From positions 33,828 through 70,115 of the forward strand of contig PALM01000002.1 of NCBI GenBank assembly GCA_002706365.1: DNA of 36,288 bases, written 5' to 3'. The position numbers and the translations under genes were made by a program. Positions 1-36,288 of this stretch are shown piece by piece (positions within the stretch are counted from its first letter, which is position 1; every line of letters begins with the position of its first letter). The notes under the pieces are model-generated. The model saw only the letters and a program-made list of their open reading frames with translations. It was not told the DNA's origin and did no database searches. The stretch is from Flavobacteriales bacterium. GTDB lineage: Bacteria > Bacteroidota > Bacteroidia > Flavobacteriales_E > Vicingaceae.

Positions 1-2
1 CA

Positions 3-860
3 CGCGCCCAATACAGCATGGACTTTGGATTAAACTTAGGAGGCTCTACTTATATAGGAGAGATTGGCAATCCTGGGATTACTGAAGATATTGAGAATCC
101 ATTCCCACTTCACATTGTTCCTAGACAAGCAAGATACAATGTAGGGATGTTCTATCGCTATAATTTCACTAGGAATATCGCAGCTCGTTTTGAAGCCAAT
201 TGGGTAAGAGTTGCTGGAGCTGATAGTCTCTCTGATGATCCTGCACGAATAGGCAGAAATCTCAGTTTCAGAACCGATATTGCTGAATTCTCATTACAAG
301 CTGAATATGCATTCTTAGTGATGAATGACATAGCACGTAGATCCAGAGTTGATTTTAGAGCAGATGTACATGCGGGAATTGGCTATATGCTCTATTACCC
401 AAAAGCTCAATTGGATGACAAATGGTATAGTTTACGTCCATTGGCTACTGAAGGAATTGAGAATGAATATGGAACAGGTAGTTTAATCGTTCCAATTGGT
501 GCTGGCTTTAGCTGGACTTTTGGTAAGAAGATAAGAGCGGGTATGGATTTCACCTATCGCTTTACTTTCACAGATTATATAGACGATGTGAGTACTGATT
601 ATGCATATCCAACAGAATTACCATATTTAGAGTCTTTTAGCTTTGCAAATCGCAGTGCAGAAGCATTCGGCAGAGGGAATCCAGATCTACCCGATCCAGG
701 ATTCTACAACCCTGGCTCTAGAAGAGGTAACCCAGAAACCAATGATGGCTATTTTATGATACAGTTCAAGGTTTCATATGTGATCAATCTGCAGAATAGC
801 TTTTATAAGGCGAGGTATAAGAGTATTATTAATCGTCGTCGTAAGAGAACGAAGTTCTAG
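3..860 (+). CDS. DUF6089-type outer-membrane beta-barrel protein, 5' end cut by window edge
   Basis: The frame is open from base 3 through the ATG at 18, giving Arg-Ala-Gln-Tyr-Ser before the Met. This matches the signal-peptide cleavage region (KA|QYS) of the complete paralog that follows, so the true start and signal peptide lie left of the window. The visible part, about 285 residues, starts with MDFGLNLGGSTY and alternates aromatic and polar strands typical of outer-membrane barrels. By eye it shares well over half its residues with the next gene, including NWVRVAGADSLS, IGRNLSFRTDI and RFTFTDYIDD. It ends in a very basic tail (INRRRKRTKF). Members of this family in Bacteroidota often lie near envelope-assembly genes, but no such gene is visible here. 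Exact function unknown; it is probably a structural or assembly-linked barrel. The assignment is from recognition, not a search. Confidence 0.8.
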   Translation, partial: RAQYSMDFGLNLGGSTYIGEIGNPGITEDIENPFPLHIVPRQARYNVGMFYRYNFTRNIAARFEANWVRVAGADSLSDDPARIGRNLSFRTDIAEFSLQAEYAFLVMNDIARRSRVDFRADVHAGIGYMLYYPKAQLDDKWYSLRPLATEGIENEYGTGSLIVPIGAGFSWTFGKKIRAGMDFTYRFTFTDYIDDVSTDYAYPTELPYLESFSFANRSAEAFGRGNPDLPDPGFYNPGSRRGNPETNDGYFMIQFKVSYVINLQNSFYKARYKSIINRRRKRTKF

Positions 861-885
861 GATGCTGCATCGCTAAAGCTCTGCA

Positions 886-914
886 GGAAGCTAGAAGCTA
901 GAGGCTGGAAGCTT
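886..914. repeat. Degenerate GAAGCTRGA repeat after first barrel gene
   Basis: This short intergenic stretch reads as three to four imperfect copies of GAAGCTAGA/GGCTGGAAGCT. A very similar purine-rich run (1912-1940) follows the second barrel gene. It has no coding sense and probably belongs to a dispersed intergenic repeat family; the duplication of the barrel gene may have carried it along. Confidence 0.5.
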
Positions 915-988
915 GATTTCGAGCTTAGTAACAATCTACATTTTATAGATCTGAGATATTTCATAGATAAGATTAATATCTTTATACT

Positions 989-1882
989 ATGAAAAAGCTG
1001 GTTTTATTGCTTTTAGTTGTGTTAGGGTCTAATGGCCTTGTCAAGGCTCAATATAGTATGGACTTTGGTCTAAACTTGGGAGGTTCTACCTATGTTGGGG
1101 AAATAGGAGATCCGGGAGAAACTGATGATATAGAGAATCCATTTCCTTTTTATATCATCCCAAGAGCAGCCAGATATAATGTAGGGCTTTTCTATCGATT
1201 CAATATCAATCGCAATATTGCTGCTCGCTTTGAAGTCAATTGGGTAAGGGTTGCTGGTGCAGATAGCCTTTCAACAGAACCTTCCCGAATTGGCCGAAAT
1301 CTCAGCTTTAGAACCGATATCTATGAATTCTCATTACAAGGAGAATATGCCTGGTTAACCAGAGATGATTTAGGACGTGGCGGTAATGTTGACTTCAGAG
1401 CAGATGCACATGCCGGAATTGGCTATATGTGGTTCAATCCCATGGGGCAATTGAATGGAGAATGGTACAATCTTCGTCCGCTCGCCACAGAAGGATTAGA
1501 CAACCAATATAAAAAGGGAAGTCTAATCATTCCAATAGGAGCAGGAGTGAGTTGGATCTTTAATGATAAGCTGCGAGTTGGTATGGATCTAACTTACCGA
1601 TTCACATTCACAGACTATATAGACGATATTAGCACAGACTATGCCTTTCAAGATGAACTGCCTTATGTAGAATCCTATGCCTTTTCGAATCGAAGTGCTG
1701 AAGTATATTCAACAGAAAATCAAGACCTTCCAGATCCAAGCTATTATAAAGCAGGTGAAGTTCGTGGAAATCCTGAGACCAATGACGGCTACTTTATGGT
1801 GCAGTTTAAGGTTTCCTATGTATTGGAGTTAGGAAATCAGTATTCAAGGTATAAGTCAAAAAGGAGAAGAGGAAGGTATTAG
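989..1882 (+). CDS. DUF6089-type outer-membrane beta-barrel protein
   Basis: The product is 297 residues. Residues 1-20 are a signal peptide (MKK, hydrophobic core LVLLLLVVLG, cleavage after VKA), leaving Gln as mature N-terminus. The rest is a predicted eight-or-more-stranded barrel with NLGGSTYVGEIGD near the N-terminus, NWVRVAGADSL near residues 81-91, and a C-terminal strand (YFMVQFKVSYVLEL) ending in aromatic/hydrophobic residues followed by a basic tail (KSKRRRGRY). It is a tandem paralog of the gene before it, 128 bp downstream, with the same order of conserved blocks. The start is the first ATG and gives a clean signal peptide. Located in the outer membrane; no enzymatic motif seen. 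Its role is unknown, although the family is very widely conserved in Bacteroidota. Confidence 0.85.
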   Translation: MKKLVLLLLVVLGSNGLVKAQYSMDFGLNLGGSTYVGEIGDPGETDDIENPFPFYIIPRAARYNVGLFYRFNINRNIAARFEVNWVRVAGADSLSTEPSRIGRNLSFRTDIYEFSLQGEYAWLTRDDLGRGGNVDFRADAHAGIGYMWFNPMGQLNGEWYNLRPLATEGLDNQYKKGSLIIPIGAGVSWIFNDKLRVGMDLTYRFTFTDYIDDISTDYAFQDELPYVESYAFSNRSAEVYSTENQDLPDPSYYKAGEVRGNPETNDGYFMVQFKVSYVLELGNQYSRYKSKRRRGRY

Positions 1883-1885
1883 TAT

Positions 1886-1908
1886 AATTCCTGCCAAGGG
1901 CAGAAATT
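1886..1908. terminator. Hairpin between convergent genes, possible bidirectional terminator
   Basis: An imperfect inverted repeat (AATTcCTGCC, loop AAG, GGCAGaAATT; nine pairs and one mismatch) sits four bases after the stop of the barrel gene, where it converges with the leftward polysaccharide operon. There is no long T-run on either side, so termination is inferred from position and stem only. Confidence 0.4.
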
Positions 1909-1911
1909 ATT

Positions 1912-1940
1912 GAAGCTGGAATCCGGAAGCCGGAAGCCAG
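1912..1940. repeat. Degenerate GGAAGCC repeat after second barrel gene
   Basis: Imperfect copies of GAAGCTGGAATCC / GGAAGCCGGAAGCC lie directly after the hairpin. The run is similar in composition and phase to that at 886-914 after the first paralog. No coding sense; probably a dispersed intergenic repeat. Confidence 0.45.
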
Positions 1941-1968
1941 ACAATTAATATAGATGAATAAAGCTTAA

Positions 1969-2721
1969 TTAGAGATACTGAATAAGCTTCCTGAGTGGTT
2001 TAAATGTAAGAGTATGAATTCCGGGTTTCAATCCATTTACAGTCCATGCCCTGCGGTCTTCTCTATTGGCTTTAAGACGATTAAGAAGGCTCGCATTACT
2101 CATCCCTCCAACTCTCATCTTTACAATGTATCTGGGTAAGTAAGCGGCATTGAGTTTATGCTTATATAGCATACGCAGCATCAATTCATAATCAGCAGCT
2201 GATTTGAATTCGAGATTAAAGCCTCCGTATTTTTCATAAGCTTCCTTTCTCAAGAAGAATGCAGGATGTGGCGGCATCCATCCATGCTTGAATTTCTCGC
2301 GTTTATATACGCCTGATCTCCATTTTCTTATAACCTTATCGGTGTTTTTATTATCGACGTAATATAGATCCGCATAGCCGGACTCGTACCCCGGACTCGA
2401 ACTCATTGCAGTAACCATATCACTAACGACATGTTCATCCACATAAAAATCATCCGAGTTCAGCATCCCGATTACATCCCCAGAAGCCATCCCAATTCCC
2501 TTATTCAAGGCATCGTACATTCCCTGATCGGGCTCTGAAATAATCTTGGAAATCTGGCTCTGAAATTGATTGATGATCTCTAAGCTTTTATCGCTTGATT
2601 TTCCATCGATCACGATATATTCCAGATTTGGATAATCTTGGCCAAGCACTGATTCTATGGTGTTGGCAATAGTTTGTGCGGCATTAAAACAGACTGTTAT
2701 AATTGTAACCTTAGGATTCAA
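1969..2721 (-). CDS. GT2 family glycosyltransferase
   Basis: The product is 250 residues with a GT-A fold of the GT2 family. The N-terminus has the nucleotide-sugar-binding strand VTIITVCFN (5-13), then VIDGKSSD (37-44) and the metal-binding motif NSDD (88-91). A following conserved block, MPPHPAFFLRKEAYEKYGGF, binds acceptor in this type. It resembles small WcaA/WcaE-like transferases that add one sugar to a lipid-linked repeat unit in the cytoplasm. The start is TTG at 2721: an in-frame stop lies just upstream and the next Met comes after the catalytic core, so a non-ATG start is required. It overlaps the acetyltransferase before it by 11 bp, suggesting translational coupling. It is the last gene of the - strand operon. 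Donor and acceptor are unknown. Confidence 0.88.
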   Translation of the reverse strand: MNPKVTIITVCFNAAQTIANTIESVLGQDYPNLEYIVIDGKSSDKSLEIINQFQSQISKIISEPDQGMYDALNKGIGMASGDVIGMLNSDDFYVDEHVVSDMVTAMSSSPGYESGYADLYYVDNKNTDKVIRKWRSGVYKREKFKHGWMPPHPAFFLRKEAYEKYGGFNLEFKSAADYELMLRMLYKHKLNAAYLPRYIVKMRVGGMSNASLLNRLKANREDRRAWTVNGLKPGIHTLTFKPLRKLIQYL

Positions 2722-3265
2722 TGATGCGCTCTTTTACTTTAACTGCAGGGTTTCCTTGGTAAATTGAATACTCATCGGTATTTGCTGTCAGCACAGAACC
2801 TGCAGTTAGAATTGAATGGGAATGCATTCTAACTCCTGGTGCAACAATACTTTTTGCGCCTACCCATGAGCCATTCTCCAAATGAATAGGCTTAACAATT
2901 AGATCAAAACTCATCTTCTTAAAATCGTGATTGCCACATAATAGAAAAGCCCCTTGTGATAGACAAACATGGTCTTCAATACTTACTTCAGCAAGATTAT
3001 CTATCCACACCTCTTCTCCTATCCAACAGTGATTGCCAATGGTCAGCTTCCAGGGATATTTGATATTTACGCCCGGTTTAATGTTACACCCCTTGCCCAC
3101 TTTTGCTCCGAACATCTTAAGCAAAAGCACTTTCAATGAGGAGCTTGGCAACCAATACGACTGAAAAAAGAGTCGATTCGTATAATACCAAAGGAAGCGC
3201 TTGAATAGAGAAGCACCAGGTTTATACCAGTCGTTATTGTATTTAGAGAGATCTACCTTATTCAT
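2711..3265 (-). CDS. WcaF-like left-handed beta-helix O-acetyltransferase
   Basis: The product is 184 residues with the hexapeptide-repeat pattern (V-G-x-x-C/V-x-I turns) of LbH acyltransferases. Examples are GAKVGKGCNIKPGVNI (53-68), LTIGNHCWIGEEVWI (74-88) and AKSIVAPGVRMHSHSILTAGSVLTAN (137-162). The catalytic His is probably H113 in GNHDF, and the GNPA motif (171-174) closes the helix. This is the arrangement of the colanic-acid acetyltransferase WcaF and of CatB/NodL relatives that use acetyl-CoA to O-acetylate a sugar in the cytoplasm. Its first eight bases overlap the end of the preceding glycosyltransferase (ATGAATAA), and its end overlaps the next gene by 11 bp. It probably acetylates a repeat-unit sugar; which one cannot be told. 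Confidence 0.85.
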   Translation of the reverse strand: MNKVDLSKYNNDWYKPGASLFKRFLWYYTNRLFFQSYWLPSSSLKVLLLKMFGAKVGKGCNIKPGVNIKYPWKLTIGNHCWIGEEVWIDNLAEVSIEDHVCLSQGAFLLCGNHDFKKMSFDLIVKPIHLENGSWVGAKSIVAPGVRMHSHSILTAGSVLTANTDEYSIYQGNPAVKVKERIIES

Positions 3266-4439
3266 CTAGAGCAAATAAAGCCATAGAGGCCTCAATTAGC
3301 GACGAATTTACGATATTCTGCTTGGCGTATTCAAAGGCAGCAGCACACATTTTTTGATAAGCTTCATCCTTCATCTCGTAAATCTGGGTAATCCTCTCTT
3401 CCCATTCCTCCCTATTTGCTAGACTTAAATCGAAACCAATCTGCCTCTCCTCTAATTCTCGCCATGGAGTTTGATCAGAGATCAATACTGGTCTTCCTTG
3501 AGACAAAGTCTCCGCAATCACATGGCCATAATTCTCATGCAATGTTGGAAGCACCAAGAAATGATACTTTGAGATCATTTCAGGTATTGCTTGAGGGTGA
3601 ATTTCTCCGCTATAGCTAACTCTTGGGTCCTGATCGACTATTGGTTTGCATTGTTCCCAATGTCCATCCTTTTCAATTGGACCATAAATATCTAAGGATA
3701 AGTTAGTCAGTTCAGGTAGCTTCTTTAATATTTCAAGAAGGAATAGTAGGTTTTTCTTTTTTGAAATTCTGGAAAGGAAAAACAATCTAATCTGACCGTC
3801 TGACTTTCTGAAAGTCTTATAATCTGGCTGAAGGGGAGTCGCCAAATTTGAAGCAATACGAATCATCTTCGCTTCAGCCAATCCCTCTTGCTCAATCTCT
3901 CTAAACTCTTGCTGTGTTGTGGCGTGCCAATAAGTTCCCTTATCAAACAATAAGCTTTTTGATCCTGCTAAAAACACTTTCTTCTTCATTGGCTTTATAC
4001 TCAAAGCCCCCTTCCCTAACATTCCTCTAGGCGCAATCATCTGTTTTACACCTAACTTCTTTAGTGCTCGATAAGGCTTAAGAGTGAAATTCTTGGAGAA
4101 CAAGCTATTGTAATATGCCCAATCAGGGTGAATCTCCTTGACCATCTCCTTATATACAGAGGTCTTCTGCCGCTCCAGACTCAAATAGATCACTTTATAT
4201 CCATCCTTCTCTATCCATTGATCCAGTTCTAATGGAGCAGCATCCTCAATTGCTACATTTTCATATTGATTCATTAATTCATTAACCAATGTTCCGTCTA
4301 TATCCCGATCCCCCGTCACAATAAAGAAGTCAACTTCATCCTTCAAGTTCTGAATCAGATTAAAAACCGACTTTACCGGTCCACCAGCTTTAAAGGCCGG
4401 ATAAAACCAATCGATGAAGATGAGGATTTTAATATTCAA
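3258..4439 (-). CDS. GT4 family glycosyltransferase
   Basis: The product is 393 residues with a GT-B fold. The N-terminal domain carries the GGP loop (19-21) after DWFYPAFKA. The C-terminal Rossmann domain has FLSRISKKKNL (donor-binding Arg/Lys) and the EX7E signature ENYGHVIAE (E302, E310) followed by QGRPVLISDQTPW. It probably transfers one sugar from a nucleotide-sugar to the growing lipid-linked repeat at the inner face of the inner membrane. The start is TTG at 4439, preceded by an AAGGA ribosome-binding-like stretch and an in-frame stop; no nearby ATG is available. It overlaps the next acetyltransferase gene by 8 bp. Sugar specificity is not predictable. Confidence 0.87.
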   Translation of the reverse strand: MNIKILIFIDWFYPAFKAGGPVKSVFNLIQNLKDEVDFFIVTGDRDIDGTLVNELMNQYENVAIEDAAPLELDQWIEKDGYKVIYLSLERQKTSVYKEMVKEIHPDWAYYNSLFSKNFTLKPYRALKKLGVKQMIAPRGMLGKGALSIKPMKKKVFLAGSKSLLFDKGTYWHATTQQEFREIEQEGLAEAKMIRIASNLATPLQPDYKTFRKSDGQIRLFFLSRISKKKNLLFLLEILKKLPELTNLSLDIYGPIEKDGHWEQCKPIVDQDPRVSYSGEIHPQAIPEMISKYHFLVLPTLHENYGHVIAETLSQGRPVLISDQTPWRELEERQIGFDLSLANREEWEERITQIYEMKDEAYQKMCAAAFEYAKQNIVNSSLIEASMALFALDE

Positions 4440-4473
4440 AAGTTATTCCTTTTTAGGAAGGGCGAAGCTTCGA

Positions 4474-5112
4474 CTATTTTACGCATTCAATTGCTACCGC
4501 TTTGTTGAATCTACCCTTTTCTTCAACAAGCTTGAACATCTCATCCTGCGAATCATTAAAGCTACAATTCCTGATAATTTTAAACCCAGCTTTTCTGAGT
4601 TCTGCTGCCAATGAATATTGATCCCACATCCAGAGATGATTGGAATTACCAAAAAATGACTTAATCAAACCCCTTAAGCCCTTCGGTCTTTGTTTAAAAC
4701 CCAAAAGGGTTAGCTCCATAAAATCGAAACTTGCGTTTTCGCTTTTTTCATTGAGCCCATTTACATATTCTCTTGCAGCCCACTCTAGATCCGGAACAAT
4801 ACATCTAAAGATCCCGCCTTCCTTTAGGATATCAAATGTGTTATTTAAGGCTGCCCTAAATTCATTTAATGCAAGATGTTCTAAAGTGTGAGAGCAATAT
4901 ACCCCATCACATGAATTATGGGCTATGGGCAATCCCTTGATGATATCACCGTATTTTACGTTGCTCGGAAAAACCACATTAAGCTTTGGCTTAATCAAAG
5001 ACCCGAGAATGGGCATTTTTTGAATTTTTAAGGTAGGAGAAGCATCAAAGTTTATCCATTCTTTTGGGGCAGATAAACCACAACCATATTGAACGTATCT
5101 TCTTTTTTCCAT
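4474..5112 (-). CDS. Class I SAM-dependent methyltransferase
   Basis: From the ATG at 5112 the product is 212 residues. It begins YVQYGCGLSAPKEWINFDAS, the variant glycine-rich SAM-binding loop and following acidic strand seen in small polysaccharide-locus methyltransferases. The post-II block is YCSHTLEHL, followed by FDILKEGGIFRCIVPDLE, which matches the Methyltransf_11 layout. An alternative ATG at 5145 would add 11 residues and overlap the preceding gene by 23 bp. I prefer 5112 because it lies 10 bp past that stop and gives the usual N-terminus. It probably methylates a sugar hydroxyl or a terminal residue of the repeat; the target is unknown. It is cotranscribed with the flanking glycosyltransferases. 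Confidence 0.8.
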   Translation of the reverse strand: MEKRRYVQYGCGLSAPKEWINFDASPTLKIQKMPILGSLIKPKLNVVFPSNVKYGDIIKGLPIAHNSCDGVYCSHTLEHLALNEFRAALNNTFDILKEGGIFRCIVPDLEWAAREYVNGLNEKSENASFDFMELTLLGFKQRPKGLRGLIKSFFGNSNHLWMWDQYSLAAELRKAGFKIIRNCSFNDSQDEMFKLVEEKGRFNKAVAIECVK

Positions 5113-5122
5113 TTGTAAGTTT

Positions 5123-6094
5123 TTATTCACTTTCGAGCTCTTCATATAGTGCCATATATTTCTTAGTAATCAATTCAGCCTTAAACCGCTCTATGTTTTT
5201 AAGCCCTTTCTTGATTAGCTCTTCTCGCAATTCTCTATTATTTATTAGCTTTTGTATTCCATTACGAATGGATTCTACGGAGAAAGGGTCAACATATAGG
5301 CCCCCTTCTCCAGCCACTTCAGGCATTGAAGAAAGATCTGAAGTTAAAACCACCCTTCCTACGGCTTGTGCTTCAAGTATAGGAAGACCAAAACCCTCGT
5401 AGGTGGATACGAAAGCTAACATATCACACTCTTGATAAAGGTTTTGCATTTGGTCTCTAGTTAATCCCGATTTAAGTGTAAAATCTATCCCACTATCCAG
5501 TAAAATAGATTCAAGTGCCGATTCAACTTTCCCTAGGATAGTTAAATGGCAATTTATTCCTCGTAATGCCTGGATCAACCTATTAAGATTCTTATTTTTT
5601 TTAGTCCCAATGTGCAGGATTCGGGGTTTTTCTTCATTGAATTCAATTGAGGAATATTTCAGCGGTAAACTAAGTGTGTTATGTATTACTCTAATATCAT
5701 TTTGTTTGGGAAACAATTCTCTGAGCTCCTGCTTACTAAATTCTGAGATGGTTGTGACCCTATTGGCATTTCTTATGGGAATTTCAAACCAGAGTTTTTG
5801 GAACAACCACTTTTTTATTCCCCTCTTTCGCTTTAGCGACTCAAGGTCGTGAATGGTAAGTATTGCCTTTTTAAACGGATACCAAAGTAAGTAATGATCA
5901 TGGCCACTTATATGGATTAGATCAGCCTTCAATCTTAGCAGAAAGAGGATATTTTTTAATCGTTTTAATATGCCCATGCTTGCGTGTGGCAATTCTACTT
6001 TACCAATTTTAAGATAAGGTAAAAGTGTATCAAAGGCATTCTCAATACTATGAAAATCTGACAATCGCTTTCGAAAGACTAAAACCCTATTCAT
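5123..6094 (-). CDS. GT4 family glycosyltransferase
   Basis: The product is 323 residues, a compact GT-B enzyme. The N-terminal half has ADLIHISGHDHYLL and AILTIHDLESL, which fit the family's acceptor domain (the H-D pair after a hydrophobic strand). The donor domain has ILHIGTKKNKNLNRLIQAL and the EX7E motif EGFGLPILE (E233, E241), then SMPEVAGEGGLYVDP. This is the mannosyltransferase-like subgroup of GT4, although the sugar cannot be assigned. Start ATG at 6094 overlaps the polymerase stop by 8 bp (ATGAATAG), so it is translated in the same operon as the Wzy-like gene. Cytoplasmic, peripheral to the inner membrane. Confidence 0.88.
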   Translation of the reverse strand: MNRVLVFRKRLSDFHSIENAFDTLLPYLKIGKVELPHASMGILKRLKNILFLLRLKADLIHISGHDHYLLWYPFKKAILTIHDLESLKRKRGIKKWLFQKLWFEIPIRNANRVTTISEFSKQELRELFPKQNDIRVIHNTLSLPLKYSSIEFNEEKPRILHIGTKKNKNLNRLIQALRGINCHLTILGKVESALESILLDSGIDFTLKSGLTRDQMQNLYQECDMLAFVSTYEGFGLPILEAQAVGRVVLTSDLSSMPEVAGEGGLYVDPFSVESIRNGIQKLINNRELREELIKKGLKNIERFKAELITKKYMALYEELESE

Positions 6095-7487
6095 ATTGCA
6101 TTCTTTTATTTAAAAGAAGATCCATTCCCAACAAAGATGAACCAAACTGAATGAAAATGAAAAACAAGAAAGACTTAATCAAATGGTTGAAAATTTTAAT
6201 GAAGTCTGTTTCTGCCTTTACCACCTGAAAGAAGAAGAAGATCAGCCACAAGAGAATTAGAGGGGATCCGCCAGCGATAATGTTCTGCAGCATTTTAATG
6301 AATATGGCTAAAAATAAGCCATAAATCAACATGGCCAGCCAGCCTCCAACTTGCCCGTAATTGGCGTAAAATTCACCAATAACAGAAAGCCCCATGGAAG
6401 TACCCCGGGTAATATCAATACCGGTGATCTTACGAAAATTGATCAGGGCATCATTGGCCCCTTTCTTATTGGGGAAAAGAAAACGAGGCAATACGGCTGC
6501 TTCAATTGATTCCATAATCGTCTTCCCTTGCAGATATTCTTGATTATGTGGCACATTATCCATGATTTTGGAAATGATCCAACCCTGATTCAAGCGGGTA
6601 TTAATGGTGGTCTGTTCCTCTAATTCCGCATTTTTATTCAATTGTACAGTGTTCACTACCGGATTGGCTGGAGCAAACTCTGCCTCCAAGACACTGAAAA
6701 ATGCTTCTATGGGATTTGCATTTTTATTGCTTTCCCAAATGATCTCCCGATAGTCTCCTTTGACCAATTGCAGGGTATATAAACTAAATAGGCCAAACAG
6801 CAGAACCCCGATTTTTAGCCTCATTTTCGTCCGTTCTGAAAACAGGAAAAAGAGCAGGAAAGCTGCAGTAATGATCAGATCATGAAATAATCCAGAGCCT
6901 AGTGAAAAAAGAAAAAAGAAGCCAATGGAAATGATAAATAGCTGCCATTTTTTATTTGGAAAGAGGATCATGAAATGGATCACGGCCACATAGATCAATA
7001 AATTCGTCAGGTAAAAAATAAATGCCACTGCCGGTAATCTGACAATCTTTGAAATCATGAAACTGAGCAGGCCAATAGTCAGTAAGAAATAAGCAAGTCT
7101 TTTGGCAGCCGTTCTATTTTTTTGCATGAAGCGTTTTACAGCTATTATACTCAGGTTTGAACGAATGAGCTTCAGCCCAAGATAGAAGAAAATTACCCCG
7201 GGAACGATGTAGGTCATATAGGTATCCTCATCCACATACATATAATATTTATAGTGCACTTTCCCAATGTTATAGCCAATCTTAGCACCAACTATCCATT
7301 GAAATGAGGCAATTAGAGTAATGAACTCTTTAATAGGAACTACCTTCCCCAACTTATCGGTGAATTCTAAAAGGATGTAAACACTAAATGCTATACCCAA
7401 AGAAGTGATAAATAAATAATTAAATCCGATCAAACAGATCAGCAAGCTTAAAACCGCCAGAAAAAAAGATGTTGGAAAAAATTTCAC
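6087..7487 (-). CDS. wzy: Wzy-like O-antigen/exopolysaccharide polymerase (multi-pass membrane protein)
   Basis: The product is 466 residues with about a dozen predicted hydrophobic helices and one long non-helical loop (about residues 245-355). The loop contains ANPVVNTVQLNKN and VLPRFLFPNKKGANDALINFRKITG, then a conserved-looking GEFYANYGQVGGWLAM segment that leads into the last helices. This topology, a large periplasmic loop with Arg/Lys and low overall similarity, is that of O-antigen polymerases, which join flipped repeat units in the periplasm. It starts at GTG (7487); an in-frame stop a few codons upstream leaves no ATG. It sits between glycosyltransferases and is the only polymerase candidate in the locus. 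Wzy proteins are too divergent for certainty, so another oligosaccharide-handling membrane enzyme is possible. Confidence 0.72.
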   Translation of the reverse strand: MKFFPTSFFLAVLSLLICLIGFNYLFITSLGIAFSVYILLEFTDKLGKVVPIKEFITLIASFQWIVGAKIGYNIGKVHYKYYMYVDEDTYMTYIVPGVIFFYLGLKLIRSNLSIIAVKRFMQKNRTAAKRLAYFLLTIGLLSFMISKIVRLPAVAFIFYLTNLLIYVAVIHFMILFPNKKWQLFIISIGFFFLFSLGSGLFHDLIITAAFLLFFLFSERTKMRLKIGVLLFGLFSLYTLQLVKGDYREIIWESNKNANPIEAFFSVLEAEFAPANPVVNTVQLNKNAELEEQTTINTRLNQGWIISKIMDNVPHNQEYLQGKTIMESIEAAVLPRFLFPNKKGANDALINFRKITGIDITRGTSMGLSVIGEFYANYGQVGGWLAMLIYGLFLAIFIKMLQNIIAGGSPLILLWLIFFFFQVVKAETDFIKIFNHLIKSFLFFIFIQFGSSLLGMDLLLNKRMQYE

Positions 7488-7803
7488 GAATTTTTTATGC
7501 TATTCTTGAACTAAACCTTTTTCATGAACTGTTTAGTTTATTTTAAATGCTAAAATAAAAGACTATTCTAAGATTAATTACTAGAATGTAAATCTACATT
7601 TTATGACTATCATCAATTGAATGCTCCAAAGCTTTCTTTATATCTAAATGGATTAAGCCCGAAGCCTGATCAGTTTCATTTCATGCTAATCTATTGATAC
7701 GGCCACTTCACATATTAAGGACCTACTTATTAATTTTCAGGTTTCCATATCGCATATCAAGAGATTAAGATTAGGGAGCTGAAAATTCGCAATTGTTAGA
7801 ATA
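7488..7803. other. Gene-free spacer inside the polysaccharide locus
   Basis: This is 316 bp of AT-rich DNA between the polymerase and the next upstream glycosyltransferase on the same strand. I see no ORF of note, no convincing hairpin with a T-run and no exact TAnnTTTG box on the - strand. It may hold a promoter for the 7487-1969 gene block and the end of the 17132-7804 block, making it a likely operon boundary. Confidence 0.4.
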
Positions 7804-8940
7804 CTATACTTTCTTCTTCAGAAACTCTTTAAAAGACTGAACATTTCTTCCATAAGAATATGTTGCATTTTTCTCTTCAATGGCTGATTTCCTTTGCTTG
7901 AGAAATTCCGGATTTGAATTATGCTCGATCATTTTAGCCATAGCTTCCTGCAAGGTTTTGATATCTGCTGTAGGGTAAATTAAACCACTATATTCATTGA
8001 TCAAATCCGGACCACAACCGCATGCCTCAGAAACAATAGCCGGCAAGCCGGCAGCAAAGGCTTCATTGACTACTAAACCCCAGGTTTCTTCATAATTGGA
8101 ACTCAGAATCAAACAATCGGCAGCTGCATAAATCTTCCTCAATTCACTTTGATTCTTGAACCCCAGGAACTTTATCTGCTCGATTCCTTCCGCTGCTTTC
8201 TTAGACACCTCCAATAACTCTCCACTGCCAATCATCTGCAACTCCATTTGAACAGAATGCTTATCACCTATCAATAATTTAATAGCTTCTATTACATCTA
8301 AGGGTCGCTTTTTGGGAATGAACTTAGCCACCCAGACAAAGATGAAAGTATTTAGATATTTGCCTTGATCAAACTTCCAAAATTCCTGATCCACCGCATG
8401 GGGTGAAAAGATGATCTTTTCCTCAGCTACCCCATAATAGCGCAGATATTCTCGATTGCGCTGACCTACGGATAAAAAAGCATCGTATTGATTCAAAAAA
8501 AAAGGATAATACAGTCTTTTAACCAGCTTTTTCCATACCGCTAGATTAGGATCGAGCTGAGAATCACCCCTTACTCCAATAGGTATTTTATGCTCTTTTG
8601 AATATGCTAGAGCCTGCCGGTACATCTTCAAATGCCAGCCAAAACAGACTACATGAGTAGCTCTATACTCCTTTAATTTAACCCCTATTGTAGGAGTATC
8701 ACATCCTTTATAGTGGGCTGAAGAAGGCCGGACGGCAATATTCTTCAAAAACTCATATTCATAGCCCTTTAAAAGATCGATATCCCACTGAAAGGCTTTT
8801 CCAAAACCATCTTTGCCCTGCTGCTTAGGGTCAGGTTGAAAAGCATAAAACACCTTCAGTTCTATTTCCTTACTTAAACATGCAAACAAAGGGGAGTAAT
8901 ACTGAACCGGGTGGGATAGAATTATTGCCAAACGAGTCAT
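7804..8940 (-). CDS. GT4 family glycosyltransferase
   Basis: The product is 378 residues. It starts MTRLAIILSHPVQYYSPLF, a start typical of one GT4 subgroup in Bacteroidota and Proteobacteria polysaccharide loci. The donor domain has FVWVAKFIPKKRPLDVIEA, LQMIGSGEL and the EX7E motif ETWGLVVNE (E285, E293) followed by AGLPAIVSEACGCGPDLI. The length and motif spacing are normal. It lies 6 bp after the preceding sulfotransferase gene, so the two are surely cotranscribed. It is the last gene before a 316-bp gap. It probably adds a sugar to the lipid-linked repeat unit in the cytoplasm. Confidence 0.88.
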   Translation of the reverse strand: MTRLAIILSHPVQYYSPLFACLSKEIELKVFYAFQPDPKQQGKDGFGKAFQWDIDLLKGYEYEFLKNIAVRPSSAHYKGCDTPTIGVKLKEYRATHVVCFGWHLKMYRQALAYSKEHKIPIGVRGDSQLDPNLAVWKKLVKRLYYPFFLNQYDAFLSVGQRNREYLRYYGVAEEKIIFSPHAVDQEFWKFDQGKYLNTFIFVWVAKFIPKKRPLDVIEAIKLLIGDKHSVQMELQMIGSGELLEVSKKAAEGIEQIKFLGFKNQSELRKIYAAADCLILSSNYEETWGLVVNEAFAAGLPAIVSEACGCGPDLINEYSGLIYPTADIKTLQEAMAKMIEHNSNPEFLKQRKSAIEEKNATYSYGRNVQSFKEFLKKKV

Positions 8941-8946
8941 AAGCCT

Positions 8947-9633
8947 CTAATAATGATAATTCAACAATTTAATTTCTCTTGCTGAAAAAACATCTATTTT
9001 CTGCTTGCTCTCTTCGTCAAATAGTGATTTGTAATCTTTTACTTTCCTCATTCCACCTTTTGCTTTTTTTCCAGGCAGTTCTATTGGCTTATCCAATCCC
9101 AATGTTTCGCTTACAATTTTTAATGAAGATTCAATTTCCTCAAATTTGAAAAGTTCATCAACAGCCAATGCTCCATCTATTGTGTAGGCATCATAGGAGT
9201 TAAGATATCTAATATCAGGACTTTGGATAAAGCTCTTAAAATCTTTGTATTTCTTCTCACCACCGAAATAGAAATAAAGAGAAAGTGCTTTATCATAGGG
9301 GTTCCTGTCATAGGTGAATTTATAATATTCTTCCCATATTTTCTTGCCCAAAAACTTTCTTGCTTCTGCAGCCGAAATATGGTTGTAAAATTCGATTCGT
9401 TTTCTATGTCTGAACATTTGATAAAACTCATACGAGCCATAACGGTTAAAGGGCACTTTATAGTTTTGTGGCGAGACTCCTCCAAATTCTTTTCGCAATT
9501 GCTCATCAACCCTTGTTATTGGTGTAATAACATCATCCTTACCGCATACTTTACTCAATCCAATCTCGATTGAAGTTCCTGCAGTTTTCCTGGTTTTGAT
9601 GAATATAAACTTATGCTTATGAGAAACTATCAT
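8947..9633 (-). CDS. Sulfotransferase family protein (Sulfotransfer_2-like)
   Basis: The product is 228 residues. The N-terminal strand and P-loop-like 5'-phosphosulfate-binding motif read FIFIKTRKTAGTSIE (9-23). Residues 82-88 hold a conserved-looking FYNHISA, and the 3'-phosphate-binding segment is FTYDRNPYDKALSLY with R110 and S118. This is the fold of carbohydrate sulfotransferases that move sulfate from PAPS to a sugar hydroxyl. Only one base separates the stop of the preceding glycosyltransferase gene from this ATG, so the two are tightly coupled. It is one of four sulfotransferase-type genes in the locus and is not obviously a recent paralog of the others. The acceptor is probably a repeat-unit sugar; this is inferred from context. 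Confidence 0.82.
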   Translation of the reverse strand: MIVSHKHKFIFIKTRKTAGTSIEIGLSKVCGKDDVITPITRVDEQLRKEFGGVSPQNYKVPFNRYGSYEFYQMFRHRKRIEFYNHISAAEARKFLGKKIWEEYYKFTYDRNPYDKALSLYFYFGGEKKYKDFKSFIQSPDIRYLNSYDAYTIDGALAVDELFKFEEIESSLKIVSETLGLDKPIELPGKKAKGGMRKVKDYKSLFDEESKQKIDVFSAREIKLLNYHY

Positions 9634-9634
9634 T

Positions 9635-10891
9635 TTAGCTATGGCTTATTATTTGGTTCATTTTTTCTACCAATTTTGAGGCACTTTCTTTGGCGGAATA
9701 GGATTCTAGTCCTGCATAATTGGGGTTCCAGCTGTTCTTATCTCCCAAAAAGAACTCAATCACCTTCTCCTTCATTGTAGAAATAAGCTCTTCTGCTTTC
9801 ATTCCTTCTGAATAGGTGGTTAAAAAATCAGTGGCTGAAATTTCATTCAAAATTTCAACAGCTGAGCTTTCTTGATGAAAGACCGTAAAAACCGGTTTTT
9901 TACTTAAAACCGATTGAAAGGTCTTAGACGCAGTATAATGCTTTTCAGTACTTCCTAATACAAATACCCCATCCGCCTGATTTAGAAAGTAAAGAATATG
10001 TAAAAAAGGAAATCTTTCATTCTTTTCTGTTACAAAATCCCCAATTCCAAACTCTTCGGCATACTCCCTGATCTGTTTACCCGGGTAGGTTCCGGTTCCC
10101 AGAAAGTACAACTTCTTTTTATCCGACCATTTACCCTCTTCTTTTAACTTTTGAATACAAGTGAACAGGCATTTAAGAAAAAGGTGAGACTTAGGTAAAA
10201 AAGCTCCTGCGTAAACAAAAGCTTCCTCTTCTTCAATCCACGGCAATTCCACATTTTCCAATTTTATTTGATGATCTTGAGGATCAAAACCATAAGGCAT
10301 ACCTAAGTGGATGATCTTTCTATTGGAGAAATTTCTTTTAAGAACCGGTTCATAATAAGCCTTATCCACTCCACTGATCAGGGCAGCCTTTGAAACAGCG
10401 AAAGGCTCCATGACCCGCGCTACAAGATTGCTAATGTATGCCTTGCTCATAAAACGTCCCAGTACATCTCTCGGCTTCACCCAGGGATCAATATAATCTA
10501 TTCCATATGGCACATTAAACTTTTTCCATAAGCCCGGAAGCATAAGTGTAGTGTAATAAGAGGGAATTGGCGTCCAAATAAAATTGATTTCTCTTTGATT
10601 GAGTATTTCGATGGCCTTCTTCCTCATTTGGAAAAAAGCCCTTAACCCTATGTCTCCGACCAGTCTTTTGCGTTTGGCTTTGAAGGCTTTCACCTTAATT
10701 ACCTCAGTAGTATCGTTAACCGTTTGCAGAAAATCATGGTCCGGTTTCTCTTCATAATAATCTTCGTGAACCGTCAAAACGATCGGATTCCAACCCATTT
10801 CTCTCAAAAAGTTACTGATCAATCGAGGTCGGTGCACGCCTGCCAAATTTGATGGAGGCCAATGCGGATATATGATGAGTATGTTTTTCAC
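9635..10891 (-). CDS. GT-B glycosyltransferase (GT4-like)
   Basis: The product is 418 residues. The N-terminus ILIIYPHWPPSNLAGVHRPR is the hallmark of a GT4-like group whose first loop binds the acceptor. Residues near 130-150 read NVPYGIDYIDPWVKPRD. The C-terminal domain has AFVYAGAFLPKSHL, KLYFLGTGTYPG and LYFLNQADGVFVLGSTEKHYTASKTFQ, taking the place of a canonical EX7E; the motif is degenerate, as in several members of this group. It starts at GTG (10891), overlapping the previous stop in a GTGA junction. It is probably a sugar transferase acting on the lipid-linked repeat; the weak EX7E makes the family subclass less certain. Confidence 0.78.
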   Translation of the reverse strand: MKNILIIYPHWPPSNLAGVHRPRLISNFLREMGWNPIVLTVHEDYYEEKPDHDFLQTVNDTTEVIKVKAFKAKRKRLVGDIGLRAFFQMRKKAIEILNQREINFIWTPIPSYYTTLMLPGLWKKFNVPYGIDYIDPWVKPRDVLGRFMSKAYISNLVARVMEPFAVSKAALISGVDKAYYEPVLKRNFSNRKIIHLGMPYGFDPQDHQIKLENVELPWIEEEEAFVYAGAFLPKSHLFLKCLFTCIQKLKEEGKWSDKKKLYFLGTGTYPGKQIREYAEEFGIGDFVTEKNERFPFLHILYFLNQADGVFVLGSTEKHYTASKTFQSVLSKKPVFTVFHQESSAVEILNEISATDFLTTYSEGMKAEELISTMKEKVIEFFLGDKNSWNPNYAGLESYSAKESASKLVEKMNQIISHS

Positions 10892-12084
10892 AGCATAGCG
10901 GGCATAAGGTTAGACATCTCTTTATGGTAATCGAAGGATTTCGAAAATTCAAATCTGGATTCCTTCATTTCCCGAATATGATCTTTCCTATCAATCAACT
11001 TCTTTAACAATAAGCCTAAGTTTTCACTATTCTGAGCAGTTAAACTACCTAACTGAGGGTATTGATCAAAGAATTCTTTATGCCCAAGTGTATCCGTTGC
11101 CAAAACATATAACCCGCTTTGAATGTAAGCAAAGAGTTTATTTGCAAGGCAAATGTCCTTATTAAGATCCACATTACTCTTTTCAAGCAACAATCCTATA
11201 TCATAATCAGCCAGCATTCTGTGCAATTCGATTTGAGGAAGTGGTGAAATTATCTCTACCGCTTTACCTGCGATTCTTTCTTCAAAGTATGAAGGATTCA
11301 TATTTCCCACTAAGGTTAAGGAGATCTGATCTTTAAATCGGTCAAAATTATCCAGGATCAGATCCAATCCTCTTCCATCTGTGATATTCTGAGAAAACCA
11401 GATCAATCTTAATGGTTCTTTCCGCTCTGATTTTTTCGGTTTGGCGAACTCAGATTGAAAAAAGGAATTATTCACAGTTAATACTTCTTTCCCATTCAAT
11501 AGTGATTCCGTTTCCCTAGCAATTAAAGGAGAGGCAGCAGTTATGAATTTTGCTGAAGGCAAAATAGTTCTCATTATTCGATAGCGACGTTTCTTTTCCC
11601 ATTCAGGTTGAATGTGTATAACCTCTCCTGGATGAAAGTCCTCTACATCAAATGAAAAAGTTTTAAAATTTTGTTTGGCAAAAAAATATGAAGGAAATAA
11701 TGCTCCTAAGGTATGCGCCTCAATGTGATCAAACTTAAATTCTTCATCCTTGAGAGTTTGAAATAACTGCCAGCATCTCTTAGAGGAAGCAAAGGCTAGT
11801 AATCTTATAGAAAGCAATGATGGAAGAATATATGAAAGTACACGATTTACTAGGCTGGCTTTCAACCAAAAAGCTAGATCTTGTCGTCCGGCCGGAATAT
11901 TCACGATATCCAATTGGTACTTGTCAACAATTTGATTATCAAGTTGGTCGGACCAATCACCCATTCTAAAGGCAATGATCTTGCATTTATTTCCTTTATC
12001 TTGCCAGAATAGACATGACTTCAGCAAACGGGGGTTCGTTGAAATACTCGCAGTTGTGAGAAATAAAATTTTTGAATCAGTCAA
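10888..12084 (-). CDS. GT-B glycosyltransferase
   Basis: The product is 398 residues with two Rossmann-like halves. The N-terminal half contains ILFLTTASISTNPRLLKSC and, later, FDHIEAHTLGALFPSYF. The C-terminal half contains LRLIWFSQNITDGRGLDLIL, LTLVGNM and ADYDIGLLLEKSNVD, followed by CLANKLFAYIQSGLYVLATDTLG. That last block, NKLFAYIQSGL, corresponds to the donor-binding stretch of GT4-like enzymes that lack a clean EX7E. The start chosen is TTG (12084); no in-frame ATG exists before residue 41. Its stop overlaps the next gene's GTG by 4 bp. It probably transfers one sugar in repeat-unit assembly; donor and acceptor unknown. Confidence 0.76.
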   Translation of the reverse strand: MTDSKILFLTTASISTNPRLLKSCLFWQDKGNKCKIIAFRMGDWSDQLDNQIVDKYQLDIVNIPAGRQDLAFWLKASLVNRVLSYILPSLLSIRLLAFASSKRCWQLFQTLKDEEFKFDHIEAHTLGALFPSYFFAKQNFKTFSFDVEDFHPGEVIHIQPEWEKKRRYRIMRTILPSAKFITAASPLIARETESLLNGKEVLTVNNSFFQSEFAKPKKSERKEPLRLIWFSQNITDGRGLDLILDNFDRFKDQISLTLVGNMNPSYFEERIAGKAVEIISPLPQIELHRMLADYDIGLLLEKSNVDLNKDICLANKLFAYIQSGLYVLATDTLGHKEFFDQYPQLGSLTAQNSENLGLLLKKLIDRKDHIREMKESRFEFSKSFDYHKEMSNLMPAML

Positions 12085-12125
12085 AGTCTGAAGTAAAATG
12101 AAGAAGAAGCGAGATTAAGTCCATT

Positions 12126-13079
12126 TTACTCTCGCAATCGCAACCATCTCTCAATATTGAATCTTGACATCTGATAAAGCCAAATAAATGGAATAATTAA
12201 TCTCATTTTATAATGAATCACCTCCCATTTAATTTCACCAAAACCAACTGGGGATAAAATTCTTAAATTGGGTTTGTAATAGCAAGATTTTAATGAATAA
12301 GTCTTTAAGATCCCGATAAGCTCCTTTTTTGTTTTTGGTAAAATCCATTCCTGATCCTGAATTTCCGTGATCAATCTCTGATCCAAATGCAAACTTAATT
12401 CCAGCCGTTTCATATAATCGATACTTGAAACGGAGTTTTTAGACCATCGATTGTACACAGAGAATAATCCAGGCACATATGCGAAAGAAGCACCATAGAT
12501 GGCGGCCAGGTTGAAGTATTCTCTATCCTGGCCAACTTTCCTTTTAGGATTCCAGCCTTTTATTTGATCTAACTTTTCAGCGACTTTCCTCCTCATTAAA
12601 TAACTGTGAGGGGGCTGCCAATCATCTAAAATTAGAGTTTTTAAGTATGAAGCAGATGGTTTTGAAATAACTACTTCTTCCCTTTGCTTCTCACCATTCT
12701 CATAGAAGTCCATTCTCCAATCAGAATAGACTATGTCTATATCTTCATTCATACTCAGAAACTCTATTTGAGAAGAAAGTTTCTCAGGGAGTAGAATGTC
12801 ATCACTATCCAACCATTGTATAAAATCTCCTTTTGCCTTTGAAAATCCAAAGTTTCTAGCCAGATTACCTCCTTTTTTCGGATTCTGAAAAATGAAAACC
12901 TCACTTGGGTGTTTTGCTTGAAAGCTCTTTAGAATCTTCCATGAGCTATCTGTAGACTGGTCATCTACAACAATAATTTCCTTTTCAAAAGTGCCATTTT
13001 GTTCTAAACAGCTATTCAAACAAGTGCTTAACCAAGCCTCGTTGTTGAAGTTTGGAATTATTATAGAAACTAAATGCAT
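12126..13079 (-). CDS. GT2 family glycosyltransferase
   Basis: The product is 317 residues with a GT-A domain. Key motifs are VSIIIPNFNNEAWL (4-17), VVDDQSTD with D39/D40, GGNLARNFGFSKAKGDFIQWL (70-90), split here as the acceptor/donor bridge, and the metal-binding DSDD (91-94). The C-terminal third is variable and basic and may sit on the membrane. The length is normal for single-domain GT2 enzymes of O-antigen loci. The gap to the upstream sulfotransferase gene is 45 bp and to the next gene 41 bp, so it is likely in the same operon. It acts on cytoplasmic lipid-linked intermediates; sugar unknown. Confidence 0.88.
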   Translation of the reverse strand: MHLVSIIIPNFNNEAWLSTCLNSCLEQNGTFEKEIIVVDDQSTDSSWKILKSFQAKHPSEVFIFQNPKKGGNLARNFGFSKAKGDFIQWLDSDDILLPEKLSSQIEFLSMNEDIDIVYSDWRMDFYENGEKQREEVVISKPSASYLKTLILDDWQPPHSYLMRRKVAEKLDQIKGWNPKRKVGQDREYFNLAAIYGASFAYVPGLFSVYNRWSKNSVSSIDYMKRLELSLHLDQRLITEIQDQEWILPKTKKELIGILKTYSLKSCYYKPNLRILSPVGFGEIKWEVIHYKMRLIIPFIWLYQMSRFNIERWLRLRE

Positions 13080-13124
13080 TTAATTGATCATTGTAAATTG
13101 CACGTTAAAAACTCAGTATCAATC

Positions 13125-13997
13125 CTATAATGACCATTCTTTAAATTTACAATTTGTAATCTCTTTAAATTTTTTTATATCCTCTTTTAGAATGGATTCA
13201 ATTCTCAATATCAAATCAGGTGAAAGATCGATTTGACGAATTGACTTCTTGCCAACATCATTTTTTTCAATAAAAGTGTAAATGTCATTTTTAAAATTAG
13301 AAGGAAAAGCCTTTCTAAAAAATGAAGGAACAAATGACCCTCCTTTTAGATTTCTGAGCCATCTAGAATCTACCTTTTTTTCTTTTGAGACATTTTTTGC
13401 TTTTAAATTTAAAAAAGCTTCATCTCCCATTTCTTCGAGATTTAAGAATCTGAATATTTCATTTAGCTCTTTCTCAGGTGATGTTAATAAGCCTTCAAAA
13501 CAAACAAAATGAAAATTTTCCTTAGGAAACAAATTCATATATGGTACTATTTGATAATAGTATTTACTAGTCAGTAAGTAATTCAATTTCTCTAATTGCA
13601 TATCAGAATAATCCTCCAAGTCAAAATTATTACTTCTATTCCCAAGATACTTTGCTTCATTAATATGACTAACAAGTCTTTTAATTGGATCCCTCACAAC
13701 GTAAATAAAACGAGCATCATTCCCTATTAACTCTTTAATTCTTTCTGGAACTCCTTGATATATATGCCTCTTTGTATAATTTTGAGAAGACTCTCCATTG
13801 TACCTATATCTTATATCAAAATTCTTCTTATACCAATCAATACCTTGAAAGTAGTTTTCTTCTTCAATAAAAAAGTTAAGCTCTTTAACTTTTGACATAA
13901 ATATTTGTGGATGGATATCCAAATAATGATGCAATGAAGTGGTTCCACTTTTCATCGCTCCTATTACAAATAAATTAGGCAAAGTTGAATTACTCAT
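13125..13997 (-). CDS. Sulfotransferase domain protein (Sulfotransfer_1-like)
   Basis: The product is 290 residues. The 5'-phosphosulfate-binding loop is FVIGAMKSGTTSLHHYL (10-26) with K16. The 3'-phosphate-binding block is RFIYVVRDPIKRLVSHIN, with R102 and S110. A HPQIFMSKVKELNFF segment follows the loop, as in heparan-sulfate N-/O-sulfotransferase-like bacterial enzymes. These residues bind PAPS, so this is the most canonical sulfotransferase of the locus. Its ATG overlaps the TAA of the upstream GT4 gene by one base. It is expected to sulfate a hydroxyl or amine of the polysaccharide, probably in the cytoplasm where PAPS is made. No PAPS-synthesis genes lie in the window. Confidence 0.9.
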   Translation of the reverse strand: MSNSTLPNLFVIGAMKSGTTSLHHYLDIHPQIFMSKVKELNFFIEEENYFQGIDWYKKNFDIRYRYNGESSQNYTKRHIYQGVPERIKELIGNDARFIYVVRDPIKRLVSHINEAKYLGNRSNNFDLEDYSDMQLEKLNYLLTSKYYYQIVPYMNLFPKENFHFVCFEGLLTSPEKELNEIFRFLNLEEMGDEAFLNLKAKNVSKEKKVDSRWLRNLKGGSFVPSFFRKAFPSNFKNDIYTFIEKNDVGKKSIRQIDLSPDLILRIESILKEDIKKFKEITNCKFKEWSL

Positions 13998-15253
13998 TAT
14001 GACTTATAAAGCTGAATTAGTTTTATTGTGATTGAATTTATATCAAACTTTTGTTTAACAAAGTGACGTCCCTCCTTGCCCATTTCCTTAATTAAGGATG
14101 GATTTTCAATGAGACTTCGAACAATTTCAACAATAGCATGGGGGTCCTTATCAGGAATTACGAATCCTGATTTGTTTTTTAGAATCCCTTCTGGAATACC
14201 GCCAGTATTTGTCCCTACTACAGGAATTCCACATGCTTGAGCTTCTAGAAGAACTATACCTTGTGCCTCCCTATTCCCATTTGATGTTATTATACTCGGT
14301 AAAATAAATAAATGAGCTTTGTTGTAAAACTCATCTCTCAACGTTTCTTGTGATTGGTAACCTTCCAATATCACACAATCGCCAAGGCGATTGACATCTA
14401 TTAATCTTTGTAAAGAAGTTTTTAGCTCTCCATCTCCAATTATACGATATCGGATAATATCAAACCCAAAATCGTTCTTTAAAATAGCGATTGCTTTGAT
14501 CGCATATTCTATTCCTTTTACTTCCGTTAATCTAGCTACAGTAATGATTTCAAATGCATCTAACTTATAATAAGTTCTTTCACGGTAGTTAAACTCATCG
14601 ATATTAATAGAAGATGGAATTATTTTTATTCTTTCATCTGAAAAGCCAAGTTTAATGGCATTCTGTTTGGTGTTATTTGTGTTTGCAGTATATATATCCC
14701 CTTCTTGTTTCAAAAATGTATAGATATCCTTTTTCGATTTTGAAGGTAGATCATTAATATCATAGCCCCTAAATGAAGTAACCAACTTTCCACTCAGAAA
14801 ACCTAAATCTCTAAGAATTGCTCCCCAAGTTCCCAATGGCCCAAATTGACAGTGAATAACATCAAATGAATAATTCTTATTTATCAGTGGCTGAATAGCA
14901 TAAAAAATCTTGAAAGCCTTTCTAGCTTCACCGTACTTCTTTGTAAGAATTGCCCTAAAACAAGCTTTTGGTGATGCCAGAAAAGTTCTTAGGATGATTG
15001 AAAATGCTGAAACCCTTACATATATAACATTCTTCCAATTTGCTTTGAATCTAGAAAAAATAGGACTTGGTAATTCAATAATATTCAATGAATGCTTAAA
15101 TACTTTCTTATGAATTACTTTATTCTTTAAATGGCCTTTATTAAATGTAAATATTGTAACCTCAACACCACTTTCTACTAAAGCAACAACTTGATTTAAT
15201 ATTGCTAATTCGGTGGTACTTGGAAAAGTTTCTATTAAAAAAGCAACTTTCAT
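13997..15253 (-). CDS. GT4 family glycosyltransferase (WcaL/AmsK-like)
   Basis: The product is 418 residues from the ATG at 15253 (a TTG six bases earlier is less likely). It begins KVAFLIETFPSTTELAILNQV, then has DVIHCQFGPLGTWGAILRDLG and a conserved SFRGYDIN segment. The donor domain has ITVARLTEVKGIEYAIKA and the EX7E motif EAQGIVLLE (E329, E337) with ACGIPVVGTNTGG. This layout (ETFP, HCQFG, SFRGYD) resembles colanic-acid WcaL and amylovoran AmsK. Its neighbour at 15253-16470 has the same block order and appears to be a diverged tandem paralog. The start and the upstream stop share one base (TAATG). It probably galactosylates the repeat unit if the WcaL analogy holds, which is uncertain. 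Confidence 0.88.
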   Translation of the reverse strand: MKVAFLIETFPSTTELAILNQVVALVESGVEVTIFTFNKGHLKNKVIHKKVFKHSLNIIELPSPIFSRFKANWKNVIYVRVSAFSIILRTFLASPKACFRAILTKKYGEARKAFKIFYAIQPLINKNYSFDVIHCQFGPLGTWGAILRDLGFLSGKLVTSFRGYDINDLPSKSKKDIYTFLKQEGDIYTANTNNTKQNAIKLGFSDERIKIIPSSINIDEFNYRERTYYKLDAFEIITVARLTEVKGIEYAIKAIAILKNDFGFDIIRYRIIGDGELKTSLQRLIDVNRLGDCVILEGYQSQETLRDEFYNKAHLFILPSIITSNGNREAQGIVLLEAQACGIPVVGTNTGGIPEGILKNKSGFVIPDKDPHAIVEIVRSLIENPSLIKEMGKEGRHFVKQKFDINSITIKLIQLYKS

Positions 15254-16470
15254 TAACAATCGGCTTTGTCAAGTATTTCAATGTACTTTTCTATAAGCTT
15301 ATCAGTGCTTTTTCTAGGATCAAATCTTTCTAAGACATAGTCCCTGCCTTTTTCACCAAATTTTTTCAGTTTATCTTGATTCTTTAAAAACCAGCTTATT
15401 CTATCAGCTAATTCACCAATATCCTTCTGGGCAACCAAGAATCCAGTTTCACCATCTTTAACTCCTTCCTCCATACCGCCAACATTTGAGGCAATCACGG
15501 GCAATTGCATGGCTTGTGCTTCTTGTATGACAACGCCTTGTGCCTCAGCCCTACCATTCTCGTCAATAATACCTGGCATAATAAAGAGATCAGCACCGTC
15601 CAATTCATTCTTAACAATTTCACTTACTTGCTGACCTAGTAAAGTTACATAGCTCTCAAGACTAAATTTCTTTATTTCGTTTTCAATAACTTCCCTCATA
15701 GGACCTTCTCCTATTATTCTGTATTCAATATTTGTGTATCCGTCATCTATCAGTTTTCTTATTGCCTTAACACCATAAATAAAACCCTTAAAAGGGATTA
15801 ATCTGCCCACTGATAAGATTACAATTTTCTCTTTGGGGTAGCTTCTAGGTTGACTCCTTTGAAACTTTTCAATATTAAAAGGTGCGGGTAGTCTAAAAAT
15901 TTTATTTTCAGGATACCCCTTACTAACTGCAACTTTTGAAGTAAAAATTGAATTAGCGATAAACAAATCACCTTCTTTGATCAAATCAGGGTATACTCCT
16001 TTTTTAGAATTTAAAATCACTAATCCTGATCCATGAAAAACTGTAACGATTCTCCCTGATATTATTCTGTTTTTACGCAATTCTAAAGCTAGGTTTCCTT
16101 TGCTTGCGAAATGACAATGAATAATATCAAAGTCTTTAATTTCATAAAATGGAAGATACAAATAGATATTGCCAAATAACTTCTTATACCCAACCCTTTT
16201 CAAAAAGTATGGTAGCTTCTCTAGATTTTTTAACCAAAGCAATATGTGATTTAGCTTTCTTAAAAGAGAATTTGATTGAGTTCTATTTAGATATTTTGTC
16301 CTATTTGACAATTGATATTTTTCATACTTATCATTCTTGAAATTGGGAATTCCTCGTTCACTGGCATAGATATGGACTTCATTACCACTATCAATCAAGC
16401 TACAAACCTCTTCAATTATAAAAGTTTCAGGATAAGCAGGAAATTTGCCACAAAAGACAGCAATTCTCAT
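15253..16470 (-). CDS. GT4 family glycosyltransferase (WcaL/AmsK-like)
   Basis: The product is 405 residues. It starts RIAVFCGKFPAYPETFIIEEV, the KFPxxxETF signature of this GT4 subgroup. DIIHCHFASKGNLALELR matches the acceptor-domain His motif, and the donor domain has LSVGRLIPFKGFIYGVKAI, YRIIGEGPM and the EX7E motif EAQGVVIQE (E309, E317). It is a paralog of the following gene but clearly diverged, so the pair probably adds different linkages or sugars. Its ATG overlaps the stop of the upstream sulfotransferase-like gene in an ATGA junction. Cytoplasmic, acting on lipid-linked intermediates. The region is visibly more AT-rich than the barrel genes at the left edge. Confidence 0.88.
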   Translation of the reverse strand: MRIAVFCGKFPAYPETFIIEEVCSLIDSGNEVHIYASERGIPNFKNDKYEKYQLSNRTKYLNRTQSNSLLRKLNHILLWLKNLEKLPYFLKRVGYKKLFGNIYLYLPFYEIKDFDIIHCHFASKGNLALELRKNRIISGRIVTVFHGSGLVILNSKKGVYPDLIKEGDLFIANSIFTSKVAVSKGYPENKIFRLPAPFNIEKFQRSQPRSYPKEKIVILSVGRLIPFKGFIYGVKAIRKLIDDGYTNIEYRIIGEGPMREVIENEIKKFSLESYVTLLGQQVSEIVKNELDGADLFIMPGIIDENGRAEAQGVVIQEAQAMQLPVIASNVGGMEEGVKDGETGFLVAQKDIGELADRISWFLKNQDKLKKFGEKGRDYVLERFDPRKSTDKLIEKYIEILDKADC

Positions 16471-17132
16471 TTTTGTTTTAAGTACTTTTTGTAAATAATT
16501 ATCGCAGGTTTTAGAATGTAGTTATTATAAAATTTCATAATCAAATAGTACCTGCCATTACTTGGTGGGATATAGCCCACTTTACCTTTGATGTTTTTAA
16601 ACTCTTGGATTTCATGGCCTAAAAAAACAGCAATTCGCTTCATCGTAGAATCAAAATCATCCATCAAATCATTGTAATTAACAGAATAGAAATTCTGATA
16701 TTTTTCATTTTCCTCCCATTTTCTAATATGTAATTCATGATATTGCTTTGGAGACATTTCTATATTGGCAAAAAACTTAGAAACTTTACTTTCAACTCTA
16801 CTCCCATCATTATTTTTGAATTTAATGTATGACTTTAATCGTGGATTATAAATATCTTTGTATATACAGTTTTCTAATTCCTCTTTATTCTTCACAAGCA
16901 GTCCAAATCTTTCTTTCATTTTAAAAATTGAATCCAGAACTGATTTAAAGTCTCTTTTTATATATAAATAAGCTATAGATGGATTATTCTTAACCATATC
17001 ACCTGGCAATTTATGTCCTCCATATATATCTCTATCATTCTCTTTTCTCGAGAAATTCTGATTTATTATAGATGCAAAATAGTTAGAGCCTGATCTTGGA
17101 TGAGCATAAATTCTAATTTCTTTATAATTCAT
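16467..17132 (-). CDS. Small P-loop sulfotransferase-like protein
   Basis: The product is 221 residues. The N-terminal strand and loop, RIYAHPRSGSNYFASII (7-23), carry the R-S-G-S/T-x-x version of the 5'-phosphosulfate-binding motif. AYLYIKRDFKSVLDSIF contains R60 and Ser residues (64, 68) in the place of the 3'-phosphate-binding motif. The C-terminal half (NFYSVNYNDLMDDFDSTMKRIAVFLG) resembles the end of sulfotransferase domains. It is shorter than typical members and the match is weaker than for the other three, so a related P-loop role is possible. It is the first gene of its operon block after a 414-bp gene-free stretch. A PAPS-dependent activity is inferred. Confidence 0.68.
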   Translation of the reverse strand: MNYKEIRIYAHPRSGSNYFASIINQNFSRKENDRDIYGGHKLPGDMVKNNPSIAYLYIKRDFKSVLDSIFKMKERFGLLVKNKEELENCIYKDIYNPRLKSYIKFKNNDGSRVESKVSKFFANIEMSPKQYHELHIRKWEENEKYQNFYSVNYNDLMDDFDSTMKRIAVFLGHEIQEFKNIKGKVGYIPPSNGRYYLIMKFYNNYILKPAIIIYKKYLKQK

Positions 17133-17546
17133 TAGTTCATCTATTTTATAGATATTCCTTTTTTATCAATAGGTATAAATGCTTTTTCAATAACCTTTAA
17201 CAAAGGTCCGGAAATAGTCCTTTACAAACCTTAGCTTTTCGCGTTTTAGATATGCATTATTCCTTGTATGAGGAAATTGCATAAATAAGCATGCATTCTA
17301 TTTGCAAATGTGCTTTTATTAATTTTGAACGAAAACAATTCAGACTACGTTCTTTTAAATACTCTATTTGTTAAACAAGAAAAAATAAACCTCTGAGATC
17401 TTGCCTTGATGTAATCTTGACTTTTCAATTAATAATCAATTTATATGCATTCTAACTTTACATATGATACTTAAGAATTCTAGTTTTAACTCTGAAATTC
17501 TAAGCCAATAAACTTCCCAGATAAAGTAAGGTTGTCATACCTTTTT
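17133..17546. other. Gene-free AT-rich spacer upstream of the sulfotransferase/glycosyltransferase block
   Basis: This is 414 bp between the flippase gene end and the next - strand gene. It contains an imperfect hairpin at 17251-17282 (TATGCATTATTCC and GGAAATTGCATA arms) and a few TGCAT repeats. No ORF of note and no exact TAnnTTTG box on the - strand were seen. By position it probably holds the promoter of the 17132-7804 block. Confidence 0.4.
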
Positions 17547-19004
17547 TCAATTAATATTTTTCTTTATTAGAGGGAATACTATGTTATCTTTAACAAGCTC
17601 CAAACCTTTTAATTTTAACACAAAAACTAATCCTATGTAAAGTATAAAAATTTGAATGCTAGGTATTAAAATTTGCAAAAGTAAGTCAAATGAGTTCAAT
17701 GAAGAATGGTAAGTGTAAGCAATGAGTGCACTCATTGTAGCAATTAGTAAGTATGGAAGAATAATTTTTAGCTGCTTAATCATACTAAAACCAATTAATT
17801 TCCCAGGGAAGTATAGATTTGGAATAAAAGTTACTGATGTAGCTATTGACATACCAATAGCCATTCCTTGCAGTCCGTAAGGTAAAGAAGCAACAATAAC
17901 CAATGAAAAAAAAATTCGTTTAACGGTCTCAAATTTCAAGACGAATCCTGACTTTCCTTTTGATAGAAAAATATTGGAGTTAATTCCACCAATTGGAATC
18001 ATAAAGCCAACCAAACAAAGTATCTGAAATATTGGAACAACTTCTATCCACTTCTCTGTTAAAACTAAAATGATCAATGGTTTTGCTACAACAATCAAAG
18101 TGAACATGATTGGAATAACTAGAAAAGCTAAAACATGTAAAAGCGATGAATAATATTTCGTAAGTCGTACATTATCATTTTGGATTTTTGACAATGAAGG
18201 GTATAATACTTTATTCAAGCCTCCTGCAATAATGCTTAATGGGTATTTTCTTAAGGTCTTAGCCCTATTAAAAACTCCTAATGAAGCTGCTGGGTAAAAT
18301 TTCCCAATTAGAATCGTATCCAATTCATTTAATGTTTGGGAAATGATATTGAGAAAGAAAATGTTTGAACTAAAACTCAGATACTTTTTTATTGAAGCAA
18401 TAGAAAATGCCAAGGTAGGTAGCCAGCCAGCTAAAAGAAAAATAATTACGGTTCTGAATACGGATGCAGATATGCTTTGAAAAATTAAACTGTATACACC
18501 AAAATCGAGATAGGCTAGTATTACTGCTGTTATTCCGGAAAGAAGAATTGATGTTGTTTCTGCACTTGTAACTTTTTGAAATTTAATCTCCTTGGTTAAA
18601 ATCACATTTGGTATTATCCCAAATGAACTTATAACGAAAGTAATTGAAAGATATCGTAAAAGTTTACCAACCTCACTTTCACCATAAAATTGACCAACCA
18701 AATCGCTAAAAAGAAACGTTATTATGAAAAGAGTAAAGCCTATACCAACATTTAAAAAAAAAATTGAAGAAAAGTCTAACTGAGTTGTTTTTTTATCTTG
18801 GATTAAAGCACTACCAAAACCAAAACTCATAAACACCTGTGCCAGTGATGTAAAAACGATCACCATTGCCATTAAACCAAAGTCTTCAGGCATCAATATT
18901 CTTGCTAAAAAGATGCTTATCACAAATTTTATGACTTGGTTAATCAAATTGCCAGCAGAACTCCAGCCCAGCCCTGCAATTGTTTTTTTCTTTAAATCTT
19001 TCAA
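17547..19004 (-). CDS. wzx: Wzx/WzxC-like polysaccharide repeat-unit flippase
   Basis: The product is 485 residues with twelve to fourteen predicted membrane helices and no catalytic motif, the profile of the MOP superfamily. The N-terminus, KKKTIAGLGWSSAGNLINQ, and the following FLARILMPEDFGLMAMV are strongly characteristic of WzxC-type lipopolysaccharide/exopolysaccharide flippases. These move the undecaprenyl-linked repeat unit from the cytoplasmic to the periplasmic leaflet for Wzy. The start is TTG (19004), because a TAA lies directly upstream in frame and the next Met is inside the first helix pair. It is divergent from the GNAT gene, with 362 bp between. It is the only flippase candidate in the window. 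Confidence 0.9.
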   Translation of the reverse strand: MKDLKKKTIAGLGWSSAGNLINQVIKFVISIFLARILMPEDFGLMAMVIVFTSLAQVFMSFGFGSALIQDKKTTQLDFSSIFFLNVGIGFTLFIITFLFSDLVGQFYGESEVGKLLRYLSITFVISSFGIIPNVILTKEIKFQKVTSAETTSILLSGITAVILAYLDFGVYSLIFQSISASVFRTVIIFLLAGWLPTLAFSIASIKKYLSFSSNIFFLNIISQTLNELDTILIGKFYPAASLGVFNRAKTLRKYPLSIIAGGLNKVLYPSLSKIQNDNVRLTKYYSSLLHVLAFLVIPIMFTLIVVAKPLIILVLTEKWIEVVPIFQILCLVGFMIPIGGINSNIFLSKGKSGFVLKFETVKRIFFSLVIVASLPYGLQGMAIGMSIATSVTFIPNLYFPGKLIGFSMIKQLKIILPYLLIATMSALIAYTYHSSLNSFDLLLQILIPSIQIFILYIGLVFVLKLKGLELVKDNIVFPLIKKNIN

Positions 19005-19366
19005 TTACTTAGTAGTCTTCTATAATACACTTTGAAAAAGATGTTCAATGTTGATTATCTTAGATCTGATCCGAAATACGAGAGCAATCTTTTTCAACAT
19101 TCCTTAAACTCAATCATTTAAGTCAGGAAAGAATTAGTTTATATCATTCTAGTCAAAATGTAATCCTATTAATAAACTCTTATGAGGATGCTTATCTTCA
19201 ATTTGATTAGAATCTGATGGTATACTCTCTCGGGCACTATGACTCGGTAAAGTTAAGATGTATTTACTTTATTTGGTCTCAATCATGCTCTTTAAAGGCC
19301 GAGTTTAATTTTAATTAACTTCTTAAATTCTGTAGATTTAATCTGAAATAGCGAAGAAGTTTTAAT
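19005..19366. other. Divergent intergenic region between flippase and acetyltransferase genes
   Basis: This 362-bp region must hold promoters for both the leftward flippase gene and the rightward acetyltransferase/deacetylase pair. A near match to the Bacteroidota -7 box (TACACTTTG, one extra base) lies near 19026. No convincing gene or structured RNA was seen. Confidence 0.35.
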
Positions 19367-20311
19367 ATGGAATACCTATTTGAGAAGTATAATACTGATC
19401 GTTTTAAAGATTTCGTCACAATATATGAAGCAGCTTTTAGAAAAGAGGCAGAATTTGAATATTTAAAATCAAAGTTTGATACATCATATACTGGAAAGGA
19501 GGTAATTGGATATATTGCGTACAATAAGAAGAACATGGACCCGGCGGCTTACTATGGAGTTTTTCCAACCTTGGGCACTTATAATGGAAATCCAATACTA
19601 TTTGCACAAAGTGGTAATACTGCCACTCACCCTAAATATCAGAAACAAGGGCTATTTTCCAAGCTTCATGACAAAACAATGGAGTTGTGCCATACTGAAG
19701 GGATTCAATTTGTATTTGGCTTTCCAAATTCAAATTCTTATCCAGGATTTATAAAATTTGGTTGGAATCATGAAAGTAACACAATCATAGGGGCCATTCG
19801 GCCAAAAATTTCCTTCTTTTTCAAGGTGAGAAGAAGATTGAGTCCTGATTATGCATTTAATAAACGACTTGAAATTAAAGAACGTTCAATTGATATTTAT
19901 GATATCGCCGATGAGTCCCTTAATTTGAGTCTAATGGCGAACTATGATACCGGGGTAAACATACCTAGAACCAAGAAATACTTAGAGTATAAGAGTCGAC
20001 TTGGGTCATTTGTAATTAAACTGGAAAATGGTTTAGCTTGGGTTACCATTAAGAATAGTGTGCTTCATATAGGAGATCTGTTTTCTAACAACCCATTGCA
20101 ACTATTCTCAAACGTTTTTGATTTGAGCAAAAGCCTTGGGTTTGATAGCGTAAAAATTAACGCTTCTGATAGAAAATTTATTGAAACTCTAAAAGATAAG
20201 TATCCGAGAATGAAACTTAGCGAATCAGCCCCTTTAATAATAAACAATATTGCGTTAAATTCAGTGGACACCAAATTTCATTACACTGGTGGCGATTTTG
20301 ATTTTTTTTGA
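19367..20311 (+). CDS. GNAT family N-acyltransferase (Acetyltransf_9-like)
   Basis: The product is 314 residues. The acyl-CoA-binding motif A of the GNAT fold is visible as ATHPKYQKQGLFSKL (86-100, the V/THPxYQxxG pattern), followed by FVFGFPNSNSYPGFIKFGW, the substrate-side segment common in longer GNATs of Bacteroidota surface-glycan loci. The C-terminal half probably forms a second, degenerate GNAT-like lobe. It is on the opposite strand to the main operon and 26 bp before the deacetylase start, so the two form a small operon. Acyl donor and amine acceptor are unknown; an amino sugar made by the locus is a plausible acceptor by context only. Confidence 0.75.
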   Translation: MEYLFEKYNTDRFKDFVTIYEAAFRKEAEFEYLKSKFDTSYTGKEVIGYIAYNKKNMDPAAYYGVFPTLGTYNGNPILFAQSGNTATHPKYQKQGLFSKLHDKTMELCHTEGIQFVFGFPNSNSYPGFIKFGWNHESNTIIGAIRPKISFFFKVRRRLSPDYAFNKRLEIKERSIDIYDIADESLNLSLMANYDTGVNIPRTKKYLEYKSRLGSFVIKLENGLAWVTIKNSVLHIGDLFSNNPLQLFSNVFDLSKSLGFDSVKINASDRKFIETLKDKYPRMKLSESAPLIINNIALNSVDTKFHYTGGDFDFF

Positions 20312-20337
20312 TTGTTATAACAGTAAAGGAATTGCTC

Positions 20338-21357
20338 ATGTCTATTCGCTCTAGCTTAAAAAATGGTTTCTCATTCTTTTTTAGATCTCTATACTCAGGA
20401 AGAGGGACAATTCTTATGTTTCACCGAATCTTGGCTAATGATGGAAGGCCTAGAGTTCACACTAAAGCTTTGGAAGTTGAGCCAAGAAGCCTTGAAGATT
20501 TCATCACATTCTTTAAACAGAGAAAATATGACTTCATTAGGATGGATGAAGTATTGGATTACATTAAGAAACCACGTAGTTCAAAATTTGTTGTTTTTAC
20601 ATTTGATGATGGTTTTGAGGATAATTACACACAAGCCCTACCCCTTTTTGAATCATTTGGCATACCATTCACGATTTACATAACCACAGATATGCCAGAT
20701 GGTAAGCGAATACTTTGGAATTATATATTGGAAGATATTATACTAGAAAATGAACAAATTGAACTAGGACATAAAAACTGGTCTTTAAAGAGCTCCATTA
20801 TTGAACAAAGTGAAAAAGAAAATGTGTACAATGATATTCGTCGTTATTTAATAGATAGACCGAGAGAAGAACGTTTACAACTTTTAAGGGACTGGTTTAA
20901 GTTGTCTGACGAAGATCTTTTCTCAAAGGTAAAAGAGCATGCAATGTCATGGGACCAATTGAAAGAAATATCCAAAAACCCATTAGTTGAAATTGGTGCA
21001 CACACAATCACGCACCCTTCATTAAAATCCCTTAATGAACGAGAATTTCAAGAAGAAGTGATTGGAAGCAGACAAAAACTAGAGGAAAAGCTCAAAATAA
21101 AAATCCGACATTTTGCCTACCCATATGGCTCAGTAAATGAAGTTGGAAAACGTGAACTTGAATTAATGAAATCAATGGGATTTGAAACCGCAGTGACCAC
21201 TCGAAATGGAAACGTATTTAAGGGGCACAAGTCTCATTTATTGGCCTTACCAAGGATGTTTGTTGGACCAAATACTAAAATCGAGGATATTCATGATCAA
21301 GTGATTGGTAAAAGAAACTTCATCTCCAGCTCGAAGAGCCGAATAGTTACTGTTTGA
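20338..21357 (+). CDS. Polysaccharide deacetylase family protein (NodB homology domain, CE4)
   Basis: From the ATG at 20338 the product is 339 residues. It contains TILMFHRIL, the metal/catalytic FVVFTFDDGFEDNY (D90, D91), the HxxxH zinc motif in EIGAHTITHPSL (H222, H226), and the HFAYPYGS motif (258-265). These are motifs 1-3 of carbohydrate esterase family 4. An insertion of about 90 residues separates motifs 1 and 2, as in the PgaB/IcaB-like and O-antigen-locus subgroup. An upstream TTG (20308) overlapping the GNAT gene is possible, but AAAGGA at 20325 is well placed for the ATG. It has no clear signal peptide, so it may act in the cytoplasm. It probably removes N-acetyl groups from a sugar, opposite to its GNAT partner. 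Confidence 0.88.
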   Translation: MSIRSSLKNGFSFFFRSLYSGRGTILMFHRILANDGRPRVHTKALEVEPRSLEDFITFFKQRKYDFIRMDEVLDYIKKPRSSKFVVFTFDDGFEDNYTQALPLFESFGIPFTIYITTDMPDGKRILWNYILEDIILENEQIELGHKNWSLKSSIIEQSEKENVYNDIRRYLIDRPREERLQLLRDWFKLSDEDLFSKVKEHAMSWDQLKEISKNPLVEIGAHTITHPSLKSLNEREFQEEVIGSRQKLEEKLKIKIRHFAYPYGSVNEVGKRELELMKSMGFETAVTTRNGNVFKGHKSHLLALPRMFVGPNTKIEDIHDQVIGKRNFISSSKSRIVTV

Positions 21358-21398
21358 TGATGGGACCTAATACATTCTTGGCTTTGCGACTCTCTAAT

Positions 21399-22424
21399 TT
21401 ATCGGAAAAATATCAACGCAAAAGAATATTTAATTTTGTTCTTTAATGATCCCATATCTTGTATGGATAAGTGTTTGAGTGCTTCAGCTGCTTTAAAAAA
21501 ATTCTTCTTGCTGAATTGAATAAGAAATATTTGCAAATAATTATACTTAAGCATTTCATTTGTTAAGTCTGAATATTTATGATTTAAATACTTATCAATA
21601 GCAATTTGATAGGCTATCTGTCTATAATATTTTCTGAGTTTAGCATCTACTCTTTTACTTTCATCTCTGACTTTAGAATTAACACTTATTCCTCCTCTAT
21701 GTAGTCTGTAAACTGCTCCTTCAAAATTTAGATATCTTAACTTCCCATGTTGACTCAAAAGAATATACAAAGACCTATCACAACCTCCGAACTGAGTAAT
21801 CCAATCTGGAAAACTATTAATGATGAAATTTCTAAATACAACCGTCAGCGTAGCTGCTCTATTTCTCTTAATCAGGTCTCCAGCATTAAAGTCAAAATCT
21901 GAATTAGCGGAGAGTAACTTTTGCCCTGTCTTGCCAGTACCAATTTCATCTACAATGGTTCCATTATGGGAGCATAATACATAATCATCATTAGATTCTA
22001 AAAAATCTATTTGCTTTTGAAGTTTATTTGAATCTACCCAATAATCATCTCCATCACATAGAGCAATGTATTTTCCCACAGCAGAAAATAAACTATACAT
22101 AAAATTAAACCTGCCTGTCGGTTTTCCATCGATGGCGATATTATTATCTCTACTATGTAAAAACAATCGTATTTTGTCAGGGAACTTATCTGCATATTCA
22201 AGACAAATCTCTCTAGTACCATCTGTTGAATCATCATCCCCCAAAATGATTTCATATATAAAATTAGTCTGTTGCTTTAATATTCCCTCTAAGCATTGCT
22301 GAATATACTTAGCATGTTGGTAAGTTACAACTAGAACACTTACCAATGGCTTTTCAATCCTTCTATAAGGATAGTGCACAACCTCTTCCTTTTGGTATAT
22401 CTCTTTAAACTTTGCAAAATCCAT
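21399..22424 (-). CDS. GT2 family glycosyltransferase
   Basis: The product is 341 residues. The GT-A core starts at PLVSVLVVTYQHAKYIQQ (26-43), continues with IILGDDDSTDGT (59-70) and has the metal-binding CDGDDYW (123-129). The C-terminal region contains HGKLRYLNFEGAVYRLH, with a conserved-looking H/R pair, and a basic amphipathic tail. The family member type (an N-terminal extension of about 25 residues, then the core, with FNFMYSLFSAVGKYI) is common in capsule and O-antigen clusters. It lies 10 bp after the preceding sulfotransferase gene and converges with the deacetylase, whose stop is 41 bp away. It is the last gene of the - strand block headed by Wzc. Sugar unknown. Confidence 0.88.
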   Translation of the reverse strand: MDFAKFKEIYQKEEVVHYPYRRIEKPLVSVLVVTYQHAKYIQQCLEGILKQQTNFIYEIILGDDDSTDGTREICLEYADKFPDKIRLFLHSRDNNIAIDGKPTGRFNFMYSLFSAVGKYIALCDGDDYWVDSNKLQKQIDFLESNDDYVLCSHNGTIVDEIGTGKTGQKLLSANSDFDFNAGDLIKRNRAATLTVVFRNFIINSFPDWITQFGGCDRSLYILLSQHGKLRYLNFEGAVYRLHRGGISVNSKVRDESKRVDAKLRKYYRQIAYQIAIDKYLNHKYSDLTNEMLKYNYLQIFLIQFSKKNFFKAAEALKHLSIQDMGSLKNKIKYSFALIFFR

Positions 22425-22434
22425 TCTAATTTGA

Positions 22435-23235
22435 TTATTTCAAATATCTTTCTAAAACTGTTCCCTTTAAGTTAGAATGTACATTATCAATTATAAAATC
22501 AGGTATTTTTCCCTTCCAGCTATCATCATTTTCTTTGGTTTTATAAACACCATATGGGTCTAGATTATTTTTACTTCTACTAATGGTTAGAAAACTATTA
22601 GTTTGATCTGTATATGGTATATCTAGAAATGAAAACAACTCCTTTGTCTTTTTAATTGGCTCATCAATTAATTCACTATACTCCATTATAAAGACTTTAT
22701 CTCCATATTTAGACTTCAAATCATGGAACATAAAACCTAATTCTTTCCACTTTTCAAAACCATAATACTCTTCTCGTTTATCTAAATTTTTTTTATCCCC
22801 GTACTTCCATTCTTCTTCAATCTTCCAATCTGCATCAAATTCTTTAGGAGCATTAAACCATGAATGTAAATGAGCAAATGGATTTCTTATCAATCCAATT
22901 AAAAGAACTTCTTTATCTTTTTGAAGCAAATTGTCAAGTATGAAATGATATCGTGTCTCCTTATATGCTACGCAGTCAAAAGTGGACTTTTTAAAAGAAG
23001 GTACAATACCTTCTTGTTTTCTGCTTTCTTGATCAATAAAATTGTCCTTTACCGTGATTAGTCTTTTCTTGAATTCAATAATTTCATTGAGTGACGAATC
23101 ATCTGTTAAGCTACCTTTAAGAGAGTAGGAGAAAAGTGGTTGCATTTTATAGCTTACTACGGGACAAGAATCTATAATACTGCCTAACCAAGTGGATCCC
23201 GATCTCGGCATTGAGTGTAATGCTATCAATTTCAT
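22435..23235 (-). CDS. Sulfotransferase family protein
   Basis: The product is 266 residues. The N-terminal LIALHSMPRSGSTWLGSII (3-21) is a clear 5'-phosphosulfate-binding loop. VLLIGLIRNPFAHLHSWFN carries the 3'-phosphate-binding R117 and S125, and IMEYSELIDEPIKKTKELFSFL matches the end of the domain. This gives a good PAPS-dependent sulfotransferase signature. Its ATG overlaps the methyltransferase TGA by 4 bp (ATGA), so it belongs to the Wzc-aminotransferase-WbqC-methyltransferase block. The acceptor is unknown; sulfation of the amino-sugar part of the repeat is a reasonable inference from its neighbours. Confidence 0.88.
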   Translation of the reverse strand: MKLIALHSMPRSGSTWLGSIIDSCPVVSYKMQPLFSYSLKGSLTDDSSLNEIIEFKKRLITVKDNFIDQESRKQEGIVPSFKKSTFDCVAYKETRYHFILDNLLQKDKEVLLIGLIRNPFAHLHSWFNAPKEFDADWKIEEEWKYGDKKNLDKREEYYGFEKWKELGFMFHDLKSKYGDKVFIMEYSELIDEPIKKTKELFSFLDIPYTDQTNSFLTISRSKNNLDPYGVYKTKENDDSWKGKIPDFIIDNVHSNLKGTVLERYLK

Positions 23236-23909
23236 TTTTCTACTAATAGGTCGAACCTAACCCCATTATTGAAGTGATAATCAGGCTTTTCCAGAATAGT
23301 ATATTGACCTTCATAACCAAGATAATTAAGTAGAAACCTAAAAAAATCCTTTTGAAACCAATTCCCGATATGATCTCTATTTTCAATTAAGGTATCAAAG
23401 TAGAACTTTTTGTAATCTATTTTAGAATAGAACTCCCATTTCTTATCAATATCAGGTATATCTCCAATAAACAAAATCCCCCCTTGCCCTAAATTATCCA
23501 AGCAATTTCTAATTATTTGCGCAGAATGCTCTAAGCTAAAGTGTTGTATAGCAAAATACCAAACAACTTTATTATAATTAACAGCTTTGAAATTATACTT
23601 TGACAAGTCTTGATGCTGCAATTCTACATTATCTGAGGATACTACAAACTCATCTAATAAAGGCTTAGAATAATCAATTGCAATAACTTTCTTTACATAA
23701 TTATGGATATCTTCAGTAATTAGACCGTTCCCCGCACAAAGATCTAATACAACATCCTCCTTTTCTAGCCTTAAATGTTTTTTTATATCAGCTAATTCCC
23801 TTGCAAAAAGAACTTCTTCAACTGGAAGCCCAAATTTTGTCCTACCAACTGATACTTGCTTTTTAGAGGCATCAATTTGATTCCAATAGTTTGCCCAATA
23901 TTTCGACAT
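23232..23909 (-). CDS. Class I SAM-dependent methyltransferase
   Basis: The product is 225 residues. SAM-binding motif I is VLDLCAGNGLITEDI (54-68), with the acidic end of strand 2 in VIAIDYS. VVWYFAIQHFS and NCLDNLGQGGILFIGDIPD are the later motifs of a Methyltransf_11/25-type fold. Length and order are normal. It sits between the WbqC-like gene (26 bp upstream) and a sulfotransferase with a 4-bp overlap. The substrate may be a nucleotide-activated or lipid-linked sugar, perhaps the amino sugar made by the aminotransferase; this is context inference. Confidence 0.85.
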   Translation of the reverse strand: MSKYWANYWNQIDASKKQVSVGRTKFGLPVEEVLFARELADIKKHLRLEKEDVVLDLCAGNGLITEDIHNYVKKVIAIDYSKPLLDEFVVSSDNVELQHQDLSKYNFKAVNYNKVVWYFAIQHFSLEHSAQIIRNCLDNLGQGGILFIGDIPDIDKKWEFYSKIDYKKFYFDTLIENRDHIGNWFQKDFFRFLLNYLGYEGQYTILEKPDYHFNNGVRFDLLVEK

Positions 23910-23935
23910 TTTGTAAGTCTTTAGTTCAGATCAAA

Positions 23936-24691
23936 TTACTCTAGTGAGTAACAATCAAGTAATCTTTGAATTTCATCTTTAGAATTAAACATCATTACAT
24001 CGATGATTGATAAACTTGGTACAAAGGGGTTACCAAATTGGGTGTAATGAATTTCATCCGTTTTAATAAAACTAAGGTCTATATTATTTTTACGAAAGGT
24101 TTCCTTACTGTATAAACTTTTCCCCCCGATTGAATTATAAAATTCATTTGCACTTTCATTCTTACAAAATTCTAGCACTCTCAATACTTTAATAGGGTAT
24201 TCGATAGGATCAATTCCTTTTTTGAATTCCATCTCTTTAATATCATTCTCAACTGAATCAAAATAACTTTCAGTTGTACTTATTAATGTATCAATATCGA
24301 GAAAATCACAAATTCTAATAATCGATTTCTTATTAAAGTCTGAAATATAATCTACTTCAGATGAAATCATTGTCTCAATAAAATAATACACTTCATCAAA
24401 ATAAGGTGCTCGTTTGTAGTTTAAATAAACTTTATTCAGAAACTTTCTTTTCCAATCAAATTGATCAGAAATCTTAATTTGATTAATTTTTTTATTGGAA
24501 CTTTTGCTCTCAAGTGGAATGGTAAAATAGTCCGCCTTATTTTGCCCCTTGTTTAAAAGTCTATTTCGATTTATCCAAGCATCTTTAATAAAGGTTAGTT
24601 CGTCATACAAAATGTATTTATCTACGGCATTTATCAATTGAAAGTATCCTATATAGGGAAATAAGTATGGCTGCATGATTGCTAATCTCAT
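23936..24691 (-). CDS. WbqC-like family protein
   Basis: The product is 251 residues. The opening MRLAIMQPYLFPYIGYFQLI and the following VDKYILYDELTFIKDAWINRN are the very conserved N-terminus of the WbqC-like family (Pfam PF08889). Later blocks include FTIPLES, LNKVYLNYKRAPYF and NSIGGKSLYSKETF. Such proteins occur next to DegT-type aminotransferases in O-antigen and capsule loci; their biochemical role is not firmly established. Here too the gene directly follows the aminotransferase with a 4-bp ATGA overlap, suggesting joint action on an amino sugar. It is soluble and cytoplasmic, with no membrane segment. Confidence 0.9.
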   Translation of the reverse strand: MRLAIMQPYLFPYIGYFQLINAVDKYILYDELTFIKDAWINRNRLLNKGQNKADYFTIPLESKSSNKKINQIKISDQFDWKRKFLNKVYLNYKRAPYFDEVYYFIETMISSEVDYISDFNKKSIIRICDFLDIDTLISTTESYFDSVENDIKEMEFKKGIDPIEYPIKVLRVLEFCKNESANEFYNSIGGKSLYSKETFRKNNIDLSFIKTDEIHYTQFGNPFVPSLSIIDVMMFNSKDEIQRLLDCYSLE

Positions 24692-25761
24692 AACTCACCA
24701 GCTATAATATTAGAAATTTTTTCCTGTTCGAATTCTGCAAGTTTATGGTATAAAGGAAGGCATAGAATTCTTGATGAACAATCATCAGAAACGGGATTTT
24801 CCTCACTATTCAAATAGTCTAATTTATTCAAAGCTGGATAAAAGTAACGTCGTGGGAAAATATTCTCCATTTCTAGTGCTCCTTTTACTTTTAAACACTT
24901 TTCTTCATTAGAAAGTAAAATAGGATAATAAGCATAGTTATAGTCGCATTTAGTTTGAATGTGTGGTCTTTCAAGTGGTAAGTTCTCTAATAGATAATCA
25001 TAATATCGAGATTGGTTTAACCTCTTTTCCTTAATCAAGTTAAAATCTTCCAGCACACACAAACCCATTGCTGCGTGGAATTCAGAATTCTTACCATTAA
25101 TTCCAAGGCCATTGAATTCTTCAGGACCATCGTGTCCAAAATTGCGCATGTACCAAATTCGCTCAAATACATCTTTATCCTTAGAGCATACCAATCCACC
25201 TTCTACAGAGTGTATTAATTTTGTTGCATGCAAACTACATGTGCTTATATCTCCATATTCAAAAATGCTTTTGCCATCATAGAGAGTTCCAAAACAATGT
25301 GCTGCATCATAAATTACCTTTAAATTATACTTTTCAGCAATTTCACTAATCCTTTGAATATCGCATGCATTTCCAAAGCAATGTGTAGCTAGAATTGCAG
25401 AGGTCTTTGTTGTAACTACAGCTTCAATTTTATCGGGATCTATATTCAAAGTTTTTCTATCAATGTCAGCAAAAACTGGCTGACATCCTTCCCAGACAAT
25501 GCTAGAAGTTGTAGCTACATATGAAAAAGGGGTAGTAATTATTTCACCCTTCAGGCCTAAAGCCTTAATTGCTAATTGAAGGGCGATCGTTCCATTACCT
25601 ACAAAAAGTAAATTTTCAAATTTTAAATGGTCCTTTAACTTCAATTCAAACTGCTGAACCAAAGGACCATTATTGGTCAACCACTCTCGTTCGAAAATTT
25701 CAGTAATGTACTTTAAGTACCTAATCTTATCAGGAAGATATGGTTTTGTAACTGGTATCAA
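24688..25761 (-). CDS. DegT/DnrJ/EryC1/StrS family PLP sugar aminotransferase
   Basis: The product is 357 residues. It has the family N-terminus TKPYLPDKIRYL, ITTPFSYVATTSSIVWEGCQPVFADID (75-101), the PLP-phosphate/ring-contacting YDAAHCFGT with D152, and the PLP lysine K181 in HATKLIHSVEGGLV. These enzymes convert keto-sugar nucleotides to amino sugars (for example dTDP- or UDP-linked 3- or 4-amino-deoxyhexoses). The start is TTG (25761): an in-frame TAA lies directly upstream and AGAGG precedes it. It overlaps the WbqC-like gene by 4 bp. No matching dehydratase or ketoisomerase is encoded in the window, so the keto-sugar must be made elsewhere. Confidence 0.93.
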   Translation of the reverse strand: MIPVTKPYLPDKIRYLKYITEIFEREWLTNNGPLVQQFELKLKDHLKFENLLFVGNGTIALQLAIKALGLKGEIITTPFSYVATTSSIVWEGCQPVFADIDRKTLNIDPDKIEAVVTTKTSAILATHCFGNACDIQRISEIAEKYNLKVIYDAAHCFGTLYDGKSIFEYGDISTCSLHATKLIHSVEGGLVCSKDKDVFERIWYMRNFGHDGPEEFNGLGINGKNSEFHAAMGLCVLEDFNLIKEKRLNQSRYYDYLLENLPLERPHIQTKCDYNYAYYPILLSNEEKCLKVKGALEMENIFPRRYFYPALNKLDYLNSEENPVSDDCSSRILCLPLYHKLAEFEQEKISNIIAGEL

Positions 25762-25828
25762 TTAATAACCTCTATTTGCATTTATTTTATAAGCAGTTAC
25801 CTTTCAATGCAGGTAAAGGAATATACTT

Positions 25829-28165
25829 TTATCCTTTCTCATCTGAATAGTAGCCGTAACCATAACCATAGCCATAACCATAGGAGCCATATTTCCCTAT
25901 TGAACTTTTGGGCTTAACTGCATTCACAACGATCCCTATATTAGTAATGGATCTTTCTTCATAAAGTTGATTAATGTTCTCTAAATATGTCTTTTTTGTA
26001 TAATTATGCCTAACGATATATAGAGTTGCGTCTACAAATTGATTTAACAATAATGCATCTGTAACCAAACCTAATGGAGGAGAGTCAATAATGATCACTT
26101 CATATTTACTTTCTAGCTCTTGTATTAACTCTTTCATTGGTTCACTTTCTATTAATTCTGCTGGATTTGGCGGAATAGGACCAGCAGAAATTAAGTCTAA
26201 ATGAGGAATTTTAGTTACTTGGATGGCATCTTGAAGGGTTATCTTTCTAATTAATAAATTACTGAGTCCAAATTCATTTTTCAAACCAAAATCTTGATAA
26301 ATTTTAGGTCTCCGCAGATCTGCACCAACTAACAAAGTTTTTTTACCGGACGCAGAATACATTGCTGCTAAATTGATTGAAGTGAACGTCTTTCCTTCTC
26401 CGCTTACTGAGGAGGTGACTAAAACTTTTATTGAAGGTTTATCTGGCACCATAAAGTTCAATTTAGTCCTGATAGAACGAAATGCTTCTGCCATTACCGA
26501 TTTTAATGAATCAGTAACAATAATATTATTATTCAAATCCTTTTTAAGGAAAATGGAACCAAGAATTGGGATGGAAGTGAAGCTCTCTAACTCTGACTGA
26601 TCTACAATTTTATTATTTAAGACATAGATTAATAAAATTAAAAATGCAGGAAATAATATTCCAAAAAAGATTGAAAACCCAAAAATTGAAGCTGGTTTTG
26701 GACCTAAGAATCGAACCCGAAAAGGACTGGCATAATCTAATATTTGTGCCTTTTCTACGTTTGACGCTTTTGCAATACTAGCCTCAGAGCGTTTATTCAA
26801 TAAAAAAGTATATAAATCACCTAATATTTTATTCCTTCTCTGCAGTTTTAAAAATTCTCTTTGTTCTTTTGGAATTTTCAACACTTTTTCTTCTTCCCTT
26901 TGAATTTCAATCTTCAATGAATCAATTAGCTTTGTAACTTGATCTAGATTTGATTTGGCTACCTCATAAAGATCTTTCTTTCTAGCCTCAACTTCATCGT
27001 TAGCACGTTCGGCTAATAAGCTATTGGACTTTAATGCCAATGCTCTTTCCTTTTCTATGGCAATAGCCTCCATCAAGATCGATATCATTCGATCTATATT
27101 AGGATCTTGAAAACCAAATACAGCTGCAGATGGAAATGCAGTAAAATCCTTTTGTTTCACTGTTTTCATCAAGGCTGCATAGTACTCTTTCTGAACCGCC
27201 CTTTGTGTTTGAAGTTCTTCTAAATCAAAAACTCTTTTCAAATTATTTACATCTTCTTCTACAAAAATCCTGTCCTTAAAGTTCCTTTTTTGAAATTGCT
27301 CTAGGCGAAACTCAGTTAAAACCAAGGAATCAGCAATTTCTCGCAATTGATAATCTATAAATTTAATGGTATTGGTAGCAATTGTATTATTTTGCTCTAC
27401 ACCCCAGTCAATGTATGTCTCCATTAGAGTATTTAAGAAATCGATTGATTTAGCAGGGGTAGTCCCGCTATGGCTTAAAATCAATATGGATGATTCTTGA
27501 TTTTCAACATCTATACCTATACTGCCTTGTAAATTACGGGCTAAATTATCTATTGATACAAACTGAAAAAAGTAAGATTCGCTAGAGTAAACACTATTTG
27601 ATTTTACCACAATTTTAAACTCTAAATCACCAGTAGAATATGAGGAATCTAAGGCCTTCGTCTCTGCCTCTGTCAGTTCTTCTTTGATTTGTGAGATTCT
27701 ATAAACACCCTCTTTGGGAAAGTCGATATAATAAGACCCTGTCGCCTTACCTTTCTGGAGTTCAACTCTAAAATCAGAGCCAGGATAAAGCTCTGTAGTT
27801 TTTATATTACCTACTTTATAATAGTCAATTGGATGATCTAATCGATTTGCTACTTTTCTCATTAAGGGGAAAGAGCGGATTATTCCAATTTCATTAACTA
27901 ACCTATTTCTTCCACTTACTAATTCCATTCCTGGCAAGAAATACTCTTGCCCCCATGATGAGTACTCATCTTTAACCAACATTCGTGAACTTACAGAATA
28001 GGTTGAAGGTGTATATCTGAATTGATAATAGGCGTAGATAGTAGATCCAGCTAGCCCAATTACGAGGAGGTACCAATAATTAATAAAATAAGCCAAAAGT
28101 ATTTTTGGCTCAATTTGGATGGTATTTGAACTAGAACTGCGCACGTGTAAATATTTGAAATGCAA
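25829..28165 (-). CDS. wzc: Wzc-type polysaccharide co-polymerase / BY-kinase tyrosine autokinase
   Basis: The product is 778 residues. The N-terminus has a first membrane helix (about 27-47) of the Wzz domain, followed by a long periplasmic coiled-coil region and a second helix near 505-530 (FGFSIFFGILFPAFLILLI). The cytoplasmic BY-kinase domain has Walker A SSVSGEGKTFTSIN, Walker A' LLVGADLRRP and Walker B IIIDSPPLG. The C-terminus is a tyrosine cluster with eight Tyr between 759 and 773, alternating with Gly. Such proteins set polymer length and export through phosphorylation cycles, working with Wzy and an outer-membrane Wza. No Wza or cognate phosphatase is seen nearby. The start is TTG (28165) or GTG (28144). 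It heads the - strand operon, divergent from the T9SS-protein gene. Confidence 0.95.
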   Translation of the reverse strand: MHFKYLHVRSSSSNTIQIEPKILLAYFINYWYLLVIGLAGSTIYAYYQFRYTPSTYSVSSRMLVKDEYSSWGQEYFLPGMELVSGRNRLVNEIGIIRSFPLMRKVANRLDHPIDYYKVGNIKTTELYPGSDFRVELQKGKATGSYYIDFPKEGVYRISQIKEELTEAETKALDSSYSTGDLEFKIVVKSNSVYSSESYFFQFVSIDNLARNLQGSIGIDVENQESSILILSHSGTTPAKSIDFLNTLMETYIDWGVEQNNTIATNTIKFIDYQLREIADSLVLTEFRLEQFQKRNFKDRIFVEEDVNNLKRVFDLEELQTQRAVQKEYYAALMKTVKQKDFTAFPSAAVFGFQDPNIDRMISILMEAIAIEKERALALKSNSLLAERANDEVEARKKDLYEVAKSNLDQVTKLIDSLKIEIQREEEKVLKIPKEQREFLKLQRRNKILGDLYTFLLNKRSEASIAKASNVEKAQILDYASPFRVRFLGPKPASIFGFSIFFGILFPAFLILLIYVLNNKIVDQSELESFTSIPILGSIFLKKDLNNNIIVTDSLKSVMAEAFRSIRTKLNFMVPDKPSIKVLVTSSVSGEGKTFTSINLAAMYSASGKKTLLVGADLRRPKIYQDFGLKNEFGLSNLLIRKITLQDAIQVTKIPHLDLISAGPIPPNPAELIESEPMKELIQELESKYEVIIIDSPPLGLVTDALLLNQFVDATLYIVRHNYTKKTYLENINQLYEERSITNIGIVVNAVKPKSSIGKYGSYGYGYGYGYGYYSDEKG
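25853..25883 (-). repeat. In-frame hexanucleotide repeat encoding the Tyr-Gly tail of Wzc
   Basis: On the coding strand this is about five units of TAYGGY (TATGGT, TATGGC, TATGGT, TATGGT, TACGGC), each coding Tyr-Gly. The repeat could change in copy number by slippage without breaking the frame, altering the number of phosphorylatable tyrosines. Confidence 0.7.
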
Positions 28166-28183
28166 ATAAACGAAATGGCCTAC

Positions 28184-28197
28184 ATTAAACGTTTAAT
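28184..28197. promoter_or_regulatory. Perfect 14-bp palindrome upstream of wzc
   Basis: ATTAAACGTTTAAT is a perfect palindrome 19 bp upstream of the wzc start. The position suits an operator or a promoter-overlapping site. Palindromes of this length can occur by chance in AT-rich DNA, so this is a candidate only. Confidence 0.25.
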
Positions 28198-28404
28198 TCT
28201 TTGATTTATCTATGTTTTTATCTCCAACTTCAATTTTTTTTATTGATCTATTTTGAAAATTTCTCTTACTACCTTTCTTCATTGAATTAAAGATGAAAGT
28301 TTTCATGAAACAATAAAGACAATCTTTCGTATAAAGATTTCTAATCGAAAAGTAATGCTAATATTCAACAATCAGATAGAAGAATGGAGCTCCATTAAAG
28401 CAAT

Positions 28405-28424
28405 TGCAAATAGTTATATTTGCA
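28405..28424 (+). promoter_or_regulatory. Bacteroidota -7 promoter box (TATATTTG) inside an 8-bp inverted repeat
   Basis: TATATTTG at 28415-28422 matches the TAnnTTTG -7 consensus of Bacteroidota sigma factors and lies 19 bp before the ATG of the T9SS-protein gene. It is overlapped by an inverted repeat (TGCAAATA, loop GTTA, TATTTGCA). No clear -33 box was seen. The box falls within the longer in-frame ORF and so supports the ATG at 28442 as the real start. Confidence 0.55.
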
Positions 28425-28441
28425 GTCGTAAGAAAAAACTC

Positions 28442-31400
28442 ATGAAAAAAATTGTCTTCTTTACAGCCATTTCTTTGACAGTCCATTTATGTTCCGCTCA
28501 AATTGGGCCTGGAGGAGTTGGCAATAGTGCAAATAATATCCTATGGTTGGATGCAAATGATTTGTTGCTTAATAATGGTGACCCTGTTAATACATGGCCT
28601 GACAAATCTGGCAACAACAACGATGCAATTCAAAGTACGTCGACCAACCAGCCCACATTTGTTTTATCGGCAACTAACAACAGATCAGCCTTAAACTTTG
28701 ATGGGTCAAATGATTTTTTCAATTTAGGTAACCACATAACATCCAATGCAATAACCTTCTTTGCTGTTTATCAAACCTCGGTTACCAATGGAAGGACATT
28801 AATTAATTTAGAAAATCACTATTTCTTTCATCAAAATCAGAACATCAGAGCTAACTATGTGAACCCCAACTCACAAATTTCCGTGCTTGCCACAGCAGGG
28901 AGCAATTACCGTGTAGTTGAAATTGCTACAAACAGTGATTCACTAACAGGTACTGTTGCTATGAGGTCGGGAGTTTCTTCTACCTTAGCTGCTAGAACCC
29001 AGTTGAGAGGCAACCCAAATAGTACTATCGGAGTATTCAACACCTCAAATTTTTTAAATGGGCGTTTAGCAGAAGTTATTCTTTATAATTCAAATTTAAA
29101 TACTGCTCAAAAAAATATTATTTCAAATTACCTGGCTGCAAAATATAATGCTCGAAATTTTGTAAATCTTTATAATTATAAGAGCATTTTCAATAATGAT
29201 ATCTTCGGTATTGGTCAAGAAAGCGATGGTGGTCATTTTACTGCAAGAGGGGTGGACTCTCTTCAAATTAGTAATGCTTCTTCATTAGGTAATGGTGATT
29301 ACATTCTTATTGGCAATAATGGTGGAGATTTCAATGTAAATACTAGCGTCCCTGGAGGTATAACCGAAAGATGGAATAGAGCATGGAGAGCAGACCTAAC
29401 TGGAACACCAGGTAGTATTGACTTAGAATTCTTTCTAGGTTCAAATGGATTTGCCTCTACGAGTAACTATGTATTACTTGTTGAAACAGATGATGGGGAT
29501 TTTAGCAATGGCGGAACATATATTGATCTAGCTTCTCCGGTATATGACCCTGTTGACAATTCCATCTCCTTTTCTAATGTAAGTTTTCCAGATGGCGCAC
29601 GGTTTACTTTAGCTGAAAAGTCAGGAGTAATTACCGCAATTAGCAGTGGAAATTGGAACTCAATTTCTACTTGGGATTGTAGTTGTATTCCATCATTAGG
29701 AAGTGAAGTAATTATTCCCAGTCCTATTAATGTAATTGTTGATGCTAATTCATTCACTGGAGGTCTTGATATTAATAGTGGTGCTTCAATTAGCTTTATT
29801 GGTAATGACTCACTTTTTATAAATGGGCCTCTCATATTTGGCGAACCAAGCTCATTTAACAACGGTACAATTGTAGATGCTTCAACTGCTGGCTTGCAAT
29901 CTATTGATAATAATAGCGGAGGGATAGTATCTTTCAATAACTTTTTTGGAAATAATCCAGATGGAGTTCAATTTACTGGAGGAGACTTTGAGTTGACTGG
30001 CAGTCTAAGGATTTCACAAGGAGGCATGGACGTATCCAATGCGAATAGCTTTACTTTGGTTTCAAACTCAAGCTCAACTTCACAAATTTTAGAATCAATG
30101 TCAAATGCTTTTGCAGGTGACTTTGTAGTGCAGCGATATATAGGTCCAAGAAATGCAAATTTTGCAAATTTATCATCACCTATTGTTAATGCTACTGTTG
30201 CTCAATGGGATGATGATCTATTTTTGAGTGGTGTAGGTGGGGTTGATGGCAATGCAGTAGCTTCCGGTGGAGGTATCTTCTATTCAGTATACTCATACAG
30301 CCGTCAACAAGATAAACACGATACAATTACTTCAGTATCAACGGCTATTGTGCCAGGTCAAGGTTATGAATTATGGTTAGCAGACAATTTATCAACCTTC
30401 AATGGTAGAATAATTGACTATAATGGAACACCAAACTCTGGTGATGTAATTAGTGCATTTGTCGATAAAGGTTGGAATTTGCTTGGTAATCCATATCATA
30501 GTTTTATTCAATATGATAGTATCAGTACTTCAATTTGGGTACCAAACAGTTACTATATCTTCAATACGAATAATGGAAGTTATGATTTCTTTAACGGAGC
30601 AAGCAAGCCTCCTATTGCTCCAGGTCAGGGATTCTGGATTAATAAAATTCCTGGTGGAACCAAAGTTGTAGATTTTAGGGAAGTAGCTAAAGTAAATTCA
30701 AATTCTTCATCATTCTTGAGGAAAGCTATTAATAAAACATTCTCTTTGAGAATAAGCAACGAAATTAACACATTTAGTCATCTTGCTAGCATTGATTTTG
30801 ATGCAAACTCAACTGACAAAATTGATGAGAAAGATGGGTATTATTTACCAAGCCCTGAGAAAAGAGCACCAGCAATCTTCTCGAAAGCTTCCAATAGTGA
30901 TGAAGGCTTAATCTTTAATAGTCTTAGCCCATTTGAGCAAAATCATGTTATACCTATGTCAGTATATACAGGTGTAAAGGGTAAACATACGATTTCAATT
31001 CAAAATATAGGTGAAGCTTTAAAGGAGTATAACTGTATCTATCTATCTGATAAAATGGAAAGCAGCCTCATCGATTTGACTGTTGAACAAGAATATGATT
31101 TCTTTTCAAATTCTACAGCAACATCTAATCGCTTTGAATTGATTTTGAGCAATTCATTCGATGAATGTCAAAAATTGGTTGAAGGTGAACTTAGTATCAT
31201 TCAAAAACTTGATGATGCCATTTCCTTAAGAAATAATCAAAGTGGGTGGTGGATCGATTACAGTTTTAGTTCTCCTGACCAAAAGCAGCTTGAGATTAGG
31301 GTGTATAGTCTAGCCGGCCAATTAGTAGTGTCCCCTGAATCTGTTAGTGTAAATGGCAGCGGTTCACTTGCCCTCTCGCAATTGAGAAGTCTAAATGGCA

Positions 31401-31459
31401 TCTTTCTAATTCAAGTGATTGGTGGTGGTGAAATTGTCAACCAAAGAGTAAAACTCTAA
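28442..31459 (+). CDS. Secreted LamG-like multidomain protein with T9SS type A C-terminal sorting domain
   Basis: The product is 1005 residues from the ATG at 28442; the in-frame ATG at 28355 would put the signal peptide inside the protein and lies upstream of the promoter box. Residues 1-19 are a signal peptide (cleavage after CSA). A concanavalin/LamG-like jelly roll follows (about 25-240: NILWLDANDL, TWPDKSGNNNDA, ALNFDGSNDFF, LAEVILYNSNL). After it come a beta-rich region with DIFGIGQESDGGH and a probable G8/beta-helix segment starting GNWNSISTWDC. The last 75 residues (LEIRVYSLAGQLVV, LNGIFLIQVIGGG, VNQRVKL) form a T9SS type A domain, which takes the protein through the outer membrane and anchors or releases it at the surface. 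It is divergent from wzc. Probably an adhesin or glycan-binding surface protein. Confidence 0.85.
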   Translation: MKKIVFFTAISLTVHLCSAQIGPGGVGNSANNILWLDANDLLLNNGDPVNTWPDKSGNNNDAIQSTSTNQPTFVLSATNNRSALNFDGSNDFFNLGNHITSNAITFFAVYQTSVTNGRTLINLENHYFFHQNQNIRANYVNPNSQISVLATAGSNYRVVEIATNSDSLTGTVAMRSGVSSTLAARTQLRGNPNSTIGVFNTSNFLNGRLAEVILYNSNLNTAQKNIISNYLAAKYNARNFVNLYNYKSIFNNDIFGIGQESDGGHFTARGVDSLQISNASSLGNGDYILIGNNGGDFNVNTSVPGGITERWNRAWRADLTGTPGSIDLEFFLGSNGFASTSNYVLLVETDDGDFSNGGTYIDLASPVYDPVDNSISFSNVSFPDGARFTLAEKSGVITAISSGNWNSISTWDCSCIPSLGSEVIIPSPINVIVDANSFTGGLDINSGASISFIGNDSLFINGPLIFGEPSSFNNGTIVDASTAGLQSIDNNSGGIVSFNNFFGNNPDGVQFTGGDFELTGSLRISQGGMDVSNANSFTLVSNSSSTSQILESMSNAFAGDFVVQRYIGPRNANFANLSSPIVNATVAQWDDDLFLSGVGGVDGNAVASGGGIFYSVYSYSRQQDKHDTITSVSTAIVPGQGYELWLADNLSTFNGRIIDYNGTPNSGDVISAFVDKGWNLLGNPYHSFIQYDSISTSIWVPNSYYIFNTNNGSYDFFNGASKPPIAPGQGFWINKIPGGTKVVDFREVAKVNSNSSSFLRKAINKTFSLRISNEINTFSHLASIDFDANSTDKIDEKDGYYLPSPEKRAPAIFSKASNSDEGLIFNSLSPFEQNHVIPMSVYTGVKGKHTISIQNIGEALKEYNCIYLSDKMESSLIDLTVEQEYDFFSNSTATSNRFELILSNSFDECQKLVEGELSIIQKLDDAISLRNNQSGWWIDYSFSSPDQKQLEIRVYSLAGQLVVSPESVSVNGSGSLALSQLRSLNGIFLIQVIGGGEIVNQRVKL

Positions 31460-31487
31460 GCAAATAAGGATATCTTTGCAATCTAGC

Positions 31488-31712
31488 ATGAAGAAATTAA
31501 TCACCATCACCTTCCTTTTTCTGGCCATTGGCTTTTCTCAAGACCTGATCGCTCAACCACCAGACCCAGGTGGAGGTGGAGATCCAAAACCGGGTTGTTT
31601 CCCACCTCCCTGTGTGCCAATTGATGGGGGTTTGTCCTTTCTATTGGCAGCTGGAGTAGCGTATGGAGGTAAAAAGGTTTACGATATGAATAAAAAGGAA
31701 GAGGAGCTATAG
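31488..31712 (+). CDS. Small secreted protein with PID-CTERM-like exosortase sorting tail
   Basis: The product is 74 residues from the ATG at 31488 (a TTG at 31476 is less likely). Residues 1-22 are a signal peptide (LITITFLFLAIGF core, cleavage after LIA). A short Pro/Gly-rich segment with two cysteines (C37, C42) follows. Then comes the motif PIDGG (44-48), a hydrophobic stretch LSFLLAAGVAYGG (49-61) and a basic start KK, the tripartite signature of a sorting signal (motif, membrane segment, positive charge). It matches what I recall as the PID-CTERM domain of Bacteroidota exosortase systems. The gene lies 28 bp after the T9SS protein and is followed by a terminator. The likely processor is the exosortase encoded 1.3 kb downstream. 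Function of the mature peptide unknown. Confidence 0.85.
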   Translation: MKKLITITFLFLAIGFSQDLIAQPPDPGGGGDPKPGCFPPPCVPIDGGLSFLLAAGVAYGGKKVYDMNKKEEEL

Positions 31713-31728
31713 GCGCCTCTTTTTTTTT
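31701..31728 (+). terminator. Rho-independent terminator after the PID-CTERM gene
   Basis: A GAGG...CCTC stem with one internal mismatch (31701-31719) overlaps the stop codon and is followed by nine T residues (31720-31728). Position and T-run support termination of the T9SS-protein/PID-CTERM transcript. Confidence 0.7.
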
Positions 31729-31807
31729 ATGACCATTTTCTAACCCCTAATTACGAATTACGAATGGCATTCGAAATCAAGAATATCTTTTAGTTATCTA
31801 AATATTT

Positions 31808-31891
31808 CACAGGGGATCTCAGGGTAGCACAGAGAACTACAGGGAAGATTTAAGTCTTGAACAGTCGACCTCGACCTTCGACCCCGACCTC
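31808..31891. repeat. Composite intergenic repeat, copy 1 (CACAGAG block plus TCGACC block)
   Basis: The left part has CACAGGGG, CTCAGGG, CACAGAG and ACAGGGAAG in imperfect tandem. The right part (31865-31891) is a degenerate run of TCGACC units. The order matches the copies at 32844-32984 and 33570-33680. No ORF. Copies of such blocks are common between genes of Cytophagales, as far as I recall. Confidence 0.6.
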
Positions 31892-31917
31892 AAAGAAATT
31901 GCCTTATTTTCGTATTC

Positions 31918-32376
31918 ATGAAGAACTTTTGGCTTTGGATACTTTTTCTAGCCCTTCTATTCGTTGGGAGTTATTATAGGGAGGTTCTCTTCCGTTCTGT
32001 AAACGCCTTAATCGCCGGTGAAGATTTCTTCTATGCCAAAACCACCTACCTCCCTTTCCTGGCTGATTGGAGTCGGGGGGAGTTGGTGAAATTGAAGTAT
32101 GGGATGACGGTGGGGTTCTCGGTCTTCTTTATGGGAGTGAGTTTGTTAGGGTTGAAGCTTTCGCTTAATGAGAAATGGCCCTATTATCTACTATCCATTA
32201 TCTATTTATTACTGATCATGGTTGCGGCAATTACTGTGATCATTGGATTAGTTTTCCTGAGTTTTTCAGAGGTATATCCCTTTCTTCGGATGATGATCGG
32301 GTGGTTTCATTCACCGGTGTTGTACCTGCTGCTAAGCGCAGCAACCTTTGCTATTAGGCAGATCGATCAAAATTGA
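31918..32376 (+). CDS. Four-helix membrane protein, probable exosortase-associated protein
   Basis: The product is 152 residues with four predicted membrane helices (about 2-20, 62-80, 88-115, 130-147) and no enzymatic motif. After the first helix comes YYREVLFRSVNALIAGEDFFY, an Arg-Glu-x-Leu-Phe pattern like that of the small membrane proteins encoded next to Bacteroidota exosortases (the XrtF/XrtX-associated types). It lies between the PID-CTERM gene and the exosortase gene on the same strand, each separated by repeat-rich DNA, and its start ATG is the first in frame, with near-consensus TATTTTCG upstream. A role as an exosortase partner or stabiliser is inferred from context and this weak motif; a different small membrane protein cannot be excluded. 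Confidence 0.62.
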   Translation: MKNFWLWILFLALLFVGSYYREVLFRSVNALIAGEDFFYAKTTYLPFLADWSRGELVKLKYGMTVGFSVFFMGVSLLGLKLSLNEKWPYYLLSIIYLLLIMVAAITVIIGLVFLSFSEVYPFLRMMIGWFHSPVLYLLLSAATFAIRQIDQN

Positions 32377-32402
32377 TAAAACAGAAAATTATCTACTTAA
32401 TA

Positions 32403-32804
32403 CTTACTTTTTGGTGGGCAAAAAGTAAGACAAAAAGCCCAGGCCTTCTCAAATTGTTGTATCCACTCATATAAGCTAAGTAAAACCGGCAGATCTTCAA
32501 GCCAGCTTGAAGCTTGCCTCTTTACTATGCTTCTCTTTCGCTCCTCCAACAACTTTCGAAGATGCCAACCTTATCATGCCTTTGACATGATAGCGCGTGG
32601 GACAGATTCTGTGCCGGGCCGGCGCGAGCCATAGCGCAGAAGGATCACAGAATCTTGACTTTTTTGGTTTCCGCCGGTAGGCGGACAAGCTGTTTTTGTG
32701 TCAAGACAAAAATGAACAGAAGGAAAATCATAGCCTTGATTTTTGCTCCATCCCGCTCAAGCGGGAAAAAAGTGGAAAAAAGAATTACCCCACCAAAAAG
32801 TAAG
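32403..32804. mobile_element. 402-bp non-autonomous element with perfect 16-bp terminal inverted repeats
   Basis: The left end CTTACTTTTTGGTGGG (32403-32418) is exactly repeated inverted at the right end (32789-32804). The left end is also a local hairpin (CTTACTTTTTG / CAAAAAGTAAG, 11 bp). The inside is G+C-richer than its surroundings and full of short inverted repeats: TATCATG/CATGATA (32572-32592), AGATTCTGTG/CACAGAATCT (32604-32655), CCGCC/GGCGG and CCCGC/GCGGG. There is no coding sequence and no transposase. A clean target duplication is not seen (AATA lies on both sides, offset by one base). It fits a MITE or a REP/BIME-like structured repeat; similar TACTTTTTG-ended repeats recur in Cytophagales genomes. 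Confidence 0.6.
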
Positions 32805-32843
32805 GAATAGAAAGCATAGATGAATCACCATTAGTAGCTGTGC

Positions 32844-32984
32844 CACAGAGGCGTTATCCGCCTTTGGCGGAATAACTAACACAGAGAAGGCAGGGAGTTA
32901 CACAGAGGGTAATAGAATCGCTTGGAATCAAGATAATGATTTTGATCTTATCAATAATTTCGTCCTCGTCCTCGTCTTCGGTCC
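32844..32984. repeat. Composite intergenic repeat, copy 2, upstream of the exosortase gene
   Basis: CACAGAGG followed by a hairpin (GTTATCCGCC / GGCGGAATAAC, one-base bulge, 32853-32876), then CACAGAGAAGG, CAGGGAG and CACAGAGGG. It ends with a CGTCCT triplet-like run (32961-32984). The order is the same as copies 1 and 3. It ends 25 bp before the exosortase start and may carry promoter or regulatory function. Confidence 0.6.
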
Positions 32985-32995
32985 TAAAACGGGAG

Positions 32996-33003
32996 TAAAT
33001 TTG
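32996..33003 (+). promoter_or_regulatory. -7 promoter box (TAAATTTG) for the exosortase gene
   Basis: TAAATTTG is an exact match to TAnnTTTG and ends 6 bp before the ATG at 33010, implying a near-leaderless message. It overlaps the alternative TTG start at 33001, arguing against that start. No clear -33 box was seen. Confidence 0.45.
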
Positions 33004-33009
33004 ACCTTA

Positions 33010-33546
33010 ATGAAAAATAAAATCAAGGATTTTTATTTAGCTAATAAGGAGGCAGTACTATTTGTACTAAAGCTTATCGGGCTATACCTAATCCTGCAAG
33101 GAATATATGATTATATCCTAACCCCTTACACAGCAATTGACAGCTGGCTGATCAACAGCATTATCGCTTCTTCTGAAAGCGGCCTCCAGGCCTTGGGCTA
33201 TGAGTTGATGCAAAACACCTATTACCAATACCACATGGGTATTGCCGGTACTTCCGGAGTGGTGATCGGGAATCCTTGTGATGGATTGAGCCTCTTTATT
33301 CTTTATACTGCGTTTGTGGTAGTGTTTAAGGGGAAGTGGTGGATGAAGCTTTTGTTCATTGTGCCAGGGATCTTATTGATCCACTTTTTGAACGTGGCCC
33401 GGGTGATGGGATTGGCGTTGATCGTGAAGTATTATCCTGATTCATTGGATTTTCATCATTCGTATACTTTTACGCTATTGGTATATACTATTATCTTCGC
33501 CCTTTGGATGATTAGAATCAAGTTCTACCAGAAACGAAAAGCGTAA
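33010..33546 (+). CDS. Exosortase family transpeptidase/protease (Bacteroidota type)
   Basis: The product is 178 residues with about five membrane helices. The exosortase/archaeosortase catalytic set is present: Cys C90 in IGNPCDGLSLF, Arg R131 in HFLNVARVMGLAL, and His H149/H150 in LDFHHSYTFTL, each at the periplasmic end of a helix in the usual order. Enzymes of this family cleave sorting-tail proteins at the inner membrane and are usually tied to polysaccharide loci. The likely substrate is the PID-CTERM protein encoded just upstream. The ATG at 33010 is chosen over TTG 33001 because a -7 box overlaps the latter. Which Xrt subfamily (XrtX is a candidate from memory) needs a profile search. 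Confidence 0.9.
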   Translation: MKNKIKDFYLANKEAVLFVLKLIGLYLILQGIYDYILTPYTAIDSWLINSIIASSESGLQALGYELMQNTYYQYHMGIAGTSGVVIGNPCDGLSLFILYTAFVVVFKGKWWMKLLFIVPGILLIHFLNVARVMGLALIVKYYPDSLDFHHSYTFTLLVYTIIFALWMIRIKFYQKRKA

Positions 33547-33569
33547 AATTTAACCATTTACCCCTATAC

Positions 33570-33680
33570 CACGGAGGCGCTTTGCTCCGCAAAGCTAAAA
33601 CAGAGCCCCGACCCAGTCAGGGTCATAGAGGCTCGAAAAGAGCATTTCATTCCAAAGTTCCGTCCTCATCTTGGTACTCA
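33570..33680. repeat. Composite intergenic repeat, copy 3, degenerate, before the exosortase relic
   Basis: CACGGAGG followed by a hairpin (GCTTTGC / GCAAAGC, 33579-33595), then ACAGAG, CAGGGTCATAGAGG and finally GTCCTCATCTTGG (33662-33674). These blocks occur in the same order as copy 2, with more substitutions. This repeat lies just before the decayed exosortase fragment, as copy 2 lies before the intact gene. Confidence 0.5.
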
Positions 33681-33709
33681 TTCCTAACTCTAAGTATTCT
33701 CAACTAAAA

Positions 33710-33817
33710 CTGTATTTTCATCATTCTTATACATTCACACTTTTCGTTTATACCAGTTATACAAGTATTTTGGGGATTTGGGTGATGAGAATAAAACTTT
33801 ATCAATCAAGGAAGCTT
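33710..33817 (+). pseudogene. Relic of a second exosortase gene (3' end only)
   Basis: In one frame this stretch reads LYFHHSYTFTLFVYT, then a four-residue insert, then ILGIWVMRIKLYQSRKL. About 22 of 33 alignable residues equal the last 33 of the intact exosortase just upstream, including the His-His-Ser-Tyr block. No counterpart of the Cys or Arg regions is present and no start codon fits, so it cannot encode an active enzyme. Nucleotide identity is partial (for example TTTTCATCATTC is exact), implying an old duplication. Its last bases overlap the 3' end of the opposing SGNH-type gene. Confidence 0.8.
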
Positions 33818-34690
33818 AGAGTCATGCCTCAAAACTCCTTCAATTTGTCTAGTAAAAAACTTTGCGCCATTGGAGTTTAAATGATCAAAGTCACGATAGT
33901 AAGTATTTGGGAAAATGGCGTTAGTACTATCGATGACACAGATACCAGCATCAGCAAAGTTTTTTTTCAAAGTAGAATATTTATCAATTATATGTTTCGG
34001 AATTCTTTTTAAATATTCTTTTCTAAGTGGTGTCCCAACAAGGATGATTTCTACCCTTTTGTTACTGCACATATTTATTATTGAATCTAGATAATTAACG
34101 CTTATCTCAGATATATCTAATTCTCTATCATTCTTAAAGTAGTGCCTATCTATAGTAGCGTTGAGTTCATCTGTGTTAAAGCCATTCTGCTCAAATTGCT
34201 TTACCTGATTACTTAAGAATTTATAGTGATTTTTATGAGGATATAAGAACTGATGTTTTAAAAATATTTCTAAATAATCTTTGTATGAATATTTTATTCC
34301 AGAAACCTTCTCAAAATAAACCAAAGGGTAGAGTCTCCTGAACATTTCGTCTGCATGCCGATTGCTAAATTTTTCATCATTATAAGCAGAAATATTATGG
34401 TAAGAAAACCCTAATAATAATGTATTAGGTTTTGCATATTCGAAAAGCTTTTTAGCTTTTAGATAAGTTATTGGATAGGGTTCTGCTGGTAATGCGTAAT
34501 TGACACTGCTTTCAATATATTTTGTATTTAATCCCTGCTCCATATGGGAGTCACCCATTATCATATATCTATGAGGGCTTATACTGGATAATTCAACTTT
34601 AATAATCAAAAAGTTAGTCAGTCCTATAAACAGACATGCTATTATCCAAAAGAATAGAAATTGAAATATGGCAGTGAGGAAGCTCTTCAT
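33806..34690 (-). CDS. Membrane-anchored SGNH-type protein, probable O-acetylation partner of the MBOAT
   Basis: The product is 294 residues with one N-terminal membrane helix (about 9-31). It then has MGDSHMEQGLN (catalytic Ser S48 in GDSH) and near the end YRDFDHLNSNGA, with D267 and H270 as the Asp-x-x-His pair of an SGNH hydrolase/acyltransferase. This arrangement is that of AlgX/AlgJ- or DltD-like proteins, which take acetyl groups passed across the membrane by an MBOAT protein and place them on a polysaccharide in the periplasm. It starts at the MBOAT stop (TAATG, 1-bp overlap). Its last 12 bp overlap the exosortase relic on the other strand. Confidence 0.82.
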   Translation of the reverse strand: MKSFLTAIFQFLFFWIIACLFIGLTNFLIIKVELSSISPHRYMIMGDSHMEQGLNTKYIESSVNYALPAEPYPITYLKAKKLFEYAKPNTLLLGFSYHNISAYNDEKFSNRHADEMFRRLYPLVYFEKVSGIKYSYKDYLEIFLKHQFLYPHKNHYKFLSNQVKQFEQNGFNTDELNATIDRHYFKNDRELDISEISVNYLDSIINMCSNKRVEIILVGTPLRKEYLKRIPKHIIDKYSTLKKNFADAGICVIDSTNAIFPNTYYRDFDHLNSNGAKFFTRQIEGVLRHDSKLP

Positions 34691-36138
34691 TAAAAATCAA
34701 AATAGATAAAATCTTGCTGTTTAGACACATACCAAAGGATACTTTGGAATATAAGAAAATACCAAACGAAACGAACAGCCCTGCTCTTAATCCCTTTTAT
34801 AATAACAAAAGAATATTGATGTCCTCTACCAAACCATTCTACAATAAAAAAAAATGACAGTAATGCAAAAACATACTTACCATCGATAAATACTTTCATT
34901 ATCGGAAAATATGATGCATTTAAATTAAATATAGAGGATAATATATAAAGTGAAAACTCAACACTCTCTGCCCTAAAAAACACCCAAGCGATTACCGTCA
35001 AGAAAAAAGTCAAACCCATTCCACCTAATTCTTTCAAAGATGGCAACATCCTGTTTTCAGCTATTACTCCCAGATGAGTTCTATTCTTATTGGCCAGCAA
35101 TAGTGGAAGAAAATATATGGCATTCAATACTCCCCAAACAATGAAAGTCCAATTGGCTCCGTGCCAAAAACCACTCACGATAAAGATGATGAAGGTATTA
35201 CGCACTTTCATCCACTTTCCTCCCCTACTTCCTCCTAAAGGGATGTATACATAGTCTCTGAACCAGGTGGATAATGAAATGTGCCACCTTCTCCAGAATT
35301 CAGCAATGTCTCTTGAAAAATATGGTGTGGCGAAGTTTTGCATCAACCTAAAACCAAACAGCTTGGCTGTTCCAATGGCAATGTCTGAATAACCGGAAAA
35401 ATCCCCATAGATCTGAAAGGCAAAAAATATAGCTCCGATCAATAAGGTACTGCCATTGTAATCTTGATAATTATTGAAGATCAGATTAGCGGTCTCAGCG
35501 CAATTGTCTGCGATCACCACTTTCTTGAATAAACCCCAAAGAATCTGTCGCATGCCATCCACGGCTTTGGCATAATCAAACTGACGCTTCTTGTAGAATT
35601 GGGGCAAGAGATTGGTGGCCCTTTCAATGGGACCGGCAACCAATTGAGGGAAGAAACTGACAAAAGCGGCAAAGGAGATAATGTCCTTGGTTGGCTCTAG
35701 TCGTTTCTTATACACATCAATGGCGTAACTCAAGGTTTGGAAGGTGTAGAAGCTAATTCCTACCGGCAGTATGATATTCATACTATAGCCCTTGAAATGG
35801 TATCCCAGCAATGAAAAGGCATCAACGAAGCTTTCCTGAAAGAAATTGAAGTATTTGAAGAAACCTAAGAATCCAAGGTTGACCAGAATACTGGTCCATA
35901 ATAGGACCTTTCTTCTCTTTTGATTATCGGTCTTACCTAATTGATTCCCTACCCAGAAATCAACAAAGGTGCTGAAGGCGATCAGGGAGAGGAATCTCCA
36001 ATCCCACCAACCGTAAAAGACGTAGCTGGCTACAACAATGAGGGCATTCTGCGCCTTTAAGCTATGCTTGAAGACAAACCAATAGAGGAAGAATACTATT
36101 GGTAGAAATAGCGCAAAATCAAGTGAGTTGAATAGCAT
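34690..36138 (-). CDS. AlgI-like MBOAT family O-acyltransferase
   Basis: The product is 482 residues with about eleven membrane helices. It begins MLFNSLDFALFLPIVFFLYW, the usual AlgI/DltB-like start. It has ILPVGISFYTFQTLSYAIDVY (124-144), FFPQLVAGPIERA (162-174) and FWRRWHISLSTWFRDYVYIPLGG (281-303, split by the family's conserved WH), and the catalytic His H326 in SGFWHGANW. These enzymes move acetyl groups from a cytoplasmic donor through the inner membrane. It is cotranscribed with the SGNH-type gene. Together they probably O-acetylate the exported polysaccharide in the periplasm, in addition to the cytoplasmic WcaF-like enzyme. Confidence 0.93.
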   Translation of the reverse strand: MLFNSLDFALFLPIVFFLYWFVFKHSLKAQNALIVVASYVFYGWWDWRFLSLIAFSTFVDFWVGNQLGKTDNQKRRKVLLWTSILVNLGFLGFFKYFNFFQESFVDAFSLLGYHFKGYSMNIILPVGISFYTFQTLSYAIDVYKKRLEPTKDIISFAAFVSFFPQLVAGPIERATNLLPQFYKKRQFDYAKAVDGMRQILWGLFKKVVIADNCAETANLIFNNYQDYNGSTLLIGAIFFAFQIYGDFSGYSDIAIGTAKLFGFRLMQNFATPYFSRDIAEFWRRWHISLSTWFRDYVYIPLGGSRGGKWMKVRNTFIIFIVSGFWHGANWTFIVWGVLNAIYFLPLLLANKNRTHLGVIAENRMLPSLKELGGMGLTFFLTVIAWVFFRAESVEFSLYILSSIFNLNASYFPIMKVFIDGKYVFALLSFFFIVEWFGRGHQYSFVIIKGIKSRAVRFVWYFLIFQSILWYVSKQQDFIYFDF

Positions 36139-36213
36139 AGTTGGAATTCAGCTGCGAAGATAATATCGCTTCGCTTAATTACGAATTTTCAATCATTACT
36201 GTCCGGGAAAAAA

Positions 36214-36239
36214 GTGAGAGGAAATAAATTTCCTCCCAC
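36214..36239 (-). terminator. Strong hairpin followed by T-run on the - strand
   Basis: GTGaGAGGAAAT / ATTTCCTCcCAC arms (12 bp, one mismatch, two-base loop) are followed on the - strand by TTTTTT. This fits a rho-independent terminator for a leftward gene lying beyond the right edge of the window, or a boundary element before the MBOAT operon. Confidence 0.55.
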
Positions 36240-36288
36240 CGAATGATGATATTTGGTTTACCACAACTAAATTCATCATGAGCAAAGA

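Follow-up and report, generated by a model that had tools for sequence, protein, structure and literature searches.

The exosortase XrtX encoded in the window (the whole stretch of 36,288 nucleotides from a marine Flavobacteriales bacterium that we analysed) appears to have a peptide precursor as its substrate, not a tail-bearing protein, and the peptide would be transferred to a surface acceptor, with a role in the extracellular matrix or in adhesion. We give this reading a probability of about 0.6. It builds on what was observed directly, namely the gene families, the conserved catalytic residues, the size of the cargo, the linkage of the genes and their co-occurrence. Three open reading frames on the + strand, encoding proteins of 74, 152 and 178 aa, lie where a preliminary description of this DNA had placed them. 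The system is already catalogued: NCBIfam has models for, and names, all three parts (NF046080, NF046082 and NF046081). No paper naming ‘PID-CTERM’ or exosortase XrtX was found in the literature searched, nor were the rule of cargo-less precursors, the pairing with a T9SS gene or the XrtF substrate candidates described below; the NCBIfam model notes lie outside that search and may mention the small size.

The first of the three genes (31488-31712, + strand) encodes the 74-aa precursor, MKKLITITFLFLAIGFSQDLIAQPPDPGGGGDPKPGCFPPPCVPIDGGLSFLLAAGVAYGGKKVYDMNKKEEEL. Its earlier designation as a PID-CTERM substrate was borne out by a search with curated models, in which residues 43-66 match PID_CTERM (NF046080) at 47.5 bits, the cut-off being 26. 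The protein carries the signal peptide (assigned by inspection, not by SignalP), the PID-GG motif, the hydrophobic helix and the basic C-terminal tail, here KK, that define the family, and XrtX is encoded at the same locus, as PID-CTERM membership asks of the genome. The predicted mature part, QPPDPGGGGDPKPGCFPPPCVPID, has about 24 residues. This architecture is conserved among relatives. Pfam holds no model for the precursor, for its membrane partner or for most of the T9SS-type protein encoded upstream.

The third gene (33010-33546, + strand) encodes the 178-aa enzyme, recognised at first by its Cys/Arg/His set. The HMM search agreed, with 172.6 bits on the XrtX model NF046081 (cut-off 170) and 53 bits on the exosortase/archaeosortase signature TIGR04178 (cut-off 23); on the XrtF model TIGR04128 it scores 85.9 bits, under the cut-off of 90. 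Numbered on the window protein, the motifs are C90-D-G92, N128-V-A-R131 and H150. Cys90, Asn128 and Arg131 are invariant in 52 homologues, His150 is kept in 51 of them and Gly92 in 50. The third motif reads HSYTF, with a Phe four residues past the His, and does not fit the His-x-x-x-Gly of the EpsH type; EpsH has Gly at this position (PMC1569441) and the XrtX family Phe, a family-level difference. Sequence searches returned no convincing solved relative of XrtX (best E 0.67). The window genome has one exosortase above cut-off. Downstream of it, at 33671-33880 (+ strand), lies a degraded second copy of the XrtX C-terminal region, which the XrtX model matches with an E of 2.9e-5 (G000:C2:67495-67638) and which shows as a 43-nt direct repeat, 81% identical, beginning 265 bp past the original.

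Between precursor and enzyme genes, a 152-aa membrane protein with four transmembrane segments is encoded (31918-32376, + strand). It matches the XrtX-associated model NF046082 over its full length, at only 25.2 bits (E 1.1e-5) for a cut-off of 75, whereas the window precursor and enzyme both pass theirs. An iterated profile seeded with the 152-aa protein reaches L131:9008-9550, which itself scores 148 bits on NF046082; on the basis of this profile link we regard the partner as homologous to the XrtX-associated membrane protein, though it stays under the curated line. Its AlphaFold model (pLDDT 93.6) contains five confident helices, the last two of which are probably one broken transmembrane helix, so that calling it a four-helix partner was fair. 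A fold search of the PDB with this model gave nothing under E 0.001.

The three parts thus stand in a row, as in other XrtX/PID-CTERM systems, in the order PID-partner-XrtX, where many other loci have PID-XrtX-partner. The row is less compact than it had been called. A terminator-like hairpin followed by a U-run (31690-31729, + strand) overlaps the stop codon of the precursor gene; it folds at -19.1 kcal/mol (z -5.18), and zero shuffles fold as well. A simple consensus terminator scan did not list it. In addition, about 630 bp separate the partner gene from xrtX, and this interval includes a non-coding element of about 412 bp with 21-nt inverted terminal repeats (32398-32809). Two partial relatives of the element occur elsewhere in the window genome.

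To see how much cargo such precursors carry, we estimated the mature segment, from the signal-peptidase site through PID, in relatives at family, class and phylum level. In about 72 precursors of the phylum it measures 13-45 residues, with a median of 22; these estimates place signal-peptidase sites by rule of thumb, not by SignalP, and consider frames of less than 230 aa only. The filter passed 74 rows, of which at least two were clearly not precursors and were left out. The longest segments have 38 residues (L135) and 45 (the second precursor of the window genome, described below). An independent check by open frames places the PID occurrences in frames of less than 200 aa, with one exception in a frame of 995. 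Hardly any PID precursor in the sampled phylum would therefore have room for a folded cargo. The segment between signal peptide and PID is Pro/Gly-rich and abundant in Cys, with Ser, Thr and Asn scarce. In Bacteroidia it usually ends in C[WFI]PPPC[VI]PID, found exactly in 49 of 83 sequences; some C-x(2-9)-C ahead of PID is present in 65 of the 83. Families tentatively named Balneolia-like have a segment without Cys, for example QPGLPSAPSQAPID. Taken over the phylum, the comparison suggests that exosortases of the XrtX kind generally process tiny peptides. The earlier proposal of a structural or signalling peptide, and not of general sorting, fits this near absence of room for cargo.

Enzyme and precursor also go together across genomes. 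All 48 genomes with PID-CTERM proteins, among 296 genomes of the phylum, carry an exosortase recognised by the XrtX model (at least 40 bits), and PID proteins are present in 40 of the 42 genomes whose XrtX reaches at least 140 bits (Fisher ~1e-39). A partner homologue is found in 75 of 80 named XrtX loci, and the linkage of enzyme, PID target and small partner is conserved. The idea of a lone target did not hold. The window genome encodes a second PID-like precursor (L002:1462-1761, minus strand, contig 23) of the same architecture, with a signal peptide, a long Gly/Asn stretch, CVPPPCVPID, a hydrophobic segment and a basic tail; it scores 22.8 bits on PID_CTERM, below the cut-off of 26. Other genomes have 1-9 PID precursors, single-XrtX genomes up to 9, and in Balneolia-like genomes their genes are scattered away from XrtX. 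Two precursor genes share one locus in L236 (Adhaeribacter soli) and in L086, whose genome has nine PID places. Culturable bacteria with XrtX include two Adhaeribacter species and Acidiluteibacter ferrifornacis, whose locus is the same as that of the window. The M48 peptidase gene beside this second precursor of the window genome was tried as an indicator that a second substrate is conserved, and set aside: it has orthologues in only two other genomes searched, and neither of these has an adjacent PID-like gene.

A conserved product this small, encoded in several copies in some genomes and possibly bearing a disulfide loop, could also be a diffusible signal or an antimicrobial, cut by XrtX and released without attachment to the surface. 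We consider this quite unlikely, given how strongly the locus is linked to Wzc, polysaccharide and T9SS genes, as described below. Alongside, we noticed no gene for a dedicated exporter or receptor and none of an immunity-like kind, and the linker-like Pro/Gly sequence hardly changes from genus to genus, which sets it apart from typical pheromones.

The tightest neighbour of the precursor gene had escaped the preliminary description. It is the gene of a large secreted protein of 1,005 aa (28442-31459, + strand), which ends 29 bp upstream of the precursor gene. The protein has a signal peptide, an N-terminal LamG/ConA-like jelly roll, a beta-rich body and a T9SS type A-like sorting domain, for which it scores 21.6 bits on TIGR04183, just below the cut-off of 23; the seven same-locus homologues tested all reach this cut-off, with 24-31 bits. 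Its structure model (pLDDT 75.7, pTM 0.45) is reliable at domain level only. The N-terminal jelly roll gave generic structure matches: kinship with clostridial NTNH/BoNT binding domains, sialidases or pilins was rejected, the Foldseek matches reflecting this common domain. TM-scores are 0.18 or less when normalised to the 1,005-residue query, and 0.66 for the match to AbnA domain 4 when normalised to the latter's own length. A C-x-C is conserved in the middle of the protein and of its homologues, appearing as TWxCxCxP in the alignment consensus.

Among the 80 named genome loci, 26 of 61 precursor genes have a T9SS-type gene immediately 5′ of them in the same orientation, with gaps of -1 to 135 bp. 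The background is low, 2.3% of the other genes in the same loci being preceded by such a gene; the resulting p of 1e-26 is too small, since the loci are related by descent. Among relatives, the same arrangement was found in 20 of the 28 precursor-bearing loci of one set and in nine more loci of a second. Five loci (L106, L110, L116, L119 and L120) keep the T9SS gene next to the precursor gene while XrtX and its partner lie about 15 kb away, beyond other genes that in several of them form a polysaccharide cluster. At the window locus, the hairpin at the precursor stop codon suggests that T9SS gene and precursor form a single transcript that would end before the partner gene.

This pairing could be taken to mean that the precursor is an inner-membrane helper in the folding, export or anchoring of the T9SS protein, which XrtX would only clear away: the two genes are the tightest pair at the locus, and in the window a terminator-like hairpin closes the pair. 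We find such a role distinctly improbable. The T9SS gene is missing from many Bacteroidia loci that do have the precursor, XrtX and the partner, and the scattering of PID genes in Balneolia-like genomes does not favour it either. Many Chitinophagales-like and Balneolia-like loci have a precursor with no T9SS gene before it, which indicates that the pairing is limited to certain lineages.

On the other side of the T9SS gene, transcribed divergently (25829-28165, - strand), lies the gene of a Wzc-type polysaccharide chain-length/tyrosine autokinase protein (175.7 bits on TIGR01007, cut-off 108). Polysaccharide genes adjoin the window locus, as the preliminary description had pointed out, and a Wzc-type kinase gene is present in 54 of the 80 named XrtX loci. 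Beside XrtX, on the opposite strand, an MBOAT O-acyltransferase gene (34690-36138) and a gene for a 294-aa protein weakly matching SGNH models (33806-34690) possibly serve in polysaccharide acylation. The frequent neighbour glyA (47 of the 80 named loci) was considered as a part of the system and rejected. Relatives in which it was found nearly always have no other SHMT gene, so we read it as a housekeeping gene that probably just happens to lie nearby. A search of the window's own assembly, where the contig stops at the right edge of the window, did not find glyA. In L103, L108, L111, L115 and most Bacteroidia XrtX loci, glyA often adjoins XrtX or the partner, sometimes with a 4-bp overlap.

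The polysaccharide genes at the locus, the frequency of Wzc and the conservation of the C-terminal PID also agree with a somewhat different function, in which the precursor supplies an anchor or linker for the exopolysaccharide (a peptidoglycan-like or glycopeptide cap) and XrtX transfers the peptide to a glycan carrier. Hydroxyl or amide residues to which a glycan could be attached are few in the peptide, and we hold this function to be rather unlikely.

The peptide-transfer reading that we prefer leans on the general exosortase model of Haft and co-workers, in which the tail arrests transfer in the inner membrane and cleavage takes place close to the motif. The enzyme has also been proposed to conjugate the new C-terminus to a compound; comparisons with T9SS and rhombosortase are given in PMC7468200. 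By analogy, we infer that XrtX both cleaves and transfers. The signal peptide would export the precursor, and the hydrophobic segment and cytoplasmic lysines would anchor it in the inner membrane. The cysteine of XrtX would attack at or next to PID|GG, leaving the Pro/Gly-rich peptide of about 24 residues, with its CFPPPC loop and possible disulfide, as an acyl-enzyme. The four-pass partner probably assists XrtX or presents the acceptor. The latter, at a guess, would be an amine- or hydroxyl-bearing molecule, probably a lipid or polysaccharide carrier from the neighbouring locus. Once at the surface, the peptide would probably act with the lectin-like T9SS-secreted protein encoded upstream in matrix building or adhesion; both this role and the partnership of peptide and T9SS protein are likewise guesses.

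One parallel is PEP-CTERM/EpsH (XrtA), which shares the signal peptide, short motif, hydrophobic helix and basic tail of the substrate, the membrane enzyme with Cys, Arg and His, and the exopolysaccharide genes (PMC1569441). The cargos differ. PEP-CTERM genomes encode many diverse ones, rich in Ser, Thr and Asn and poor in Cys, whereas PID genomes have their few, almost cargo-less precursors rich in Pro, Gly and Cys; the composition reported for PEP-CTERM cargo by Haft and colleagues is the opposite of that of PID segments (PMC1569441). With few Ser, Thr and Asn and much Cys in the mature peptide, the PEP-CTERM pattern, in which a glycosylated cargo is transferred, makes a poor template for this system.

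XrtF of Flavobacterium (TIGR04128, TIGR04127) is another: it is an exosortase of the same size, again with a small membrane partner, and some partner homologues weakly match both partner models. F. johnsoniae mutants lacking xrtF or its partner gene Fjoh_1449 show the same defects in biofilm, zorb formation and sand colonization as mutants deleted for the T9SS genes porU and porZ, and almost the same as a porV deletion; according to the authors, the XrtF substrates remain to be found (PMC10936215). Flavobacteriaceae-like genomes (L279-L307) with an exosortase at about 100 bits on the XrtX model contain weakly PID-like small ORFs, e.g. ...GPPPPPAAPPVGLPIDGNIYVLLVVSLAFGIYKIYNNKMIK. We call these exosortases XrtF-like from that score, not from XrtF-model scores, the family name being inferred. 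With a profile (A4) built from nine of these PID-like tails, tiny ORFs were detected in 22 of the 23 Flavobacteriaceae-like genomes that bear an exosortase, against 0 of 20 genomes of the class that lack one. Without the nine genomes that supplied the profile, the counts are 13 of 14 and 0 of 20 (Fisher 1.5e-8). These precursors resemble those of XrtX but have no CxPPPC loop. Their co-occurrence with XrtF-like exosortases, together with the xrtF phenotypes and the missing substrates, makes them candidate XrtF substrates.

Exosortases have been defined as enzymes that sort tail-bearing proteins. The precursors of the sampled XrtX genomes, each made up of a signal peptide, a short Pro/Gly/Cys stretch and the tail, leave almost no protein for sorting, and the question becomes what the peptide does. 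We see even odds that XrtX and XrtF in Bacteroidota are makers of C-terminally processed surface peptides of about 13-45 residues, from cargo-less precursors, and not general sorters; that, within part of the phylum, a dedicated lectin-like protein secreted by the T9SS acts together with these peptides; and that the XrtF substrates in F. johnsoniae are such precursors. Candidates are also offered for the substrates of XrtF in Flavobacterium, where knockouts show defects in biofilm and colonization like those of T9SS mutants (PMC10936215), and the link to the T9SS gives a concrete starting point for working out function.

Follow-up and report, generated by a model that had tools for sequence, protein, structure and literature searches.

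In the published model of exosortase action, a protein is exported, its signal is removed, it is retained by its tail, and it is then transferred to a nucleophile (accessible text of PMC1569441 and PMC11980579); such systems support adhesion and polysaccharide attachment (accessible text of PMC12188702). Several described systems come close to the one reported here. PEP-CTERM/EpsH (XrtA) joins a signal peptide, a motif, a transmembrane helix, and a basic end to an exopolysaccharide context (PMC1569441, in part), and its cargo proteins are many, long, and divergent. MYXO-CTERM/myxosortase has a conserved Cys beside a C-terminal sorting tag, with a CPBP-type enzyme, large cargo, a Cys required for cleavage, and a GCGC-type motif (PMC11980579, in part). 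Deletion of XrtF of Flavobacterium johnsoniae, or of its partner, lowers biofilm formation and colonization (PMC10936215, in part), and the accessible portion of one account describes the targets of XrtF as not known (PMC12188702). Type A cargo of the type IX secretion system (T9SS) is anchored to LPS. The tail and the enzyme treated here are already named in NCBIfam as PID-CTERM and exosortase X (XrtX). The name PID-CTERM was not found in the literature searched, which covers few subscription papers; the inspected matches to exosortase X or XrtX either concerned other subjects or lay within longer words; and within the same search, with most subscription papers outside it, no paper was found joining three of exosortase, small protein, microprotein, and type IX secretion.

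Polysaccharide genes are plentiful in the window (the whole stretch of 36,288 nucleotides analyzed, from a source genome of 3.0 Mb in 47 contigs), which also includes two genes of about 290 amino acids, very alike and arranged in tandem, at 3-860 and 989-1882. The window encodes a PID-CTERM microprotein, with exosortase X 1.3 kb downstream of its gene (Table 1). Set against the PID-CTERM/exosortase X families (NF046080, NF046081, and NF046082), the tail and the enzyme both score above the curated cut-offs, whereas the two-Cys core and the upstream T9SS gene fall outside the 25-position tail model and the associated membrane protein of the window is below the NF046082 cut-off. The tail reaches 47.5 bits against a cut-off of 26, bearing out an earlier reading made from the sequence alone (the sequence-only reading), which had proposed an exosortase-type tail. 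The nearest sister family of the window exosortase is XrtF (85.8 bits against a cut-off of 90); a crude filter applied to 11 XrtF loci (L163-L173) found no neighboring PID microprotein. The layout recalls PEP-CTERM, but here most genomes of the family have one such protein, and it has 10-29 mature residues.

Table 1. Features of the peptide locus, in window coordinates
Feature	Position	Strand	Evidence
Wzc-like polysaccharide export autokinase	25829..28165	-	TIGR01007 175.7 bits, cut-off 108
Giant protein with T9SS-type C-terminal tail	28355..31459	+	TIGR04183 21.6-27.8 bits depending on the search, cut-off 23
PID-CTERM microprotein gene, 74 codons plus stop	31488..31712	+	Translation; NF046080 47.5 bits, residues 43-66
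Predicted signal peptide, residues 1-22, cut between LIA and Q	31488..31553	+	Read from sequence
Predicted mature peptide Q23-D46, 24 residues	31554..31625	+	Translation and comparison with relatives
PID-CTERM tail: GG, short transmembrane stretch, charged cytoplasmic end	31626..31709	+	Sequence, NF046080
Terminator-like hairpin with A and T runs	31690..31730	+	RNA fold -19.1 kcal/mol, z -5.2
XrtX-associated membrane protein	31918..32376	+	Gene order; weak NF046082 match, 25.2 bits, under cut-off 75
Exosortase X	33001..33546	+	NF046081 172.5 bits, just above cut-off 170

The microprotein translates as MKKLITITFLFLAIGFSQDLIAQPPDPGGGGDPKPGCFPPPCVPIDGGLSFLLAAGVAYGGKKVYDMNKKEEEL (74 amino acids, ATG at 31488, stop at 31710-31712), in which an N-terminal signal, the motif, a transmembrane stretch, and a basic end can be read in that order. 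Both cleavages are predicted. The roughly 24-residue stretch with two Cys that had been placed at 31554-31631 has exact coordinates: the codon of Q23 begins at 31554, that of G48 ends at 31631, and by translation Q23-D46 occupies 31554-31625, with Cys37 at 31596-31598 and Cys42 at 31611-31613. The Pro/Gly tract opposes base composition, GC being 0.353 across the window and 0.556 in the mature-peptide stretch. The lipobox is absent, as the earlier reading had said, because Q rather than Cys follows LIA at the expected signal-peptidase site, and an ordinary lipoprotein is thereby rejected. Less remains of the idea that the N-terminal Gln is a feature of note: signal-peptide cleavage exposes a Gln, cyclized to pyroglutamate, in most Bacteroidetes substrates (the Q-rule; PMC5837995, in part), so a Gln at this place is not special, and only 23/64 relatives start with Q at our heuristic cut site. 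Head-to-tail cyclization is disfavored for peptides that start with Q, because pyroglutamate would presumably block the amine.

PID-CTERM matches at E 0.01 occur in 36 of the 46 genomes of the GTDB family to which the source genome belongs, exactly one in each of 30, and the core in this family usually reads CWPPPC or CFPPPC, with VPID or IPID after it. Across many families we counted 64 peptides from loci with an exosortase of at least 165 bits against a local profile (strong-XrtX relatives; L102, a very long branch in the exosortase tree, was left out of the peptide, T9SS-neighbor, and gene-order counts). All 64 have mature lengths of 10-29 residues, with ends set by our own cut-site heuristic, in agreement with the earlier view that the product is too small for a domain; their mature composition is 39% Pro, 18% Gly, and 8.5% Cys. 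Two Cys are present in 59, four in one, one in one, and none in three, and at least two Cys lie within a Pro/Gly-rich stretch in 60/64. The spacing C-x4-C is found in 46/64 and C[WFIY]PPPC in 44/64, against a background rate for C-x4-C of 0.10% among 128,577 24-residue pieces of T9SS-tail proteins from the same loci.

In comparisons within ten sets of relatives, all 135 differences at the six CxPPPC codons are synonymous and 0 are nonsynonymous; they are summed over pairs and hence not independent events. On the same sets pN/pS rises from 0 in CxPPPC and 0.14 in xPID through 0.26 (GG plus the transmembrane stretch), 0.36 (end of the tail), and 0.37 (the six codons preceding the first Cys) to 0.74 in the signal peptide, which is thus the quickest-changing region of the gene. 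These values leave out two of 12 sets, g6 and g35, in which the Cys spacing differs and which do show changes within the last ten mature codons; over all 12 sets the last ten mature codons stand at 0.06, the tail at 0.28, and the signal at 0.76. Because C-x4-C is present in 46/64 against 0.10%, and because selection on the core codons is strong at the protein level, the two-Cys core is not due to chance; and since its pN/pS is 0 against 0.14 for xPID, it is kept more strictly than the PID sorting motif itself. (The Cys are also invariant in alignment A1, which is no count because its 25 rows were chosen.)

The Cys pair and Pro core are therefore the best-kept part of the gene in the strong-XrtX group, in answer to the homolog alignment that the sequence-only reading had proposed. 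That reading had also raised the possibility of homologs that keep only signal and tail around a random middle. Within the strong-XrtX group the middle is, judged by these comparisons, non-random; PID-CTERM proteins outside the group, which are tiny too, have different middles, such as GGFDDEPQDVPVDGG or, in Bacteroidales, GNTPVGGGAPIDGG. The Bacteroidales PID peptides (L213, L218, L233, L242, L244, L246, L252, and L258) have common Cys-less cores, mostly GNTPVGGGAPID or PVGAPID, which suggests several micropeptide subfamilies. A further Bacteroidales locus (L248:1463-7546) contains two PID peptides, each right behind its own T9SS-tail gene. The source genome itself has a second PID-like gene (L103:5268-5567, minus strand; G000:C23:17306-17377) with CVPPPC and a long Asn/Gly-rich mature stretch that ends CVPPPCVPIDQG; its tail (21.4 bits) is under the PID cut-off, and the gene is neither near XrtX nor behind a T9SS gene.

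We propose, with a probability of roughly 45%, that the microprotein is a dedicated micro-substrate of exosortase X, that the two-Cys peptide is itself the functional product, and that it serves as a surface or matrix element working with the giant T9SS protein encoded upstream. We infer the following course. Sec would export the pre-protein, and signal peptidase I would cut it between LIA and Q while the tail keeps the peptide in the inner membrane. Cys37 and Cys42 could close a six-residue, Pro-stiffened loop (CFPPPC) through a presumed disulfide. XrtX would then cut at or beside PID-GG and hand the new C-terminus to an amine, possibly one carried by a lipid or polysaccharide that the neighboring export genes handle. 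The loop would in this way be shown on the surface or in the matrix, where it would work with the T9SS giant and with polysaccharide export, probably as a docking or cross-linking partner of the giant in adhesion or biofilm. Attachment of glycan to a side chain, another role suggested earlier, is unlikely: neither D[ST][AILVMT], which we take to be a glycosylation motif, nor N-x-S/T is found in any of the 64 relatives, some Ser or Thr being present in 35. At the level of sequence, a cross-linker, an anchor, and a signal would look alike.

The exosortase has Cys93-x-Gly, Asn131-x-x-Arg134, and His153, to be compared with the EpsH family motifs Cys-x-Gly, Asn-x-x-Arg, and His-x-x-x-Gly (PMC1569441, in part); the last is represented by His153 without the Gly, and a loose pattern fits 61/75 XrtX rows. 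A weak second XrtX-like match just past the gene (33668-33811, 24.8 bits, profile positions 121-165) is perhaps a fragment or chance. Tail and enzyme occur together across the class: among 396 genomes PID-CTERM is matched in 179 and XrtX at E 1e-20 in 202, with both in 165, PID only in 14, XrtX only in 37, and neither in 180, counts uncorrected for kinship. The loci themselves are a non-random sample, picked partly through PID matches and partly through XrtX matches. In a quick-search tree built from 74 XrtX rows plus a single XrtF row serving as outgroup, all 60 two-Cys rows fall inside one clade of 66 rows (SH-aLRT 97), which also holds two Cys-less rows (L071 and L102) and four rows for which no peptide was seen. 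Eight genomes have XrtX of at least 165 bits and no PID match; six of these (G120, G079, G145, G174, G064, and G305) retain a gene with two Cys in which the PID motif or the tail is altered, and no peptide was seen in G014, where the stretch ends with the contig, or in G194.

Since the core adjoins PID and co-segregates with a single clade of exosortases, CxPPPC might instead belong to a longer recognition signal, read by this XrtX clade along with PID, the released peptide being waste or the cut regulatory. The exceptions to the co-segregation make this doubtful. The Cys-less L071 lies within the clade; L064, L072, and L085, with 0, 0, and 1 Cys, have strong XrtX, though outside the clade; and G042, in which XrtX gave a single match at E 1e-20 (a weaker exosortase being possible), has a second, Cys-less PID protein, L040. 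L071 and the Cys-less protein of G042 speak against a need of the enzyme for the Cys pair. CxPPPC is moreover stricter than PID and persists where PID has decayed, as in the six genomes with an altered motif or tail.

A conserved Cys beside a C-terminal sorting tag has a precedent in MYXO-CTERM (PMC11980579, in part), and one of the two Cys could likewise be lipid-modified, as predicted there, anchoring the peptide in the outer membrane. We regard this as improbable, however, because two Cys with Pro-rich spacing are kept rather than one; nor did the microprotein match the MYXO-CTERM profile, NF046080 being its only match in an NCBIfam search at E up to 1.

Gene order bears on the remaining explanations. 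The giant gene stops 28 nt ahead of the microprotein gene, and the strong hairpin overlaps the microprotein stop codon; from the short gap and the hairpin, the pair is predicted to form a single closed transcript. Consensus scans for promoters and terminators performed no better than on shuffles, and the hairpin, which came from folding, was not among their hits. Comparison with relatives suggests 28442 as the true start of the giant. Against TIGR04183 (cut-off 23) it scores 21.6 bits as a whole protein, 24.8 over its last 560 amino acids, and 27.8 in the genome search, the match beginning at position 14-15 of the 72 in the profile; against Pfam PF18962 it scores 14.6 bits, under the cut-off of 27. 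The source genome has 102 T9SS-tail matches, and the C-terminal half of the giant has one match; among the loci examined from genus g54, no homolog of this giant was found.

Of the 134 peptide genes whose upstream side could be assessed, 71 have a T9SS-tail gene ending immediately before them (49 with two Cys, 21 without Cys, and one other); on the downstream side such a gene starts right after 3 of 139 non-redundant PID peptides. These counts were made with a tail profile built largely from these giants. (In the 139-row survey a signal-peptide Cys accounts for some of the one-Cys labels, and the first row for L226 is probably not genuine.) Rechecked independently of that profile, upstream tails exceed the TIGR04183 cut-off in 9/10 pieces and that of PF18962 in 2/8. 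The arrangement is not universal: a T9SS-tail gene is absent upstream of 42/94 two-Cys peptides, and a further three lie at contig ends. The T9SS gene just upstream, which the sequence-only reading had overlooked, is new here. In the window's family the peptide gene is directly behind the giant gene in 17/21 loci, one of the other four being at a contig end.

Two hydrophobic stretches flank a short loop in the microprotein, and XrtX follows the peptide gene directly in 46/64 loci, so an unprocessed membrane hairpin, for instance a subunit or regulator of XrtX, has to be weighed. Its first stretch, however, changes as quickly as an ordinary signal peptide and ends in a signal-peptidase-like site, and the gene often accompanies a T9SS gene instead: XrtX comes directly after the peptide gene in 0/17 loci of the window's family in which both were seen, the peptide staying with the T9SS gene though XrtX sits elsewhere. 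We consider the hairpin a poor candidate.

Clusters recurring near 67 strong-XrtX loci comprise the associated membrane protein (56), the Wzc-like kinase (45), a large T9SS-type protein (41), the peptide (52, an undercount owing to blast clustering), and a cluster that includes a serine hydroxymethyltransferase (39; one member tested). Release of the peptide as a diffusible signal is very improbable: it is small, stiffened by Pro, and possibly capped by pyroglutamate, but its core barely varies between families, and the recurring neighbors, most of which are unannotated, yielded no receptor cluster and, apart from the Wzc-like kinase, no kinase cluster.

The proposed micro-substrate reading can be carried further, though unlikely in this form. 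Exosortase and T9SS would constitute one two-part display system in Bacteroidota, in which XrtX attaches the C-terminus of the micropeptide to a lipid or polysaccharide of the surface, and the micropeptide, as dedicated partner of the giant encoded just upstream, docks or cross-links that giant, whose tail is without the usual PNP start. The known LPS anchoring of T9SS cargo would in that case be replaced or assisted by the micropeptide, with docking or cross-linking in the two-Cys clade occurring through the two-Cys loop. The upstream giants have T9SS-type tails, as type A cargo does, but most of these tails lack the PNP start; an xPNP start is seen in 5/71 upstream giants against 28/64 other tails in the loci, a contrast biased by the profile used. 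Several of these tails are also under the cut-off for the type C tail NF033708. No Cys is universal among the giants, and a giant Cys as universal disulfide partner was rejected (the CxC Cys are present in 19 and 17 of 19 full-length giants); a later Cys pair is found in 27 and 29 of 35.

The cargo described here is little else than a signal, a tail, and a peptide of 10-29 residues, and yet no other part of the gene is kept as well as the peptide core. With its one obvious small substrate, such an exosortase would offer a simple model in which to look for the acceptor of exosortase cargo, of interest also for the sister XrtF, which has a biofilm phenotype and still lacks known targets (PMC12188702, in part). 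That the peptide genes so often follow T9SS genes hints at a connection of two surface-display pathways, of which no description was found in the literature searched, and a two-Cys peptide with a Pro-rich core nearly constant over many Bacteroidota, found next to its predicted trimming enzyme or behind a giant-protein gene, suggests a dedicated surface-display system.
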